From Deltaproteobacteria bacterium (GTDB taxonomy: Bacteria > Desulfobacterota > Syntrophia > Syntrophales > UBA2192): a stretch of DNA of 44,368 nt. This document shows, piece after piece, positions 1-44,368 of the stretch. The notes under the pieces were generated by a model. It made no database searches. It had not been told where the DNA came from and worked only from the letters and a program-made list of their open reading frames with translations. The stretch lies in contig JAAYEC010000024.1 of assembly GCA_012728915.1 (NCBI GenBank), positions 1 to 44,368 of the forward strand, written 5' to 3'. The position numbers and the translations under genes were made by a program. Numbering within the stretch: position 1 is the first letter of the stretch; every line of letters starts with the position of its first letter.

Positions 1-7
1 ATTTATC

Positions 8-127
8 CAGCGTCACCAAGCTCCAGTCGGAGGGTGGCGGAATCGATCGGAATCGGGTGGCGGCTTCCGTCGGAATCGGGTGGCGGAATCAATCGGAATC
101 AGGTGGCGGATTGCGTCGGAATACGCA
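8..127 (+). repeat. outer end of an IS element (remnant)
   Basis: The motif GGTGGCGGAATC..TCGGAATC is repeated three to four times in tandem. A similar copy in the opposite orientation lies at 4355-4430, and both share a CAGYGTCACCARGCTYC flank. Tandem short repeats of this kind are typical of IS21-family ends. I infer that the element lay to the left of the window and that only its right end is visible. The reading frame that starts here with ATG at 57 is not convincing as a gene. Confidence 0.5.
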
Positions 128-348
128 GTTACTATTAGATGAAATATTGAGACATCCCACTTTCCCAATAAAGAAGTACGACGATTATGCTTCCCGGTTG
201 TATGGCACGATTACGTCAGCTTTAAGGTCAAAAAAAGCGGTACTTTGTCTCGCGAAATTCAGCGAAGATATTTTCCCAGATGAAGAATAGGCGCGTTAAA
301 AAGATGTAAGTCAAGCCTTTTGGACAAATCGCGACGTGGGAAGAGAGC

Positions 349-391
349 GGTCAGGTCTTGCTTTTTGCCTTGTCGACATGCAAGACCCCAC
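349..391. repeat. REP-like hairpin, GGTCAGGTCTTG family
   Basis: GGTCAGGTCTTG at 349-360 faces CAAGACCCCA at 381-390, forming an imperfect hairpin with a 20-base loop. The same arm recurs at 654, 1090 (diverged), 6002 and 7411. Confidence 0.55.
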
Positions 392-421
392 TTTCCTCCT
401 GCTGGATACGGAAGGCCATCG

Positions 422-622
422 ATGAAAAAAGAAAAAATCGTGGTTCATGACGAGCTTCTTGCCAAGGTCGGAGGCGCACTCAGAAGGGACGCCAAGAGGG
501 CCAGGGAGATCGCGGCGCAGACCAACACGCCGATCGTCGTTTACGAAAACGGCAAAGTGGTCAAAAAGAAGGTGGCAAAGAAACAGGGTCGGGTACGGTC
601 GTGCCCTGCACGCCGCTTTTGA
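422..622 (+). CDS. small basic protein, function unknown
   Basis: A frame of 66 residues starts with ATG at 422 and reads MKKEKIVVHDELL, then a helical Ala/Arg/Lys-rich centre, then a short motif TPIVVYENGKVVKKK. This resembles small uncharacterised bacterial proteins with a YENGK..K core, seen here only as a pattern. An in-frame start 102 bases upstream would extend it through the hairpin at 349-391, which is implausible. No clear Shine-Dalgarno sequence precedes 422. The last dozen residues (QGRVRSCPARRF) look like read-through into non-coding sequence, so the original C-terminus may have been lost to a nearby rearrangement. No partner gene is adjacent; the surroundings are repeats and IS debris. 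I cannot assign a function. Confidence 0.4.
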   Translation: MKKEKIVVHDELLAKVGGALRRDAKRAREIAAQTNTPIVVYENGKVVKKKVAKKQGRVRSCPARRF

Positions 623-653
623 AGATACCCGGGGCTTTTGTGTCCGGAAATAG

Positions 654-741
654 ATGGGGTCAGGTCTTGTATTTAAACATGTCCTGCTTATTTCATCCAA
701 ACGCAGTACTAACAATGCTGAAATACAAGACCTGACCCCAT
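654..741. repeat. perfect 21-bp inverted repeat, GGTCAGGTCTTG family
   Basis: The arms at 654-674 and 721-741 are perfect reverse complements of 21 bases with a 46-base loop. This is the best-preserved copy of the family in the window. Structure and dispersal fit a REP/BIME element mobilised by a REP-associated tyrosine transposase; a remnant of such a gene is proposed at 4436-4567. Confidence 0.65.
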
Positions 742-785
742 TCTGTGCCAGAACGCCTCTGCATTTTTCATGGAAGTCTTTCTCT

Positions 786-995
786 CTAGATCGCCAGCAC
801 CGGCCGATTACTGCCGTTTTCGTCGTAGAAACCCGTATCGCGCCAAAATTTGTTGAGGTCGTCCGGGGAACCTAAGTCCTGCCAGAGCTGGGGAGGCCTC
901 GGGTCGGACCAAGTGAAGTGCTTGTATTCATGACGAAAGATCTTAAAAATGATACAGATTTTGGCCTTAGAATGATATTTTCGACCCCCAAAACC
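786..995 (-). pseudogene. C-terminal fragment of an unidentified protein
   Basis: On the minus strand a frame is open from a TAG at 996-998 to a TAG at 786-788, giving 69 residues without a usable start codon. Its end is strongly protein-like: HEYKHFTWSDPRPPQLW, a GSPDDLNKFWRDTGFYDENG stretch, then NRPVLAI and stop. The aromatic and Asp/Pro content and the natural stop suggest the true C-terminus of a decayed gene whose 5' part has been lost to the IS and repeat insertions around it. I do not recognise the family. It lies between the hairpin at 654-741 and the half-repeat at 1090. Confidence 0.45.
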
Positions 996-1089
996 CTATT
1001 TTAAGGATGGCGACATATGCCGAGGGCGAACAGGCATTAAGTACCCTTGTACGTGTGGGTCGGTGGCCCCGGGGCAGACCGGAAGAGAG

Positions 1090-1110
1090 ATGGGGTCACG
1101 TCCTGTATTT
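1090..1110. repeat. solitary diverged arm of the GGTCAGGTCTTG family
   Basis: ATGGGGTCACGTCCTGTATTT differs by two substitutions from the arm at 654-674. No matching second arm follows. The IS21-type element begins about 55 bases downstream, but its far side carries no second arm either, so the IS insertion alone does not explain the loss. Confidence 0.4.
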
Positions 1111-1264
1111 AACATTTTTTAAGATGAATACGGTGTTAGACCGAATTATTGACATCTGGGTGTCGATGGGCGTGCAATAATGTACCAGAAACGGGAATGA
1201 AAAGTGTACCACCCTGGGGATGAGAGCGTGGTATCGTTTCCTCCCAGAGAGGAGGTGATACCCC

Positions 1265-2536
1265 ATGATCTCCAAGGAGGGTTACATGGACATCCAAGCC
1301 CTGTACCGCCAAGGAATGACTGTCCGGGCGATTTCCCGCAGGCTGGGTCTTCACCGCAACACCGTCAAGAAGCATCTGGCCAGCGACGAGTTCCCCCGGT
1401 ACCGCAAGACCAGGCGCCGGGAATCGATTCTGGCGCCGTACCACCAAACCATCCGGGATTACCTGGAGCAGGATAACTATCGGGCGAGCTGGATCCATAC
1501 ACGCCTGAAGAACCAGGGCTATCCCGGCAGCTACGACACTGTGAAGGACTACGTTCACGCCATCAAACAGCAGAAGAGCCGCCTGGCCTACGTGCGGTTC
1601 GAGACGGAGCCGGGCCGCCAGGCCCAGTTCGACTGGGCCGACTTCCAGATCGTGGAGCCCTCGGGCCGGCTCAGCACGATCTTTGCCTTCATGCTGGTGC
1701 TGGGCTACAGCCGGGCCGCCTATGTCGAGTTCTTCGAGCGCTGCACCCTGGAGAGCTTTATGGACGGTCACATCCGGGCCTTCCGGTATCTGCAGGGGGT
1801 TGCGGCCGAGTGCCTCTACGACAACCTCAAGCACGTCGTGACCGGCCGCGACGCGATGGGCAAGCCGATCTTCAATGCCGAGTTTTTGCACTTCGCCCGT
1901 CATTACGGCTTTACGCCCCTGGCCAGCCCCCCGTACAGCCCCTGGGTGAAGGGCAAGGTGGAGAGACCCATCCATTACCTGCGGGAGCACTTCTGGCGGG
2001 GCTACGGGTTCATCTCGATTGCACAGGCCAACGAGGACGTTATGCGCTGGCTTGCCGTGACGGCCAATCGCCGTATCCACGGCACCCACCACCGGCCCGT
2101 CGAGGAGCGCTGGAAAGAGGAGATCCCGCAGCTGGGTCCGCTGCCGTCAGCGGATTACGACACCTCGCTGAAGGCTTTCCGCAAGGTGTATCGGGACTGC
2201 CAGGTCTCGTTCAACGCCAACCGCTACGTGGTCCCCCACCGGGCCGTGGGCCAAAGGGTCATGCTGAAGGTCAAAAACGGCCTGATCCGCATCTATCACG
2301 ACCAGGACCTGCTGGCGAGCTACCGGGAACCCCAGGGCAAGCACCAGCTCGTGGCCGATCCGCGCTTCTACGAGGCGCTCCGGGCCGACAAAGAACAGCT
2401 GCGCCGCAAGTACGGTAAATCCAAGGGGAAAGCCACCCGCGGGCTGTCCGTCGGCAGCCTCTGGGTCGATGTCCATCACCGACCGCTGTCCGATTATGAG
2501 CAATACGCCCAAGGAGGTGTCGCATGGAACAACTGA
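1265..2536 (+). CDS. istA: IS21 family transposase IstA
   Basis: This DDE transposase of 423 residues cuts and joins the IS21 ends. An N-terminal helix-turn-helix (residues 10-40, ending RLGLHRNTVKKHL) precedes the integrase-like catalytic domain. The likely triad is D123 in QFDWADF, D186 in CLYDN and E233 in KGKVERP. Length and order match the IstA family. The start at 1265 follows a near-perfect AGGAGGTGAT at 1250-1259 and gives the family-typical MISKE opening; a second ATG at 1286 also has AAGGAGG in front and is a possible alternative. The 3' end overlaps istB by 13 bases, with the istB ribosome site inside istA, so the two are translationally coupled. No damage is visible. Confidence 0.93.
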   Translation: MISKEGYMDIQALYRQGMTVRAISRRLGLHRNTVKKHLASDEFPRYRKTRRRESILAPYHQTIRDYLEQDNYRASWIHTRLKNQGYPGSYDTVKDYVHAIKQQKSRLAYVRFETEPGRQAQFDWADFQIVEPSGRLSTIFAFMLVLGYSRAAYVEFFERCTLESFMDGHIRAFRYLQGVAAECLYDNLKHVVTGRDAMGKPIFNAEFLHFARHYGFTPLASPPYSPWVKGKVERPIHYLREHFWRGYGFISIAQANEDVMRWLAVTANRRIHGTHHRPVEERWKEEIPQLGPLPSADYDTSLKAFRKVYRDCQVSFNANRYVVPHRAVGQRVMLKVKNGLIRIYHDQDLLASYREPQGKHQLVADPRFYEALRADKEQLRRKYGKSKGKATRGLSVGSLWVDVHHRPLSDYEQYAQGGVAWNN

Positions 2537-3303
2537 CCTGTGAACGCCTCCAGGACAATCTCAAACGCCTCAAGCTCATCCGGGCCGCCGAGGTGCTCGA
2601 TACCGTCGTCACCCAAGCCGAGGAAGACAAAAGCTCCTATCTGGGCTTCCTGGACCGGCTGCTGGAGGAAGAGGTGGCCGCCAAGGAGAAGCGGCGCATC
2701 CAGACGGCCCTCAAGATCGCCGGGCTGCCCTTCGCCAAGACCATCGAGGAGTACGACTTTACCTTCCACCCGCATCTGGACAAGAAGACCGTCATGGAGC
2801 TCTTCGATCTGACGTTCCTGGCCAAGCACGAAAACGTCATCTTCCTGGGACCGCCAGGGGTGGGCAAGACCCACCTGGCCATTGCGCTGGCGATCAAGGC
2901 CTGCTCTCACGGCTTCCGGGTCTGCTTCACTACGATGAACACCCTCATCGGCAAGCTCAAGGAGAGTCAGAGCAAGGGCAAGGCCTACCTGAGCGCCAGC
3001 CTGGTCATCGTCGACGAGGCCGGCTACCTGCCCGTCGAGAGCCGCAAGGCCTATCTGTTCTTCCAGTTCATCTCGTACCGCTACGAGAAGAGCTCGACGA
3101 TCATCACCTCGAACAAAAGCTTCGGCGACTGGCAGGAGCTCTTTGGCGATGCCGTCATCGCTTCGGCCATCCTCGACCGGCTCCTGCATCACTCCCGGGT
3201 CGTCAACATCAGGGGCCACAGCTATCGTCTCAAAGAGCATACGTTCAGCAAACAACTTTATCCCAAGCAAGGAGGTGATGCCGTCTCCGCCAATCCACCG
3301 TAA
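2524..3303 (+). CDS. istB: IS21 family helper ATPase IstB
   Basis: This AAA+ ATPase of 259 residues, DnaC-like, assembles on DNA and stimulates IstA to select the target. The IstB N-terminal helical region (1-90) is followed by Walker A GPPGVGKTH at residues 109-117 and Walker B VIVDE at 161-165. The C-terminal HSYRLKEH is usual for the family. Start ATG 2524 follows AAGGAGGTG in the 3' end of istA, with an overlap of 13 bases typical of IS21 elements. The stop TAA at 3301 lies just before the right terminal repeats. It appears intact and acts only with istA. Confidence 0.93.
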   Translation: MEQLTCERLQDNLKRLKLIRAAEVLDTVVTQAEEDKSSYLGFLDRLLEEEVAAKEKRRIQTALKIAGLPFAKTIEEYDFTFHPHLDKKTVMELFDLTFLAKHENVIFLGPPGVGKTHLAIALAIKACSHGFRVCFTTMNTLIGKLKESQSKGKAYLSASLVIVDEAGYLPVESRKAYLFFQFISYRYEKSSTIITSNKSFGDWQELFGDAVIASAILDRLLHHSRVVNIRGHSYRLKEHTFSKQLYPKQGGDAVSANPP

Positions 3304-3403
3304 GGAACTCTACTGCGCAGGGGGTGGTACACTTTTACGTTCCCAAAACTGGTACACTTTTAAGTTCCCATTGAAATCTGGGCCGCCGGAAAGCGAGTGA
3401 CAG

Positions 3404-4300
3404 ATGGCGCTTGATCAGAAAATCAGATTAGCTGCCTTCAATTGGCTAAGCGAGCAGGTCGGTATTCACGGGGATGTCCTGCCGAGGAAACTGTTGGAGC
3501 GAGGCTTCGGCTTCGAGGGGGAGAGAATCGTTCTGATCTCGCCCCAGGGCATCTTCAAGCCAAGGGTCATGCAATATCCTTTGACCATTACTACCGCACC
3601 CGAGGGGCCCTATGACGATGCCTTCGGTACGGATGGCTACCTTTCGTATCGTTATAGGGGCAAGGATCCAAACCACCGGGATAATGCCGGTTTGCGTGAG
3701 GCCTATCGTAATCGAATCCCACTGATCTATTTTCATGGAGTCGTTCCCGGCAAGTATCTCGCCGTCTGGCCCGTCTATATCATTGGCGATGACCCCGCGG
3801 CGCTGACCTTCAAAGTAGCTGTCGAGGACCAGGTCAGTATGGGCAGGCAGGATGACTATACGGTGCCTGAGGAGAATGTTCTCAAGCGGGCCTACATGAC
3901 CGCGGAGGTGCGCATCCGGTTGCACCAACGGGGCTTTCGTGAAAAGGTTCTTGCCGCTTATCGATCCCAATGCGCATTCTGCAAGCTGAAGTATGGCGAG
4001 CTGCTGGATGCCGCCCACATCATTTCCGACAACGAGCCGGACAGCCGTCCGACCATCGATAATGGCCTTGCCCTGTGCAAGCTGCACCATGCCGCTTTCG
4101 ACAGCTTCATCATCAGCGTCAACCCCGACTACATCATCCACGTCCGGAAGGATGTGCTGGACGAGGAAGACGGCCCGATGCTCCAGCACGGGCTCAAGGA
4201 ATTGCATAAAGCACGGATCATCCTGCCCCGAGCGGAGCATCACTGGCCGAACAGGGAGTACTTGGACCGACGGTTTCAGAAGTTCATGGCCTATGCATAG
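3404..4300 (+). CDS. HNH endonuclease with N-terminal sensor-like domain
   Basis: This 298-residue protein has a C-terminal HNH nuclease fold. Visible residues are C190..C193, H205 in DAAHIIS, N220 in IDNGLALC, and C225, H228 and H229, so the zinc ligands and the HNH set are complete. The N-terminal half (about 1-150) is beta-rich with motifs GIFKPRVM, PYDDAFGTDGYLSY and PLIYFHGV, a conserved architecture in free-standing HNH proteins of many bacteria. Such proteins are often proposed to be modification-dependent (type IV-like) restriction enzymes; that role is inference here. No methylase or helicase partner is adjacent. The right end of the IS21 element lies 33 bases upstream of the ATG, so the native promoter was probably displaced and expression may now depend on the IS or be lost. 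The ribosome site is weak (GGAAAGCGAG). Confidence 0.82.
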   Translation: MALDQKIRLAAFNWLSEQVGIHGDVLPRKLLERGFGFEGERIVLISPQGIFKPRVMQYPLTITTAPEGPYDDAFGTDGYLSYRYRGKDPNHRDNAGLREAYRNRIPLIYFHGVVPGKYLAVWPVYIIGDDPAALTFKVAVEDQVSMGRQDDYTVPEENVLKRAYMTAEVRIRLHQRGFREKVLAAYRSQCAFCKLKYGELLDAAHIISDNEPDSRPTIDNGLALCKLHHAAFDSFIISVNPDYIIHVRKDVLDEEDGPMLQHGLKELHKARIILPRAEHHWPNREYLDRRFQKFMAYA

Positions 4301-4354
4301 ATGGCCTGAACGCCTTTCGGCCACCCGGAGCGTTTCAAATGAGCACCGTGGCCT

Positions 4355-4430
4355 ATATGCGTATTTCGACGTAATCCGCCACCCGATTCTGATCGATTCC
4401 GCCACCCCCTACCGAAGCCTGGTGACACTG
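4355..4430 (-). repeat. outer end of an IS element (inverted relative to 8-127)
   Basis: The reverse complement carries GGGGGTGGCGGAATCGATCAGAATCGGGTGGCGGATTACGTC in pieces, matching the repeats at 8-127, together with the CAGTGTCACCAGGCTTC flank. It is shorter by one repeat unit. The two copies point toward each other and bracket the IS21 element and the HNH gene. Confidence 0.5.
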
Positions 4431-4435
4431 AGTAA

Positions 4436-4567
4436 GATCGGGGGGCGCTCATAGGCATCGCTTACAGCGCCCTGAGCGTCAGCCGCAAGCGCTTGCAGGC
4501 GTTGTTGAACGGAAGTCCGCAGCTGCGGGGCGTCAGGATGCGGCTGTGGAAAGAAACGGGGTCTTGA
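4436..4567 (+). pseudogene. C-terminal remnant of a REP-associated tyrosine transposase (RAYT)
   Basis: From just after a TAA at 4433-4435, an open frame of 43 codons reads IGIAYSALSVSRKRLQALL and later PQLRGVRMRLWKETGS before TGA. The pattern G(I)xYSA(V/L)S..RKRL...P.LR..L..E resembles the C-terminal helical tail of Y1-type REP-associated transposases. The catalytic HUH domain is missing; the 5' side is replaced by the IS-end remnant at 4355-4430. The frame ends inside a GGGTCTTGAA hairpin of the REP-like family, the place where such genes normally carry their cognate REP. I recognise the tail by pattern only. Confidence 0.45.
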
Positions 4568-4714
4568 ATGATCAGCTCCAGCCTGTTTGCTGAACAGACC
4601 TGATAGTTCAAGACCTGGCCCCCATTGATTCATGACCCCATTGATTCGGCAAGTCGTTCGCGGAGAAGCGCGGGCTCAGCCTGCAGGAATAAGGGATTAT
4701 TTCATACCCGTCCC
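4557..4714. repeat. long REP-type direct repeat, copy 1
   Basis: The block holds a hairpin, with arms around 4560 and 4606-4622, sharing AGACCTGATAGTTCAAGAC with copy 2 (6002-6150). A tail at 4658-4714 (TCGCGGAGAAGC, CTCAGCCTGCAGGAATAAG, GATTATTTCAT) is also shared. The offset between copies is 1449 bases in the hairpin and 1436 in the tail, so a 13-base indel separates them. The pair brackets the MNT/HEPN genes. Confidence 0.7.
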
Positions 4715-4892
4715 TAAAGTCCCTGTTGAGTATCTGACTGAACGCTATTTATGAAAATCTAATGGGAAAAATAGCATCAGGTCTTGCGGAACCCCTTGGA
4801 CCCATGGACCTTTATTGACAGCAAAGCTGCCATCCGCGCCGTGTAGCGGCCAAAGGGGGCGGGGAGATTTTATTTCGGCAGCAGGATTTATG

Positions 4893-4926
4893 TTGACATT
4901 ATTACAACAATTGTTGTAATTATAAC
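4893..4926 (+). promoter_or_regulatory. promoter with 20-bp palindromic operator
   Basis: TTGACA at 4893-4898 is a consensus -35 box. A perfect 20-base palindrome ATTACAACAATTGTTGTAAT covers 4901-4920, spacer and -10 area (TAATTA at 4917-4922, 18-base spacing). A further ATAACAACA follows at 4922-4930. The ATG of the winged-helix nucleotidyltransferase is at 4942 with GGAGAGG in front. A dimeric DNA-binding protein on the palindrome would block RNA polymerase; the winged helix of the first gene product is the obvious candidate (inference). Confidence 0.65.
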
Positions 4927-4941
4927 AACATTGGAGAGGCG

Positions 4942-5574
4942 ATGCTGCAAAAACTCTTTTCATCCAGGTTGCGTGTTGATTTGTTGGGTCTCTTTTTCGG
5001 GCGCCCGGATGAGGAGTTCTATGTCCGCGAGATCGAAAAGATTCTCGGGGAAGACGCAGGGAATATCTCCAGGGAATTGAAGAACCTGGAGAGCATCGGT
5101 CTGCTTGTGAGCCGAAAGAGGGGCAATCTGAAGTATTATCTCCTTGACCGGAAATTCCCCCTCTACGAGGAATTGCGATCGATCATCCTGAAAACCAAGG
5201 GGGTGGCCGGGGTCCTTCGGAATGCCCTGTCAGGACTGAAAGGGGCAGAGTTTGCCTTTATTTACGGTTCTGTTGCTGCCGGACAGGAAACGGCGCGGAG
5301 CGACATCGATCTGATGGTTATTGGCAAGTTGCCACTGGAGCGCCTGATCAAGGCACTGAAAGAGCCTGAAAAAATTCTTGGACGTGAGATCAGTCCCTCG
5401 CTGTATGATCGACAGGAGATCGAAAAGCGGTTAAGAGAGAAAGAAGCGTTTATCTCCCGGGTGATGCAGGAGCCAAAGATAGTGTTGGTCGGAGAGCCAG
5501 ATGGCTTACGAGAGCTTGCGGGAAAGAGGATTGATAAAGCCGTTCAGGGCAGAACCGAGGCAGATATCCGATAG
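4942..5574 (+). CDS. winged-helix nucleotidyltransferase (MNT antitoxin-like)
   Basis: The 210-residue protein fuses an ArsR-type winged helix (residues 8-75, with NISRELKNLESIGLL as the recognition helix area) to a minimal nucleotidyltransferase domain. The catalytic signature is GS at 109-110 followed by D121-x-D123 (GSVAAGQETARSDIDLMV). In the MntA/HepT (type VII) class, the MNT protein adds AMP units to a HEPN RNase toxin and silences it; the fused DNA-binding domain suggests this version also represses its own operon. The next gene is a HEPN protein overlapping by 74 bases. A strong promoter with a palindrome precedes it. Start ATG 4942 has a good GGAGAGG. Substrate and partner activity are inferred from family. 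Confidence 0.85.
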   Translation: MLQKLFSSRLRVDLLGLFFGRPDEEFYVREIEKILGEDAGNISRELKNLESIGLLVSRKRGNLKYYLLDRKFPLYEELRSIILKTKGVAGVLRNALSGLKGAEFAFIYGSVAAGQETARSDIDLMVIGKLPLERLIKALKEPEKILGREISPSLYDRQEIEKRLREKEAFISRVMQEPKIVLVGEPDGLRELAGKRIDKAVQGRTEADIR

Positions 5575-5917
5575 GCTCGGGCTTGCCAGACGCGATATTG
5601 AAACGGCACGAAGCATCTCCAACTCGGACTGGGCGTACAATATAGCCTATAATGCAATGCTGCAGGCCGCGAGGGCACTCATGTTTGCAGAAGGCTACCG
5701 CACGTCCGGCGGCGAGGGGCAACACAAGACCGTCGTCCAATTCGCGGAATTGGCACTGGGCCGCACGTTCGAAGAAGAAATACGCTTCTTCGAGAAGATG
5801 CGGGTGAAGCGGAACCGGGCTGTTTACGACATCGCCGGCATCATTTCCGAAACGGAAGCCAGGCAGGCCATAGAGTTTGCGATGAAATTCATTTCTATCG
5901 TTGAAGGGGCTCTATAG
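5501..5917 (+). CDS. HEPN domain protein, predicted RNase toxin partner
   Basis: This helical protein of 138 residues is of the HEPN family that pairs with minimal nucleotidyltransferases. A helix typical of small HEPN proteins (NIAYNAMLQAARALMFAEGY) is followed near the C-terminus by KRNRAVYD at residues 103-110. The classical R-x4-6-H RNase motif is not complete here: the position after RNRAV is Tyr-Asp rather than His, a variant common in this subfamily, so RNase activity is uncertain. The ATG lies inside the upstream gene with a 74-base overlap, implying one transcript and coupled translation. In-frame TTG codons just downstream could serve as starts but would still overlap. The 3' flank is the second copy of the REP-type direct repeat. 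Confidence 0.82.
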   Translation: MAYESLRERGLIKPFRAEPRQISDRLGLARRDIETARSISNSDWAYNIAYNAMLQAARALMFAEGYRTSGGEGQHKTVVQFAELALGRTFEEEIRFFEKMRVKRNRAVYDIAGIISETEARQAIEFAMKFISIVEGAL

Positions 5918-6001
5918 GGATGATGCCATTACCCGCTGTCACCTCCGCGCTGTTTTCCCTCTTGCCATTGGCCCATAATTGACTTTCCGGGTAAAATAAG
6001 A

Positions 6002-6150
6002 GGTCAGGTCTTGAATTATCAGTTCAAGAATGCTTCTGTTGGATAGACCTGATAGTTCAAGACCTGGCCCTTTCTGCCTTTCTTTCTGCCTTTTCGCGGA
6101 GAAGCCCGGGCTCAGCCTGCAGGAATAAGTGATTATTTCATGCCCGTCCC
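6002..6150. repeat. long REP-type direct repeat, copy 2
   Basis: Starts GGTCAGGTCTTGAATTATCAG, with the second arm at 6051-6069 (GATAGTTCAAGACCTGGCC), and ends with the same TCGCGGAGAAGCCCGGGCTCAG tail as 4658-4714. It lies between the HEPN gene and the convergent MFS gene. See 4557-4714. Confidence 0.7.
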
Positions 6151-6168
6151 CCGTTCCGTCCTGCGCGT

Positions 6169-7377
6169 TCACTCCCCAAAGGCGACAGACCCCTTTCTCC
6201 CGGTATTTTTAAACAGGATGTAGATCGGCAGGGCTATCGCGGCCGGGACGGCGGCGATGAGATACATTTGCGAATAGCCGAAGGCTTTGGACACGCAACC
6301 CCAGAGAATGGCCCCGGCGCCTATCCCCAGATCAAAGGCGGAGTAAAATGTGCCGTTGACGGCCCCGCGCCGGTTGGGGGGCACAAATTTCACCACCAGC
6401 GCCTGCAGGCTGGGTAGAACGGAGCCGAAACCGATCCCGTAAACGGCGCCGGCGATTAAAAACACCCACAGGAATTGGGCCCGGGACAGGATCAGCATGG
6501 CGGCGGCAACCATGATGATGCCGGGGATAACGACGATGTCGAAGCCCTTGCGGTCGGCCAGGATTCCCGCCGCCGGCCTGGTTGCAGCCAGGACGACCGC
6601 GTAAACGGTGAAGAATGTGCCGATATGACCGACGCCCTGCTGGGCGGCGTACAAAACGACAAACGTCACGATCGAGCCGTATGTCATGGTGATGAGGAAC
6701 ATGACTAGGGATGCGCGCAATGCGGATTTTTCAAAAAGTGCGCCGCGCTGACCGGCGCCTTCGACCTTTCTGTAGCGGATCATGGCGCCGCACATCATCG
6801 TAACGGCAGCAAAAGAAGCGGACGTAAAAAACAGGGAGGCAAAGTTCGCGGCACTGACGATATACAATCCCAGGGCCGGGGCGGCGGCCATGGACAGCGT
6901 GCCGGCCAGGCCGTAGTATCCCATCCCCTCGCCCAGTCGGGGTTTGGGGATGATGTCGGCGGCGATGGTGCCGCCTGCCGTGTTGGCGGCGCCCCAGCCG
7001 AAACCGTGGATGAACCGGATCAGCAGCAGGGCCAGGACGGTGGGCGCCCAGTTGTAGGCCAGGACGGAGAGGAGGAAAACGAGCAGGCCCAGCATGAAGA
7101 CGATCTTCCTGCCGTAGACATCCAGGGCCATGCCGGAAAACGGCCTGATCAGCACCGCCGACACCGTAAAAATGCCGATGACGAGCCCCACCATCGTTTC
7201 GTCGCCGCCAAGGTACTCCACGTAGAGCGGCAGCGTGGGAAAGATCATCTGAAAGCCCATGAAGACGCTCAGGTTGGAGAGAAAAATCAGGACAAAATCC
7301 CTTGTCCAGAGCTTGCCCAGCTTTTTACCGCCCGTTCCGGGCTGCCTGAAACCGGATACTCGATCCCCACAGGACAT
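6169..7377 (-). CDS. MFS transporter
   Basis: An inner-membrane major facilitator of 402 residues with about twelve hydrophobic segments. The loop between helices 2 and 3 carries RPFSGMALDVYGRK, close to the MFS signature D-x-x-G-R-[KR]; the equivalent in the second half reads RPAAGILADRKGFD. The first segment begins near LWTRDFVLIFLSNLSVFMG. Start ATG at 7377 is preceded by GGGTGG about nine bases upstream; a GTG at 7389 would add only four residues. Substrate is not evident; such proteins are usually drug or metabolite exporters. It stands alone between repeat elements, with no linked regulator. Confidence 0.88.
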   Translation of the reverse strand: MSCGDRVSGFRQPGTGGKKLGKLWTRDFVLIFLSNLSVFMGFQMIFPTLPLYVEYLGGDETMVGLVIGIFTVSAVLIRPFSGMALDVYGRKIVFMLGLLVFLLSVLAYNWAPTVLALLLIRFIHGFGWGAANTAGGTIAADIIPKPRLGEGMGYYGLAGTLSMAAAPALGLYIVSAANFASLFFTSASFAAVTMMCGAMIRYRKVEGAGQRGALFEKSALRASLVMFLITMTYGSIVTFVVLYAAQQGVGHIGTFFTVYAVVLAATRPAAGILADRKGFDIVVIPGIIMVAAAMLILSRAQFLWVFLIAGAVYGIGFGSVLPSLQALVVKFVPPNRRGAVNGTFYSAFDLGIGAGAILWGCVSKAFGYSQMYLIAAVPAAIALPIYILFKNTGRKGSVAFGE

Positions 7378-7410
7378 CGTATGAACCACCCTGAATATTT
7401 CGACAGAGAA

Positions 7411-7549
7411 GGGGTCAGGTCTTGCATTTCAGCATGATTGTGTCGGAATTGCATCATAAGAATTGATGGCATCGCTCCGGTCCATGAGACGAACCCGCTT
7501 ATCGACGAGATAAAATCAGAATGTTGAAATACAAGACACGATCCCACTT
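7411..7549. repeat. REP-type hairpin element, about 139 bp
   Basis: GGGGTCAGGTCTTGCATTTCAGCAT at the left and ATGTTGAAATACAAGACACGATCCC at the right form diverged inverted arms around about 85 bases without coding potential. Same family as 349, 654, 4557 and 6002. It lies upstream of the MFS gene. Confidence 0.6.
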
Positions 7550-7610
7550 CTCTTTCATGCAATGGTTATTTGGGCAACAGCCCGTTCATCCTTTATTGAC
7601 CCTTGCAGGC

Positions 7611-7639
7611 AAGAAAAAGGGGACTGTCCCCTTTTTCTT
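7611..7639. repeat. palindrome AAGAAAAAGGGGACTGTCCCC... , copy 1
   Basis: A near-perfect 29-base palindrome centred on ACT, seven bases beyond the stop codon of the minus-strand ATPase gene. The second copy lies at 9009-9036, on the other side of that gene. In the minus direction a U-rich tail follows the hairpin, so it could also act as a terminator. Confidence 0.65.
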
Positions 7640-7645
7640 CCCCAA

Positions 7646-8908
7646 TCACCCGATGAAGAGGCGGCGGGAGGGAACCGCCCAGATGGAAGGCTCTGCGATT
7701 TTGCGGATTTCCCGGCCCCGGTAGATGACGATGCCTCCCCGCCACTCGCTGCCCAGGCCCTGCGCCACATCCCGCAGGGGCCGGGAGTCCGGGGGCGTGA
7801 CCGTCTCGCGTGCCTTGATCTCCATGCCGAGGATGCCCTGGTTCGTTTCGAGCAGCAGATCCACCTCTAGGCCCGAACGGGTCCTGTAGAAGTAAAGCCC
7901 GCCCGCCCGTTGCACCGTTTTCATCCACTTGAAGATTTCACCCACCACATAGGTCTCGTAAAGATTGCCTGTCGGCTCGCCGCGGAATCCGGTCAGCTGC
8001 CGCAGGATTCCCGTGTCCACCCAGTAGAGCTTGGGCGTTTTGATCACAGAGCTGGTGATATTGCGGTGATAGGGTTGAAGCAGGACGTTCTGGTAGGAGA
8101 TGCGGAGATATTCCAGATATCTCCTTGCCGTGTCGACACTGATGCCGGCGTCCCTGGCGAGCTCGGAATAATGCAGGAGGCTTCCCGAACGCAGCGCGGA
8201 GAGTCTCTGAAATTTGCGGAAAGGCTCGAGGTGATCGAGGCGTGCAAGGTCCGACAGGTCCCTTTCCAGGTAGGTATACTCATAGTCCCGCAGCCACTTC
8301 CAGCGCTCCTCCCCGGGCAGGCGCAGAAGCGCGGGCATGCCGCCCCACTGCAGCAGGTGCGCCTCGGCGTCGCGCTGCCTTGCGTCCGAATCGTCCAGGA
8401 GGATCCCGGGGACGGAGCCCAGCAGGCTATCGAGAGGCGTTTCCGTGAAAAGCCCGTCGACGAGAGGCGGGGGCATTTTACTGCCGCCGCCGCCGTGGAA
8501 GATCTCACAGGCCATCAGGGGCCAGAGCTCATGAAGCGAGACGCGCCCCGCAAGCGTCTCCCGGATCTTCTTCAGAAGCAGAATCTGGCTGGATCCCGTC
8601 AATACGCAGAAGGAGATATCTTCAGCATCGAAGGAGTATTTCACCTTTTCGAACACGACGGGTGATTTCTGGGCTTCGTCGATGACGGCATTGCCCACAT
8701 CCCTGCCCCAGGAGGATGTCGGCATCGCTCTCGCCGCTTCCCGGTTTTCCGGTGCGTCGAGGTTGATGTAGCGCAGATCGGGATAAGAGGACTTCGAAAG
8801 CGTAGTTTTGCCGGTTTGACGGGCGCCCGTGAGGAGGACAAGCCGCCTGGTTGTACTCTTGGGAAGAAAGTCCTCTAAAACCCTTTTTACCTGCATATAT
8901 TCGCTCAT
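7646..8908 (-). CDS. AAA ATPase with DUF4143 domain (first copy)
   Basis: A 420-residue P-loop protein. Walker A is GARQTGKTT at residues 28-36, Walker B VIDEAQ at 75-80, then TGSSQ at 104-108 and LAGR at 119-122. The C-terminal half is DUF4143 with TPKLYWVDTGILRQL and a PD-(D/E)XK-like core (GLEVDLLLE..GMEIKA). These ATPases are frequent in accessory regions of bacteria and archaea; the cellular role is not established. Start ATG 8908 gives the usual MSEYMQVKRVL opening; an upstream in-frame extension of 34 codons would run through a repeat and is rejected. The gene is bracketed by two GGGGACTGTCCCC palindromes and follows a WYL regulator on the same strand. It is related to, but clearly diverged from, the gene at 11460-12614. 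Confidence 0.87.
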   Translation of the reverse strand: MSEYMQVKRVLEDFLPKSTTRRLVLLTGARQTGKTTLSKSSYPDLRYINLDAPENREAARAMPTSSWGRDVGNAVIDEAQKSPVVFEKVKYSFDAEDISFCVLTGSSQILLLKKIRETLAGRVSLHELWPLMACEIFHGGGGSKMPPPLVDGLFTETPLDSLLGSVPGILLDDSDARQRDAEAHLLQWGGMPALLRLPGEERWKWLRDYEYTYLERDLSDLARLDHLEPFRKFQRLSALRSGSLLHYSELARDAGISVDTARRYLEYLRISYQNVLLQPYHRNITSSVIKTPKLYWVDTGILRQLTGFRGEPTGNLYETYVVGEIFKWMKTVQRAGGLYFYRTRSGLEVDLLLETNQGILGMEIKARETVTPPDSRPLRDVAQGLGSEWRGGIVIYRGREIRKIAEPSIWAVPSRRLFIG

Positions 8909-9008
8909 GGTCGTAATATTAACAGGATATTGTACGGGATTGCAAGCACTATTTAAGGATGGAAACGGAGTCAAATTTCGACGGACTGTTGCCCAAAGCC
9001 GTATGCGC

Positions 9009-9036
9009 AAAAAAAGGGGACTGTCCCCTTTTTCTT
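9009..9036. repeat. palindrome AAAAAAGGGGACTGTCCCCTTTTT, copy 2
   Basis: Same palindrome as 7611-7639, located between the WYL regulator stop (9074) and the ATPase start (8908). It lies in the leader of the ATPase gene. Confidence 0.6.
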
Positions 9037-9073
9037 GCCCAAGTCCGTTCCGCGCCCGCAGGTGAAGTAAGGG

Positions 9074-10018
9074 TTAGCAGGGATCTGTCTGCCACGCGAG
9101 CCACTTGCCTACTTCGGCGGTGAACGATGCTCTTATGCTTGGCGGGCTCAGAATTCTCACATTCGGCAGCCACGCCTTGAGTGTCTCGCGGATCTCCCCG
9201 AAGTTTCCCACCTTCAGGCTGACAATCAATGAGCCGTCGGGTCTGGTTTCCCTGATCTCCTGCGTGGGGAAGATCTTTCTTCGCTTGAAGTAGTTGGCCG
9301 CCTTCGGGTTCACCTCGATGAGCACTTCCAGGTTGCGCTCCTCGGTAAACCAGATGTTGGCGCTCTGCCGGAGCAGCTCGTCGAGGTTGGCTGGGATGGC
9401 GGGGAAGCCTTCGGCGAGCATCTTGAGATCCTTCAGCTTGTCCAGGGCGTAGCGCTTGACGATGCCCGTGCCGTTCTCCTTGGCCACGAGGTACCAGAAG
9501 CCGTCGTAGTGGACGATCTTGTACGGGTCGGCGGTGGCCGGGTGGGTGTTGTTTCCCGAGGTGTAGTGAAAGGAGAGGCGCCTTCGATTGCGGATGGCCC
9601 TGAGGAGCCGGTTCATGAGTCTGGTGTCCAGGGGCACCGATTCGTCGACGTGGATGTAGACGGGCTGGGAGGCCGTTGCCTGGTAGAGGCGGTTGAAGAC
9701 CTCGTCGGCGGCCTTCCGGAAGGGCTGGCCGAGCTGGGAGACGGCGCACTTGAGGGCCACGATGAGGGCCAGCTCGTTTTCGTCGAAGAGCTCGAAATTC
9801 CGGAAAATGTCCTTGTCCAGCCGGTAGACACCGGGGCCTGACTCGGTCACGGGGAAGCCGCACTGCTTGAGGAAGGCGAGGTCGCGCTGGATGGTGCGGG
9901 CCGTGGTGTGGAACTCTCGGCTGAGGGTGGCCGTCGTCACCCGTTCCTTTTCCAGGAACAGCTTCAGCATCTGCCCCACGCGCATCAGGCGCTTGTGAGT
10001 GTTCTTCTGGCCCGTCAT
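9074..10018 (-). CDS. HTH-WYL transcriptional regulator
   Basis: A 314-residue regulator. An N-terminal winged helix (about residues 12-60, with TATLSREFHTTARTIQRDL) is followed by a WYL domain (AIRNRRRLSFHYTS, then DPYKIVHYDGFWYLVAKE) and a C-terminal WCX-like extension ending VGKWLAWQTD. WYL domains sense ligands, often nucleotides or nucleic acids; proteins of this layout and length (BrxR/CapW group) repress phage-defence operons. That assignment is inference. Start ATG 10018 (MTGQKNTHKRL) was chosen over an upstream start at 10042 because eight extra residues add nothing conserved. The AAA-DUF4143 gene lies downstream on the same strand, 165 bases away, and the MntA/HepT pair upstream on the same strand. 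Confidence 0.88.
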   Translation of the reverse strand: MTGQKNTHKRLMRVGQMLKLFLEKERVTTATLSREFHTTARTIQRDLAFLKQCGFPVTESGPGVYRLDKDIFRNFELFDENELALIVALKCAVSQLGQPFRKAADEVFNRLYQATASQPVYIHVDESVPLDTRLMNRLLRAIRNRRRLSFHYTSGNNTHPATADPYKIVHYDGFWYLVAKENGTGIVKRYALDKLKDLKMLAEGFPAIPANLDELLRQSANIWFTEERNLEVLIEVNPKAANYFKRRKIFPTQEIRETRPDGSLIVSLKVGNFGEIRETLKAWLPNVRILSPPSIRASFTAEVGKWLAWQTDPC

Positions 10019-10097
10019 CGGGCAGCCGGTTGGTTCCACCATGCGGTCTTTTTATGCAAGACTTTTGCCGGATTTCACCCTCACCCCGGCCCCGTCA

Positions 10098-10195
10098 GAG
10101 GCGGTGTCGTCATGTCATTGCGAAGAAGCGAAGCGACGGAAGCAATCCCGGATGTTATCGGTAAGATTGAGATTACCGCGCTCCCGTCGTTTGTT
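10098..10195 (-). repeat. GAGACTGTGTCA-type element, truncated copy (D)
   Basis: TGTCATTGCGAAGAAGCGAAGCGACGGAAGCAATC and following bases match about 95 bases of the element at 15421-15551 in the same orientation. The other end is lost where the hepT 3' region begins. It lies between the WYL gene and hepT. Confidence 0.6.
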
Positions 10196-10243
10196 TTTAA
10201 GAAACGGCTGCGCAGCGACGGGGCTGGAGGCGGGCGAGTGCGG

Positions 10244-10567
10244 TCACTGCAATTGTGCCTTGAAGACGCGCAGGTCCTCGTTGATGATGCGCCAGATGAT
10301 CTTCAGATCGATCCCGAAGTAGTCATGAACGATACGATGCCGGAGCCCGACAATTTTAGGCCACTCGATATCGGCGAGTTGCGCTTTGAACTCCTGGGGC
10401 AGACGATTTGCCGCCTCCCCGATGATCTCGAGATTTCTCACGACCGCATCCTGGGTTTTCTCGTCGGCCATAAACCCGTCCAGCGAGAGATCCGCAGTGT
10501 ATCGTTCGATTTTTTCGATAGCTTCCCGGATGTCGTCCAGAAGGAGTTCGGCCGACCGCTTAGACAT
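10244..10567 (-). CDS. hepT: HepT-like RNase toxin (HEPN, DUF86)
   Basis: A 107-residue all-helical HEPN protein. The catalytic R-x4-H motif is R76 to H81 in LRHRIVHDYFG, followed by the conserved Tyr83 that is the AMP acceptor in studied HepT proteins. Family members are ribonucleases that stop growth when free; their MNT partner silences them by adding AMP to this tyrosine. The start overlaps the 3' end of the mntA-like gene by eight bases, so both are read from one transcript with the antitoxin first. All key residues are present, so this pair looks functional, unlike the one at 16931-17396. Confidence 0.9.
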   Translation of the reverse strand: MSKRSAELLLDDIREAIEKIERYTADLSLDGFMADEKTQDAVVRNLEIIGEAANRLPQEFKAQLADIEWPKIVGLRHRIVHDYFGIDLKIIWRIINEDLRVFKAQLQ

Positions 10568-10850
10568 AGATCAGATCCTGCTCGATGGCTTTCATGTACC
10601 GGGGCTTGATGGCGCCGCGGGACACGAGCTCCACGGGCAGCCCTAGCAGCTTCTCGATGCGTTCGGCGAGGGTGACGAATTCGAGGCCGATCGAGGGGTC
10701 GACGTCCACAAGAATATCCACGTCGCTGTCCTGCCGCTGCTCGTTCCGGGCATAGGAGCCGAACAAGGCGAGACTCCGCACCTTGAACTGCGTCGCCAGG
10801 TCACGCTTTTCCCGAGCGAGAATCCGTAAGATGTCTTCCCGTGTCTTCAT
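10560..10850 (-). CDS. mntA: MntA-like nucleotidyltransferase antitoxin
   Basis: A minimal nucleotidyltransferase of 96 residues. GS at 31-32 and D43-x-D45 (GSYARNEQRQDSDVDILVD) form the metal and nucleotide site, and the third acidic position is provided by the VELVSRG strand region. In the type VII toxin-antitoxin class it AMPylates HepT. The ATG at 10850 gives the normal MKTREDIL start; an upstream ATG 37 codons earlier has no conserved sequence and is rejected. It is the first gene of the pair. The region beyond (10851-11022) holds no gene that I can see; a TTGCAT box 17 bases from CACATA could be a weak promoter. Confidence 0.9.
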   Translation of the reverse strand: MKTREDILRILAREKRDLATQFKVRSLALFGSYARNEQRQDSDVDILVDVDPSIGLEFVTLAERIEKLLGLPVELVSRGAIKPRYMKAIEQDLIYV

Positions 10851-11022
10851 GGCGCCGGTCTCCGTGCCTGCATTCTTATGCGCCGGGTGAAGCGCTTCTT
10901 TTATGTGGCATGAAAAGCCAATGAATGCAAGTGCTTTTGCCGATTTTCCGCCCTTTTGCATCTGTCGATTCTGCTCATGAAAAAGCAGCGCGGCGTTTGT
11001 TCATTTAATCGCATCATATTGT

Positions 11023-11294
11023 GAAGCGATTATGCGGCATATTCGCTTCATGGCCGCAGGAAGGCTGTTTGCCCTAATGATTTCCCCCTCACCCTGACCT
11101 TCTCCGCCGGGGGAGAGGGGGCAAAAAGAAGGGAAAATCACCCTTACCCCACCTCTCTCCCGTCAGAGACTGTGTCATAATCAGCTCTCGTCATTGCGAG
11201 CGACCGAAGAGAGCGCGGCACTCAATCGTTTCCGGAACATCCGAGTATGCTTCAGTCGCTTCGCTTCTTCGCAATGACATTGCGACACAGTCTC
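11023..11294 (+). repeat. 272-bp direct repeat with GAGACTGTGTCA element (copy A)
   Basis: Begins GAAGCGATTATGCGGCATATTCGCTTC (itself a hairpin) and ends with the GAGACTGTGTCA .. GACACAGTCTC inverted-repeat element at 11166-11294. The whole block recurs at 13491-13764 in the same orientation with an offset of 2468-2470 bases and few mismatches. The stretch 11295-11459 holds only low-complexity GGGGCAAGGG-type repeat debris and no gene. Confidence 0.8.
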
Positions 11295-11459
11295 AAGGGC
11301 GAGGGGGTAAAAACGGAAGAGAAATACCCCCTTGCCCTCCTCTGCGAAAGGGGGCAAGGGGCAAAGAAATCCCACTGTGTTCCCCTATGGTTGCTTCGCA
11401 GCAGTGACCAGTGGACAGTGTTCAGTGGCCAGTGAAGGGGAATATGCCAAATGCGCCCC

Positions 11460-12614
11460 TTACTCCTCGATGATCCTGCGCAGGTCAGTGACGGGTAGGG
11501 CAAACACGTTTTTTCCGATAGGATATCGTTCCTTGCCGGGATACACGACAAAGCCCCGCTTGCAGGAGAGGTCTTCGTAAGCGTTCCAGAACCCGCGCTC
11601 GGGCGAGGGGCTCAGGGAGTATTTCACCTCGACCGCCACGGGGGTGTTCTTTTGGTCGAAGAACAGGAAATCGATCTCCGCTCCCGCGCCGGTGCGGTAG
11701 AAATAGCTGCCACGGTGTTCCGGTAAGAGTGAAATGAGCTGTTCGATGACGAAACCTTCCCATGAGCTGCCCAGCACGGGGTGCCCCTGGAGGAGATCCA
11801 TCGACCCGGTCCCCAGGAGCGCGTGCAGAATGCCGGAATCCCGCAGATAAACCTTGGGCGATTTGATCAGGCGCTTGTTGAGATTCGCATGAAAGGGCTG
11901 AAGCTGGCGTACGATGAAGGTGTCCTCCAGGATGTCCAGGTAGCGGCGGACCGTGGGGGCGGAAACGCCAAGGCTACCCGCAATCCTGCTAGCATTCCAC
12001 AGCTGCCCGTGGGAATGGGCCAGCATCGTCCAGAACCGCCTCAGTTGAGCGGCCGGGATGTGGATGCCGAGTTGCGGGATGTCCGTTTCAAGGTATGTCC
12101 GGATAAAGGATTGCAGCCAGGCAAAGCCGGCTTCATCGGTGTCGGCCAGAAAGCTGCCCGGATAGCCGCCCCTGAGAAAAAGCTTCTGGAATCGACCGGG
12201 CCCTATCTCAAAAAGCCCGAACGGGGAAAGCTCGTGATAAATGAAACGTCCCGCCAGACTCTCGGAGGAATGGCGGATCAGGGCCGGCGACGCCGAGCCC
12301 AGGATGAGGAAGCGTCCGGGAACCCTGTTCTTGTCGACCAGCGCTCGGAGCAGCGGGAAGAGCGCCGGCATCCTCTGGATCTCATCGATAATGACAAGCT
12401 GTTTTTCGAACTGTTCCAGGTACAGTTCGGGGTCTTGAAGCTTGTTCCAATCCGAAGGCAATTCCAGGTCAAGGTACACCGCGTCGGGTCGGGCTTTGTC
12501 TTTGATCATCTTCGCGAGCGTGGTTTTCCCCACCTGTCGGGATCCCAGGATGCCGACGACTGGATAAGCCTTTAAAGAGCGGGCGACTGTGTCTTGAAGG
12601 GTTCGCCTTATCAT
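11460..12614 (-). CDS. AAA ATPase with DUF4143 domain (second copy)
   Basis: A 384-residue relative of the protein at 7646-8908. Walker A GSRQVGKTT is at residues 24-32, Walker B VIIDEIQ at 74-80, LGSASP at 105-110 and SLAGR follows. The C-terminal part carries SPKVYLRDSGILHALLG and a nuclease-like core AEIDFLFFD..VAVEVKY. Start ATG 12614 (MIRRTLQDTVARSLK) fits the family; an upstream extension of 30 codons is not conserved. It lies between two copies of a 272-bp direct repeat, together with the RelE/antitoxin pair, all on the minus strand. Its role is unknown; the combination of ATPase, winged-helix region and PD-(D/E)XK-like domain suggests DNA-related or antitoxin-like functions (inference). 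Confidence 0.87.
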   Translation of the reverse strand: MIRRTLQDTVARSLKAYPVVGILGSRQVGKTTLAKMIKDKARPDAVYLDLELPSDWNKLQDPELYLEQFEKQLVIIDEIQRMPALFPLLRALVDKNRVPGRFLILGSASPALIRHSSESLAGRFIYHELSPFGLFEIGPGRFQKLFLRGGYPGSFLADTDEAGFAWLQSFIRTYLETDIPQLGIHIPAAQLRRFWTMLAHSHGQLWNASRIAGSLGVSAPTVRRYLDILEDTFIVRQLQPFHANLNKRLIKSPKVYLRDSGILHALLGTGSMDLLQGHPVLGSSWEGFVIEQLISLLPEHRGSYFYRTGAGAEIDFLFFDQKNTPVAVEVKYSLSPSPERGFWNAYEDLSCKRGFVVYPGKERYPIGKNVFALPVTDLRRIIEE

Positions 12615-12876
12615 GTCTTGCAATATAAAACACGGACTTTCAATTTGCAAGGATGATTTTTGCCCGCGGGGCGAGGGACCTGACGTCCGTGCAAGCCGTT
12701 CCACAGGCTCACGGTCCTGAGCTGATGGAAAGGGCGAAGCGTGGCGCGGAGTACTGTCTTTTTCGGGAACTTCCGGATGCCCGCTTTATCAGGTATGACA
12801 ATAGTACGGTGAATTTCCCCCGGAAGGGACTATACGGCTCCGCGTGAAGGGCCGGGGTCCGCTGCATGAGGATCAT

Positions 12877-13143
12877 TTACCGCTCTGTCCTGTACACGCC
12901 CCGCCGATAGCCGACCTTCACTACGATGACCTTCAACCGATCATCCTGGATTTCATAGACAATGCGATGGACCCCCTGGCGCAGCCGATATCGCTCCTGA
13001 CCGGAGAGCTTTTCGCATCCGGGGGGGCGTGGATTCAGTGCCAGCATCTCAAAGCACTTCAGGATGCGATGGACATTTTTCGCGGGAAACGCCCGAAGAT
13101 CTTTGGCCACGGATTTTTTGAACGCGAGTTCATATTTTCCCAT
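12877..13143 (-). CDS. RelE/ParE family toxin
   Basis: An 88-residue protein with the RelE fold signature: KSVAKDLRAFPAKNVHRIL in the N-terminal helices, LSGQERYRLRQGVHRIVYEI in the central strands, and a C-terminal strand with KVIVVKVGYRRGVYR. RelE toxins cleave mRNA in the ribosome; ParE relatives poison gyrase, and sequence alone does not decide here, although the basic, Arg/Tyr-rich end favours the RelE branch. The start overlaps the upstream antitoxin by 14 bases. It looks complete. Confidence 0.88.
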   Translation of the reverse strand: MGKYELAFKKSVAKDLRAFPAKNVHRILKCFEMLALNPRPPGCEKLSGQERYRLRQGVHRIVYEIQDDRLKVIVVKVGYRRGVYRTER

Positions 13144-13363
13144 GAGCCATCAGGTCCTTCAAGAGCGCTTCATACGTCATTTCCGGTTCCCGTACGCGCT
13201 CATCGAACGCTGAAAGATCCTCCTGGTCTTCGCGAAAGGCCATGCGAATGGTCTCGTTGACGAGATCGGACATGGAACGCCCGGTGTGAATCGACTTTAG
13301 GCGCAATGCGCGGTGAAGATCGGGGTCCAGGTAGATGGTGGAACGTTTTGCGGATTCACTCAT
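13130..13363 (-). CDS. ribbon-helix-helix antitoxin
   Basis: A 77-residue protein. The N-terminal strand RSTIYLDPDLHRALRLKS and the helix TGRSMSDLVNETIR form a typical RHH DNA-binding unit; the acidic C-terminal tail (REDQEDLSAFDERVREPEM) would wrap the toxin. Such antitoxins neutralise their RelE/ParE partner and repress the operon. Start ATG 13363 follows GAGGTGATC in the minus direction; the longer frame upstream is not conserved. The gene precedes the toxin and overlaps it by 14 bases. A promoter is visible at 13382-13410. Confidence 0.88.
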   Translation of the reverse strand: MSESAKRSTIYLDPDLHRALRLKSIHTGRSMSDLVNETIRMAFREDQEDLSAFDERVREPEMTYEALLKDLMAHGKI

Positions 13364-13381
13364 TTGATCACCTCGGATGCC

Positions 13382-13410
13382 AGCATAACAGTATGACGTT
13401 ATGATGTCAA
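13382..13410 (-). promoter_or_regulatory. promoter of the RHH/RelE operon
   Basis: On the minus strand TTGACA (13405-13410) and TATGCT (13382-13387) are separated by exactly 17 bases. The spacer holds TGACGTTATGATGTCA (13394-13409 region), an imperfect dyad TGAC..GTCA that could be the antitoxin operator (inference). It lies about 20 bases upstream of the antitoxin ATG. Confidence 0.6.
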
Positions 13411-13490
13411 GGCGGAATGATGTCGTACTTGGGTGGGCAGGGAAGCCCGCGGCAAACGTTCGGCGACATGGGTAACACTTTTCGTTCCCT

Positions 13491-13764
13491 GAAGCGATTA
13501 TGCGGCATATTCGCTTCACGGTCGCAAGAAGGCCGTTTGCCCTAATGATTTCCCCCTCACCCTGACCTTCTCCGCCGGGGCAGAGGGGGCAAAAAGAAGG
13601 GAAAATCACCCTTACCCCAACCCACTCCCGCCAGAGACTGTGTCATCATCGGCTCTCGTCATTGCGAGCGACCGAAGGGAGCGCGGCAATCTCAATCTTT
13701 TTCGGAACATCCGAGATTGCTTCAGTCGCCTCGCTCCTTCGCAATGACATTGTGACACAGTCTC
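13491..13764 (+). repeat. 272-bp direct repeat with GAGACTGTGTCA element (copy B)
   Basis: Second copy of the block at 11023-11294 in the same orientation; the inverted-repeat element occupies 13634-13764. The interval 13765-13918 up to the ARPP-1 gene holds only GC-rich spacer with no gene visible. Confidence 0.8.
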
Positions 13765-13918
13765 CGGGGGGAGAGGGAAATTTGATGCATGGAACTTCCC
13801 CCGACAGAGGGCTGTCGGGGCGGCCTTTTCTATAAGGAAGGAATGGCGATAATGGCCTCAGACAATTCAGAAAATCTCCCGGTTCGCCTTCGGGCGCTTT
13901 CGGGAGGGAGGGGGGCTT

Positions 13919-14899
13919 ATGGAGCAATCGATCAAGGGTCAGCTGGAGGGAATCACGTTCGGCGAGGCGCAGAGGCACCGCAACATGGCCGTCTGGCCGA
14001 TTTTCTCGGCCGTCGACGGCGGCCCGCGCTACCTGACCATGAAAGAGGCCATGGCGGGCGGCTTTCTCTCGGTCACCGAGGTGAGCGCGGGGGGCGCGGT
14101 GCCGGAGCTCAAGGTTATCAACAGCGCCCCCGAGGCGGTGCTTATCCTCGACGGGGAGGAGTTGGCCGGGGCCAAGCAGAACCGCATCGTCAACACGACG
14201 ATCCTGCTTCGGCGCCAGTCCGAGACGATCATCCCCGTGAGCTGCACCGAGCAGGGGCGCTGGTCCTATGTGTCATCGCACTTCGACGAGTCGGGCCACA
14301 TCGCGGCCCACCGCGTGAGGGGCGCGGCCAAGCAGAGCGTGTCGGCCTCGCTCAAGGTCGGCGGGCGGTTCCAGTCCGACCAGGGGGCCGTGTGGGACAA
14401 TGTCGCCTCCATGCTCAGGGAGAGCCGCGTCGCATCCCCCACGGGGGCCATGAAGGACGCCTTCGAGTCGAAGGCGGGCGACATCGACGAGTACCTGGGC
14501 AAGTTCACCCGTCTTCCCGGTCAGAAGGGGCTCCTGGTCCTGATCGACGGCAGGGCGGCGGGCTTTGACCTGGTCTCGCTCGAGGGGGCCTACGCGGCCC
14601 TGCACCCCAAGCTCGTGAAGAGCTACGCCATGGAGGCCATCGCGCTGGGCGGCAAGAACGGGAAGGTTACCCCCGACGGCGTTCCCCAATCCTTCCTGGC
14701 CGAGGCCCTGGCCTGCACGGGGCAGCGCTTCAAGTCCGTGGGTCATGGCTGGGACTTCCGTCTCGAGGGGAAGGGCATGGTGGGCTCGGCCCTGGTCTAC
14801 AACAAGGCCCTCGTCCACGCGGCCTTTTTCCGTGTAACCGAGGCCGAGAAGGCGGGGCACATGTCGGGCCTGTCCCGCCGGCGCGGGTTCAGAGGGTAA
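13919..14899 (+). CDS. ARPP-1 domain protein (DUF6569)
   Basis: A 326-residue soluble protein whose centre matches my memory of the ARPP-1 domain: VWPIFSA at the start, YLTMKEAMAGGFLSVTEV, then VLILDGEELAGAKQNRIVN, ETIIPVSCTEQGRWSY and FDLVSLEGAYAALHPKLVKSYAMEA. The domain was named for association with ADP-ribosylglycohydrolase and phosphatase-like enzymes in predicted conflict or nucleotide-signal systems; its activity is not known. The polar motif DGEELxGAKQNR and the EQGRW strand are the likely functional core (inference). ATG 13919 follows GGGAGGGAGGGG. None of its usual enzyme partners is adjacent here. It lies between repeat copies B and C, which are in opposite orientation. Confidence 0.75.
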   Translation: MEQSIKGQLEGITFGEAQRHRNMAVWPIFSAVDGGPRYLTMKEAMAGGFLSVTEVSAGGAVPELKVINSAPEAVLILDGEELAGAKQNRIVNTTILLRRQSETIIPVSCTEQGRWSYVSSHFDESGHIAAHRVRGAAKQSVSASLKVGGRFQSDQGAVWDNVASMLRESRVASPTGAMKDAFESKAGDIDEYLGKFTRLPGQKGLLVLIDGRAAGFDLVSLEGAYAALHPKLVKSYAMEAIALGGKNGKVTPDGVPQSFLAEALACTGQRFKSVGHGWDFRLEGKGMVGSALVYNKALVHAAFFRVTEAEKAGHMSGLSRRRGFRG

Positions 14900-15203
14900 C
14901 GTCGTCGGGTTTTCCGGTCCCGGCAGCGAAGACGGATCGCCTCCCTTCGCACCGGGGCCGGGCCCTTCGACTGCATTCACTGCAGGCAGGCCGATGGGCC
15001 CGTCTCGCTCATCGAAAGGGACGAAGACGCGGGCCTTATCTCCTGCTGTGCAAGACGCATACTCCTGGGAGGGAAAGAAGGCGCTTGCGCACCTGTATTA
15101 CTCCGCCGAGAAGCTCCTGCGGATCGCATCGGTGAGGGCGATCAATCTCTTCGTCGTGAACTTCACCACGCTCTGAGTTCCCGGTCCCTCGTTCAGGGGC
15201 ACC
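14900..15203. other. intergenic stretch with coding-like debris
   Basis: No intact gene is visible. The part 15101-15176 has strongly G/C-rich third positions in the frame that continues, after a TGA at 15174, into the receiver fragment at 15204, so it may be the decayed upstream part of that gene. An apparent 60-codon frame from 14994 is not recognised. Confidence 0.35.
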
Positions 15204-15383
15204 ATGGATTTTGCCCGGCACCTGAAGTCGAGGTTTGACAGGCCCGTCGTCATGCTCAGCAGCTTTGCGGACGCGAAGTACAATGGGCAGGCGATCGCCG
15301 CCGGGGTGGACTGCTACTTCCGTCTGCCGATGGACTTCGAGCAGGTCGGGCACGCGATGGACAGGCTGCTGAACGTCAAATGA
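15204..15383 (+). pseudogene. C-terminal half of a response-regulator receiver domain
   Basis: ATG at 15204 opens 59 codons with very high G/C at third positions: MDFARHLKSRF, then RPVVMLSSFADAK, AIAAGVDCYFRLPMDFEQ and AMDRLL. This matches a receiver domain from helix 3 onward: strand 4 with Ser-Ser, helix 4, and strand 5 where the usual Lys-Pro is Leu-Pro preceded by Arg. The first half, with the acidic pocket and phosphoacceptor Asp, is absent and an in-frame TGA stands just upstream. I read it as a truncated gene. It lies 223 bases ahead of another degenerate receiver. Confidence 0.5.
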
Positions 15384-15420
15384 GGGGGCGCCATGCCTAC
15401 CACAAATTCCCCTCGCCCTT

Positions 15421-15551
15421 GAGACTGTGTCACAATGTCATTGCGAGGGAGCGAAGAGACTGAAGCAATCTCGGATGGTATCGAAACGATTGAGACTGCC
15501 GCGCTCCCTTCGGTCGCTCGCATTGACGAGAGCCGATGATGACACAGTCTC
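15421..15551 (-). repeat. GAGACTGTGTCA inverted-repeat element (copy C)
   Basis: A 131-base element with ends GAGACTGTGTCA and TGACACAGTCTC. It is the reverse complement of the elements at 11166-11294 and 13634-13764. Internally it carries the widespread GTCATTGCGAG..GAAGCAATCTC core. No transposase gene is inside, so it is non-autonomous (MITE/REP-like). Confidence 0.75.
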
Positions 15552-15606
15552 CTTGCCGGAGAGGGTCATGGTGAGGGTGAATAGCGGCAAGAACGGAGGG
15601 CAACGC

Positions 15607-16107
15607 ATGACGGAATCGAACCGGAAGGATGTGCAACAGCAGCTATTCGAGCCCGGGATGTTTGAGGGGGCCCTTGCGGACGGCACGGAGGCTGGCCGGG
15701 GGCGGGCGCCGCGTTTTCTCGTCGTCGACGACGAGCCCGAGGGGCGCGCCCTGGTCACGGGGGTCATCCGCTCGCGCTGGCCGGCGGCGGTGATCCGCCT
15801 GGCGGCAAGCAACGCCGAGGCCTTCCAGGTGCTGTTGGGGTTTTCGCCCGACATCGTCGTCACGGAGCTTTCCCGCTCGGGCGGGGCGGGCTACGAGTTC
15901 CTGCGCAAGCTGCGCCTGAGTCCTCGGCTGGCCGCAACGCCCGTGGTGCTCAGCTCGCGACAGGGCGACCCGGGGGATGCCTTCGGGCTCTCCGTCCAGG
16001 GGCTTCACGAGACCTCCTGCCGTCGCGTCTCCCAGGCCGCGATGCTGGCCGCCCTCTTCGAGTCGCTCCTGGGGAGCGGGTCCCTCATCGAAAGGGGGAT
16101 CTCATGA
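15607..16107 (+). CDS. degenerate receiver-domain protein
   Basis: A 166-residue protein. After a 33-residue lead comes a CheY-like fold: RFLVVDDEPEGRALV supplies the acidic pocket (D41, D42), but the strand that should end in the phosphoacceptor Asp reads PDIVVTELSRSG with Glu at residue 87. Strand 4 TPVVLSSRQG keeps the Ser, and the conserved Lys of strand 5 is missing (LHETSCRR). Glu at this position can mimic a phosphorylated state in some regulators, so a constitutive or phosphate-independent role is possible (inference). There is no output domain. Start ATG 15607 was chosen because upstream in-frame sequence is repeat copy C. Its stop overlaps the next gene by ATGA. Confidence 0.72.
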   Translation: MTESNRKDVQQQLFEPGMFEGALADGTEAGRGRAPRFLVVDDEPEGRALVTGVIRSRWPAAVIRLAASNAEAFQVLLGFSPDIVVTELSRSGGAGYEFLRKLRLSPRLAATPVVLSSRQGDPGDAFGLSVQGLHETSCRRVSQAAMLAALFESLLGSGSLIERGIS

Positions 16108-16550
16108 AGTCGCTCCCAATCGTTTCTATTTTCTTCGTTCTCCTGGCGATGGTGCAGACTGCGAACGCGGCGGAGTGGGTCGAACTGGGGGAGACGGTTT
16201 GGGGCCCGTGTCATTACGACAAGGCGTCTGTGCGGCAAATGGGCCGTTTTGTGACCGTGACCTTGAGGCAGATGCTCAACGCCAGGATGGCTGCCGTTGT
16301 GGAGGCAGCGATTCCGGCAACCAAGGGGGTTGCCTACATGGTCAGTTATGAACTGATTGACTGCGAGGAGGGGCTCTACCGGCATAATAGTGTTGTGTAC
16401 TACGACCGCCATGGCCGGATCCTCCACGATTCGGCGCTTACCAAAAAACAGTACCGGGAGCCCGCCCCTCGACCAATCCCGCCCGACACGCCAATCGGCT
16501 GGCTTGCTGAAACGGTGTGCGCGTCGGATGGTTCGGCTCCGGCACGCTGA
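16104..16550 (+). CDS. secreted small protein, adhesin-E-like
   Basis: A 148-residue protein with a signal peptide (MKSLPIVSIFFVLLAMVQTANA, cleavage after residue 22). The mature part has alternating strands with WVELGETVWGPCHYDKASVRQ and a VAYMVSYELIDCEEGLYRH stretch holding two cysteines. This layout resembles the surface-adhesin E / lipoprotein-like family that contains a trp-aspartate start and internal YDKAS. I assign the family only loosely. ATGA overlap with the receiver-like gene suggests co-translation, so the two may function together, though one is cytoplasmic and the other exported. Confidence 0.6.
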   Translation: MKSLPIVSIFFVLLAMVQTANAAEWVELGETVWGPCHYDKASVRQMGRFVTVTLRQMLNARMAAVVEAAIPATKGVAYMVSYELIDCEEGLYRHNSVVYYDRHGRILHDSALTKKQYREPAPRPIPPDTPIGWLAETVCASDGSAPAR

Positions 16551-16869
16551 CCGCAACGAGGCTCACAAGAGGCGCATCGACATTCTCATCAAGACAACGG
16601 AAATCTTCCACTCGGCCATCCAGGCGCAGGACGGGGACAAGGCCGTCGGAGCGGTTAACATCCTGATCATGCAGGTCTTCGAGTTTTTCGGTTCCGTCGA
16701 AGGGACCTTCGAGATCTTGTTTCCCTTTCTGGAAGAGCTCAAGGAGAAAATCGAGGCGGAGGATTTCACCGCGGCGAAAGGCGACGTGTTTACCCTTCTG
16801 ACCAAATTCAGGGCAATCGGGCGGCCGTCGGGCAGGCAGAAGAAACCGACGGTGCGGCTGGACAGTTAG
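16528..16869 (+). CDS. hypothetical helical protein
   Basis: The frame opens at ATG 16528 inside the 3' end of the previous gene and encodes 113 residues, mostly alpha-helical (RRIDILIKTTEIFHSAIQ, VGAVNILIMQVFEFF, FPFLEELKEKIEAEDFTAAKG). A basic tail ends KKPTVRLDS. No domain is recognised. The longer frame reaching back to 16357 is in the shadow of the secreted-protein gene and is not used. It follows the receiver-like gene and the secreted protein on the same strand with overlap, and so likely shares their transcript. Confidence 0.5.
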   Translation: MVRLRHADRNEAHKRRIDILIKTTEIFHSAIQAQDGDKAVGAVNILIMQVFEFFGSVEGTFEILFPFLEELKEKIEAEDFTAAKGDVFTLLTKFRAIGRPSGRQKKPTVRLDS

Positions 16870-16930
16870 CCGTCAGTTGGATGAGATATGAGCAGAGAAA
16901 GAAGACACGCGATTTCGATAAGAAAGGCTC

Positions 16931-17101
16931 TCAGGATACTCCAGAGGCAGCTTCTCCGATAATCTCAATGGACTTGACCAAGGACAGAACGAGCATCCTG
17001 TCGGTGTCCAAATCGTGGCGGGTTTTGTTCGTGGAAAATGCAATGGCATCTTTTGCGGCATCCAGCATGTGGCGCACGCGAACGAGATCAGCCTTCAGCA
17101 T
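16931..17101 (-). pseudogene. truncated HepT-like toxin (HEPN)
   Basis: ATG at 17101 opens 56 codons: MLKADLVRVRHMLDAAKDAIAF, then LVLSLVKSIEIIGEAASGVS and TGA. This is the N-terminal half of a HepT/DUF86 protein, up to the IIGEAA helix. The catalytic R-x4-H part should follow; instead the frame stops, while another frame continues with YPESLSYRNRVSSF, reminiscent of the missing region after a frameshift or deletion. The start overlaps the mntA-like gene by 14 bases. Without the RNase motif it cannot be a toxin. Confidence 0.65.
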
Positions 17102-17396
17102 ACTGGACCTCTGCAGTATTGAGAACCTCCTGTCGGAAATATCTGCTTAACTCCATCGGTGTCCGCAAGTCCACCTTGCGCCCCAGGATTCTGGAGAGTT
17201 CCATTTCCATTTCAGCAAGACGGAAGAAACCAATTGTCTGACCCGGTTTGAATTCCACCAGCACATCAACGTCGCTTGTCGGCTTGAAATCATCCCTGAG
17301 AACGGAACCGAAGAAGGAAAGCTTACGGATGTGATTCCTTTTGCAGAAAGAGTCGATTTCGTTCGCGGGGACGGATATGTGAATCTTTGTTTGCAT
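17088..17396 (-). CDS. MntA-like nucleotidyltransferase
   Basis: A 102-residue minimal nucleotidyltransferase. GS at 30-31 and D42-x-D44 (FFGSVLRDDFKPTSDVDVLVEF) are intact, and the C-terminal part keeps GRKVDLRTPMELSRYFR. Its HepT partner downstream on the same strand is truncated, so this antitoxin may be an orphan, able at most to act on other HepT proteins such as that at 10244-10567 (inference). The sequence is clearly different from the mntA-like gene at 10560-10850, so this is not a recent duplicate. It lies next to the terminator of the tRNA cluster. Confidence 0.82.
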   Translation of the reverse strand: MQTKIHISVPANEIDSFCKRNHIRKLSFFGSVLRDDFKPTSDVDVLVEFKPGQTIGFFRLAEMEMELSRILGRKVDLRTPMELSRYFRQEVLNTAEVQYAEG

Positions 17397-17437
17397 CGTC
17401 TTATTTTATAAGTGGCTATATCTGAAGGAAAAATACA

Positions 17438-17479
17438 TAAAAAAGGGGCTGCGGGCAATGAAAATCTCGCAACCCCTTG
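17438..17479 (-). terminator. rho-independent terminator after the tRNA genes
   Basis: On the minus strand AAGGGGTTGCG pairs with CGCAGCCCCTT around a loop and is followed by a U-run (TTTTTTATG). It begins 8 bases past the CCA end of tRNA-Arg. Confidence 0.75.
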
Positions 17480-17486
17480 ATTTTAC

Positions 17487-17563
17487 TGGCGCGCCCTCTA
17501 GGGCTCGAACCTAGGACCTTTGGATTCGTAGTCCAACGCTCTATCCAACTGAGCTAAGGGCGC
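17487..17563 (-). tRNA. tRNA-Arg (anticodon ACG)
   Basis: The minus-strand sequence folds as a cloverleaf: acceptor GCGCCCT with AGGGCGC, D arm AGCTCAGTTGG, anticodon loop CTACGAA in stem TTGGA/TCCAA, T arm CTAGG-TTCGAGC-CCTAG, encoded CCA end. Decodes CGU, and after inosine modification CGC and CGA. Last of three tRNA genes after serS. Confidence 0.95.
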
Positions 17564-17584
17564 GCGTGATTCGGTTGTAAAAAA

Positions 17585-17679
<95 letters not shown>

Positions 17680-17774
17680 GCGCTCGATCGGCCTGTGTAT
17701 TCTCACCCTCACCCGGCCTCTCCCGTCGAGGGAGAGGAGCAACGGCCTGGACGGGCAGGGTGCATGTTCTATTC

Positions 17775-17860
17775 TGGCGGAGGGAGCAGGATTCGAACCC
17801 GCGAACCTTTCGGTTAACGGTTTTCAAGACCGCCGCCTTAGACCACTCGGCCATCCCTCC
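17775..17860 (-). tRNA. tRNA-Ser (anticodon UGA)
   Basis: Acceptor GGAGGGA pairs with TCCCTCC, D arm GGCCGAGTGGTC, anticodon loop CTTGAAA, long variable arm TTAACCGAAAGGTTC, T loop TTCGAAT and encoded CCA. Decodes UCA and UCG. It is 68 bases downstream of serS, the enzyme that charges it. Confidence 0.95.
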
Positions 17861-17928
17861 GGCGTTGCCTCTTTGATGCGAGCCGGCCGGGCCGGGCCGG
17901 CAGGATACCCGTTTTGGAAAACGGCATA

Positions 17929-19209
17929 TTACCCGCCGGCGGGTATTCTGTCAATCCCTTTCATGTAGGGCCGCAGGGGCTCGGGGATGACGACGCTGCC
18001 GTCCTTCTGCTGGTAGTTCTCAAGGATGGCCACCACCGTGCGTCCCACCGCAAGGCCAGATCCGTTGAGGGTGTGAACGAACTCCACCTTGCCGGAACCT
18101 TCCCTGCGGAAGCGGATCGAGGCGCGGCGGGCCTGGAAGTCGCCGAAGTTGCTGCACGAGGAGATCTCACGGTAGACGTTCTGGCCGGGCAGCCAGACCT
18201 CCAGATCGTAGGTCTTGGCCGAGGAGAAGCCCAGGTCGGCCGTGCAGAGGCTCACCGTGCGGAAGTGCAGACCCAGGGTCTTGAGGATGTCCTCGGCATC
18301 GAGCGTGAGCTTCTCGAGTTCGTCGTAGGAGGTCTCGGGGACCGAGAACTTCACGAGCTCGACCTTGTTGAACTGGTGCTGGCGGATGAGGCCGCGGGTG
18401 TCCTTGCCGTAGGAGCCCGCCTCGCTGCGGAAGCAGGGGGAGTAGGCCACGTAGTAGACGGGCAGATCCTTCTCGCTCAGGATCTCGTCGCGGTGGATGT
18501 TGGTGACGGGCACCTCGGCCGTGGGGATCAGGTAGTAGTCCATCCCCTGGATCTTGAAGAGGTCCTGCTCGAACTTGGGAAGCTGGCCCGTTCCGGTCAT
18601 GCTCTCCTTGTTGACTATGAAGGGCGTGAGCACCTCCGTGTAGGTGTGCTGGAAGGTGTGCAGGTCGAGCATGTAGTTGAAGAGGGCCCGCTCGAGCTTG
18701 GCGCCCCAGCCCCGGTAGAGGGTGAAGCGCGCGCCCGTGATCTTCGCCCCGCAGGCGAAGTCGAGGATCTTCAGGTTCTCGCCGATGTCCCAGTGGGGTT
18801 TGGGCTCGAAGTCGAAGGAGGGCTTTTCACCCCAGTGGCGCACGACGGGGTTGTCCTCGGAGCTCGTGCCGTACTCGACCGAGTCGTGCTGGATGTTGGG
18901 GACGACCATGACGAAGTTCTGGATGTCGGCCTCCGTCTGGGCCAACTCGGCATCGAGGCCCTTGATCCGGTCGGATATACTGGCCATTTTGGCGACGAGT
19001 TCCGAAGCATCCTTCTTTTCCTTCTTCAGGGCCCCGATCTCCCTGGAGGCCTTGTTGCGCTCGCCTCTCAGGGCCTCGACCTCCTGCAGGATGTCACGGC
19101 GGCGCTTCTCGGCGTTGATGAAGGGCGCAAAGTCGATCTCCTGCCCGCGCTCGAGCATCTTGCGGCGAACCAGTTCCGTGTTCTCCCGGAGGAATTTGAC
19201 GTCCAGCAT
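17929..19209 (-). CDS. serS: seryl-tRNA synthetase
   Basis: A class II synthetase of 426 residues that charges tRNA-Ser. The N-terminal coiled-coil arm (residues 1-100, [18 protein letters not shown]) grips the long variable arm of tRNA-Ser. The catalytic domain shows motif 2 ([17 protein letters not shown], then RQHQFNKVE) and motif 3 ([20 protein letters not shown]), ending IPEPLRPYM. Length is normal. Start ATG 19209 was chosen because the usual [10 protein letters not shown] opening is there; the frame extends 68 codons further upstream without conservation. Two of the three tRNA genes downstream are its substrates. The interval 19210-19497 to murJ contains no gene and no clear T-box. Confidence 0.96.
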
Positions 19210-19497
19210 GGCGAAATACCTTTCCTTACATTGAATGTCATGCGTACCCGGGGGTGCGCGTGGGGGCGTCCTCACGAAGGAGCGACGCGGTCTGCCATTC
19301 GAAGCGCCGGGATTGCCGCGTCGGGCTCGCGCCCTCCTCGCAAGGACGACCCGGCGCAGTTCCTTCCATCGACAACCCCGTTTCCAAACGGGGTCCGGGA
19401 CTCGCGATGGCAAGTTCGAATCGTTTCAACGCCTCCCATGGGCGATGGATGTGACGGAAATAGTTGAAATTTCTCTTATCACGTCAATGTCTTGACG

Positions 19498-21126
19498 TCA
19501 ACGATTTTGTCCCGTCGGACCTCCCCGATCGCCCTGGCGGCGGCCGAGCCTGCGGCGGACCACGTTGAGGATCGTCGTCATCTCGGGGCAGCGCAGGGCG
19601 GCGGCGCAGGCGACAAAGACGGTGATCCCCACGCCCAGGCCCGTCAGGAGGATCATGAAGCGGTGCCCGAAGGGCGCTGCGACGGTCCATCCCAGGGTGC
19701 GTGTGGCCAGGACCACGGAGAGCCCCATGACGGCCGATGCGGCCGTGACGCGGGCAAGGGAACGCCAGAAGGCGGCGTCGAGGAACTCGCCGATACGCTT
19801 GCGCAGCAGGTACGCCAGCGTGAGGACGTTGACGGCCGAGGCGATGGAGGTGGCGAAGGCCAGGCCGTTGTGCTTCATGGGGAACATGAGGGCGGCGCTG
19901 CAGACGGTGTTGACGACGAGGGCCACCACGGCGATGCGCACGGGGGTCTTGGTGTCCTGCAGGGCGTAGAAGGCCGCCACGACCACGCGGATCGTGGAGA
20001 AGGCCCAGAGGCCCACGGCGTACCAGAAGAGGGCCTGGGCCGTGAGCACCGCCGAGCGCGGGTCGAACTCGCCGCGCTGGAAGAGCACGGAGATGATGGG
20101 CTCCCGCAGGGCGAGGATCCCGATCATGGCGGGCATCGTGATGAAGAGCATGAGCCGCAGCGAGAAGGAGATCGTGCGCTTCATCTCGTCGTGCTGCCCG
20201 CGTGCCGCCTGGTCGGAAAAACTGGGCAGGGCCGCCGTGCCGATGGCGATGCCGAAGATCCCCAGGGGGAGCTCGACGATGCGGTCGGCGTAGTAGAGGA
20301 AGGAGACGCTACCTTCCGGCAGGAACGAGGCCAGCAGCGTGCTGATGAAGATGTTGATCTGGTAGACGGCGGCGCCGAAGGCCGCGGGCAGCATGAGCGC
20401 CCCGATGCGCCGGACGCCCTCGTGGCCGAAGTGGAAATCGGGGCTCAGCCGGACACCCAGCCGGAAGAGCACGGGCAGCTGGACGGCCAGCTGCATCAGC
20501 CCGCCGATCATGACGCCGACGGCCAGGGCCAGGATGGGCTCGGCGAAAAAATCGCGGAGGAAAAGGGCCGCCGCGATCATGCAGAGGTTCAGGATGACGG
20601 GCGACAGCGCCGGGGTGGCGAAGTGGCGCAGCGAGTTGAGGATCCCCATGCACAGGGCCACCAGTGCGATGAAGAAGATGTAGGGGAACATGATGCGGGT
20701 GAGCAGCACCGTGAGGGCGTACTTGTCGGGCGAGGCCCGGAAGCCCGGGGCCATCAGGGTGACGATGGCGGGCGAGAGCAGCACGCCCGCGACGGAGACG
20801 GCCACGAGGATGGCCGACAGCAGCGTGAAGGCCACGCGGGCCAGCTCGAAGGCGTCCTCTCGGGATTTCGTCTTGAGGTACTCCGTGAAGACGGGCACGA
20901 AGGCGATGGTGAGCGAGCCCTCGGCGAAGAGCCGCCTCAACAGGTTCGGGATCCGGAAGGCGACGAAGAAGGCGTCCGTGGCGAGCCCCGCGCCGAAGTA
21001 GCGGGCCACGACCACGTCGCGGATGAAGCCGAAGACGCGGGAGAGCATCGTGGAGAGACCCACCACGCCCGCGGCCCTGGCGACGCGGTGGTTCTCGGTT
21101 TCGTGGGCGGGCCGGGCGGATTCCAT
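19498..21126 (-). CDS. murJ: lipid II flippase MurJ
   Basis: A 542-residue MOP-superfamily membrane protein with about fourteen hydrophobic segments. It moves lipid II across the inner membrane for peptidoglycan synthesis. Diagnostic features are the N-terminal GLSTMLSRVFGFIRDVVVARYFGAG, the DAFFVAFRIPNLLRRLFAEGSLTIAFVPVFTEY stretch in segments 1-2 and the SVSFLYYADRIVELPLGIFGIAIG segment. Arginines in the central cavity region are present. It lies upstream of serS on the same strand with 288 bases between. ATG 21126 has no strong ribosome site; a short basic lead precedes the first membrane helix. Confidence 0.94.
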   Translation of the reverse strand: MESARPAHETENHRVARAAGVVGLSTMLSRVFGFIRDVVVARYFGAGLATDAFFVAFRIPNLLRRLFAEGSLTIAFVPVFTEYLKTKSREDAFELARVAFTLLSAILVAVSVAGVLLSPAIVTLMAPGFRASPDKYALTVLLTRIMFPYIFFIALVALCMGILNSLRHFATPALSPVILNLCMIAAALFLRDFFAEPILALAVGVMIGGLMQLAVQLPVLFRLGVRLSPDFHFGHEGVRRIGALMLPAAFGAAVYQINIFISTLLASFLPEGSVSFLYYADRIVELPLGIFGIAIGTAALPSFSDQAARGQHDEMKRTISFSLRLMLFITMPAMIGILALREPIISVLFQRGEFDPRSAVLTAQALFWYAVGLWAFSTIRVVVAAFYALQDTKTPVRIAVVALVVNTVCSAALMFPMKHNGLAFATSIASAVNVLTLAYLLRKRIGEFLDAAFWRSLARVTAASAVMGLSVVLATRTLGWTVAAPFGHRFMILLTGLGVGITVFVACAAALRCPEMTTILNVVRRRLGRRQGDRGGPTGQNR

Positions 21127-21205
21127 CGGGGACCCATTATAGAAGGACCCTCAGCCCCGTCAAGCACAGATGAGGGCCCGATCCGTTTTCTCTTCCGCCC
21201 CTGCC

Positions 21206-21505
21206 TCAGGGCTGGATGACCTCCTGGAGGCGCGTCTCCAGCTCCCTGCGGGTCATCCCGCCGACGGTGATGGTCTTCCTGCGGGACTTTTCGCCAGCGG
21301 TGATCGTCAGGGCCGAGCGGCGGACCCCGAGAAGGCCGGCCAGGAACTCGATGCAGGCGCGGTTGGCCTTCCCCTCGACGGCGGGGGCCGCGAGGCGGAT
21401 CTTCAGGGCGTCGTCCCGGATGCCCGCCGCCTCGTTCTTCGAGGCCCCGGGTACCACGCGGACGTCGAACGACAATCCCTTCGATGTTTCCCTGATGGCG
21501 ATCAT
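21206..21505 (-). CDS. DUF167 (YggU) family protein
   Basis: A 99-residue protein with the DUF167 signature: VRVVPGASKNEAAGI, LKIRLAAPAVEGKANRACIEFLA, and TITAGEKSRRKTITVGG. The family is conserved in bacteria and beyond, with unknown role; in proteobacteria it is often encoded next to yggT, as here. Start ATG 21505 gives the family-typical length; the frame upstream is not conserved. It is 133 bases downstream of the DivIVA-type gene. Confidence 0.88.
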   Translation of the reverse strand: MIAIRETSKGLSFDVRVVPGASKNEAAGIRDDALKIRLAAPAVEGKANRACIEFLAGLLGVRRSALTITAGEKSRRKTITVGGMTRRELETRLQEVIQP

Positions 21506-21638
21506 GGGCTGCGGTCTTTGTCGGAAAGTCGTCCTGGGGCGGGTCAAAAAAGCCCGGATGCAGGACGTCCTTTGATGCAGAGGGTAAGAGGGTTTGAAGG
21601 GGAGACGGCGTTCCCCCCCCCGGTCACGTGCCCTGCGG

Positions 21639-23897
21639 TTACTGCACGCCGTCCCAGTCGGCGGATCCCTTCTTCATCGCCTCCAGCAGTTTCTCGTTGA
21701 AGTCCATGAAGGACTCGAAGTACTTCTCGAGCTGGTTCTTGATGTTGGAGAGCTTCTTGATCTCGCCGCGGAGGTGGTCCGCCTCGGAGCGGCCGGTGTT
21801 CACAGGGATGGGGATGTCGAGGCCCTTTTTCCAGGTCTCGAGCAGCTCAAGGTTGAAGGTGAGGAACGAGAAGAAGTCCTTCTCGTGCCAGGCCTTGAGA
21901 TTCTTGAGCTTCTCGATCTCCTCGGTGAGAAGCTCGACCTCGTTTCGCAGGGCCTGGAGGTTCTGCCCTGCGGCCTGCCCCTCGGCGGCATTCCTGGCCT
22001 TGGCCTGGTCGGTGTCCGCCTGGGCTTTTTTCAGGTACTCGTCGGCCCTGGCCTTCGCCTCGTCCAGCATCCGCTCCTGCTCCCTGCGGCCCTCCTCGGC
22101 GATCCGGGTCTTGAGCTCGCCCGCCTGGTTCTCGGCTTCCTTGAGGAGCCTCTCGGCCCGCCCCTTCGCCTCGGCCAGCAGGGCGTCGAGGGCCTTTTTG
22201 TTCTCCTCCTCGAGCTTGGCTTTGCGGGACTGTGCCTGGGCGGCGGCGTCCCTGAGGATCTTGTCGGCCTGAGCCTTCGCCTCGTCGATGAGGTCCCGGC
22301 CCTGTTTCTCGGCGTTCTTCAGGGCCTCTTCCCGCCATTGCCGGGACTGCTTTTCCGCTTCGGCCTTCGCTGCGGACAGGATCTGCTCGGTCTGTGCCTG
22401 CGCCTGGGTGAGCATTTCCTTCGTCTTCCTTTCCGCTTCCTTCGCCAGATCCTCCTGCAGGCGGGTCCGGTGGGTCTCGGCTTCGATCATGGTGCTGCTG
22501 ATGATGTCGTCGGCCTTCTTCCTAGCCTCGGCGAGGATCTCGACGGATTTCGTTTCCGCCTCCCGGGCCTTTTCGCGTGCCGCGAGGAGCCCGCCGGCCG
22601 CCTGCTCCTCGGCCTCCCGGATGATCGTCCCGGCCTTCTTCTGCGCGTCGGCGATGAGTTCATGGACAAGTGGGTCTGCCTCCCGCGACGGATCCTTCTG
22701 CTGGCTCCTCTGCCCGTCGGCCTCCCGCCTGGCCTCTTCCAGGATCGCTTCCGCCTCGGCCCGGGCCTTCGTCATCGCCTCCTGGCGCCTCTGCTCGAGC
22801 TCCCGGGCGAGGTTCTCTTCCTGCCTTTGCTTGAGCTCCCCGGCCGATCTCTCGGCGTCCCTGAGGATCTTCTCTGCCTGGGCCTGCGCGCCGGAGAGCA
22901 GCTCCGCGGCCTTCGGCTCGATGTCCTTTGCCTTTGCTTCGGCGTCCCTGAGAATCTTTTCCGCCTGCGATTTCGCCTCGGCGAGCACGGCCTTCGCTTT
23001 CGGCTCGATCTCCCTTGCGAATGCCGCCTGCTGCTGCTCCCTGAAGGCGGCGGCCTCGTCCCCCGCCTTCTTCCGAATCGCCTCGGCATCGGCCTTCGCC
23101 CGCTCGATTTCCTTTTTGACGTTCTCCGCGTTGCGGGCGGCGAGGTTCTCCGCTTCCCGGCCTGCGGCGTTGACGATGTCCCTGGCGCGGGCCCGGGCCT
23201 GCTCGATGATCTCGTCGGCCTGCGACTCCGCTCCTTCCAGGTTCAGCGTCTTTTCCAGGGCGGCCGCCTCGGTGCGGGCCTTCTCCAGGATCTGCTCCGC
23301 CTGGGCCCTCGCCTCGGCCGTGAGCCTGTCGGCCTCGGCGCGGTACTCGTCGCGGATGCGGGCCGCCACTTCGTCGCGCCGGGCGGTGGCCTCCTTGAGA
23401 AGTTCTTCGGCCTTGGCCTTCGCCTGGGCGACGGTGTTGTTGTAGTTTTCCTCGGCCTGGAGCTGCAGCAGCTGCGTCTTGAGCTGGTGGGCGCGGGCCT
23501 CCTCGAGCATCTGCCCGTACTGCTTTTCGAACTCCCTGGCACTGTCTTCCTTGACCTTGGCACGCAGCGCATCGGCCTCGGCCTTCGCCGCGCCGACCGT
23601 CTCCTCGGCCCTGGCCTTCGCGTCGGCGAGAATCTGCTCGACGTCCTTCCTGGCCTCGGGAGGGAGGTCGTCGCCCTTCTCCTTGCCGCCGAAGATCTTC
23701 TTGACCTTCAGGACGGTGAGCTTCTTTTCGAGGTCTGCGATGAGCTCCGAGAAGCGGGCATTCTGCTCGATCTGGCGCTCCATCTCCGCAGCCACGGCCT
23801 TCAGGTACGTTCCGACCTCTTCGGGGTCGTATCCCGTGAAGCCTTTCTTGAATTGCCGTTGCCGGACGTCTCTCGGGGAGATCTTCACAAACGCCAT
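21639..23897 (-). CDS. giant DivIVA-domain coiled-coil protein
   Basis: 752 residues. Residues 1-55 match a DivIVA N-terminal domain (ISPRDVRQRQFKKGFTGYDPEEVGTYL), which binds curved membrane. From about 70 to 640 comes an alanine, glutamate and lysine-rich coiled coil made of many approximate 11- and 33-residue units with recurring (A/Q)QAEKILRDAE, KAEADAIR, and EAKAQADKIL motifs. The last 100 residues are a different segment with LKAWHEKDFFSFLTFNLELLE, ending near SADWDGVQ. Normal DivIVA proteins have 150-250 residues. It starts three bases after the yggT stop and so is cotranscribed. A long rod linking membrane to division or wall machinery is plausible (inference). Repeat units make assembly error possible, but the frame is open throughout. 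Confidence 0.88.
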   Translation of the reverse strand: MAFVKISPRDVRQRQFKKGFTGYDPEEVGTYLKAVAAEMERQIEQNARFSELIADLEKKLTVLKVKKIFGGKEKGDDLPPEARKDVEQILADAKARAEETVGAAKAEADALRAKVKEDSAREFEKQYGQMLEEARAHQLKTQLLQLQAEENYNNTVAQAKAKAEELLKEATARRDEVAARIRDEYRAEADRLTAEARAQAEQILEKARTEAAALEKTLNLEGAESQADEIIEQARARARDIVNAAGREAENLAARNAENVKKEIERAKADAEAIRKKAGDEAAAFREQQQAAFAREIEPKAKAVLAEAKSQAEKILRDAEAKAKDIEPKAAELLSGAQAQAEKILRDAERSAGELKQRQEENLARELEQRRQEAMTKARAEAEAILEEARREADGQRSQQKDPSREADPLVHELIADAQKKAGTIIREAEEQAAGGLLAAREKAREAETKSVEILAEARKKADDIISSTMIEAETHRTRLQEDLAKEAERKTKEMLTQAQAQTEQILSAAKAEAEKQSRQWREEALKNAEKQGRDLIDEAKAQADKILRDAAAQAQSRKAKLEEENKKALDALLAEAKGRAERLLKEAENQAGELKTRIAEEGRREQERMLDEAKARADEYLKKAQADTDQAKARNAAEGQAAGQNLQALRNEVELLTEEIEKLKNLKAWHEKDFFSFLTFNLELLETWKKGLDIPIPVNTGRSEADHLRGEIKKLSNIKNQLEKYFESFMDFNEKLLEAMKKGSADWDGVQ

Positions 23898-23900
23898 CCG

Positions 23901-24203
23901 TCAGATCCTGAGCCTGAACGCCATCTGGAGCAGGCTGGGGACCAGGAAATATTGCAGGAACAGGATCGCCGCGATGACCACGGCGGGCGACAGGTCAATG
24001 CCGATGTTGCCCAGGGGGAGCCATCGCCGCACCGGCCGCAGGACCGGTTCCGTCGCCCGGTACAGGAACCGGACAATGGGATTGTAGGGATCGGGATTCA
24101 CCCAGGACAGAAGGGCTCGGATGATGATCACCCAGGTGTAGAGGCTCAGCGCTACGTCAAGAATCCGGGCCAGGGCCTCCAGTAAATTGGCCACGAGGAA
24201 CAT
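23901..24203 (-). CDS. yggT: YggT family membrane protein
   Basis: A 100-residue integral membrane protein with two hydrophobic segments (VALSLYTWVIIIRALLSWV and AVVIAAILFLQYFLVPSLL). Signature SWVNPDPYNPIVRFLYRATEPVLRPVRR is present. YggT proteins are linked to osmotic shock survival in E. coli and to cell division or cytochrome assembly by gene neighbourhood. It is transcribed with the DivIVA-type gene, and lies divergent from proC with 248 bases between. The intergenic region has a hairpin CCCGCATCGGTGCGGG (24282-24300) but no obvious promoter boxes that I would trust. Confidence 0.9.
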   Translation of the reverse strand: MFLVANLLEALARILDVALSLYTWVIIIRALLSWVNPDPYNPIVRFLYRATEPVLRPVRRWLPLGNIGIDLSPAVVIAAILFLQYFLVPSLLQMAFRLRI

Positions 24204-24451
24204 CGTTCACCCTTCTGAAAAAGCAGGATCTTGAAAATAAAAGTTGAGTTCGTCAAAGTCAAGGCTTATATTCTGGCGGAAACCCGCATCGGTGCGGGAT
24301 TTCCCGGAGGTGGCCTCCGCGGGGCCATTCCGGCGCCCCGCCTGCACCCGGGCGGTGCCATCCGGTGCCATGAGGAGGTAGTAACAAGATTCGTGCCAGA
24401 CAGGGGACCACCGGTCCGGCAGGGCGGAAAAAACAGGAGGGAGCTAACACC

Positions 24452-25267
24452 ATGAAGGCAAAGAAGATTGTCATCATCGGCGGGGGGAAGATGGGAGAGG
24501 TCATCGCCGCGGGGATCCTGAAGGCGGGCCTTGCCCAGCCCGGCAGTGTAACCGTGAGCGACATTGTGCCCGACCGGCTGGCCTACCTAAAGGGCAGGTA
24601 CGCCGTCGGGACGGCGCAGGACAACCGAAAGGCCGCCCGCGATGCCGACATCGTCATCCTGGCCGTCAAGCCGCAGGGGATCGGGGAGGTCCTCGAGGAG
24701 CTCGCGCCCGTCATCGACCGCAAAAAGCTTGTCGTCTCCATCGCGGCGGGCATCCCCATCCGGTTCATCGCCGAGCGCCTGAAGAAGGGCATACCCATCG
24801 TTCGGGTCATGCCCAACACGCCGGCCCTGGTGGGCGAGGGAGCGGCGGCGCTGGCGGCGGGCGAGGCGGCATCCGGGGCCGACCTGGCCACGGCGCGCGG
24901 GATCTTCGACGCCCTCGGCGTAACCGTCGTCGTGAAGGAAGACCTCATGGACACCGTGACGGGCCTTTCCGGGAGCGGCCCGGCCTACGGGTTCATCATC
25001 ATCGACGCGCTCTCCGACGGCGGCGTCCTCATGGGGCTGCCCCGGGATGTGGCCACGAAGCTCGCGGCGCAGACGCTCCTGGGGGCGGCGAAGCTCTACC
25101 TCGACAGCCTGAAGCACCCCGGGGAGCTCAGGGACATGGTGACGTCCCCCGGGGGGACGACGATCGCCGGCATCCGGGCCCTCGAGAAGCACGGGCTTCG
25201 GTCGGCCCTCATCCAGGCCGTCGAGGCGGCCACCCTGCGCTCGCAGGAACTGGGGAGGGGCAAATAG
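24452..25267 (+). CDS. proC: pyrroline-5-carboxylate reductase
   Basis: A 271-residue NAD(P)H-dependent enzyme that performs the last step of proline biosynthesis. Rossmann motif GGGKMG is at residues 10-15, then KPQ, VRVMPNTPALVGEG, GLSGSGPAY, and the P5CR signature MVTSPGGTTIAGI. Length is normal. ATG 24452 follows AGGAGGG. It commonly lies next to yggT, yggU and a DivIVA gene in one operon; here it is on the opposite strand. Confidence 0.95.
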   Translation: MKAKKIVIIGGGKMGEVIAAGILKAGLAQPGSVTVSDIVPDRLAYLKGRYAVGTAQDNRKAARDADIVILAVKPQGIGEVLEELAPVIDRKKLVVSIAAGIPIRFIAERLKKGIPIVRVMPNTPALVGEGAAALAAGEAASGADLATARGIFDALGVTVVVKEDLMDTVTGLSGSGPAYGFIIIDALSDGGVLMGLPRDVATKLAAQTLLGAAKLYLDSLKHPGELRDMVTSPGGTTIAGIRALEKHGLRSALIQAVEAATLRSQELGRGK

Positions 25268-25349
25268 GCCCGGAGGGCCTGTGGGATTCCGGAATCAGGC
25301 TTCGGGATTCTGGAACAAAACAGCCAAGAGTCAACAGCCAACAGAAAAG

Positions 25350-25398
25350 AAAATCCCCCTCTTTCCCCCTTTGGTAAAGGGGGATGAAAGGGGGATTT
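25350..25398 (-). terminator. AATCCCCC/GGGGGATT hairpin repeat, terminator of the RNase E/G gene
   Basis: AAATCCCCCTCTTTCCCCCTTT pairs with AAAGGGGGATGAAAGGGGGATTT. In the minus direction the hairpin is followed by TTTTCTTTTC, 35 bases past the RNase stop. Its reverse complement is nearly identical to the hairpin at 29765-29811. Confidence 0.65.
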
Positions 25399-25432
25399 GC
25401 TGGCCTTTAGCCTTGCGCCCTATGCCTTTCGC

Positions 25433-27199
25433 CTAGAACTTGAAGATATCGTAAATCCTCGTGATGATCCCGCCGCCGGGTTTCTTCTCCTCCTGCGGTC
25501 CATCGGGCGGGGGCTCTCCGGGCCCGGGCGCGGACGTTGCCTGCTGTTCCGCCGTTGCCGGCTCCGCTTCCCTCTCCTGCTCGTCCCGTCTGTCGCCGGG
25601 CCTTCGCCGGCCGCGCCGCGAGCGCTTTTTGCGCGTCCCCCGGCCCGCCTCGCCGGTCGCGCCCTCGGCCCTCGCCTCACCGTTCTTCCCCTCCTCGCCC
25701 TCCGGGACCGCCGGCGGAACGTGCTCGCGCTCGACGAACTCGAACTTCGCTTCCTCCCAGAGCATGTCGGGGTTGCCGGAGATGAGAATCGAGACACCGT
25801 GGACGTTCTCGAGATCAACGATGTCGCTGCGCTTCTGGTTGAGCAGGTAGTTGGCGATCTCGTGGGGCAGCGTGATGCGGACACTCGAGTAGGTTCCCTT
25901 CAGGACGTTGAGGCGGATCTTGCGGAAGGTGCTCAGGGCCGCGTACTCCAGCGAGGGCCGCATGCCGGCCCCCTTGCAGTGCGGGCACGTCACGTGGCTG
26001 ATTTCCTGGATGTTGGATTTCTTGCGCTGGCGGGACAGCTCCATCATCCCGAACTTGGAAATGCGCGAGATCTGGGTCCGGGCCCGGTCGAGGCTGAGGG
26101 CCTTCTTGAATGTCTTCTCGATCTCGGCGATGTGCTTGCGGTCCTTCATGTCGATGAAGTCGACGACGATCAGCCCCCCCAGGTCGCGCAGCCGCAGCTG
26201 CCGGGCGATCTCCTCGGCCGCCTCCAGGTTGGCCCGGAAGGCCGTCTCCTCCACATCGCGGCGGTCCGAGGCCCTTCCGGAGTTCACGTCGATCGTGATC
26301 ATCGCCTCCGTGGGGCTGATGATGAGGTAGCCGCCGCTCTTGAGCTCGGCCCGCTCCCTGTAGATGGCGTCGATCTGGGGCTCGAGGTGGTAGCGGTCGA
26401 ACAGCGGGGTCTTGTCCTGGTAGAGCTTGATCATCTTCACGTTGCGCGGCGCCACCGTGCTGATGTAGGCGCGCATTTTCCGGAAGGTCTCCATGTCGTC
26501 CACCAGGATCTCCTGGATCTCGGTGGTGAAGTAGTCGCGCAGCGAGCGCACGCCGAAGTCGCCCTCCTGGTGGATGAGCGCTGGGGCGTGGACCTCGCGG
26601 GCCTTCTTCTCGATGTCGCGCCAGATCTTGAGCAGCACGTAGTAATCCCGGGAGAGCTCCTGCTTGGTGCGGTTCATGCCCGCCGTGCGGACGATGAACC
26701 CCAGCCGGTCCTCGGCCGAGATCTGCTCCATGAGCTCCAGGAGGTTCTTGCGCGACTCGTCGTCGTCGATCTTGCGGGAGATGCCCGTGCTCTGGCGGTT
26801 CGGCATCAGGACGACGTAGCGGCCGGGAAGGGAGATGTAGGTCGTGAGCATGGCGCCCTTGTGGTCCTTCTCGTCGCGGGCGACCTGCACGAGGATCTCC
26901 TGGCCGCTTTTCAGGTGCGGCCGGCGATGCCGGTGGCCTTCCTCTTCTCCCTCGTCGCCGCGGAAGTACTCGGGGCTCACGTCGTGGAGGGGCAGAAAGC
27001 CGTGCTTCCTGGCCCCGTAGTCGACGAAGGCCGCCTGCAGGCCCCGCTCCACCTTGAGCACGACCCCCTTGTAGATGTTTCCCGTGATGGGCTCGCGGGC
27101 CGACATCTGGATATTGTACTCCACGAGCTTGCCGCTCTCAAGGACGGCCATGCGGCTCAGTTCTTCGTCCACGGCGTTGATGAGCATGATCTTCTTCAT
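25433..27199 (-). CDS. rng: ribonuclease E/G family endoribonuclease
   Basis: A 588-residue enzyme. An S1 domain (residues about 35-130) carries IYKGVVLKVERGLQAAFVDYG with an acidic insert (DEGEEEGHRHRRPHLKSGQ), then GAMLTTYISLPGRYVVLMP. The nuclease part has ITIDVNSGR, the catalytic Asp region GLIVVDFIDM, and the zinc link CPHCKGAG with C-x2-C that joins two subunits. The C-terminal 100 residues are low complexity, basic then acidic, without the long degradosome scaffold of E. coli RNase E. It cuts rRNA precursors and mRNA. Start ATG 27199 (MKKIMLINAVD) fits the family; the frame continues 92 codons upstream as a shadow. It follows yciO on the same strand by 41 bases. Confidence 0.93.
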   Translation of the reverse strand: MKKIMLINAVDEELSRMAVLESGKLVEYNIQMSAREPITGNIYKGVVLKVERGLQAAFVDYGARKHGFLPLHDVSPEYFRGDEGEEEGHRHRRPHLKSGQEILVQVARDEKDHKGAMLTTYISLPGRYVVLMPNRQSTGISRKIDDDESRKNLLELMEQISAEDRLGFIVRTAGMNRTKQELSRDYYVLLKIWRDIEKKAREVHAPALIHQEGDFGVRSLRDYFTTEIQEILVDDMETFRKMRAYISTVAPRNVKMIKLYQDKTPLFDRYHLEPQIDAIYRERAELKSGGYLIISPTEAMITIDVNSGRASDRRDVEETAFRANLEAAEEIARQLRLRDLGGLIVVDFIDMKDRKHIAEIEKTFKKALSLDRARTQISRISKFGMMELSRQRKKSNIQEISHVTCPHCKGAGMRPSLEYAALSTFRKIRLNVLKGTYSSVRITLPHEIANYLLNQKRSDIVDLENVHGVSILISGNPDMLWEEAKFEFVEREHVPPAVPEGEEGKNGEARAEGATGEAGRGTRKKRSRRGRRRPGDRRDEQEREAEPATAEQQATSAPGPGEPPPDGPQEEKKPGGGIITRIYDIFKF

Positions 27200-27240
27200 G
27201 TGCCGGTTTCCTCTCTGTCCCCCACCGGTTTGGCCGGGCC

Positions 27241-27849
27241 TCACTGGAACTCGCTCACGTCGCCCTTGCCGGCGCGTATCACCTCGGGGACGTCGTCCAC
27301 GAGGCTGATGACGCTGGACATCTCCGATGCCAGGATGCCCCCGTCGAGAATGAGTTCCACAGCGTGCCCGTAGCGCTTCCGGATCTCCTCCGGGTCGCTC
27401 AGAATTTCGTCCTTGTCCGTCGAGGCGCTGGTGCTGATGATGGGGTGGCCCAGCTCGCGCACGAGCGACAGACATATTTCGTTCGCGGGGACCCGGATTC
27501 CCGTGGTCTGCCGTTTCGTCATCAATATCTTGGGGACGAGACGCGACGCGGGCAGGATGAACGTGTAGGGCCCCGGCAACAGCCTCTTCATGGTCTTGTA
27601 GGCGTAATTGGAGACGATGGCGTACTGGCTGATGTCCCTCAGGTCGGCACAGATGAAGCTGAAGGGCTGCTTCTGGCTTCGGCGCTTGATCTCGTGAATC
27701 TTCTCGATCGCGCGCTTGTTGTACAGGTCGCAGCCGATTCCGTAGACCGTGTCGGTGGGATAGATGATGATCCCCCCGTTTCGCAGCGCCTCGACCGCCT
27801 TGCGGATCAGCCGGGCCTGCGGGTTCTTCTCATTGATGGACAGGAGCAT
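27241..27849 (-). CDS. yciO: YciO/TsaC (Sua5) family protein
   Basis: A 202-residue member of the L-threonylcarbamoyladenylate synthase family. ALRNGGIIIYPTDTVYGIGCD binds ATP, followed by KRRSQKQPFSFICADLRDIS, PGPYTFILPAS and RVP. The segment around TTGIRVPANEICLSLVRELGHPIISTSAS is closer to the YciO subgroup than to TsaC of E. coli. TsaC makes threonylcarbamoyl-AMP for t6A tRNA modification; YciO itself is weakly active. Start ATG 27849 gives the typical length; the frame runs far upstream as a shadow. It is the first gene before the RNase E/G gene. Confidence 0.9.
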   Translation of the reverse strand: MLLSINEKNPQARLIRKAVEALRNGGIIIYPTDTVYGIGCDLYNKRAIEKIHEIKRRSQKQPFSFICADLRDISQYAIVSNYAYKTMKRLLPGPYTFILPASRLVPKILMTKRQTTGIRVPANEICLSLVRELGHPIISTSASTDKDEILSDPEEIRKRYGHAVELILDGGILASEMSSVISLVDDVPEVIRAGKGDVSEFQ

Positions 27850-27922
27850 AGATTTGAGCCATATCCCGTTAGCAGGACAGTGCATATCAGAAAAACACCG
27901 TCTTTTCAATGAAATAAGCGCG

Positions 27923-27975
27923 TCCGGGCGCCCCCGGTGGCAGGCTGGCCTCCGGCGGCCCCGGGGGCGCCCGGA
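27923..27975. repeat. perfect GC-rich inverted repeat
   Basis: TCCGGGCGCCCCCGG at 27923-27937 and its exact reverse complement at 27961-27975 flank a 23-base loop. It lies upstream of yciO. The stem is 15 of 15 G/C-rich pairs and is probably a strong structure in RNA or DNA. No U-run follows. Confidence 0.6.
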
Positions 27976-28159
27976 AAGGCCGCCCCGATTGGGTTTCAAA
28001 AAACGGGACGATCTCGAGGGAATGGCTTGACAGGGGGGAGGGCCTGTGGTAAGGGGCTTGCAGGTAACGCGTATGAACGAGCTGTTCGTGATCAATTCCT
28101 TCGGCTGGTGGTGGCGGGGCGACAGGACCCTGCCCGCGGGGCCCTCTTCTTGACATAAG

Positions 28160-28234
28160 GGGCCGTGGGTGAGGAGAATCACCCATGGCCGGTCGGTTAT
28201 GAGAAAGCCATGGGATGGTTCCCATGGCTTTCTT
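28160..28234. other. two adjacent hairpins in the yciO/trpB intergenic region
   Basis: GGCCGTGGGTG (28161-28171) pairs with CACCCATGGCC (28181-28191), and AGAAAGCCATGGGA (28202-28215) pairs with TCCCATGGCTTTCT (28220-28233), both perfect or nearly so. They share CCATGGG, so alternative pairing between the two hairpins is possible. The region lies upstream of trpB2 (start 28375). I see no U-tract. The rest of 27850-28374 has no gene. Confidence 0.5.
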
Positions 28235-28374
28235 GATTTGTACGGGAGAATATCCGCCCTCCTCCGCTCCCCATCCAACGGGCCCCTCCGGCCGGGGGAG
28301 GGGAACGGGGAAACGGGCCTTTACAGGAAAAGAACGGATAAACGAAATAAGCGAACCTGAAGGAGGCAACGCAG

Positions 28375-29745
28375 ATGGAAGAACGCAAGATCATGCTGAA
28401 CGACGCGGAGATCCCGAGGCAGTGGTACAACGCCCTGGCTGACCTGCCCGGGCCGGTCAATCCCCCTCTTCACCCGGGCACGGGCCAGCCGATTCGGCCC
28501 GAGGACATGCAGGCCATCTTTCCCATGAACCTGGTCGAGCAGGAGATGAGCCCCGAGCGCTGGATCTCGATCCCCGAAGAGGTCCTGGACAAGTACCTCC
28601 TCTGGAGGCCGACGCCGCTGAGGCGTGCGATCAACTTCGAGAAGGCCCTCGGGTGCCCAGTCCGGATCTACTACAAGGACGAAAGCGTCAGCCCCCCCGG
28701 CTCCCACAAGCCCAACACGGCCGTGGCCCAGGCCTACTACAACAAGGCCTACGGCATCAGGCGGCTCGCGACGGAAACGGGCGCCGGCCAGTGGGGAAGC
28801 GCGCTGGCAATGGCCTGCCGCATGTTCGGCCTGGATTGCCGGGTCTACATGGTCCGCGTCAGCTACGACCAGAAACCCTACCGGCGCATGATGATGCAGA
28901 CCTGGGGCGCCGAGTGCATCCCCAGCCCCAGCGACCGCACGCAGGCCGGGCGCAACATCCTGGCCCAGAGCCCCGACAGCCCGGGCAGCCTCGGCATCGC
29001 GATCAGCGAGGCCATCGAGGACGCCGTCACGGGCAAGGACTCCCGCTATTCCCTGGGGAGCGTGCTCAATCACGTGCTTATGCACCAGACGATCATCGGC
29101 CTCGAGGCGAAGAGGCAGTTCGAGAAGATCGGCAAGTACCCGGACGTGGTCATCGGCTGCGCGGGCGGCGGGAGCAATTTCGCTGGCGTGAGCCTTCCCT
29201 TCGTCCAGGACAAGATCCACGGCAGGAAGATCCACATCATCGCCTCGGAGCCGACGTCCTGCCCGACGCTGACGAAAGGGCCCTTCGCCTACGACTTCGG
29301 CGACGTGGCCAAGACGACCCCCCTGCTGGCCATGCACACCCTCGGGCACGACTTCATCCCGGCGCCCATCCATGCGGGCGGGCTCCGTTACCACGGGATG
29401 GCCCCCATCGTGAGCCACATGCTGGAGAAGAACATCATTGAGGCGCGTGCCTACCACCAGCTCGACACCTTCGAGGCGGGCGTTCTCTGGGCAAGGACGG
29501 AGGGCTTCATCCCCGCGCCGGAGACGACACACGCCATCGCTGCCGTCGTGGACGAGGCCAGGCGGGCCAAGGAGGAAGGCAGGGAGAAGGTGATCCTCTT
29601 CAACTACAGCGGTCACGGTCTTGTCGACCTCGCTTCCTACGACGCCTACTTTTCCGGGAAGCTCTCGGCCTACGAGCTGCCCGACGAGGAGATCCATCGG
29701 GCCCTCAGGGCGATCGAGTCGCACCCGAAGTGTATTGGAAGATAG
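28375..29745 (+). CDS. trpB: tryptophan synthase beta chain, TrpB2 type
   Basis: A 456-residue PLP-dependent enzyme that joins indole and serine to form tryptophan. The PLP lysine is K112 in [10 protein letters not shown], the phosphate-binding loop is GCAGGGSNF, and the C-terminal [15 protein letters not shown] is typical. The 50-residue N-terminal extension ([19 protein letters not shown]) marks the TrpB2 branch, which often acts without a TrpA partner. No other trp gene is nearby. ATG 28375 follows AAGGAGG at 28360-28366. A hairpin terminator follows the stop. Confidence 0.93.
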
Positions 29746-29764
29746 GCGATAGGCGAAAGACATG

Positions 29765-29816
29765 AATCCCCCTTTCATCCCCCTTTGCAAAGGGGGGAAA
29801 AGGGGGATTTTCATTT
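29765..29816 (+). terminator. AATCCCCC/GGGGGATT hairpin repeat, terminator of trpB2
   Basis: AATCCCCCTTTCATCCCCCTTTG pairs with CAAAGGGGGGAAAAGGGGGATT and is followed by TTCATTTTTT. It begins 20 bases after the trpB2 stop and repeats the hairpin behind the RNase E/G gene. The remaining 29817-30090 holds no gene; it contains another stem with GAAGATCGG (29969) and CCGATCTTC (30033). Confidence 0.7.
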
Positions 29817-30090
29817 TTTACTGTCTCTGCCGTTCGGGCCCTGCACGATTGTGTTTCACCGTGAGACATGGTATGTTTCTGCCGCCCGCGGGGAGGCGGC
29901 CAATGGGCTGTTGACTGTGGACGTGCACTGCGGGCATGCACATGAGTGTTCTTGCGTTCTTGGCCTGCGAAGATCGGAAGAGCAGAAGTGAGGAAGAGCG
30001 GATAAGAGAAAAAAAGAATTCCCCATCCACTCCGATCTTCCGCTCTTCATAGCATCCTAACTTCATTCTTTTCAAGGTTTCACGGACCTC

Positions 30091-31440
30091 ATGGACTCTT
30101 CCGATGAGCGATTGAGCAACGCCCGTCCCCTGGCGGACCGGATGCGGCCGGAGACCCTGGAGGAATACGTTGGCCAGTCCCACGTCCTGGACAAGGGGGG
30201 GCTGCTGCGCAAGGCCATCGAGGAGGACCGCCTCTTCTCCATGATCTTCTGGGGGCCGCCCGGCTCCGGGAAGACCACCCTGGCGCGCCTGATCGCCGGC
30301 GAGACGAAATCCCACTTTGCCACCTTCTCGGCGGTCCTCTCCGGCGTCAAGGAGATCCGAGCCGTCATCGACGAGGCGCGGTCGGAACTGGAGACGACGG
30401 GCCGCAGGACGATCCTCTTCGTCGACGAGATTCACCGGTTCAACAAGGCCCAGCAGGACGCCTTCCTGCCCCACGTGGAAAGCGGCCTCATCACGCTGAT
30501 CGGCGCCACCACCGAAAACCCCTCCTTCGAGGTCATCTCCCCGCTGCTGTCCCGCACCCGCGTCATCGTCCTGAGACCGTTCACCGAGGAGGAACTGGCC
30601 GAGATTCTCCGGCGGGCTCTCGCGGACCCCGTGCGGGGTCTGGGCGGGCTGTCCATCGAGGTCGAACCCGAGGCGCTCGATCACCTGGTCCGCGCCGCCG
30701 ACGGCGATGCGAGGTCAGCCCTGAACAACCTCGAGGCGGCGGCCTCGCTGGTGGCCGGGAAGGACCCCGGGGAGCGGACGATCACCCTGACCATGGCCGA
30801 GACGGCCCTCCAGCGCAAGGCCCTGCAGTACGACAGGGCGGGCGAGGAGCACTACAACCTCATCTCGGCCCTGCACAAGAGCCTCCGGGGCAGCGACCCC
30901 GACGCGGCCCTGTACTGGCTGGCGCGCATGCTCGAGGCGGGCGAGGACCCCCTGTACGTGGCGCGACGCATGATCCGCTTCGCCTCCGAGGACATCGGCA
31001 ATGCCGATCCCATGGCCCTCCAGGTGGCCATGGCGGCCATGCAGGCCTTTCACTTCATCGGCCGGCCCGAGGGCGAGCTGTCGCTCGCGCAGGCGGCGAC
31101 GTACCTGGCGACGGCCCCCAAGAGCAACGCGATCTACCGGGCCTACGGGATGGTGAAGTCCGTCATCGGCGAGACGGGCACGCTGCCCGTGCCGCTGCAC
31201 ATCCGCAACGCGCCCACGAGGCTCACGCGCGAGCTCGGCTACGGGAAGGGCTACCGGTACGCCCACGACTACAAGGAGGCCATCGTTCCCCAGGACCACC
31301 TCCCGGAGAGGCTCCGGGGACAGGTCTACTACTCGCCCACGGACCGCGGCTACGAGAAGATCATCCGGGAGCGCCTGACGAAGTGGAGGCGGATCCGGGA
31401 GCAGGCAGCCCGGGACGGCAAGCAAGGACAGGAGGAGTGA
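30091..31440 (+). CDS. rarA: replication-associated recombination protein RarA (MgsA)
   Basis: A 449-residue AAA+ clamp-loader-like ATPase that acts at stalled replication forks. Walker A GPPGSGKTT is at residues 55-63, Walker B ILFVDEIHRFNKAQQD, sensor 1 GATTENPSFEV and the arginine-finger region LLSRTRVIVL. The C-terminal MgsA domain carries QYDRAGEEHYNLISALHKS, ASEDIGNADPMAL and GYKYAHDYKEA-like YRYAHDYKEA. It is complete. ATG 30091 has only a weak ribosome site. The next gene starts four bases after its stop. Confidence 0.95.
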   Translation: MDSSDERLSNARPLADRMRPETLEEYVGQSHVLDKGGLLRKAIEEDRLFSMIFWGPPGSGKTTLARLIAGETKSHFATFSAVLSGVKEIRAVIDEARSELETTGRRTILFVDEIHRFNKAQQDAFLPHVESGLITLIGATTENPSFEVISPLLSRTRVIVLRPFTEEELAEILRRALADPVRGLGGLSIEVEPEALDHLVRAADGDARSALNNLEAAASLVAGKDPGERTITLTMAETALQRKALQYDRAGEEHYNLISALHKSLRGSDPDAALYWLARMLEAGEDPLYVARRMIRFASEDIGNADPMALQVAMAAMQAFHFIGRPEGELSLAQAATYLATAPKSNAIYRAYGMVKSVIGETGTLPVPLHIRNAPTRLTRELGYGKGYRYAHDYKEAIVPQDHLPERLRGQVYYSPTDRGYEKIIRERLTKWRRIREQAARDGKQGQEE

Positions 31441-31444
31441 TCCG

Positions 31445-33088
31445 GTGACAGGGCCCGGAAAGGATCCATGCCTCAGGGAGATCGCGGCGCTCCGCGAGCG
31501 CGTCCGTTACCTCGAGGAGGTGGAGAAGGAGTTCGCGGCCCTCGCGCGGGCACTGAAGGATTCCGAGGAGCGCTACCGGTTCGTCGTGAAGGAGATCCGC
31601 GACGGGATCTTTATCGCCCAGGACGGTCGCGTGAAAGTTGCCAACCCGTCGATGACGGAGCTCGTGGGATTCACGGCGGAGGAATTGGACGCCGTGCCCA
31701 TCGCGGACCTCGTCCGTCCGGAAGACCGTGAGCGCGTGCTCGGCCGGTACCGCGAGATCCTCTCCGGGGCCGACATCAAAGGAGCGCTGGCCTTTCGGGC
31801 GCTCCGCAAGGGAGGTCAGGAGTTCCAGGCCGAGGTGCGCGCCGTTTCCATCACCTGGGAGGAACGCCCCGCGGCGCTGTGTCTGTTGCGGGACGTGACG
31901 CGGCAGGCCCATCTCGAATCCCGGTTGCAGTACGCCAGGAAGATGGAGGCCGTCGGGACGCTTGCCGGCGGGATCGCCCACGACTTCAACAACCATCTGC
32001 AGGGCATCTCGGGCTACATCCAGCTGCTCATGATGCGCGGAGACCGGGACCGCACGGAGCAGGGATGGCTGCTGCAGATCGAGCGCTCCGTCCAGCGGGC
32101 GGCGGCGCTCACCAAGCAGTTGCTGATTTTCAGCCGCCGCGAGGAGAGCCGCCTGGAGCCCCTCGATCTCAACGAGGTGGTGCGCCAGGCCCAGAAGACG
32201 CTGGCCCGGACCATCCCCGAATCGATTGCGACGGAGCTTCGACTGGCCGCGGACCTGAACCCCATCGACGGCGACGCGGTGCAGCTCGAACACGCCCTGT
32301 TCAACCTGGGGATCAACGCGAAGGATGCCATGCCCGACGGCGGGAAGATCGTCATCGGAACGCGCAACGTCCGGCTCGACGAGGCCTTCTGCCGCAGACA
32401 CGCGGGCGTGAAGCCCGGGGACTACGTGGAGCTCTCCTTCGCGGACACGGGACGCGGCATGGAGCGGGAGACACTCGAGCGGATCTTCGAACCCTTCTAC
32501 ACGACCAAGAGCGTGGGGTCGGGGATCGGGATGGGGCTCGCCATCGTCTACGCAATCGTCCAGAGTCACCACGGGATCATCCTCTGCGAAAGCCGTCCGG
32601 CCTCGGGGACGATCTTCCGGATCTTGGTGCCCGCCGGGCAACGGGAGGGGGCCGTCCCGGGAAAGGAGGCCCGAAAGAAGGCCGACTACCGGGGGGTGGA
32701 GACGATCCTCCTCGTCGACGACGAAGTGGACATCCTCGACATCGGCCAGAACACCCTCGAGCAGTTCGGCTACACGGCGCTCATGGCCCGCAGCGGCGAG
32801 GAGGCCGTCGAAACCTACGCGAGGCGGGGCAGGGACATAGATCTCGTGATCCTCGACCTCGGGATGCCCGGGATGGGCGGAGAGAGGTGCCTCCAGGAGC
32901 TCCTGAAGATGAATCCGTCGGTCAAGGTCCTCATCGCCAGCGGCTACGCCGCGACGCAGACCGTTGAGGCCATCCTCCGGGCGGGCGCCACGGGCTTCAT
33001 GGCGAAACCCTACCGGCTCGAGGACATGCTGAAGAAGGTTCGCGAGGTTCTCGAGGGGCAGGGGGACGAGGTGCCGCTGGGAGATTAG
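31445..33088 (+). CDS. hybrid sensor histidine kinase with PAS and receiver domains
   Basis: A 547-residue soluble kinase that begins with GTG at 31445. Order: a short coiled coil (10-40), a PAS domain (about 42-155, with DGIFIAQDGRVKVANPSM), HisKA with the phospho-His H179 in LAGGIAHDFNNHL, HATPase with N291 (NLGINAKDAMPDGG), DTGRGM and GIGMGLAIVYAI, then a receiver with D425, D426, phosphoacceptor D471 in DLVILDLGMPGM and K521. There is no membrane segment, so it should sense a cytoplasmic signal through PAS. The HDFNN type kinase usually pairs with a separate output regulator, not seen here. Start four bases after rarA indicates shared transcription. Confidence 0.92.
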   Translation: MTGPGKDPCLREIAALRERVRYLEEVEKEFAALARALKDSEERYRFVVKEIRDGIFIAQDGRVKVANPSMTELVGFTAEELDAVPIADLVRPEDRERVLGRYREILSGADIKGALAFRALRKGGQEFQAEVRAVSITWEERPAALCLLRDVTRQAHLESRLQYARKMEAVGTLAGGIAHDFNNHLQGISGYIQLLMMRGDRDRTEQGWLLQIERSVQRAAALTKQLLIFSRREESRLEPLDLNEVVRQAQKTLARTIPESIATELRLAADLNPIDGDAVQLEHALFNLGINAKDAMPDGGKIVIGTRNVRLDEAFCRRHAGVKPGDYVELSFADTGRGMERETLERIFEPFYTTKSVGSGIGMGLAIVYAIVQSHHGIILCESRPASGTIFRILVPAGQREGAVPGKEARKKADYRGVETILLVDDEVDILDIGQNTLEQFGYTALMARSGEEAVETYARRGRDIDLVILDLGMPGMGGERCLQELLKMNPSVKVLIASGYAATQTVEAILRAGATGFMAKPYRLEDMLKKVREVLEGQGDEVPLGD

Positions 33089-33217
33089 GCCGTCCGTCCT
33101 TCGGACGGACCGTTGCCCTTATCCGTTCGGGCAACAGCGAAGGGAAGAAGCTGCGAAGTGATGAGGCTCGGAAAATGGGTCCGGGATCTTTACCGCTCTT
33201 CGTAACTTCCGATCTTC

Positions 33218-33427
33218 CTATCTTCCCTCTTCTTCCTGCGGCACGAAGATCCAGAGCAGGACGTAGAACAGCAACCCCGTCCCGTAGGCGAGGAACAGCA
33301 GCACGAACAGCAGGCGCCACGCCCAGGACGGGGCCGGCGTGCGGCTGCCCAGGGCCCCGCATATCCCTCCCAGCCAGCGGTCCCGGCGGGACCGCTTGAA
33401 GGTCTGCAGCACGTTTTTTTCTTCCAT
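33218..33427 (-). CDS. PspC domain membrane protein
   Basis: A 69-residue protein. RSRRDRWLGGICGALG opens a PspC domain and one long hydrophobic segment WRLLFVLLFLAYGTGLLFYVLLWIFVPQ follows. PspC acts with PspB in the phage-shock response of the inner membrane; single PspC proteins elsewhere are of unknown role. No pspA, pspB or pspF is visible. ATG 33427 is the natural start; the upstream frame (MQACGGESSENRG) is poor. Confidence 0.85.
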   Translation of the reverse strand: MEEKNVLQTFKRSRRDRWLGGICGALGSRTPAPSWAWRLLFVLLFLAYGTGLLFYVLLWIFVPQEEEGR

Positions 33428-33569
33428 CGTATCTCCCCGGTTCTCCGACGATTCGCCTCCGCAGGCCTGCATCCCCGCCGCGGCGGGGTTCGCGACGCGG
33501 AGCGCTGCAGCGCCGCGCCCCCGGTTCCGTTGTCTCCGGCCGGAACCTCCGGCCGCGTCCTCAACCCCC

Positions 33570-33779
33570 TCAGGAAGGGCCGCAGCTGGCGGCGCTGCAG
33601 GACCCGCAGCCGGGGCCCGCGGAGCTCGTGAACTTGCCGTCGCTCGAGTGGCTGAAGGCCGACATGAGCTTTTTCACGTTTTTCCCCTTGCACGTCGGGC
33701 AGGACACCTCCTGGTTTCCGAAGACGAGGGTCTCGAAGGTTTTTTTGCACTTCTCGCATCGATACTCGAAAATCGGCAT
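33570..33779 (-). CDS. FmdB-type zinc ribbon protein
   Basis: A 69-residue protein. MPIFEYRCEKC..(C8, C11) and CPTCKGKN (C27, C30) make a zinc ribbon, the FmdB family putative regulatory protein. The C-terminal tail GCGSCSAASCGPS is rich in Cys, Gly and Ser, common in this family. The PspC gene lies 142 bases downstream on the same strand. Function is not known; regulation of transcription or iron-sulfur handling has been suggested. Confidence 0.88.
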   Translation of the reverse strand: MPIFEYRCEKCKKTFETLVFGNQEVSCPTCKGKNVKKLMSAFSHSSDGKFTSSAGPGCGSCSAASCGPS

Positions 33780-33812
33780 GGAGTCTCACCATCCTTGTTT
33801 CGTGTTCGGCCA

Positions 33813-33931
33813 TGCTAGGCAGAGGGTAAGAGGGTTTGAAGGTGGGAAAGTTGGAGAAGCGGAGAGCATGACTTCAGTCTCCGGCACATCCAACCTTCTT
33901 ACCCTCTCACCTTCACACCTTCTCTTGCGCG
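33813..33931. repeat. GAGGGTAAGAGGGTTTGAAGG intergenic repeat
   Basis: GCAGAGGGTAAGAGGGTTTGAAGG is also present at 21579-21602, 13 kb away. Here a diverged inverse copy (CTTCTTACCCTCTCACC) closes the element at 33895-33912. Minor dispersed repeat, non-coding. Confidence 0.4.
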
Positions 33932-33965
33932 CTTTGGCTCCCTATGCGTCCAGGTCAAACGCCTC

Positions 33966-34898
33966 TCAGAACCGTGCCAGTTGTGTCCTCACTCGATTGT
34001 CCAATCGGTGCAGCCCTGCCTTTCGGGCCATGTCCAGGGCCTCCTCGTACTCCTTGCCGGTGATGCGGCGGTTGATCGCCGGGGTCTTGTTCGCCTCCCA
34101 GCAGGGGCGGTACTGGTCCATGACGTTGACGTAGGTGTCTCGCGAAATCTCCGCGGCGAGGAACCGCATGACCTCCTCCGTCCCCGCCACGCCGCCGGGC
34201 ATCACGAGGTGCCTCACGAGGAGCCCCCGTACCGCAACGCCGGCCTCGTCGATCTCGAGGTCGCCGACCTGCCGGTGCATCTCACGCAGGGCCTCCGTGG
34301 CCCGCTCGCGGTAATCGCCGGCGTAGCAGAAACGCTCAGCCCACGCGTTGTCCCAGAACTTGAAGTCGGGCATATAGATGTCGACGACCCCGTCGAGCAG
34401 CCTCAGCGTCTCGACCGAGTCGTAGCCGCCGGTGTTGTAGACCAGCGGCACGTCCAGCCCGCCCTCGACGGCCGGAACGAGCGCCTCGAGGATCTGGGGG
34501 ACCACGTGGCTCGGCGTGACCAGGTTGATGTTGTGGCACCCACCCCGGGCCAGCTGGAGCATGGCGCCGGCCAGCGCGTCCGGCCCGACCTCGGCGCCCT
34601 CCCGCAGGTGGCTGATATCATAGTTCTGGCAGAAGGAGCAAAGGAGATTGCAGGAGCTGAAAAAGATGGTGCCCGAGCCGCGCGAGCCCACCAGCGGCGA
34701 CTCCTCGCCGAAGTGGGGGCCGGCGCTGGACACCATGGCCTTTCGTCCCGTCTGGCAGAAGCCCTGCTCGTCCTGCAGCCGGTTCACCGCGCATTCCCGG
34801 GGACAGAGCCGGCAGCGGCGCATGCGCTCCACGGCCTCCCGCGCGCGCTCCCGCAGCGCCCCCCTGCGATTCAATTCCAGATAGGACGGCTCGAACAA
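33966..34898 (-). CDS. PflX-like radical SAM protein
   Basis: A radical SAM protein of about 310 residues. An N-terminal CRLCPRECAVNR and GFCQTG cysteine set precedes GTIFFSSCNLLCSFCQNYDIS, whose C-x3-C-x2-C binds the 4Fe-4S cluster. Then come HNINLVTPSHVVPQI, PLVYNTGGYDS, VVDIYMPDFKFWDN and VRHLVMPG. This fits COG1313 (PflX), relatives of pyruvate formate-lyase activating enzyme with unknown substrate. A TTG at 34898 (LFEPSYLEL) is the best start; no ATG lies close. The PEBP gene ends 89 bases upstream on the same strand. Confidence 0.86.
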   Translation of the reverse strand: MFEPSYLELNRRGALRERAREAVERMRRCRLCPRECAVNRLQDEQGFCQTGRKAMVSSAGPHFGEESPLVGSRGSGTIFFSSCNLLCSFCQNYDISHLREGAEVGPDALAGAMLQLARGGCHNINLVTPSHVVPQILEALVPAVEGGLDVPLVYNTGGYDSVETLRLLDGVVDIYMPDFKFWDNAWAERFCYAGDYRERATEALREMHRQVGDLEIDEAGVAVRGLLVRHLVMPGGVAGTEEVMRFLAAEISRDTYVNVMDQYRPCWEANKTPAINRRITGKEYEEALDMARKAGLHRLDNRVRTQLARF

Positions 34899-34987
34899 AA
34901 CAGGCTCCAGGCAACAGGCTCCAGGCAACAGGCAAAAAGGAACAGGCTCTTTTCTCTTCCTAATGCCTGATGCCCAATGCCTTATGC

Positions 34988-35440
34988 CTATCTCTTGTAT
35001 GTCCCCATCAGCTGCGCCTCGGCCAGGACGTGTCCTCTCATGGCCTGCAGGAGCTGATCCTTCGTGATCCCGGGCTTGAGTCCCAGCGCGGCGTCCAGGG
35101 CGTAGAGCTTGAAAAAGTACCGGTGCGTCCCCCCGGGAGGGCATGGACCGCCGTAGCCGATCCGCCGGAAGTCGTTCATCCCCTGCACGCCTCCTCCGGG
35201 AAGTTCCTTCTCCCGGGTGATCCCCTCGGCGAGCATCAACGCCGCAGCCGGGATGTCGAAGATCACCCAGTGCACCCAGGTCCCCATGGGGGCGTCGGGG
35301 TCGTCGCAGATCAGGGCGAAGCTTCGGGTGCTCGGGGGGCCCGCCGTCCACTCAAGGGGCGGCGAGAAGTCGGCCCCGTCGCAGGTGTACTTCGCCGGGA
35401 TCATCTCTCCGCTGCCGAAGGCGCTGCTCTTGATCTCCAT
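34988..35440 (-). CDS. YbhB/YbcL-type PEBP protein
   Basis: A 150-residue phosphatidylethanolamine-binding protein of the bacterial YbhB type. Motifs are KYTCDGADFSPPLEW, the ligand loop DDPDAPMGTWVHWVIFDIP and GGTHRYFFKLYALD. No signal peptide is present, so it is cytoplasmic. Function of this family in bacteria is unclear; binding of phospholipid head groups or inhibition of proteases has been proposed. ATG 35440 follows AAAAAGGAGGGG. It precedes the PflX-like gene. Confidence 0.9.
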   Translation of the reverse strand: MEIKSSAFGSGEMIPAKYTCDGADFSPPLEWTAGPPSTRSFALICDDPDAPMGTWVHWVIFDIPAAALMLAEGITREKELPGGGVQGMNDFRRIGYGGPCPPGGTHRYFFKLYALDAALGLKPGITKDQLLQAMRGHVLAEAQLMGTYKR

Positions 35441-35641
35441 CGCGTTCCCCTCCTTTTTGCAGCGTGTCAGGGGTATACTATAGCCGCTTTCTGAAAAATG
35501 AAAACCTTCTTTTGCGGTCAGGCGCGTGTTTCCCCCGCCGGGGCGACACGGCCCTCTTAGGGATGACCGCCCGAAACCGCGACCGCCTGCCCGGCGAGGC
35601 CGCCCGGGCGCTGCGGGAACGCCTGCGCTGAGAGGTGCGCC

Positions 35642-36457
35642 ATGGACCCGAAGGAGTTTGCCCTGCTGCTCGAGCGCTTCGCCCTTTCCGCCGAAGGGTA
35701 CCGGAAGGTCCGCAAGGGCGTGCAGAAACGCATCGTTCGGCACATGCAGGAACTGGGCTGCTCCACGGCGAGGGCCTACCTGGCGCGGCTCGACCGCGAC
35801 GGGAACGCGGAGAGGGATGCCCGGCGCCTCATGGACGTTTCCATCAGCCGCTTCTTCCGCGACGGTGAAGTGTGGCAGGCCCTGGAAACGGAGATCCTTC
35901 CCCCGCTGATCGCGAAGCGCCCCGCAGGGCTTCGGATCTGGTCGGCGGGTTGCGCCCTGGGGCAGGAGGTGTACAGCTTTCGGATCCTCTGGGCCCTCCT
36001 GTCGGATAAAGTCCCCTTCGTGCCGCCTCTCGACCTGCAGGCCACCGACGTCAACCCGTCCTATTTGCAGCGGGCGATGGAGGGGGTCTATCCCGCAAGG
36101 GCCCTGGATAGGGTTCCGGCGGAGGCGAGGGCGCGCTTCTTCCGCCCCGTCGGGGAAAGGAGTTGCCTCGTGGTCGAAGAACTTCGTAAAGGCATTCGCT
36201 GGCAGGTGCACGACCTGACGGCCGACCCTCCTCTCGCGGGGGATTTCCACGTCGTCTTCCTGCGAAACGGCCTGCTGACGTACTACCGGAAAGAAATCGT
36301 CGAAGCCGCCCTGTCCGCCGTTTCGGGCAGCCTTGCGCCAGGCGGCTCCCTTGTCATCGGCCGGAAGGAGCGCCTGCCCGCTTCCCTGGACGGCTTTGAT
36401 TCCCACCCGTCCGTGCCGTGCCTGTACCGGAAACGGCAAACAGGCGGGTTGGCATAA
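35642..36457 (+). CDS. CheR-type protein methyltransferase, orphan
   Basis: A 271-residue SAM-dependent methyltransferase of the CheR fold. The N-terminal helical domain ends with the motif SRFFRD (residues 69-74), SAM site RIWSAGCALGQEVYS at 98-112, then LQATDVNPSYLQRAMEGVYP and VVFLRNGLLTYYRKE. In chemotaxis CheR adds methyl groups to receptors. Here no che gene, receptor or CheB is adjacent, so the target is unknown. In CheR the glutamate in SAGCxxGEE is common; here the site reads GQEVYS. ATG 35642 follows GAGAGG. Confidence 0.88.
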   Translation: MDPKEFALLLERFALSAEGYRKVRKGVQKRIVRHMQELGCSTARAYLARLDRDGNAERDARRLMDVSISRFFRDGEVWQALETEILPPLIAKRPAGLRIWSAGCALGQEVYSFRILWALLSDKVPFVPPLDLQATDVNPSYLQRAMEGVYPARALDRVPAEARARFFRPVGERSCLVVEELRKGIRWQVHDLTADPPLAGDFHVVFLRNGLLTYYRKEIVEAALSAVSGSLAPGGSLVIGRKERLPASLDGFDSHPSVPCLYRKRQTGGLA

Positions 36458-36503
36458 CCGCCGCGCGATGGTATCCTGCGCTCCGGCTGAAGGAGGACCT
36501 CAC

Positions 36504-37541
36504 ATGAAACCCAAAGGCATTCTGCTTCTCCCGCTGTTGATCGCGGCGGTCCTCGCGGCGGGGCCCTTGCCGGCATGGGCGGAGGAGGTGCCGGGCATTG
36601 TTCCCGGCGCCGTTGCGGCCGAGATCGGGCGCATCGAAAAGGCCGTCCGGGGAGCCGTGGGTGTCGCCGCCGTGCACCTGGAAACGGGCCGGACGGTCGA
36701 GTACCGCGCCCAGGAATTCTTCCCCATGGCCAGCACCGTCAAGGTGCCCCTCGCGGCCCGGATTCTCGACATGGCCGACAGGGGCCAGGTCGGCCTCTCG
36801 ACGGAAATCCCGGTGAAACAGGAGGAGATGAACCCGGAAGGCCCCCTCGCGGCGGTCCGGTGGCGTCCCGGGCTTTCTTATTCCATCGAGGAGCTCCTCG
36901 AGACGATGATCACCCGGAGCGACAACACCGCCACGGACGTCCTCTTCCGGGTGGCAGGGGGGCCCACGGCCGTCGACGCCTGGCTCAAGGGCGTCGGCTT
37001 GAGGGATCTCCGTCCGGCCCGCTACATCCGGGAGCTGCTGCGGGATGTCCTGTCGGTCCCCGAGCCGGTCTCGCCGACGATGTCGCTGGCCGAGCAGTTC
37101 CGGAAGATGCCGCCCAGACGGGCGGCGGAGCGCCGGGCGAAAGCGGTCCGGGCAAACCCCGAGTACGATGCCGACCCCCGGGACCAGGCGACTCCCAAGG
37201 CAATGCTCGCGCTCCTGGTCCGGATCCGGACGGCCGACGGGGTGAGCGCCGCGGTGCGCTCGACGCTGGTCCCCATGATGGAGAGGACCGAGACCGGATC
37301 CAGGCGGATCAGGGGCCGGCTGCCCGCAGGGACGATTGTCGGCGACAAGACAGGGACGCTGGCCGGCACGGCCAACGACGCCGGCTATGTCACCCTGCCC
37401 GGCGGGAAGGGCTGCATCGCCCTCGCGGTCTTCGTGAAAGGCTCCGGGGCGCCCCCCGCCGCGAGGGAGACGGCGATTGCGGACATCGCGCGCTTGGTGT
37501 ATGACTACTACCTGCTATCGACCCCGACGAAGCCGGAATGA
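36504..37541 (+). CDS. class A beta-lactamase-like serine hydrolase
   Basis: A 345-residue protein with signal peptide (residues 1-26, ending PLPAWA). Serine-hydrolase motifs: S77-T-V-K80 (FFPMASTVKVPLA), S139-D-N141 (ITRSDNTATDVL) and K282-T-G284 (IVGDKTGTL), in the order and spacing of class A enzymes. The omega-loop ExxLN is not found; in its place, before the DPRDQATPKAM strand, lies an extended segment of about 45 residues rich in Arg. The general base of deacylation (Glu166 of TEM numbering) cannot be assigned. It may be a beta-lactamase, a slow penicillin-binding hydrolase or another esterase. ATG 36504 follows AAGGAGG. Confidence 0.85.
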   Translation: MKPKGILLLPLLIAAVLAAGPLPAWAEEVPGIVPGAVAAEIGRIEKAVRGAVGVAAVHLETGRTVEYRAQEFFPMASTVKVPLAARILDMADRGQVGLSTEIPVKQEEMNPEGPLAAVRWRPGLSYSIEELLETMITRSDNTATDVLFRVAGGPTAVDAWLKGVGLRDLRPARYIRELLRDVLSVPEPVSPTMSLAEQFRKMPPRRAAERRAKAVRANPEYDADPRDQATPKAMLALLVRIRTADGVSAAVRSTLVPMMERTETGSRRIRGRLPAGTIVGDKTGTLAGTANDAGYVTLPGGKGCIALAVFVKGSGAPPAARETAIADIARLVYDYYLLSTPTKPE

Positions 37542-37874
37542 GCGTGTGACGCAGGACGGCTGCTCCCCCCCGGGTGCTGAGAACCGGACATTCCGCAGGG
37601 AATCACTGCCTGGGGCCAATGATGAAGCGGCGACAGCCCCCCCTTATCGTTCCGCTCCTGTTGAGGCTTCCCCTGCTTGCGGGCTTTTCGATTACGGCAA
37701 AACCCAATGTCGGCGTCATCGATTCCGGTGATGATCCCGGCAGGAAATCCGCAAACGGGCATTTGATCGAGGCCGGAAGCATCCTGGAGGAGCCGGACGC
37801 GAAGAACCCCGTCCTGGCGGTGGAACTCGGGCGGCTGTCCGACGTCCAGGGCACCGACACGGCGGCGCGGACGC
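37542..37874. other. intergenic stretch without visible gene
   Basis: GC-rich sequence between the lactamase-like gene and the convergent hemolysin III gene. The plus frame from 37574 lacks conserved pattern. No hairpin with U-run stands out. Confidence 0.4.
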
Positions 37875-38522
37875 TCACGCCTGCGGGGGCAGGACGTAGA
37901 GCACGACGCACACGTAGTGGCACGCGCTTCCGCCGAGGACGAAGAAGTGCCAGATGGCGTGGTTGTAAGGGAGCTTCTTGAGAAGGTAGAACAGGGCGCC
38001 CGCTGTATAGACGAGACCGCCGGCCAAAAGCCAGGCAAAGCCCCCGGCGGGAAGCGACTCGATGAGGGGCTTGATGGCGAATACGGCGAGCCACCCCATG
38101 AGCAGGTAACCGACCGCGGAGAGGATCTTGAAGCGGTTTGCAAAGAAAAGCTGGAAGACGATTCCGGCTGCGGCCAACACCCAGACGAGGCCGAAAAGTG
38201 TCCAGCCCCAGCCGCCCTGCAGCGTCACGAGGGTAAAGGGCGTGTAGCTGCCCGCGATGAGCAGGTAGATGCATGAGCGGTCCACGATCCGGAAGGCGTG
38301 CTTGAGCCTGGGGGAACGGGCGGAATGGTAGAGGGTCGAGGCCGTGTAGAGCAGCACAAGGGTAAGACCGTAGATGCTGCAGCTTACGATGTGCAGCGCC
38401 GTGCCGTTCAGGCAGGCCAGGACGAGCAGCACGCCGAGGCCGGCGGCGCTCATGAGGGCCCCTGTGCCGTGCGTGAAGGCGTTGACGAGCTCTTCGATCT
38501 GCAGTCGCTGCATGGTTTCCAT
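37875..38522 (-). CDS. hemolysin III family (PAQR) membrane protein
   Basis: A 215-residue integral membrane protein with seven hydrophobic segments. Conserved family positions are FTHGTGALMSAAG, ASTLYHS, DRSCIYLLIAGSYTPF and a final HAIWHFFVLGGSACHYVCVV holding histidines for a metal site. The family (YqfA/TrhA, relatives of adiponectin receptors) is thought to act as a metal-dependent hydrolase or to regulate membrane energetics; the name hemolysin is historical. ATG 38522 (METMQRLQ) is used. No operon partner. Confidence 0.9.
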   Translation of the reverse strand: METMQRLQIEELVNAFTHGTGALMSAAGLGVLLVLACLNGTALHIVSCSIYGLTLVLLYTASTLYHSARSPRLKHAFRIVDRSCIYLLIAGSYTPFTLVTLQGGWGWTLFGLVWVLAAAGIVFQLFFANRFKILSAVGYLLMGWLAVFAIKPLIESLPAGGFAWLLAGGLVYTAGALFYLLKKLPYNHAIWHFFVLGGSACHYVCVVLYVLPPQA

Positions 38523-38757
38523 CCCCGGGGCCTTCTCCGCACGGGCCGCGCACCCAGCAAAAAGCGCTTTCTCCCCGCAGGGACGATATATAGAGCCAAA
38601 GCGGGGAAACCTCAAGAACTTTTGAGACCGGGGAAACTCCCCGAAGAGGGAAGGGGAACGATGCGTGCCCCTGCGGCAGCGGCAGAAAGCACAAGCGCTG
38701 CGGCCTCGACGGCGGCGGGGAAAAGAGAGGGAAGCGGAAGGGGCGGGCGATTGGCTC

Positions 38758-40101
38758 TCAGTCGTCCGCCTTTTCCGCGTGGAGATCATGGATCTCGGCC
38801 CCCGTGACCCTGCACCGGACGATCTCGCCGGGGCGGAGATCCGTTGCGCGGACAAAGGTGATCCCGTCGATTTCGGGGGACTGGAAGCGCGTCCGCCCCC
38901 AGAAGGGGAAATCCTTCCGCCTTGTCGTTCCCTCGATGAGCACCTCCACCACCGATCCGGCCCGCGCCAGGCTGATCTCATCGGCAATCGCCGCCTGGGC
39001 CTCCATGACGAGGCCCTGCCGCCTGAGCTTTTCTCCCTCCGGCACCTGTCCAGGCATATCCGCCGCCTCCGTTCCCTCCTCGGGGGAATAGGGGAATACT
39101 CCCAGGCTTTCGAACCGGGCCTCGCGCACGAACGCCAGCAGGTCTTCGAACTCCTCGTCCGTTTCCCCGGGGAACCCGACGATGAGGGATGTGCGCAGGG
39201 AGACGCCCGGCACGGCCCTGCGGATTTCGTCGATCGTTTCCCGGATCAGGGCCGGGGTCCCCTTGCGGTTCATCGCCCTCAGGATTCGGCCGCTGATGTG
39301 CTGAACCGGCATGTCGAGGTAGCGGCACACCTTTTCCTCGGCGGCCATCGTGGCAAGCAGCTCCGCCGTGATGTTGGCCGGGTAGGCGTAGAGGATCCGG
39401 ATCCATTGCGGTCCCTCTACCGCGCAGAGCCGCTTGATCAGGCCGCCGAGCGTGGGCCGTCCCCGCAGGTCCCGCCCCCAGGCCGTCGTGTCCTGGGCGA
39501 TGAGGATGATCTCACGCGTGCCCCCGGCGGCGAGCCGACCGGCTTCCTCGGCGAGATCATCCAGGGAGCGGCTCCGAAAGCGACCGCGGATCGAGGGAAT
39601 GATGCAGTAGGCACAACGGTTGGAGCAGCCCTCGGCCACCTTCAGGTAGCTGTAGAAGGGTGTGGAGACCGTCCGCGGGACGGCCGCATCCATGAGGAAA
39701 CGGGGCCTGCCCACCTGCACGGCGGGGACGCGCGTCGGGTCTTCGTCCAGGCGATCGAGGCACGCGGGGATCCCCGGGAAGTCCCCCGTGCCCAGGAAGA
39801 GGTCGACCTCCGGCAGTTCGCGGGCCAGTTCGGCGCCGTAGCGCTGAGGCAGGCAGCCCGTGACGACGAGCCAGCGGCAGCGCCCCTTTTGCTTGAAGGC
39901 CGCCATGCGGAGGATCTCCTCGACGGATTCCTCCTTCGCGGGCAGGATGAAGGCGCAGGTGTTCACGACGATGACACCGGCCCGGTCGGGCCGGTCAGTG
40001 ACGCTCCAGCCGGAGCGTGACAGGAGGGCGGACATGACCTCGCTGTCCACGAGGTTTTTCGGGCAGCCGAGGCTTAGGATGTAGACGCTCTTCCCGCTCA
40101 C
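38758..40101 (-). CDS. rimO: ribosomal protein S12 methylthiotransferase RimO
   Basis: A 447-residue radical SAM enzyme that adds a methylthio group to Asp of protein S12. The UPF0004 domain holds C13, C49 and C83 (LGCPKN, NTCAF, TGCLPQ) for the auxiliary cluster, and the radical SAM motif is CSNRCAYC (C159, C163, C166). C-terminal TRAM domain follows. IPSIRGRFRSR, QDTTAWGRDL and GFPGETDEEF fit RimO more than MiaB. GTG start at 40101 lies one base before the ftsK stop region, so the four-gene operon plsC-uppP-ftsK-rimO is very compact. Confidence 0.94.
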   Translation of the reverse strand: MSGKSVYILSLGCPKNLVDSEVMSALLSRSGWSVTDRPDRAGVIVVNTCAFILPAKEESVEEILRMAAFKQKGRCRWLVVTGCLPQRYGAELARELPEVDLFLGTGDFPGIPACLDRLDEDPTRVPAVQVGRPRFLMDAAVPRTVSTPFYSYLKVAEGCSNRCAYCIIPSIRGRFRSRSLDDLAEEAGRLAAGGTREIILIAQDTTAWGRDLRGRPTLGGLIKRLCAVEGPQWIRILYAYPANITAELLATMAAEEKVCRYLDMPVQHISGRILRAMNRKGTPALIRETIDEIRRAVPGVSLRTSLIVGFPGETDEEFEDLLAFVREARFESLGVFPYSPEEGTEAADMPGQVPEGEKLRRQGLVMEAQAAIADEISLARAGSVVEVLIEGTTRRKDFPFWGRTRFQSPEIDGITFVRATDLRPGEIVRCRVTGAEIHDLHAEKADD

Positions 40102-40102
40102 C

Positions 40103-42370
40103 TTAGCGCGGCAGCTTTCTGGCGAGGACCTTGCGCGGTTTCACGCCGTCGGAGGGACCGACGATGCCCTCCTTCTCCATCCTCTCGATCATGCGGGCGG
40201 CCCGGTTGTATCCCACCTTCAGGTAGCGCTGCACGAGCGACACCGACGCCTGGCCGAGTTCGGTGACCAGTTCGACGGCCTCGTCGTACTTCTCGTCCGC
40301 GTCACCCTCGGCCTTCTCGCCCTCCTGGGCCTCGGCCTTGAATTTCTGGATCGACTCGTCGTAGACGGGGGTCTCCTGCTTGCGGATGAAGCTCACGATG
40401 CGCGAGATCTCGCGGTCGGAGACGAAGGCGCCGTGGATGCGCTGGAGCTTCGTGGTGCCCGGCGGCATGAAGAGCATGTCGCCCTGGCCCAGGAGCCGCT
40501 CCGCGCCGAGCTGATCCAGGATCGTCCGCGAGTCCACCTTCGAGGAGACCTGAAAGGAGACTCGCGTGGGGAAGTTCGCCTTGATGATGCCCGTGATAAC
40601 GTCCACCGAAGGCCGCTGCGTCGCCAGGATGAGATGGATGCCCGAGGCGCGGGCCATCTGCGCGAGGCGCGTGAGCGACTCCTCGACGTTGCGCTGGGCC
40701 ACCATCATGAGGTCCGCCAGTTCGTCGATCACGATGACGATGTAGGGCAGCTTGCCGGGCAGCGGTTTCGTCCCGGCCCCGGCCTCATCGCCCATGGGCA
40801 GCTGCGTCTGGGTCTCCTCGATGATCCGTTCGCGCCCCTGCTGTTTCCTTTCCAGGAACCGGTTGAACTTGTCGATGCTCTTCTCGCCCGTCTCGCCGAT
40901 GAGGCGGTAGCGGTTTTCCATCTCCTCGACGGCCCAGCGCAGGACGGCGGCGGCCTCCTTGGGGTCCACCACGACGGGGTGCAGCAGGTGCGGAAGCCCC
41001 TCGTAGGCGGCCAGCTCGAGGCGCTTGGGGTCGATCATGAGGAACTTCACCTCGTCGGGGGGCGCCTTGAAGAGCAGGCTGCAGATCACCGCGTTGAGGA
41101 AGACGCTCTTGCCCGAGCCCGTCGTGCCGGCGATGAGCAGGTGGGGCATGCGGACGAGATCGGCGATCACGGCCGTCCCGGTGATGTCCTCGCCCATCGC
41201 GATGGGCATCCGGTGCTTGGCCTGGGCGAAGGCCTCGTTGTCCACGGTGTCTCGCAGGGTGACGGCGTCGCGTTCGGCGTTGGGAATCTCGATGCCGATG
41301 GCGGCCTTGCCGGGAATGGGCGCCACGATGCGCACGCTGGGCGCCTTGAGGGCGAGTGCCAGGTCGTCGGAGAGATTGGCGATCTTGTTGATCTTCACGC
41401 CCGGCGCGGGCTCGAGCTCGTACATCGTAATGACGGGCCCCGGCTTGACCTCCGAGACTTTCCCCTCGACGCCGAAGTCGGCGAGTTTCTTCTCGAGAAG
41501 CCGCGCGTTGGCGATCAGGTTCTCGCGGCGCTGTTTCGTGTCCCGGCGGGGCGCGTCGTCCAGCAGCGTCAGGGGCGGCAGGATGTACGCACCCTTGGGC
41601 CGGGCGAATTCGAAGACCGTCTGCTCGGCCTTCCTCTTTCTCGTCCGCTCCTGCGCCGGGGGTTTCTCCTCGCGGATCACGGGGGGCGGACGTTTCCCGG
41701 CTCCCTTCGGGGTCTCGGGCTCATCCGCGTCCTCCTCCTTCAGGTACTCCGTCACCTTCCCGCGGCCGATCTCGGCGTAGGAGCGGATGCCGCGGCCCGT
41801 GCTGCAGGCCACGCCGTAGGCCCTGCGCAGGGCCGTCACGACGGAGAGGTCCACCGTGACGATCAGGGAGACGATGAGACCGAGCAGCAGGAAGATGAAC
41901 GTCCCGCCGGGGTTGAACAGGGCGCTGAGGTACTCCGAGAGCAGCGTGCCCGCGAACCCGCCGGCCGCGAAGGGCGTGTCCACGAGCGGAATCAGCTTGT
42001 AGGCGTGGGCGAAAAGCCCCGAGGTCGTCACAATGAGCCCGATGAAGCCCCCGATCCACCCGGGCCGGAAGAGGAAACCGGCGTCGAGGAAGAGCTTCAC
42101 CGAGGTGATGAGCAGGAAGAGCGGCAGCCAGTACGCGGAGAGCCCCAGAAACCGGATCAGGATGTCGGAGAGGTAGGAGCCGATGATCCCGCCGACGTTG
42201 GATATCCTCGACGTGGAGGTCTCGTAGTTGGACAGCGACGGGTCCGACGGGGAGTAGGAGATCACCGACAGGAACAGGAAGACCGCCAGGGCGAAGAGGA
42301 CGACCCCGGCGATTTCCCTTGCCCGCCCCTGCAGCGGCTTGCGTTCGGCCACGGGTTCCCTGCGCTTCAT
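40103..42370 (-). CDS. ftsK: DNA translocase FtsK
   Basis: A 755-residue DNA pump that moves chromosome termini through the septum. Four N-terminal membrane segments (about 22-180), a linker with proline, lysine and glutamate (210-250), then the motor domain with Walker A GTTGSGKS at 415-422, [27 protein letters not shown] and [13 protein letters not shown]. The C-terminal gamma winged helix ([31 protein letters not shown]) reads KOPS-type orientation sites. The linker is short compared with E. coli. Start ATG 42370 overlaps the uppP stop by ATGA. The frame upstream continues inside uppP as a shadow. Confidence 0.96.
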
Positions 42371-43206
42371 GGCAGATTCAGGGCGAGGACCGTCGCCCCC
42401 ACGATCCAGCAGTAATAGGCGAAGAACCGCAGGTTGCGTTTCCGCACCACGAAGAAGAGAAATTTCAGGGTCAGGTACGCTACCAGCGCCGCGGCCAGGG
42501 CCCCCGCGGCATACACCGCGATCTGGTCCCGGGGGATGGCTTCCGCGTGTCTGGCCTCGAGGATTGCCGCGCCCGCGATGGCCGGGATCGACAGCAGGAA
42601 GGAGAACCTCGCCGCCGTCTCCCCCTCGAGTCCCCGGAAGAGACCGAAGGTGATCGTCGAGCCCGAACGGGAGATGCCGGGCAACACCGCGATTCCCTGG
42701 ACCACGCCGATGACGATGCTGTCGAGAAGGGTCATCGAGGCTTCGGTACGCACGGGGTTCTTCACGCGGTCGGAGAGGAACAGGAGCACCCCGGTCACCA
42801 GGAGCATCGAGGCGGCCAGTTCCACCGACTCGAAGAGGTCGTGGATGACGTCCTTGAAGGACAGGCCGATGGCGCCCGTGATGGCCGTCGCGACCACCAG
42901 GTAAAGGAACAGGTGCCTCCGGGTCCTGACCCACCCGTCGTTGAGGGCCGTGTCGAGGCGGCCCGAAAGCGACTGGCGGTACCCTTTCGGCAGCAGCGCC
43001 ACGAGGATCTCCCCGATCTCCCGCTTGAAGAACAGGGCGACGGCCAGGGTGGTCCCGACGTGGAGCACCACATCGAAGAGGACCCCGGGCTGCTTGAACC
43101 CCTTGATGAGGCTCTGGGCGAAGACGAGGTGGGCCGAGCTGCTCACGGGCAGCAGCTCCGTCAGCCCCTGCACGATGCCGAGAAGGATCCCTTCCAGCAG
43201 GCTCAC
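42367..43206 (-). CDS. uppP: undecaprenyl-diphosphatase UppP (BacA)
   Basis: A 279-residue membrane enzyme that recycles the undecaprenyl carrier used for wall polymers. Motifs [15 protein letters not shown] near the N-terminus, with the catalytic Glu and Ser, and [10 protein letters not shown] further on are diagnostic. About eight hydrophobic segments. It begins with GTG 43206, four bases overlapping the stop of plsC (GTGA), and ends in an ATGA overlap with ftsK, so the proteins are made together. Confidence 0.95.
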
Positions 43207-43946
43207 GCGGCCTTCTCCTTTCCGGGCGTCGACTCCGGCCTCCGGAGGTAGTAGTGCGATGCGATGACATCGTGGACCCGGTTGAGCAGGTCGTCCAGCG
43301 TCTCTTCCGTGTAGGCCGTCACGTCGATGGGCCTGTCGATGACCAGGGTGACGTGCCCCGGGTGCACCCGGAGCGATTTCTTCGGCATGATCTCGCCGCT
43401 GCCGACGATCGTGACCGGCACGATGGGAACCCCGGCCTTCAGGGCCAGGTGGAACACCCCTTTCTTGAACGGGTGGACCTGGTCGTCCATGCTCCTCGTC
43501 CCCTCGGGGAACGTCATGACCGATTTCCCTTCCCGGATGCGGCGCGCCGCGTCATCGATGCTGCGCATGGCCCGGATGAAATTCTTCCGGTCGATCGGGA
43601 TGGACCCCGTCCTCGCCAGGGCGCGGCCGAACACGGGGATCGCGAACAGCTCCTTCTTGGCGATCCAGGCGAAGTAGGTCTCGATGTTTGCCAGCACGAT
43701 CAGGATGTCGAAGCCGCTCTGGTGGTTGGCCATGAAGACTTGGGGCCTGCCTTTCAGGATATTTTCCCTGCCCTCCACGGTCACCTTCACGCTCGAGAGG
43801 CGCAGCATGATCTGCGCCCAGAGCACGGACACTCGATGCGTCGTGTATTCCCCGCGGGGGAAGAGGCGGTAGGATACGACGACGAAGAAGGAGATGAAGG
43901 CCGTGATCGAGGTCCCCAGGATGACCAGGATGGCCGACCGGAACAT
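43203..43946 (-). CDS. plsC: lysophospholipid acyltransferase PlsC family
   Basis: A 247-residue membrane-anchored acyltransferase. One N-terminal segment ([18 protein letters not shown] region) is followed by the catalytic NHQSGFD (74-80) in place of NHxxxxD, then [11 protein letters not shown] and FPEGTRS (146-152). It makes phosphatidic acid from lysophosphatidic acid. It is the first gene of the operon with uppP, ftsK and rimO. On the minus strand TTGACT at 44014-44019 with TAGAAG at 43991-43996 is a possible promoter. Confidence 0.93.
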
Positions 43947-44321
43947 GGGCTTCCCGAAAACCGTAATGATTTATTAAATTTAACCACATACTTCTACTTG
44001 ATATGCCCGTCGAAGTCAACAGGGAATCTGGCCGCTCCGCAGCCGGGAGGGGCCGTTTCGGGCCGTGGAGCCGGCGGCGGACGATTTCCGTTGCGCAGAG
44101 GGCCGATCTTCTATAAGATGGCGGCGCTCCTGACCTCCTGACGGTTCTCGGGGGTCAACACTACAGAAGTCGTTTTGGCGCATCGGGTCCCGCATTCACG
44201 TGAAGCTCAGAAGTTGGGAAGTAACTTCTTAACTTCACCGGGAGAAAGGTACCGTGGTCGCGTAACCCGTGGCCGGACAGGCCCGGGAGGCCGCGCTTGA
44301 ACGGCAAGAAGGGGGGAACGG
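43947..44321. other. divergent region between plsC and ssb
   Basis: No gene is visible. The region holds an A/T-rich tract (43964-43984), the possible plsC promoter, and a nested hairpin at 44200-44238: outer arms GTGAAG/CTTCAC and inner AGAAGTT/AACTTCT. This hairpin lies in the leader of ssb and may be a regulatory structure. Confidence 0.45.
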
Positions 44322-44368
44322 ATGGTAAACAGGGTAATCCTCATCGGCAGACTCGGGGCGGACCCCGA
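44322..44368 (+). CDS. ssb: single-stranded DNA-binding protein, N-terminal start (partial)
   Basis: ATG at 44322 opens a frame cut by the window edge after 15 full codons, MVNRVILIGRLGADP, which is the conserved start of bacterial SSB (usually NRVILIGNLGxDP). GGGGGGAACGG precedes it. SSB coats single-stranded DNA in replication and repair. Only the first strand of the OB fold is visible, but the match is specific. It is divergent from the plsC operon. Confidence 0.85.
   Translation, partial: MVNRVILIGRLGADP

Follow-up and report, generated by a model that had tools for sequence, protein, structure and literature searches.

A 752-residue DivIVA-type protein with a long non-heptad rod and a doubled C-terminal motif

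The window, a stretch of 44,368 nucleotides, carries on its minus strand a divIVA gene (21639..23897, stop codon at 21639-21641) which encodes a long-form protein of 752 amino acids. The question raised by this locus is whether such a length is genuine and, if so, what the long rod is for. DivIVA has been the subject of few studies in Gram-negatives, as stated in the accessible part of PMC7186360. Within a single family of Gram-negatives, DivIVA grew from about 150 to 750-870 residues and doubled its C-terminal motif, the Min system and SepF being undetected; this offers a natural experiment on rod length and C-terminal valency.

The locus and the N-terminal domain

The coordinates, the protein length and the 3-base gap after yggT (TGA-CGG-ATG) given in the original prediction were right; the strand, which it had not stated, was determined to be minus. 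yggT lies upstream of divIVA (23901..24203, minus strand; PF02325, E=5.3e-25), yggU/DUF167 lies downstream (21206..21547, minus strand; PF02594, E=1.1e-24) and proC is the divergent neighbour of the yggT-divIVA pair (24452..25267, plus strand; PF14748, E=2.6e-42). By Pfam, the window locus comprises Sua5, proC, yggT, DUF167 and murJ. The short-form locus L048 from the same order contains Sua5, RNase E/G, proC, yggT and murJ, and the short-form locus L047 has this set with murJ outside the viewed stretch. At the long-form locus of genome G005, murJ was found by Pfam; yggT and proC were recognized from their translations alone. The adjacency of yggT and divIVA, seen in L047 and L048 (Pfam) and in L035 (translation), is the usual context and occurs in the window as well. 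The window neighbours are the ordinary yggT/proC/yggU set, with no client candidate among them. A phage origin was rejected, as no PHROG match was obtained at E up to 1e-4. Judging by the relatives (Syntrophales, two Syntrophaceae and Syntrophobacterales MAGs), the host is probably Gram-negative; Syntrophales are placed in Thermodesulfobacteriota.

The N-terminal DivIVA domain (residues 1-66; 23700..23897, minus strand) contains the GFTGYDPEEV loop and matched PDB entries 2wuj, 7o39 and 6lfa, with an E value of 1.2e-4 against 2wuj (DivIVA). The PF05103 match covered residues 6-117 with 51.8 bits (cut-off 28, E=1e-13), and NCBIfam DivI1A_domain scored 33.2 bits against a cut-off of 22. The Pfam and 2wuj matches bear out the original assignment to DivIVA-type proteins with an N-terminal DivIVA domain. 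The GYDxxEV motif is present as GYDPEEV at residues 22-28 and is followed by the coiled coil; the longer published DivIVA pattern has D/N where Gly29 stands here. Phe17 and Arg18 in the B. subtilis numbering are the membrane-binding residues of the loop. R18 is likewise named in the accessible text of PMC7186360. In the long form the loop-tip Phe is retained (F20) and the R18 position is occupied by Thr21 (2wuj alignment), therefore membrane binding is not assured. The suggested link with division or polarity would follow from the family membership and from the work on Bdellovibrio DivIVA.

Membership in Scy (NCBIfam 27 bits, cut-off 1040), GpsB (NCBIfam 27.1 bits, cut-off 91) and Wag31 (NCBIfam equivalog 84.7 bits, cut-off 260, best stretch inside the rod) was rejected. 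The PolyDIV proteins have two to eight DivIVA-like domains; only one PF05103 stretch was found here, and this assignment was rejected as well.

The length among relatives

The long form was detected in six of the seven genus genomes. Five genomes besides the window's had long frames of 795-887 aa, one of them on an 877-kb contig, and no long form was found in the sixth (77% complete). The C-terminal frame was broken in G002, and the rod of G004 contained a run of X. The gap-free whole proteins ranged from 752 to 870 aa, the window copy being the shortest of six. In G007, which belongs to a second genus, the N- and C-terminal parts lie at contig ends and would give about 660 aa if they form one gene. 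In the order's other families, the DivIVA frames detected were 151-176 aa, and "long" is used here relative to the DivIVA rows compared in this study. The two short forms checked, L047 and L048, occupy the same locus as the long form. The original estimate of about three times the usual size was too low, as the frames of the order are 4-5 times shorter.

Short forms do occur in other families, but the long form is present in five of six other genus genomes, and the length is genuine. An assembly artefact of repeated DNA is highly improbable and is contradicted by the long forms in relatives. Repeated DNA does occur within divIVA, and the X run in G004 and the broken frame in G002 could be read in favour of such an origin, but separate assemblies agree, including the five-contig genome with the gene on the 877-kb contig, and the frames are open through the rod, the window copy itself being the shortest.

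The rod, the C-terminal motifs and selection

The N-terminal domain is followed by a Gly/Pro-rich break at residues 67-84 (KIFGGKEKGDDLPPEARK; 23646..23699, minus strand), defined by the Gly/Pro map and the model gap at 70-79. The rod (residues 85-646; 21960..23645, minus strand), defined by the hydrophobic period and the model helices, is a non-heptad coiled coil with a mean period of 3.69. The coiled coil comprises about 560 residues and is rich in Ala, Glu, Lys and Arg. For residues 76-660, the hydrophobic power at 3.69 residues per turn was 32.1 and 100 shuffles reached at most 12.1, which places the predicted long coiled coil beyond chance. The power at the heptad period of 3.5 was 0.6, indicating a long non-heptad (hendecad-type) rod. 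The period was 3.685-3.71 in all seven long-form sequences examined, and in every case the signal exceeded that of 60 shuffles. The repeats of residue identity were marginal, with z values of 4.7 at lag 41 and 4.3 at lag 11 among 119 lags, for which 200 shuffles gave a largest z of 4.31; the top lags were 41, 11, 70, 15, 81, 55, 66 and 26. The original prediction proposed 11- and 33-residue units, of which the former fits; the latter is unsupported since lag 33 fell outside the top 20. A DNA tandem repeat with a period of 87 bp (1.9 copies, 76% matches) lies in the rod at 22852..23018.

In the full-length model, helices were predicted at residues 80-217, 223-398, 409-559 and 567-690, with residues 70-79 non-helical at low confidence. 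As the structure models were weak (mean pLDDT 59 for the full length and 72), the continuous rod rests on sequence inference. Gly and Pro residues near 70-80, 222, 299, 328, 395-409, 435 and 692-702 could make the rod jointed. An HMM from the middle coil of eight distant DivIVAs of the phylum gave no match in the window. The V-ATPase and ATP-synthase b matches, which were below the cut-offs in the window protein, were rejected as shared coiled-coil composition; ATP-synt_B barely passed in the G005 ortholog (28.2 bits, cut-off 28).

The C-terminal segment is distinct from the rod, as predicted; what it contains is a duplicated DivIVA C-terminal motif. With an HMM of short-form C-termini, copy 1 (residues 657-691; 21825..21929, minus strand) scored 30.5 bits and copy 2 (residues 707-740; 21678..21779, minus strand) 44.6 bits, compared with 11.9 bits for the best of 1000 shuffles. 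The HMM was based on eight of ten order loci tried, among which two pairs came from one genus each; L065 and L067 were lost from the short-form set through text-pattern selection. The motif ends the short DivIVAs of the order once, and it is present twice in G007 (36.3 and 43.2 bits). PDB matches of the C-terminal 103 residues to designed TIM barrels or tropomyosins were assigned to chance or composition: the TIM-barrel matches reached whole-sequence E values down to 7e-6 with no single stretch passing (printed i-Evalues about 77 or more), and the tropomyosin matches were weaker.

The dN/dS values were determined against four orthologs, with G004 excluded. They were 0-0.19 in the N-terminal domain, the rod island and the C-terminal motifs, the island itself (residues 121-166; 23400..23537, minus strand) having values of 0-0.044, and 0.28-0.41 across residues 167-646. 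For coil residues 67-120 the values were 0.19-0.62, the highest from one pair, and the constraint is not clear. The N-terminal domain, the island and the C-terminal motifs are conserved; in the rod there is drift, together with gain or loss of blocks. The 41-aa tandem copy in G005, with 118 of 123 bases identical, indicates that the rod grows by duplication. Of five indels between orthologs, two (6 and 1 aa) do not correspond to whole turns.

Partners, explanations and known systems

MinC_C, MinE and SepF were found in none of the eight family genomes by profile search. The controls of the Min search gave matches, and the order mate G025 has both MinC_C and MinE. The clients are therefore probably not Min proteins. 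Recruitment of MinCD to the poles is the textbook role of DivIVA, but with neither MinC_C nor MinE found in the eight family genomes and with positive controls, it is barely conceivable that the long DivIVA positions division in this way, as in Bacillus. ParB_N was found in five of the eight family genomes and not in the other three. Polar growth through MreB loss was rejected, as MreB_Mbl matches were obtained in all 31 relatives (strong in 29, weak only in G001 and G014).

The same genomes carry further DivIVA-domain genes with frames of about 325-337 aa, plus one 648-aa frame, amounting to two DivIVA-domain proteins, and in one species three; the tree took in three of eight paralog places. 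The coil of the 325-aa paralog had a non-significant period of 3.635 (power 8.4, shuffle maximum 10.9). Ten ORFs were scanned, and the eight near the G000, G005 and G004 paralogs included no known division gene; three of them, close to the G000 paralog, lacked any Pfam match. A PAS-LuxR regulator, a Phenol_MetA_deg outer-membrane-type protein, an M23 peptidase, a PEP-CTERM protein and an AAA protein with a SPOR domain were observed near these paralogs.

The favoured explanation, with a confidence of roughly 0.6, is that the window protein represents a true DivIVA, the syntenic one in a Syntrophales-type bacterium, whose rod has grown (about 88 nm if it is collinear) and whose oligomerization tail has been doubled, and which serves as a deep polar or septal scaffold that does not act via Min. 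It is most likely a variant of DivIVA converging on Streptomyces Scy/FilP. The ancestral short form would have had a single N-terminal domain and a single C-terminal motif joined by a short coil. It may have been stretched within one family by in-frame duplication of coiled-coil blocks in 11- and 15-residue units, with the C-terminal motif doubled in the same family. At the poles and septa, where the membrane is curved, the N-terminal domain would dimerize in the usual parallel manner, and the chains would continue as a two-stranded rod of that length, nearly straight or with a slight right-handed twist. The paired C-terminal motifs may link dimers through their tails, bind clients, or do both, and the resulting lattice would extend deep into the cytoplasm rather than hug the membrane. 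The likeliest client would be on the chromosome/ParABS or divisome side, because of the DivIVA-ProC-ParA3 two-hybrid links in Bdellovibrio and Scy-ParA in Streptomyces. Precedents are found in the accessible parts of PMC7186360, PMC11025332 and PMC3718342.

A doubtful alternative makes the rod an almost neutral spacer, expanded by replication slippage in repeat-prone DNA, with the protein doing the job of a 160-aa DivIVA and its length having no function. The rod varies in length between whole proteins, it is the fastest-drifting part and it shows a recent tandem duplication. However, each of the six sequences found in the genus is long, as is that of the second genus if its pieces are one gene, a single non-heptad period dominates the whole rod, dN/dS is below 1 throughout and both genera share the doubled motif. 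Still less likely is a cytoplasmic, self-assembling cytoskeleton resembling intermediate filaments in the FilP/Scy style, with polar anchoring secondary or lost. The Ala-rich non-heptad rod, as in FilP/Scy (accessible part of PMC9858780), the weak Scy match, the additional DivIVA-domain genes and the replaced R18 fit such a role; against it, the Scy score is far under its cut-off, the locus and the C-terminal motif are shared with the short DivIVA of the order, and the N-terminal domain is strongly conserved. A more speculative and rather unlikely reading is that a Gram-negative family has independently evolved a polar set of coiled-coil proteins like that of Streptomyces: DivIVA would have been duplicated into the two or, in one species, three DivIVA-domain proteins, and the founding copy lengthened into a rod of about 90 nm with a doubled docking tail. 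Such a rod would then be a tether or ruler between the membrane at the pole and either the chromosome or the divisome, in cells where neither Min proteins nor SepF were detected, and its reach might be tuned between species as repeat blocks are gained and lost.

Compared with known systems, the order's short DivIVAs (L047, L048; 148-149 aa from Met) have the same N-terminal domain and C-terminal motif, and in both the locus is common to the long form (Sua5, RNase E/G, proC, yggT, divIVA). In contrast, they have a single motif, a short coil, a 4-5-fold lower length, and Arg rather than the long form's Thr in front of GFD. B. subtilis DivIVA works with the Min system, whereas none was detected in the long-form family. 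Its N-terminal domain (2wuj) is alike by sequence, with Thr replacing R18 in the long form. According to the accessible part of PMC12585849, it shares the order of N-terminal domain, coil and C-terminal oligomerization region but has 164 residues (numbering to E164) compared with 752 here. The DivIVA of Bdellovibrio bacteriovorus (Bd0464) is Gram-negative, lies in an operon with proC and yggS homologs and, like the long form, has R18 substituted; its organism lacks MinCD; a giant rod is not mentioned in the accessible part of PMC7186360. A heading in PMC11025332 states that Bdellovibrio cell morphology is independent of DivIVA, contrary to PMC7186360. Streptomyces Scy and FilP combine a DivIVA-like N-terminal motif with a long Ala-rich non-heptad rod, as here, and such hendecad rods are described as actinobacterial in the accessible part of PMC9858780. 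The Scy repeat of 51 residues in 14 turns corresponds to 3.64 residues per turn (PMC3718342, accessible part), compared with 3.69 in the long form, which has the doubled C-terminal motif. Scy and FilP are actinobacterial with another genomic context, and Scy lacks the N-terminal buttressing helix. The shared non-heptad rod is taken as resemblance and not as descent. The PolyDIVs (PMC9858780, accessible part) are likewise a repeat-driven expansion of a DivIVA-like protein; they repeat the DivIVA domain itself, whereas the long form has one domain and repeats the coil.

The long divIVA gene, its locus and its occurrence

The long-form divIVA ORF (21639-23897, minus strand) encodes 752 aa. The N-terminus of the protein was matched by Pfam DivIVA PF05103 with 51.8 bits (cut-off 28, residues 6-117), and the top PDB match of the first 66 residues was B. 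subtilis DivIVA, 2wuj (E=1.2e-4), which bears out the predicted N-terminal DivIVA domain. The DivIVA loop Arg position is occupied by Thr. The start three bases after yggT was also confirmed, as the yggT stop and the divIVA start are separated by a 3-base gap (TGA CGG ATG). An AGGA 8 bases ahead of the ATG is a possible ribosome-binding site. On the minus strand, yggT lies upstream and DUF167/yggU, followed by murJ, downstream; proC is on the plus strand, divergent from yggT-divIVA. Elsewhere in the window, a small ORF at 17088-17396 (minus strand) resembled by eye a minimal nucleotidyltransferase (GSVLRDDFKPTSDVDVLVEF). Another ORF at 17498-17854 (minus strand) begins with MAEWSKAAVLKTV and presumably resembles the spurious ORFs that commonly appear where tRNA genes are translated.

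The original prediction had considered that the length might be an assembly artefact, which was refuted by long frames in the relatives. The genus frames from Met were 795 (G002), 829 (G003), 887 with 52 X (G004), 870 (G005) and 865 aa (G006), and the G005 genome consists of 5 contigs with its long divIVA on an 877-kb contig. The G002 frame departs from the conserved sequence before the second C-motif, the motif that ends the short DivIVAs of the order once, and the motif resumes in a different frame (L043:542-775), through either a sequencing error or a real truncation. In G007, representing the second genus of the family, an N-terminal part of 512 aa and a C-terminal part of 157 aa, the latter bearing both C-motifs (36.3 and 43.2 bits), were found at two separate contig ends; the two parts probably constitute one gene. 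Neither the profile search nor the C-terminal search detected a long form in G001 (77% complete, 430 contigs). The long form is thus on a single contig in six of the eight family genomes (one broken end, one X run) and split in two in the seventh. The long DivIVA is real, well-formed and common to the family, and is no artefact.

In the order outside the family, frames of 152-176 aa matching from the profile start were determined in six genomes (G040, G028, G048, G021, G037, G057), and the remaining order matches were weak, coil-only and in 143-240-aa frames. The C-terminal search of 155 order genomes gave 16 positives, of which seven belong to this family and the remaining nine have frames of 151-176 aa; G040 was not recovered. 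At the phylum level, the profile matched 194 of 394 genomes (168 above the cut-off), and none of the matches listed outside the long-form family exceeded 320 aa. When 28 phylum genomes, many of them with weak best matches, were searched again, the longest above-cut-off frame was 373 aa, and longer frames (up to 793 aa) had coil matches below the cut-off only. In four genomes of family f114 (G352, G367, G383, G413), 326-355-aa frames each carried two DivIVA-profile matches to overlapping parts of the profile, perhaps because the coil or a domain was duplicated independently in this other family of the phylum.

Two short-form loci were compared with the long-form ones. Sua5, RNase E/G, proC, yggT and divIVA were found in both L048 and L047, and murJ in L048 as well; in the stretch of L047 in view, murJ was not seen. 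At the long-form G005 locus, murJ and DivIVA were identified by Pfam, and yggT and proC by translation only. These common neighbours make it most likely that the extra length arose at the orthologous locus.

Rod and duplicated tail

The hydrophobic period of the rod (residues 76-660) was determined to be 3.69 residues per turn with a power of 32.1; 100 shuffles reached 12.1 at most. The power at the heptad (3.5) and pure hendecad (11/3) periods was 0.6 and 5.8, respectively. Periods of 3.685-3.71 were obtained with all seven long-form sequences tested (G007 as a partial frame, G002 ending before the second motif, G004 without its X run), each exceeding its own 60 shuffles. In 110-residue windows the period was 3.62-3.73 over residues 26-675 and about 3.45 at the C-terminal motifs. 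The identity lags 11, 15, 26, 41, 55, 66, 70 and 81 are consistent with sums of 11- and 15-residue units, with a modest signal (top z 4.7). Of the 11- and 33-residue repeats proposed originally, the former was retained, lag 11 having a z of 4.3 at a shuffle maximum of 4.31, but lag 33 was outside the top 20. According to passages of PMC9858780, coiled coils are nearly straight when built of hendecads and right-handed when built of pentadecads, and hendecad dimers prefer Ala in their core. The Ala content of the rod was 22%. The full-length AlphaFold2 model (four sequences), of low confidence with a mean pLDDT of 59 and pTM of 0.28, predicted a near-continuous helix with breaks at 70-79, 218-222, 399-408, 560-566 and 691-702. 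With a helix rise of 0.148-0.15 nm per residue, the four predicted rod helices, 589 residues in total, would span 87-88 nm if collinear.

The C-motif HMM was built from eight short DivIVAs of the order's other families, with 38 residues taken from each C-terminus. It matched the window protein twice, with 30.5 bits at residues 657-691 and 44.6 bits at 707-740; the top score of 1000 shuffled copies was 11.9 bits. The predicted distinct C-terminal segment therefore exists, but it is the DivIVA tail of the order twice over. The HMM also aligned near the C-terminal end of eight distant phylum DivIVAs, with 15-20 bits for L053, L055 and L054, shuffle-level scores for L057 (12.3 bits) and L050 (9.9), and insignificant 4-7 bits for L052, L051 and L056, suggesting a weaker tie beyond the order. 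A 106-residue C-terminal model (three sequences; mean pLDDT 72, pTM 0.48) consisted of two helices and a 9-residue loop between them.

Pairwise NG86 dN/dS values were determined between the window gene and four other orthologs, the fifth, G004, being excluded. They were 0.07-0.15 for the N-domain, 0-0.044 for the conserved island (residues 121-166) and 0.28-0.41 for rod residues 167-646. The C-motif pair gave 0.02-0.19, with no more than 48 codons available for G002, and residues 67-120 gave mixed values of 0.19-0.62. Apart from the G004 X run, five internal indels of 77, 41, 29, 6 and 1 aa were counted between orthologs, the first three of which approximate whole turns (20.9, 11.1 and 7.9) and the last two do not. 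The 41-aa tandem copy of G005, with 118 of 123 DNA bases identical, is a recent event. Both ends and one island are tightly held, and the rod acts like a periodic spacer that is lengthened by duplication.

Other DivIVA-domain genes and division partners

A paralog with a 325-337-aa frame was found in all seven genus genomes and not in G007; the G001 frame has 434 aa, and G003 has the paralog at two places. Its 325-aa representative (L040:5096-6073, G000 contig 42) lacks the C-motif by HMM search, and its periodicity is not significant (power 8.4 against at most 10.9 in shuffles). A third DivIVA-domain protein, with a 648-aa frame (L037:5161-7107, G004 contig 35) and a non-heptad period of 3.71, was detected in one of the eight family genomes. 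In a midpoint-rooted tree of 26 sequences (60 N-domain residues, no outgroup), seven long forms, three paralogs and the third gene clustered apart from the short and phylum forms with a local support of 0.993; within the cluster, support was weak (0.5-0.71). This clustering points to duplication of DivIVA-domain genes within the family.

MinC_C and MinE were each found in none of the eight family genomes and in one of the 31 searched, the same genome (G025) for both, with control genomes positive. A Bacillus-type Min role for the long DivIVA is therefore unlikely. SepF was found in none of the 31 genomes. MreB_Mbl was matched in all 31, weakly in G001 and G014, and polar growth through MreB loss was rejected on this basis. 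ParB_N was present in 26 of the 31 genomes and in five of the eight within the family.

Proposed role and known systems

No giant DivIVA of this lineage was found in titles and abstract openings of the open-licence literature, which does not prove absence; the words 'Gram-negative', 'proteobacteria' and, at word start, 'delta' were not found in the main text of PMC9858780. The nearest functional precedent is DivIVA of Bdellovibrio, a Gram-negative host without MinCD, in which R18 is substituted, divIVA shares an operon with proC and yggS homologs, and two-hybrid links connect DivIVA, Bd0465 (ProC) and ParA3, as described in parts of PMC7186360. Its localisation is dynamic and polar, shifting before division to both poles and every septum (abstract of PMC11025332). 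In a heading of the same paper, cell morphology is said not to depend on DivIVA, which counts against a strong division role there. The long rod of Streptomyces Scy binds ParA (PMC3718342). Together with the Min, SepF and MreB search results, the Bdellovibrio and Scy precedents favour a polar or septal scaffold, in which the rod would supply reach and the doubled tail might supply extra oligomerisation or docking capacity. That it binds the membrane, dimerises, joins tail to tail and has clients is inferred.

The DivIVA-FilP-Scy duplications and rod growth are placed in Actinobacteria by PMC9858780, and the duplication proposed for this family would parallel that Streptomyces-type series. The window protein is a DivIVA by its domain, locus and tail, with a rod that is Scy-like by convergence.
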